Shown in pieces: positions 1 to 5,472 of a stretch of DNA of 5,472 bases. The stretch comes from Chloroflexota bacterium. GTDB taxonomy: Bacteria > Chloroflexota > Anaerolineae > Anaerolineales > Villigracilaceae. The stretch lies in NCBI GenBank assembly GCA_021823555.1, contig JAKANW010000261.1:1-5472 (forward strand), given 5' to 3'. Made by a program: the position numbers and the translations under genes. A model generated the notes under the pieces. The model was not told the origin of the DNA and ran no database searches. It saw nothing but the letters and a program-made list of their open reading frames with translations. How positions within the stretch are numbered: position 1 is the stretch's first letter; each line of letters opens with the position of its first letter.

Positions 1-503
1 CCGAACACCCCATAAACCAGCCGGCGGCGCTTGTGTTGGGCAGTATGGTTTTTTACTTCATCGAACAGGTCACATAAGGAAGCGTATGGCGTTCCGCTTA
101 ACTGCTTGCGGTAATCTCCATAAAAATGAACGGCAACGTCGTATTCTTTGTAAAACGAGAGAAAATAGGGATGTTCGGCTAATAGCGACATGCCGCTGCC
201 AATCTGTTCCATATATTCCTTGCCGCGATCCAAGATGTCGCTGCCGAAAACAGGTGCAATGATCGTATCCAATCCATAATCGAAGGCCAGTTCGTACGTT
301 TTTATGTATGCTTTGGCGGTTAGATCAATATAAGCCTTGGCAGGGTCCTCATGATTGGTACGGCCATATTCCAGCAGAAACCAGCGCCGCGTCCCGTTGA
401 AAGGGAACACTACCACCTTTGAGCCTGACACCCTTATAAGCTTGGCTACTTCTTTGGTAGGCAGGTGCAAGAATTCTTCGAGGGAGGGAACATTTGATTG
501 CAT
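1..503 (-). CDS. Partial Rv3378c-like diterpene synthase / prenyltransferase (3' end outside window)
   Basis: Reading the minus strand from the ATG at 503 gives 167 open codons that leave the left edge without a stop. The protein resembles, from memory, Mycobacterium tuberculosis Rv3378c (about 296 aa; tuberculosinol/isotuberculosinol synthase and adenosine tuberculosinyltransferase, with a cis-prenyltransferase fold). Matching blocks are EEFLHLP near residue 9, VVFPFNGTRRWFLLE (31-45), APVFGSDILDRGKEY (83-97), LSFYKEYDVAVHFYGDYRK (115-133) and a final YGVFG. Family members act on allylic diphosphates, so a soluble terpenoid-forming or prenyl-transferring enzyme is expected. The key difference is N36, where Rv3378c has Asp and cis-prenyltransferases have the Asp of their DGNGRW motif. 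ATG 503 is the only ATG before an upstream in-frame stop, and it aligns with the Rv3378c N terminus. No clear Shine-Dalgarno precedes it. It follows the acyltransferase gene after 25 bp, probably in the same mRNA. G+C is about 50%, lower than the reductase region. The family call is strong; substrate and product are unknown. Confidence 0.85.
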   Translation of the reverse strand, partial: MQSNVPSLEEFLHLPTKEVAKLIRVSGSKVVVFPFNGTRRWFLLEYGRTNHEDPAKAYIDLTAKAYIKTYELAFDYGLDTIIAPVFGSDILDRGKEYMEQIGSGMSLLAEHPYFLSFYKEYDVAVHFYGDYRKQLSGTPYASLCDLFDEVKNHTAQHKRRRLVYGVF

Positions 504-528
504 GATGACTTTGGTGGATGGTATTTGT

Positions 529-1572
529 TCAAGCGAATAATTTTATAAGCATACTTGTAATTCGGTTAGCAGTTGAGACAACAACGTAATTGTTTTCTTC
601 CAACTCAAAACCCAATTGTGCTTTCACATCATACGCCCCGCTCCCCCAGCGGAGCAGGCGGACGTGATGGTTGAATGCTTCCTCCAAACTTGTGTACGTC
701 AACAACAAATATACGTACGGAGCACTTCCTGCCAGGCCGAGCGCGGTGGTCATTTGCACCTCGTTATCTTCAAAGAGCGCGCCGCAACCGACCAATTTTC
801 CGTTTTGCCGCGCCTCCAGCCAGATGCCATTGATCATTTGGATATTTTCGAGCAGGCCGCGCGTCCACGGATTGGGTTCGTTGTGATAGTGACGGTCTAC
901 GTTGTGAATCAGCTCCAGCGCCGCGCTCACGTCTGGCGCCGTCTCGTGTCTCTCAATCGTGATGCCAAGTTTCTCAGCTTCGCGCCGGGTGCGCTTGTAA
1001 TGCTGGCGGTCTTTTTTATTTCCGTCGGCCAAATACCCTTCGAGGCTGAGCCAGCGGTTGTGCAGGATAGTTCCTGGATTGGGGACGGTGACCAGCGAAA
1101 AGCCGCCCGGCCAATTTTGACTCTCCTCCCGGGTCAGGAAGTCGAATACGAGCATCAGACTGCGCTTTTGCCTGCTGACCGTTAAAGCGGCCTGACTCAG
1201 CGCCCGCAGCGTCTCATCGCGTAACGGCCCAGGTGGGAGGACCAGCCCGGTTGCATTGGACAGGGGTGAGCGGCAGATGAGCAAAGGCCATCGGCGCAGG
1301 ATCGCTTTCAGAACGGCGCGCCCAACTCCGGGTCCGATGGGAAGCGGCTCGTCTCGGATCATCCACAAGGCAGCGCGTCCGACCAGCTTGTCATCCCGGT
1401 ATGCCAGTAGATAGATCGGTTCGCAGTCGTTCATCACGCGCTCACCGAATTGATACCAGTGATGGCTTTGGAACGGCCTGCCGGCCGAAAGTTCGTCCCA
1501 CGCCTGGCTGCTGATCTCGTGGATGCTGTACGCGGTTTGAATGGTAAGGTCCGGCGGTGTGGGACTTGTCAC
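529..1572 (-). CDS. GNAT-superfamily acyltransferase, FemAB/BioF2-like, 347 aa
   Basis: This is a complete 347-residue protein read from GTG (1572) to TGA. It looks like a two-lobed Acyl-CoA N-acyltransferase of the FemAB/BioF2-like type (Pfam Acetyltransf_6 or FemAB_like). The N-terminal lobe has WYQFGERVM at 39-47 followed by the strand pair PIYLLAYRDDKLVGRAALW (52-70). A basic helix NKKDRQHYKRTRREAEKLG (185-203) matches the Arg-rich helix typical of these proteins. The C-terminal lobe shows GKLVGCGALF (258-267) and a final WGSGAYDVKAQLGFE (309-323), in the position of the last GNAT strands. Relatives transfer amino-acyl or acyl groups to peptidoglycan, polysaccharide or small molecules; the acceptor cannot be read here. 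There is no signal peptide or membrane segment, so it is probably cytoplasmic. The next Met is residue 47, inside the N lobe, so GTG is the sensible start. No strong Shine-Dalgarno precedes it, but a TACAAT box ends six bases upstream. The Rv3378c-like gene follows after 25 bp. Confidence 0.82.
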   Translation of the reverse strand: MTSPTPPDLTIQTAYSIHEISSQAWDELSAGRPFQSHHWYQFGERVMNDCEPIYLLAYRDDKLVGRAALWMIRDEPLPIGPGVGRAVLKAILRRWPLLICRSPLSNATGLVLPPGPLRDETLRALSQAALTVSRQKRSLMLVFDFLTREESQNWPGGFSLVTVPNPGTILHNRWLSLEGYLADGNKKDRQHYKRTRREAEKLGITIERHETAPDVSAALELIHNVDRHYHNEPNPWTRGLLENIQMINGIWLEARQNGKLVGCGALFEDNEVQMTTALGLAGSAPYVYLLLTYTSLEEAFNHHVRLLRWGSGAYDVKAQLGFELEENNYVVVSTANRITSMLIKLFA

Positions 1573-1578
1573 GAGCCA

Positions 1579-1584
1579 ATTGTA
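1579..1584 (-). promoter_or_regulatory. Candidate -10 box (TACAAT) for the acyltransferase gene
   Basis: On the minus strand TACAAT, five of six bases of the sigma-70 -10 consensus, ends six bases before the GTG at 1572. That would place transcription start at or next to the G of the start codon, giving a leaderless mRNA. No convincing -35 box lies 16-18 bp upstream (the best hexamers read ACTTAA or AACTTA). The box is visible; promoter activity is inferred. Confidence 0.4.
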
Positions 1585-1642
1585 CTTCTGGAATTTTGGG
1601 TTTAAGTTGCAAAAAACTGATTAACAAAAGTGTAAAGCAAAA

Positions 1643-1671
1643 TTTCGGAAGTTGCCCCCAACCTTCCGAAG
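1643..1671 (-). terminator. Hairpin terminator behind the L12-like small gene
   Basis: An 8-bp perfect stem, TTCGGAAG (1644-1651) with CTTCCGAA (1663-1670), closes an 11-base loop rich in one base. Read on the minus strand it begins about 8 bases after the TAA of the 86-residue gene and is followed by ATTTTGCTTT, a moderately T-rich tail. This fits a rho-independent terminator for that gene. It makes read-through into the acyltransferase gene unlikely but does not exclude it. Confidence 0.6.
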
Positions 1672-1677
1672 TCCGTT

Positions 1678-1938
1678 TTATAGACCCAGCCTGGCTCTCA
1701 TTTCATCCACGGCGGCTTTGGCCGCCGCCAGGCCCACGTTGTGCGCCTCACGGTAGAACTTGATGGCGATGATCTCGTTATTCGTCTTCAAGGCCTCGAT
1801 GACCCGCGGATCGTCGGTCGAGTGTTCATCTTCGACGAAGGTGACGCCGAGATGCCTGTAAAGATAATCAACCTGCGCTTCCAGTCGGTTGATGCGACTC
1901 CGAAGTGAATAGATTTCCTGATCTGCTATTGTGGTCAT
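1678..1938 (-). CDS. Small coiled-coil protein with L7/L12 C-terminal-like domain, 86 aa
   Basis: Residues 1-35 form a heptad-like amphipathic helix (DQEIYSLRSRINRLEAQVDYL), probably a short coiled coil for oligomerisation. An acidic linker (EDEHSTDD, about 36-43) follows. Residues 45-84 read VIEALKTNNEIIAIKFYREA, then HNVGLAAAKAAVDEM, matching the alpha-beta-alpha pattern of the ribosomal protein bL12 C-terminal domain (IKxxRExTxxGLKEAKxxV). It is not bL12 itself: the usual dimerisation domain and Ala-rich hinge are absent, and the length is 86 rather than about 120. Small stand-alone proteins of this type occur in Chloroflexota and Actinomycetota without a settled function. The start is well supported: GGAGG (1945-1949) lies six bases before ATG 1938, and a TATAAT box lies upstream. 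There is no membrane segment or signal peptide. It appears monocistronic, with a hairpin terminator directly behind it. Confidence 0.8.
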   Translation of the reverse strand: MTTIADQEIYSLRSRINRLEAQVDYLYRHLGVTFVEDEHSTDDPRVIEALKTNNEIIAIKFYREAHNVGLAAAKAAVDEMRARLGL

Positions 1939-1967
1939 GCCATGCCTCCAATGAAAGAATTTTGGAG

Positions 1968-1973
1968 ATTATA
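1968..1973 (-). promoter_or_regulatory. Consensus -10 box (TATAAT) for the L12-like small gene
   Basis: Minus-strand TATAAT is a perfect sigma-70 -10 hexamer. Transcription would start near 1961, leaving a leader of roughly 22 bases that contains the GGAGG ribosome binding site. A clear -35 box is missing; the nearest hexamer at a 16-bp spacing is TGTACG. Position relative to the gene supports the call. Confidence 0.55.
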
Positions 1974-2054
1974 GCCGCGGGCTTTGGTGCGTACATCGTG
2001 CAGGGGTACTAACGCAAAGGACTTGGGTGTGTTTCAAACAAGTTGAGGGCAGCC

Positions 2055-2107
2055 TCCCGAAGGTTGAACTTAAGCCGATTTTGGCCTTTTATAATCAACC
2101 TTCGGGA
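2055..2107. repeat. Perfect 13-bp inverted repeat with 27-base spacer
   Basis: TCCCGAAGGTTGA (2055-2067) is repeated exactly in inverted form at 2095-2107. The spacer contains a second small hairpin (AAGCC/GGCCTT with one bulged C around the loop GATTTT, 2072-2088), so the element could fold as a long interrupted stem. Neither strand has a T-run after the outer stem, so it is not a typical intrinsic terminator. It may be a REP/MITE-like repeat or a protein-binding site. Confidence 0.7.
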
Positions 2108-2283
2108 CGGTTCCAACCCAAATGAAATACATCCAAAAAGCTTTGGAGGTTTTCCCTGATGCACCCAAGACGAGGCGCCTTCCGAAAAGGCTTCCGACTT
2201 CTTTCAGGATTCTCTTCTCATCGCAGTTGATCAGTTCATTGAACAACTGCAACACATGCTTGACCAGCCCTGCATGTAATGTG

Positions 2284-3267
2284 TTATTCCTCTACTCCTG
2301 GCTTTCCAACGATCTCATCCACTTGCTTCATCACATCGTCGGTCAGCTTCGGCAGCACATCCAGCGCCTTCATATTCTCGTGCACCTGTTCCACGCGGCT
2401 GGCGCCGGTGATGACCGTGCTCACGTTCGGGTTCTTTGCGCACCAGGCGATGGCGAACTGCGCCAGGGAACAACCCAACTCCCTGGCAATTGGCGCCAGC
2501 TTACGAACTTTGTCCAATCTCTCTTGGTCGGTCAGGGAGCTTTGCAGCCATTCATAACCTTTGAGCGTACCGCGGCTGTCCTCTGGGATGCCGTTGTTAT
2601 ACTTTCCGGTTAACAGGCCCGAAGCCAGCGGCGACCAGGTGGTAGTGCCCAGGCCAATGTCCTCGTAGAGACGGGCGAATTCCACTTCCACGCGTTGGCG
2701 GTGCAACAGGTTGTACTGCGGCTGTTCCATGGTCGGCTTGTGCCAGCCGTATTTGTCGCAGATGTTCCAGGCGGCGCGGATCTCGTCCGCGCTCCATTCG
2801 GAGACGCCCCAGTAAATGGCGCGTCCCGATTCGACGATGTTGTGCATGGCGTGGGCGGTCTCTTCGATGGGCGTGTTGGGGTCCGGGCGGTGACAAAAGG
2901 CCAGGTCCACGTAGTCCAGGTCGAGGCGCTTGAGCGAACCGTCCATGGCTTCCAGCAAGCGCTTGCGGTTGAGGGTGTTGCGCTCATTTGGTCCATCATG
3001 CAGGCCCCAAAAGAATTTGGTTGAGACCAGATAACTGCCTCGACGCCAGCCAAGTTTCTTGAGCGCCGCGCCCATCACTTCCTCGGACTTGCCGCCTGCA
3101 TACACTTCGGCGTTATCGAAGAAGTTGACGCCTGCATCGTAGGCGGCCTTCATCATCTCAACGGCTGAGTCGACATCAGCCTGCGTGTGGAACGTGACCC
3201 ATGATCCGAACGATAAAGTACTGACCTGAATTCCGGCCCGTCCCAGGCGGCGGTAAGACATTTCCAT
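2284..3267 (-). CDS. Aldo/keto reductase, Kv-beta/AKR6-like, 327 aa
   Basis: This is a full-length NADPH-dependent oxidoreductase of the aldo/keto reductase superfamily, a cytoplasmic TIM barrel that reduces aldehydes and ketones. The catalytic tetrad is complete: D51 and Y56 in [14 protein letters not shown]84 in STKFFWG, and H126 in [13 protein letters not shown]. Several blocks closely follow the animal voltage-gated K+ channel beta subunit and bacterial YghZ-type enzymes: GWRRGS (73-78), [13 protein letters not shown] (112-124), RPDPNTP (127-133), [27 protein letters not shown] and QFAIAWC. The C-terminal [15 protein letters not shown] fits the cofactor-phosphate binding loop. The natural substrate cannot be named. 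Start 3267 is supported by AAGGAG (3274-3279) six bases upstream; a second Met two codons on is a less likely start. It is divergent to the hydrolase gene and shares its promoter region. No ion channel gene is visible, so a channel role is not implied. Confidence 0.93.
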
Positions 3268-3301
3268 ATTTAGCTCCTTTGTTTGTTTTGGCGTGCGCCT
3301 A

Positions 3302-3330
3302 ATTTTACTCGAAGCGTTTATGAGTGTAAA
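3302..3330 (-). promoter_or_regulatory. Sigma-70-type promoter of the aldo/keto reductase
   Basis: On the minus strand, TTTACA (3330-3325) and TAAAAT (3307-3302) are separated by exactly 17 bp, five of six consensus bases each. Transcription would begin near 3295, giving a leader of about 28 bases that carries the AAGGAG site. It overlaps the opposite promoter of the hydrolase gene almost completely. Confidence 0.65.
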
Positions 3331-3332
3331 AT
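3304..3332 (+). promoter_or_regulatory. Sigma-70-type promoter of the maspardin-like hydrolase
   Basis: TTTACT (3304-3309) and TAAAAT (3327-3332) are spaced by 17 bp. The -10 box ends six bases before ATG 3339, so transcription would start at the A of the start codon and the mRNA would be leaderless. No Shine-Dalgarno sequence precedes the ATG, which agrees with this reading. Confidence 0.6.
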
Positions 3333-3338
3333 TGACCG

Positions 3339-4190
3339 ATGGAAACCGACATGCGTTTTGCTGACTTATACCTGAAGGTCTCTCCTGAAACCGTGGCTTC
3401 GTTGCGGGCTTTTCGAAACGAGTATGCTCCCAAAAAACTGCGGGTGAACGGCGCTGCCTGGGAATATACAGCTTTGGGGCAGGGAGACGAAACCATCCTG
3501 TTTTTGCACGGCATGACCGGCGCGTATGATATTTGGTGGCAGCAAATGGCCGCGCTGCAAAAACAGTACCGCCTCATCTCGTTGACTTATCCGCCGGTGG
3601 ACACGCTCAAGGGGATGGCCGCGGCGGTGCTGGCTATCCTGGATGCGGAGTCCGCGAAGCGGGTCAACCTGGTGGGGACTTCACTGGGTGGATACTTCTC
3701 CCAGTATCTCGTAGCGCATCACCCGGACCGAATCCTGCGCGCCGTTTTCTCGAACACCTTCCCGCCGAATGATTTGATCGCTGCGAGGAACAGGACGATT
3801 GGCATGGCTTTGCCCTACCTGCCGGAGTGGTTCGTGTTGAATTTCCTGCGTAGTAACTTCCAAAAGAGTATCTATCCTGCTTCCGGCTACGATGAACTGA
3901 CCCTGGCCTTCCTGATGGAAATTGGCTTGGGTCGCATGGGCAAGGCCCAGGTATTGGCGCGTTACCGCTGCGTTGTGGACCCGTTCCCCGCGCCCGATCC
4001 GTCTGCGCTGGATATCCCGGTGATGATCGTCGAAGCCGATAACGACCCGCTGGTGGAGCGAACGCTGCGTGAGCAATTGAAAGCGACCTATCCTTCTGCG
4101 AGAGTCCACACCTTTTCGGGGGCGGGACATTTCCTTTACCTGAATCATCCCGAAGAATTTACCAGCTTGCTGGCAGGTTTTTTCAAATAA
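3339..4190 (+). CDS. Alpha/beta hydrolase, maspardin (SPG21)-like, 283 aa
   Basis: This is a complete alpha/beta-hydrolase fold protein. The oxyanion-hole motif is LHGMTG (56-61), the nucleophile elbow is GTSLGG with S115, the probable acid is D236 in EADNDPLV, and the catalytic His is H264 in GAGHFLYL, so the triad appears intact. The pattern resembles eukaryotic maspardin: [30 protein letters not shown], then a helical cap with NFQKSIYP, and the C-terminal [12 protein letters not shown] and YPSARVHTF. Members are esterases, lipases or protein-binding relatives; the substrate cannot be deduced. There is no signal peptide or lipobox, so it is probably cytoplasmic. ATG 3339 sits right after a promoter with no room for a ribosome binding site. 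An alternative ATG at 3351 (residue 5) follows a weak GGAAA and is possible. The gene is divergent to the reductase and ends before a strong terminator. Confidence 0.9.
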
Positions 4191-4252
4191 CCGATGTTAC
4201 ACACCGTCCCGCAGGTTTAATCCAAAATCAGGCAAGGTGAGTCAAATAAGAC

Positions 4253-4282
4253 AACAACCCCTGGAGAAATCCAGGGGTTGTT
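4253..4282. terminator. Bidirectional intrinsic terminator
   Basis: A perfect 12-bp stem, AACAACCCCTGG (4253-4264) with CCAGGGGTTGTT (4271-4282), closes the six-base loop AGAAAT. The plus-strand tail is TTGTTTG and the minus-strand tail GTCTTATTTG, both moderately T-rich. It lies 62 bp after the hydrolase stop and 21 bp after the surface-protein stop, so it probably ends transcription of both convergent genes. Confidence 0.88.
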
Positions 4283-4303
4283 TGTGATGGGTGGATTGCC
4301 TGG

Positions 4304-5472
4304 TTAGGGCAGGGGCAGGTTCAATGTCTTCACCATGAGCACGGCCATTTGCGCTCGTGTGACCGGGCTTTCCGGGCAGAAGCTGCCATTTCCGCAACCG
4401 GCGGAAATTCCTTCATTGTAGAGTTCCTCGATCCATGCCGCGGCCCAGTAATTGGTCGGCACATCCGAGAAGATGCCCGTAGCTGGTGGAGGTGTATAGG
4501 CAGCGCCATGCTTCAGGCGCAAGAGGAAGACCGCCATTTGGGCGCGCGAGACCGGATCATCGGGACAGAACAGATTTGGCCCGCACCCAATGGTCAGGCT
4601 TTCGCTGCGCAGGGCTTCGATCCAATATTGCGCCCAGTTGCCAGCCGTGTCGGCAAAGGTGATCGGTACGACAGGAGGGGTGTAGCCTGCGCCGTGGATG
4701 GCCCGTTTCAGGAAGACCGCCATTTCGGCCCGGGTGATGTTGTTTTCGGGGCAGAAGATGAGAGGCGAGGTTCCGCATCCGCCTGTGATACCGGCATAGT
4801 AGATGGCGTTGATGTAAGGTTCGGCCCAGTATCCCACAGGGACATCCGCAAAGATTTGCGTTGCTACCGCGGTTATCGTGAGGGTGAAGTTTTGGGTGGC
4901 ATCGGGCGTTACACTGTTGTGCGCAGTGATCGTGAAATTGTAGATCCCTTCGGTGCCATTGGCCGGAGTGCCGCTCAAGGTGGCCGTACCATCGCCGTTG
5001 TCGTGGAACGATAAGCCGCCGGGCAGCACTGCCCCGCCGTCGCTGAGCGTCGGCGCGGGGTAACCGGTTGCAGTGATCGTAAAGGTTCCTGGCTGGCCCG
5101 CGGGGAGTGTGATGAAGTCTGCGCTGGTGATGGACGGAGCCTGATTCACCGTGAGGGTGAAGTTCTGGGTGGCGTTGGGAGTGACGCCGTTATTAGCGGT
5201 GATCACGAGTGAATAGACGCCGCCTGTACCGGTCACGGGAGTCCCGGCCAGGGTGGCAGTACCATCCCCATTGTCCGTGAAGGTAACGCCGGTTGGCAAG
5301 GCGCCAGACTCGCTAATGGCAGGATTGGGATAGCCGGTCGTATGAACGGTGAAGGTTCCCGCTGAACCAACGACAAAGGTGGCGTTGGTTGTACTGGTGA
5401 TGGCTGGCGGCTGACCCACAACCAGTGTGAAGTTCTGACTGGCATCCGGGCCAATACCGTTGTGGGCGGTGA
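4304..5472 (-). CDS. Partial surface protein: tandem Ig-like (He_PIG) repeats plus three C-terminal SLH repeats (5' end outside window)
   Basis: The minus-strand frame is open from the right edge to TAA at 4304, giving 388 visible residues. A GTG at 5419 is only an internal Val: the frame continues upstream with GPDASQNFTLVV, which aligns with the same position in the downstream repeats. The visible part holds the tail of one Ig-like repeat and two complete copies of about 91 residues with GYPxP, LPxGxxFxDNGDGTATLxGTP, and ITAxNxVTPxATQNFTL. These match the putative-Ig (He_PIG) pattern of bacterial surface proteins. Three SLH repeats follow, each with F(A/S)D..., a helix, GCG...FCP and an (T/S)RA(E/Q)MAV helix. 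SLH domains normally tether exported proteins to cell-wall polymers or envelope glycans, so an extracellular adhesin or S-layer-associated role is likely. The signal peptide and any catalytic N-terminal domain lie outside the window. Transcription ends at the bidirectional terminator. Confidence 0.9.
   Translation of the reverse strand, partial: TAHNGIGPDASQNFTLVVGQPPAITSTTNATFVVGSAGTFTVHTTGYPNPAISESGALPTGVTFTDNGDGTATLAGTPVTGTGGVYSLVITANNGVTPNATQNFTLTVNQAPSITSADFITLPAGQPGTFTITATGYPAPTLSDGGAVLPGGLSFHDNGDGTATLSGTPANGTEGIYNFTITAHNSVTPDATQNFTLTITAVATQIFADVPVGYWAEPYINAIYYAGITGGCGTSPLIFCPENNITRAEMAVFLKRAIHGAGYTPPVVPITFADTAGNWAQYWIEALRSESLTIGCGPNLFCPDDPVSRAQMAVFLLRLKHGAAYTPPPATGIFSDVPTNYWAAAWIEELYNEGISAGCGNGSFCPESPVTRAQMAVLMVKTLNLPLP
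4307..4855 (-). repeat. Three SLH repeats with paired cysteines (protein-level)
   Basis: The repeats are encoded at about 4855-4664, 4663-4475 and 4474-4307. Each starts IFADV, ITFAD or IFSDV, has a W-containing helix (GYWAEPYI, NWAQYWIE, NYWAAAWIE), a Cys pair (GCGTSPLIFCP, GCGPNLFCP, GCGNGSFCP) and ends with a TRAEMAVFL-type helix. Gly/Pro-rich linkers (GAGYTPP, GAAYTPPP) join them. The invariant Cys spacing across all three copies suggests a disulfide or a metal site. Confidence 0.88.
4874..5416 (-). repeat. Two complete ~91-residue Ig-like repeats (plus the tail of a third at 5420-5470)
   Basis: Copy A (5416-5147) and copy B (5146-4874) align over their whole length with shared blocks TGYPxP, DNGDGTATLxGTP and TPxATQNFTLT. 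A third, partial copy continues off the right edge. Near-equal unit length (90 and 91 codons) and conserved nucleotide blocks indicate tandem duplication; more copies probably lie upstream. Confidence 0.88.

What the first reader, a model, noticed from the sequence alone, without database searches (positions are those of the whole stretch)
1..503. Rv3378c-type diterpene synthase homologue cut by the window edge, with Asn for Asp in the DGTRRW-like motif
The minus-strand frame reaching the left edge carries FPFNGTRRWF at residues 33-42, where Rv3378c, as I recall it, has FPFDGTRRWF and cis-prenyltransferases have the catalytic DGNGRW Asp. The rest of the visible protein still matches Rv3378c closely. 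Either this subfamily uses different chemistry (altered diphosphate/Mg2+ handling or another acceptor) or it has lost the ancestral reaction. The family is best known from M. tuberculosis virulence lipids and, from memory, a kolavelool-type pathway in the chloroflexote Herpetosiphon, so a copy in an uncultured-type genome is notable.
Basis: partly seen in the sequence, partly recalled or inferred. Interest (0 to 1): 0.72.

Follow-up and report, generated by a model that had tools for sequence, protein, structure and literature searches.

The report
Asp-less tuberculosinol-synthase relative, widespread in Chloroflexota
This gene fragment from an uncultured bacterium is a relative of the tuberculosis bacterium's terpene enzyme Rv3378c in which a key catalytic acid is replaced by asparagine; the swap is shared by a large group of environmental Chloroflexota that keep the gene beside its partner cyclase, so it looks like a working variant rather than a dead copy.

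Summary
Confirmed: the minus-strand ORF 503..3 (167 codons, cut by the edge) is an Rv3378c homologue (128 bits, E 3e-36) with Asn36 exactly where Rv3378c has Asp34. It is no private mutation: N in 56, K in 1 of 57 loci found in genome contigs, all titled as Chloroflexota lineages; N in 142 of 143 held database homologues spanning the motif, window included (best-scoring hits only). Arg37, Arg38 and both tyrosines altered in Rv3378c substrate-complex structures are kept. In 47 of 50 loci with room downstream a class II diterpene cyclase closest to Rv3377c follows, usually then a histidine kinase. The Herpetosiphon aurantiacus member, by its cluster kolavelool synthase, has Gly there. So Asp looks dispensable in this family. 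Most likely the gene makes a diterpene alcohol, or transfers the diterpenyl group, ionising a bicyclic diphosphate without the Mg2+-binding carboxylate of cis-prenyltransferases. Loss of function is disfavoured; chemistry and product are untested. Pairing of Rv3377c-type cyclases with Rv3378c homologues in terrabacteria is in print (PMC9814783); the Asn, kinase operon and fusion were not mentioned in the passages I read.

The parts
3..503 (-). N-terminal 167 codons of an Rv3378c-like (cis-prenyltransferase-fold) diterpene synthase, cut by the window edge
378..407 (-). FPFNGTRRWF, residues 33-42; counterpart of Rv3378c F31-F40 and of the cis-prenyltransferase Asp motif
396..398 (-). Asn36 codon AAC, at the position of Rv3378c Asp34
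   Evidence: N in 56 and K in 1 of 57 loci
330..332 (-). Tyr58, counterpart of Rv3378c Tyr51 (Y51F used in 3wqn and 4kt8)
   Evidence: Y in 56 of 57 loci, gap in 1
213..215 (-). Tyr97, counterpart of Rv3378c Tyr90 (Y90F used in 4kt8)
   Evidence: Y in 56 of 57 loci and in 23 of 23 further rows (L088 and up)
529..1572 (-). FemAB/GNAT-like acyltransferase directly upstream (25-bp gap), same strand; its family lies in the same place in many relatives
   Evidence: Pfam FemAB_like 31.3 bits, cut-off 27; same cluster within about 6 kb, same strand, in 26 of 55 unfused loci

Best explanation
The gene encodes an active, Asp-less member of the Rv3378c family. By analogy with relatives, a class II diterpene cyclase just beyond the left edge turns geranylgeranyl diphosphate into a bicyclic diterpenyl diphosphate, probably halimane-type. 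The window's enzyme then ionises the allylic diphosphate, holding it with the Arg-Arg pair and the two conserved tyrosines instead of an Asp-bound Mg2+, and lets water capture the cation to give a diterpene alcohol of tuberculosinol/kolavelool type. Neighbouring tailoring enzymes (FemAB/GNAT acyltransferase here; sulfotransferase, ICMT-like methyltransferase or GT87 glycosyltransferase in relatives) would decorate it, and a co-transcribed histidine kinase and response regulator would regulate or sense it. Shown: homology, fold of a close relative, clade-wide Asn, conserved residues, operon-like order in relatives. Inferred: catalysis, roles of Arg and Tyr, water as acceptor, tailoring, sensing, co-transcription, and that the window's own cyclase exists.
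Against: No assay of any Asn member was found. In human DHDDS, a true cis-prenyltransferase, D34N was the lowest of three substitutions (N 0.08, E 0.10, A 0.35 against 1.32 umol/h/mg; PMC7573591 passages), so Asn could simply cost activity. L048, L049 and L050 have no cyclase beside the synthase. Of 8 genomes searched with the L001 cyclase, those of L048, L049 and L014 gave no hit and that of L024 only a weak 71-residue one; all are drafts. The cyclases of L001, L002 and L003, near the window's clade, have Asn at the Tyr479 position, so the skeleton is uncertain. Equating the H. aurantiacus gene with kolavelool synthase rests on cluster composition, not on a sequence look-up of ABX04786.
Confidence: 0.6

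Rival explanations
1. Same fold and ionisation, but the cation is transferred to an acceptor (a nucleoside, as Rv3378c does with adenosine, or another small molecule) rather than to water.
For: Rv3378c is a tuberculosinyl transferase making 1-TbAd, with isotuberculosinol as by-product (PMC11476799 passages). Of the four full-length proteins compared, Rv3378c scores highest with L001 of the window's PFNG group (280 bits), then L030 (252), L013 (234) and the H. aurantiacus protein (56).
Against: Sulfotransferase, methyltransferase and glycosyltransferase genes beside many relatives fit a free hydroxyl better. The Asp-less relative with a known product, kolavelool synthase, makes an alcohol.
Confidence: 0.22
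2. The Asn members have lost catalysis and persist as a binding or regulatory subunit of the cyclase-kinase operon, like the inactive NgBR partner of human cis-prenyltransferase.
For: D34N cuts activity about 16-fold in human DHDDS; inactive partners exist in that fold (start of abstract of PMC7573591).
Against: Arg pair and both catalytic tyrosines are almost invariant. No locus has a second close copy (synthase cluster: one member per locus; distant copies not excluded). Asn is held, not drifting. The Gly-bearing H. aurantiacus protein evidently works.
Confidence: 0.08
3. Self-maturation: the Asn-Gly pair deamidates after translation and regenerates the acid, so the mature enzyme is an ordinary Asp type.
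For: Asn-Gly is the classic deamidation-prone pair (recalled, no call); 54 of 57 loci have Gly after the position.
Against: Three loci have NNTRRW and two distinct genes KGTRRW (L042, which equals L073, and L071); Gly and Ala occur at the position in other clades. A direct Asp codon is one base away and not used in the 57.
Confidence: 0.03

Closest known systems
Rv3378c, tuberculosinol synthase / adenosine tuberculosinyltransferase (PDB 3wqk, 4kt8, 3wql)
   Same: Fold, Arg37-Arg38, Tyr51 and Tyr90 equivalents; in relatives also the gene order synthase then class II cyclase (mycobacterial order from gene names, recalled)
   Different: Asp34 is Asn; 42-45% identity for relative L001; neighbours in relatives are a histidine kinase, response regulator and tailoring enzymes
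Kolavelool synthase of Herpetosiphon aurantiacus (HaKS, ABX04786; beside class II cyclase Haur_2145)
   Same: Family, partner class II cyclase, Asp absent, kinase and response-regulator genes nearby
   Different: Gly and Lys where the window has Asn and Trp; cyclase lies upstream, not downstream; far more divergent (56 bits to Rv3378c)
cis-prenyltransferases (UppS, DHDDS, neryl and lavandulyl diphosphate synthases)
   Same: Fold
   Different: Their catalytic Asp binds Mg2+ (DHDDS) and is absent here; they condense IPP, for which there is no evidence here
Terrabacterial Rv3377c-type cyclase subfamily (126 members), with Rv3378c equivalents in 44% of Rv3377c-homologue clusters (PMC9814783, section 10)
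   Same: The same cyclase-synthase pairing; probably overlapping loci, though the main text has no 'Chloroflexi'
   Different: That study is about the cyclase; the section read says nothing of the synthase's Asn, the kinase or the fusion

Membership tests
Rv3378c-type diterpene synthase | Significant similarity to Rv3378c | tested here: met
   fragment 128 bits; full-length relative L001 280 bits; profile 352 bits
Rv3378c-type diterpene synthase | Asp34 in DGTRRW | tested here: not met
   Asn36. The residue does not seem to define the family: G 11, D 6, N 5, A 1 of 23 further rows, six of them Herpetosiphon-type
Rv3378c-type diterpene synthase | Arg37-Arg38 and Tyr51, Tyr90 | tested here: met
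   all four present in the window; R 57/57, R 57/57, Y 56/57, Y 56/57 in loci
Rv3378c-type diterpene synthase | Adjacent class II diterpene cyclase | tested here: inconclusive
   met in 47 of 50 relatives with room; the window ends before the place where it would lie
Rv3378c-type diterpene synthase | Converts a bicyclic diterpenyl diphosphate to alcohol or nucleoside | not testable with these tools
   needs enzyme assay
cis-prenyltransferase (UppS type) | Match to the curated sequence model | tested here: not met
   no Pfam family at E up to 1 for the fragment; full-length relatives were not scanned for this
cis-prenyltransferase (UppS type) | Fold | tested here: met
cis-prenyltransferase (UppS type) | Catalytic Mg2+-binding Asp | tested here: not met
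   Asn36; role of the Asp in DHDDS

The most novel reading that the evidence does not exclude
The Rv3378c family ionises allylic diphosphates without needing the carboxylate that binds Mg2+ in cis-prenyltransferases, and the residue was replaced several times by clade. The Asn clade of Chloroflexota is the reservoir from which the mycobacterial cassette came: among the types examined it is the one with the mycobacterial gene order (synthase, then cyclase) and the closest sequences. Asp34 of the tuberculosis enzyme would then be a secondary return to Asp, perhaps tied to its nucleoside-transfer activity. This would conflict with the plant-plasmid origin proposed from base composition in 2024.
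Probability: 0.3. Interest if true: 0.8.

Novelty: new variant of a known kind. Interest (0 to 1): 0.6.

Why it matters
The Asp is treated as the heart of this fold's chemistry; in the human enzyme, Asn there cuts activity about 16-fold. A large natural clade has adopted exactly that change while keeping gene neighbours and other active-site residues, which makes it a ready-made test of what the Asp does. The same loci bear on an open question in tuberculosis biology: a 2024 study says its initial efforts to find orthologues of Rv3376, Rv3377c or Rv3378c outside mycobacteria failed and infers a plant-plasmid source from base composition, yet clear two-gene counterparts sit in dozens of environmental Chloroflexota genomes. 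The kinase, tailoring genes and synthase-cyclase fusion suggest a diterpenoid system of unknown role in these bacteria.

Tried and rejected
Asn as a sequencing slip or private mutation: rejected, clade-wide. Chance similarity: rejected. Placing Rv3378c by the pattern of phmmer scores against L001, L013 and L030: nearest patterns L083 and L040, both inside the Asn clade; crude, used only for the novel case. Searches for papers on an Asp34 change in Rv3378c: one search found 0 papers; none of the 20 listed of 121 held Rv3378c. The structure paper PMC3986019 is not held. Searches for Anaerolineae with diterpene (4 papers) or terpene synthase (5 papers), and for at least two of tuberculosin/Rv3377c/Rv3378c/halimadien/Chloroflexi/Chloroflexota (25 of 437 listed), showed by titles and abstract starts no paper on these operons; those papers were not opened for it except as cited. 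PMC9814783, which appeared's listing, does report Rv3377c-Rv3378c pairing in terrabacteria, and novelty was judged with that in mind. The genome-contig scan returned no Mycobacterium although Rv3378c fits one of its patterns by eye, so the absence of other phyla there is weak evidence.

Full report
Observation. The minus-strand ORF starting at 503 runs without a stop to the left edge (167 codons). Against all PDB chain sequences its first four hits are Rv3378c constructs (128.6 to 125.8 bits, E 2e-36 to 2e-35), next hit E 0.024. Asn36 aligns with Asp34 and the flanking FPF-GTRRWF is identical. Pfam and NCBIfam gave no match at E up to 1.

The Asn is a clade trait. A first homologue search listed 24 proteins; those that span the motif read NGTRRW. 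A profile search found 2459 proteins, of which the best 120 were listed. Counting all 145 proteins held, window included: 142 N, 1 K, and 2 fragments that start after the motif; as these are the best-scoring hits they lean towards the query's own clade. The genome-contig scan gave 57 loci, with record titles naming Chloroflexi/Chloroflexota, Anaerolineae, Anaerolineales, Anaerolineaceae or Thermoflexales MAGs. The position is N in 56 and K in 1; the next residue is G in 54 and N in 3. The codons are AAC 38, AAT 18, AAG 1.

Distribution. Of 23 further rows (L088 and up) the position is G in 11, D 6, N 5, A 1; six of these 23 (five G, one A) are Herpetosiphon-type, and one N row (L105) is an ordinary Asn type. 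On a quick tree of 88 rows made without that column, the five states need 5 changes (least possible 4; shuffled mean 19.3). Asn rows plus the K rows form one group of 71 rows with support 85, i.e. not starred; D appears in two deep groups of long branches (six rows) and G in three places. Four rows repeat others and two Asn rows were left out by mistake. Support is SH-aLRT alone, long branches meet, and the root is arbitrary, so the direction of change is not established.

Active site. Rv3378c structures listed by fold search include Y51F with TPP and Y51F/Y90F with substrate TPP (titles). Counting along the alignment, these tyrosines match Y58 and Y97 of the window. They are Y in 56 of 57 loci each, and in 18 and 23 of the 23 further rows. 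R38 is R in 57 of 57 and 23 of 23; R37 in 57 of 57 and 19 of 23. So tyrosines and arginines are the family's constant parts and the Asp is not. In human DHDDS the equivalent Asp34 coordinates the Mg2+ of the diphosphate, and activity fell from 1.32 to 0.35 (A), 0.10 (E) and 0.08 (N) umol/h/mg (PMC7573591, passages). Whether Asp34 binds Mg2+ in Rv3378c I could not check: the structure paper is not held.

Neighbours. Of 55 unfused loci, 50 have at least 1600 bases downstream. A class II cyclase follows on the same strand in 47, within 150 bp in 42; L048, L049 and L050 lack it. The kinase follows the cyclase in 39 of 42 with room (not L025, L033, L040), and a response regulator follows the kinase in 25 of 39. 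In L052 and L053 synthase and cyclase are one ORF of 828-842 codons (Pfam for L052 only). Of 8 genomes searched with the L001 cyclase (those of L048, L049, L014, L024, L028, L045, L050, L003), four gave a full-length hit, that of L024 a weak 71-residue one, and those of L048, L049 and L014 none. The L001 cyclase's best PDB match is 6vpt, 460 bits, next 120; 6vpt is Rv3377c (PMC9814783 passage). Within about 6 kb of 55 loci the same strand holds a FemAB/GNAT-like gene in 26, ICMT-like in 15, GT87 in 14 (4 on the other strand), sulfotransferase in 11; 12 have none of these, short contigs included (families from representatives). The window's 529-1572 gene belongs to the FemAB/GNAT group and sits 25 bp upstream of the synthase.

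The Asp-less relative with a known product. Its only family hit reads VFSSGGSRRK and lies between a 523-codon protein 99% identical to a class II cyclase of genome G646 and a 311-codon protein 99% identical to a G646 methyltransferase. This fits the O-methylkolavelool cluster (Nakano 2015, seen only as a title in reference lists; Haur_2145 as kolavenyl diphosphate cyclase; that its methyltransferase is in the cluster is recalled). HaKS turns kolavenyl diphosphate into (+)-kolavelool (PMC9440906, passages). I did not look up ABX04786 itself.

Gene order. In the Asn loci the synthase precedes the cyclase (47 of 50; also L088, L090, L092, L118). In 8 of 11 D-, G- or A-type loci examined (L095, L096, L098, L101, L103, L115, L116, L119) the cyclase is directly upstream instead; L089 has it downstream with two genes between, and L093 and L117 show none. 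L121 (H. aurantiacus) also has it upstream. L099, L102 and L114 were not examined for this. From gene names (recalled) the mycobacterial order is Rv3378c then Rv3377c, the Asn-clade order. Together with bit scores to Rv3378c (L001 280, L030 252, L013 234, H. aurantiacus 56) this hints that Rv3378c falls in the Asn clade and that its Asp is secondary. It is a hint only; I built no tree with Rv3378c.

What is in print. PMC11476799 (passages and section 12) says initial efforts to find orthologues of Rv3376, Rv3377c or Rv3378c outside mycobacteria failed and infers a plant-associated plasmid origin from base composition. PMC9814783 (section 10 read; passages) reports an Rv3377c subfamily of 126 terrabacterial enzymes, Rv3378c equivalents in 44% of the clusters with Rv3377c homologues and in 21% of those of the Haur_2145 family; that section does not name the organisms. 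So the pairing is known, and JGI and NCBI already name many members 'tuberculosinol/isotuberculosinol synthase' or 'diterpene synthase'.

Verdict. Observation confirmed; the enzyme is a natural Asp-to-Asn variant of a known family, most likely active. Interest lies in the clade-wide loss of a catalytic acid, the gene neighbourhood, and the bearing on the origin of the mycobacterial locus. No function has been measured.

Noticed in passing
L052 9887-12415 and L053 9929-12415: Rv3378c-like domain fused to a class II diterpene cyclase in one ORF, followed by a histidine kinase: a natural bifunctional version of the two-gene cassette.
   Followed up: partly
G168 (L080, L093), G292 (L066, L101), G409 (L105, L114): Three sampled genomes carry an Asn-type copy together with a D- or G-type copy on another contig, suggesting separate roles.
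   Followed up: no
L041 and L056: Two class II cyclase genes downstream of the synthase.
   Followed up: no
L048 6451-9474 and L049 9914-12981: Synthase directly followed by the histidine kinase with no cyclase between, and no cyclase hit in either draft genome.
   Followed up: partly
L096 6476-7465: Gene after a Gly-type synthase matches Pfam streptomycin adenylyltransferase (130.9 bits); role unknown.
   Followed up: no
window 4304-5470, minus strand: Cut protein with He_PIG Ig-like repeats and three SLH stretches, probably an S-layer or surface-anchored protein.
   Followed up: no
window 1678-1938, minus strand: 86-aa protein with a sub-threshold match to the ribosomal L7/L12 C-terminal domain (16.1 bits, cut-off 25.9).
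   Followed up: no
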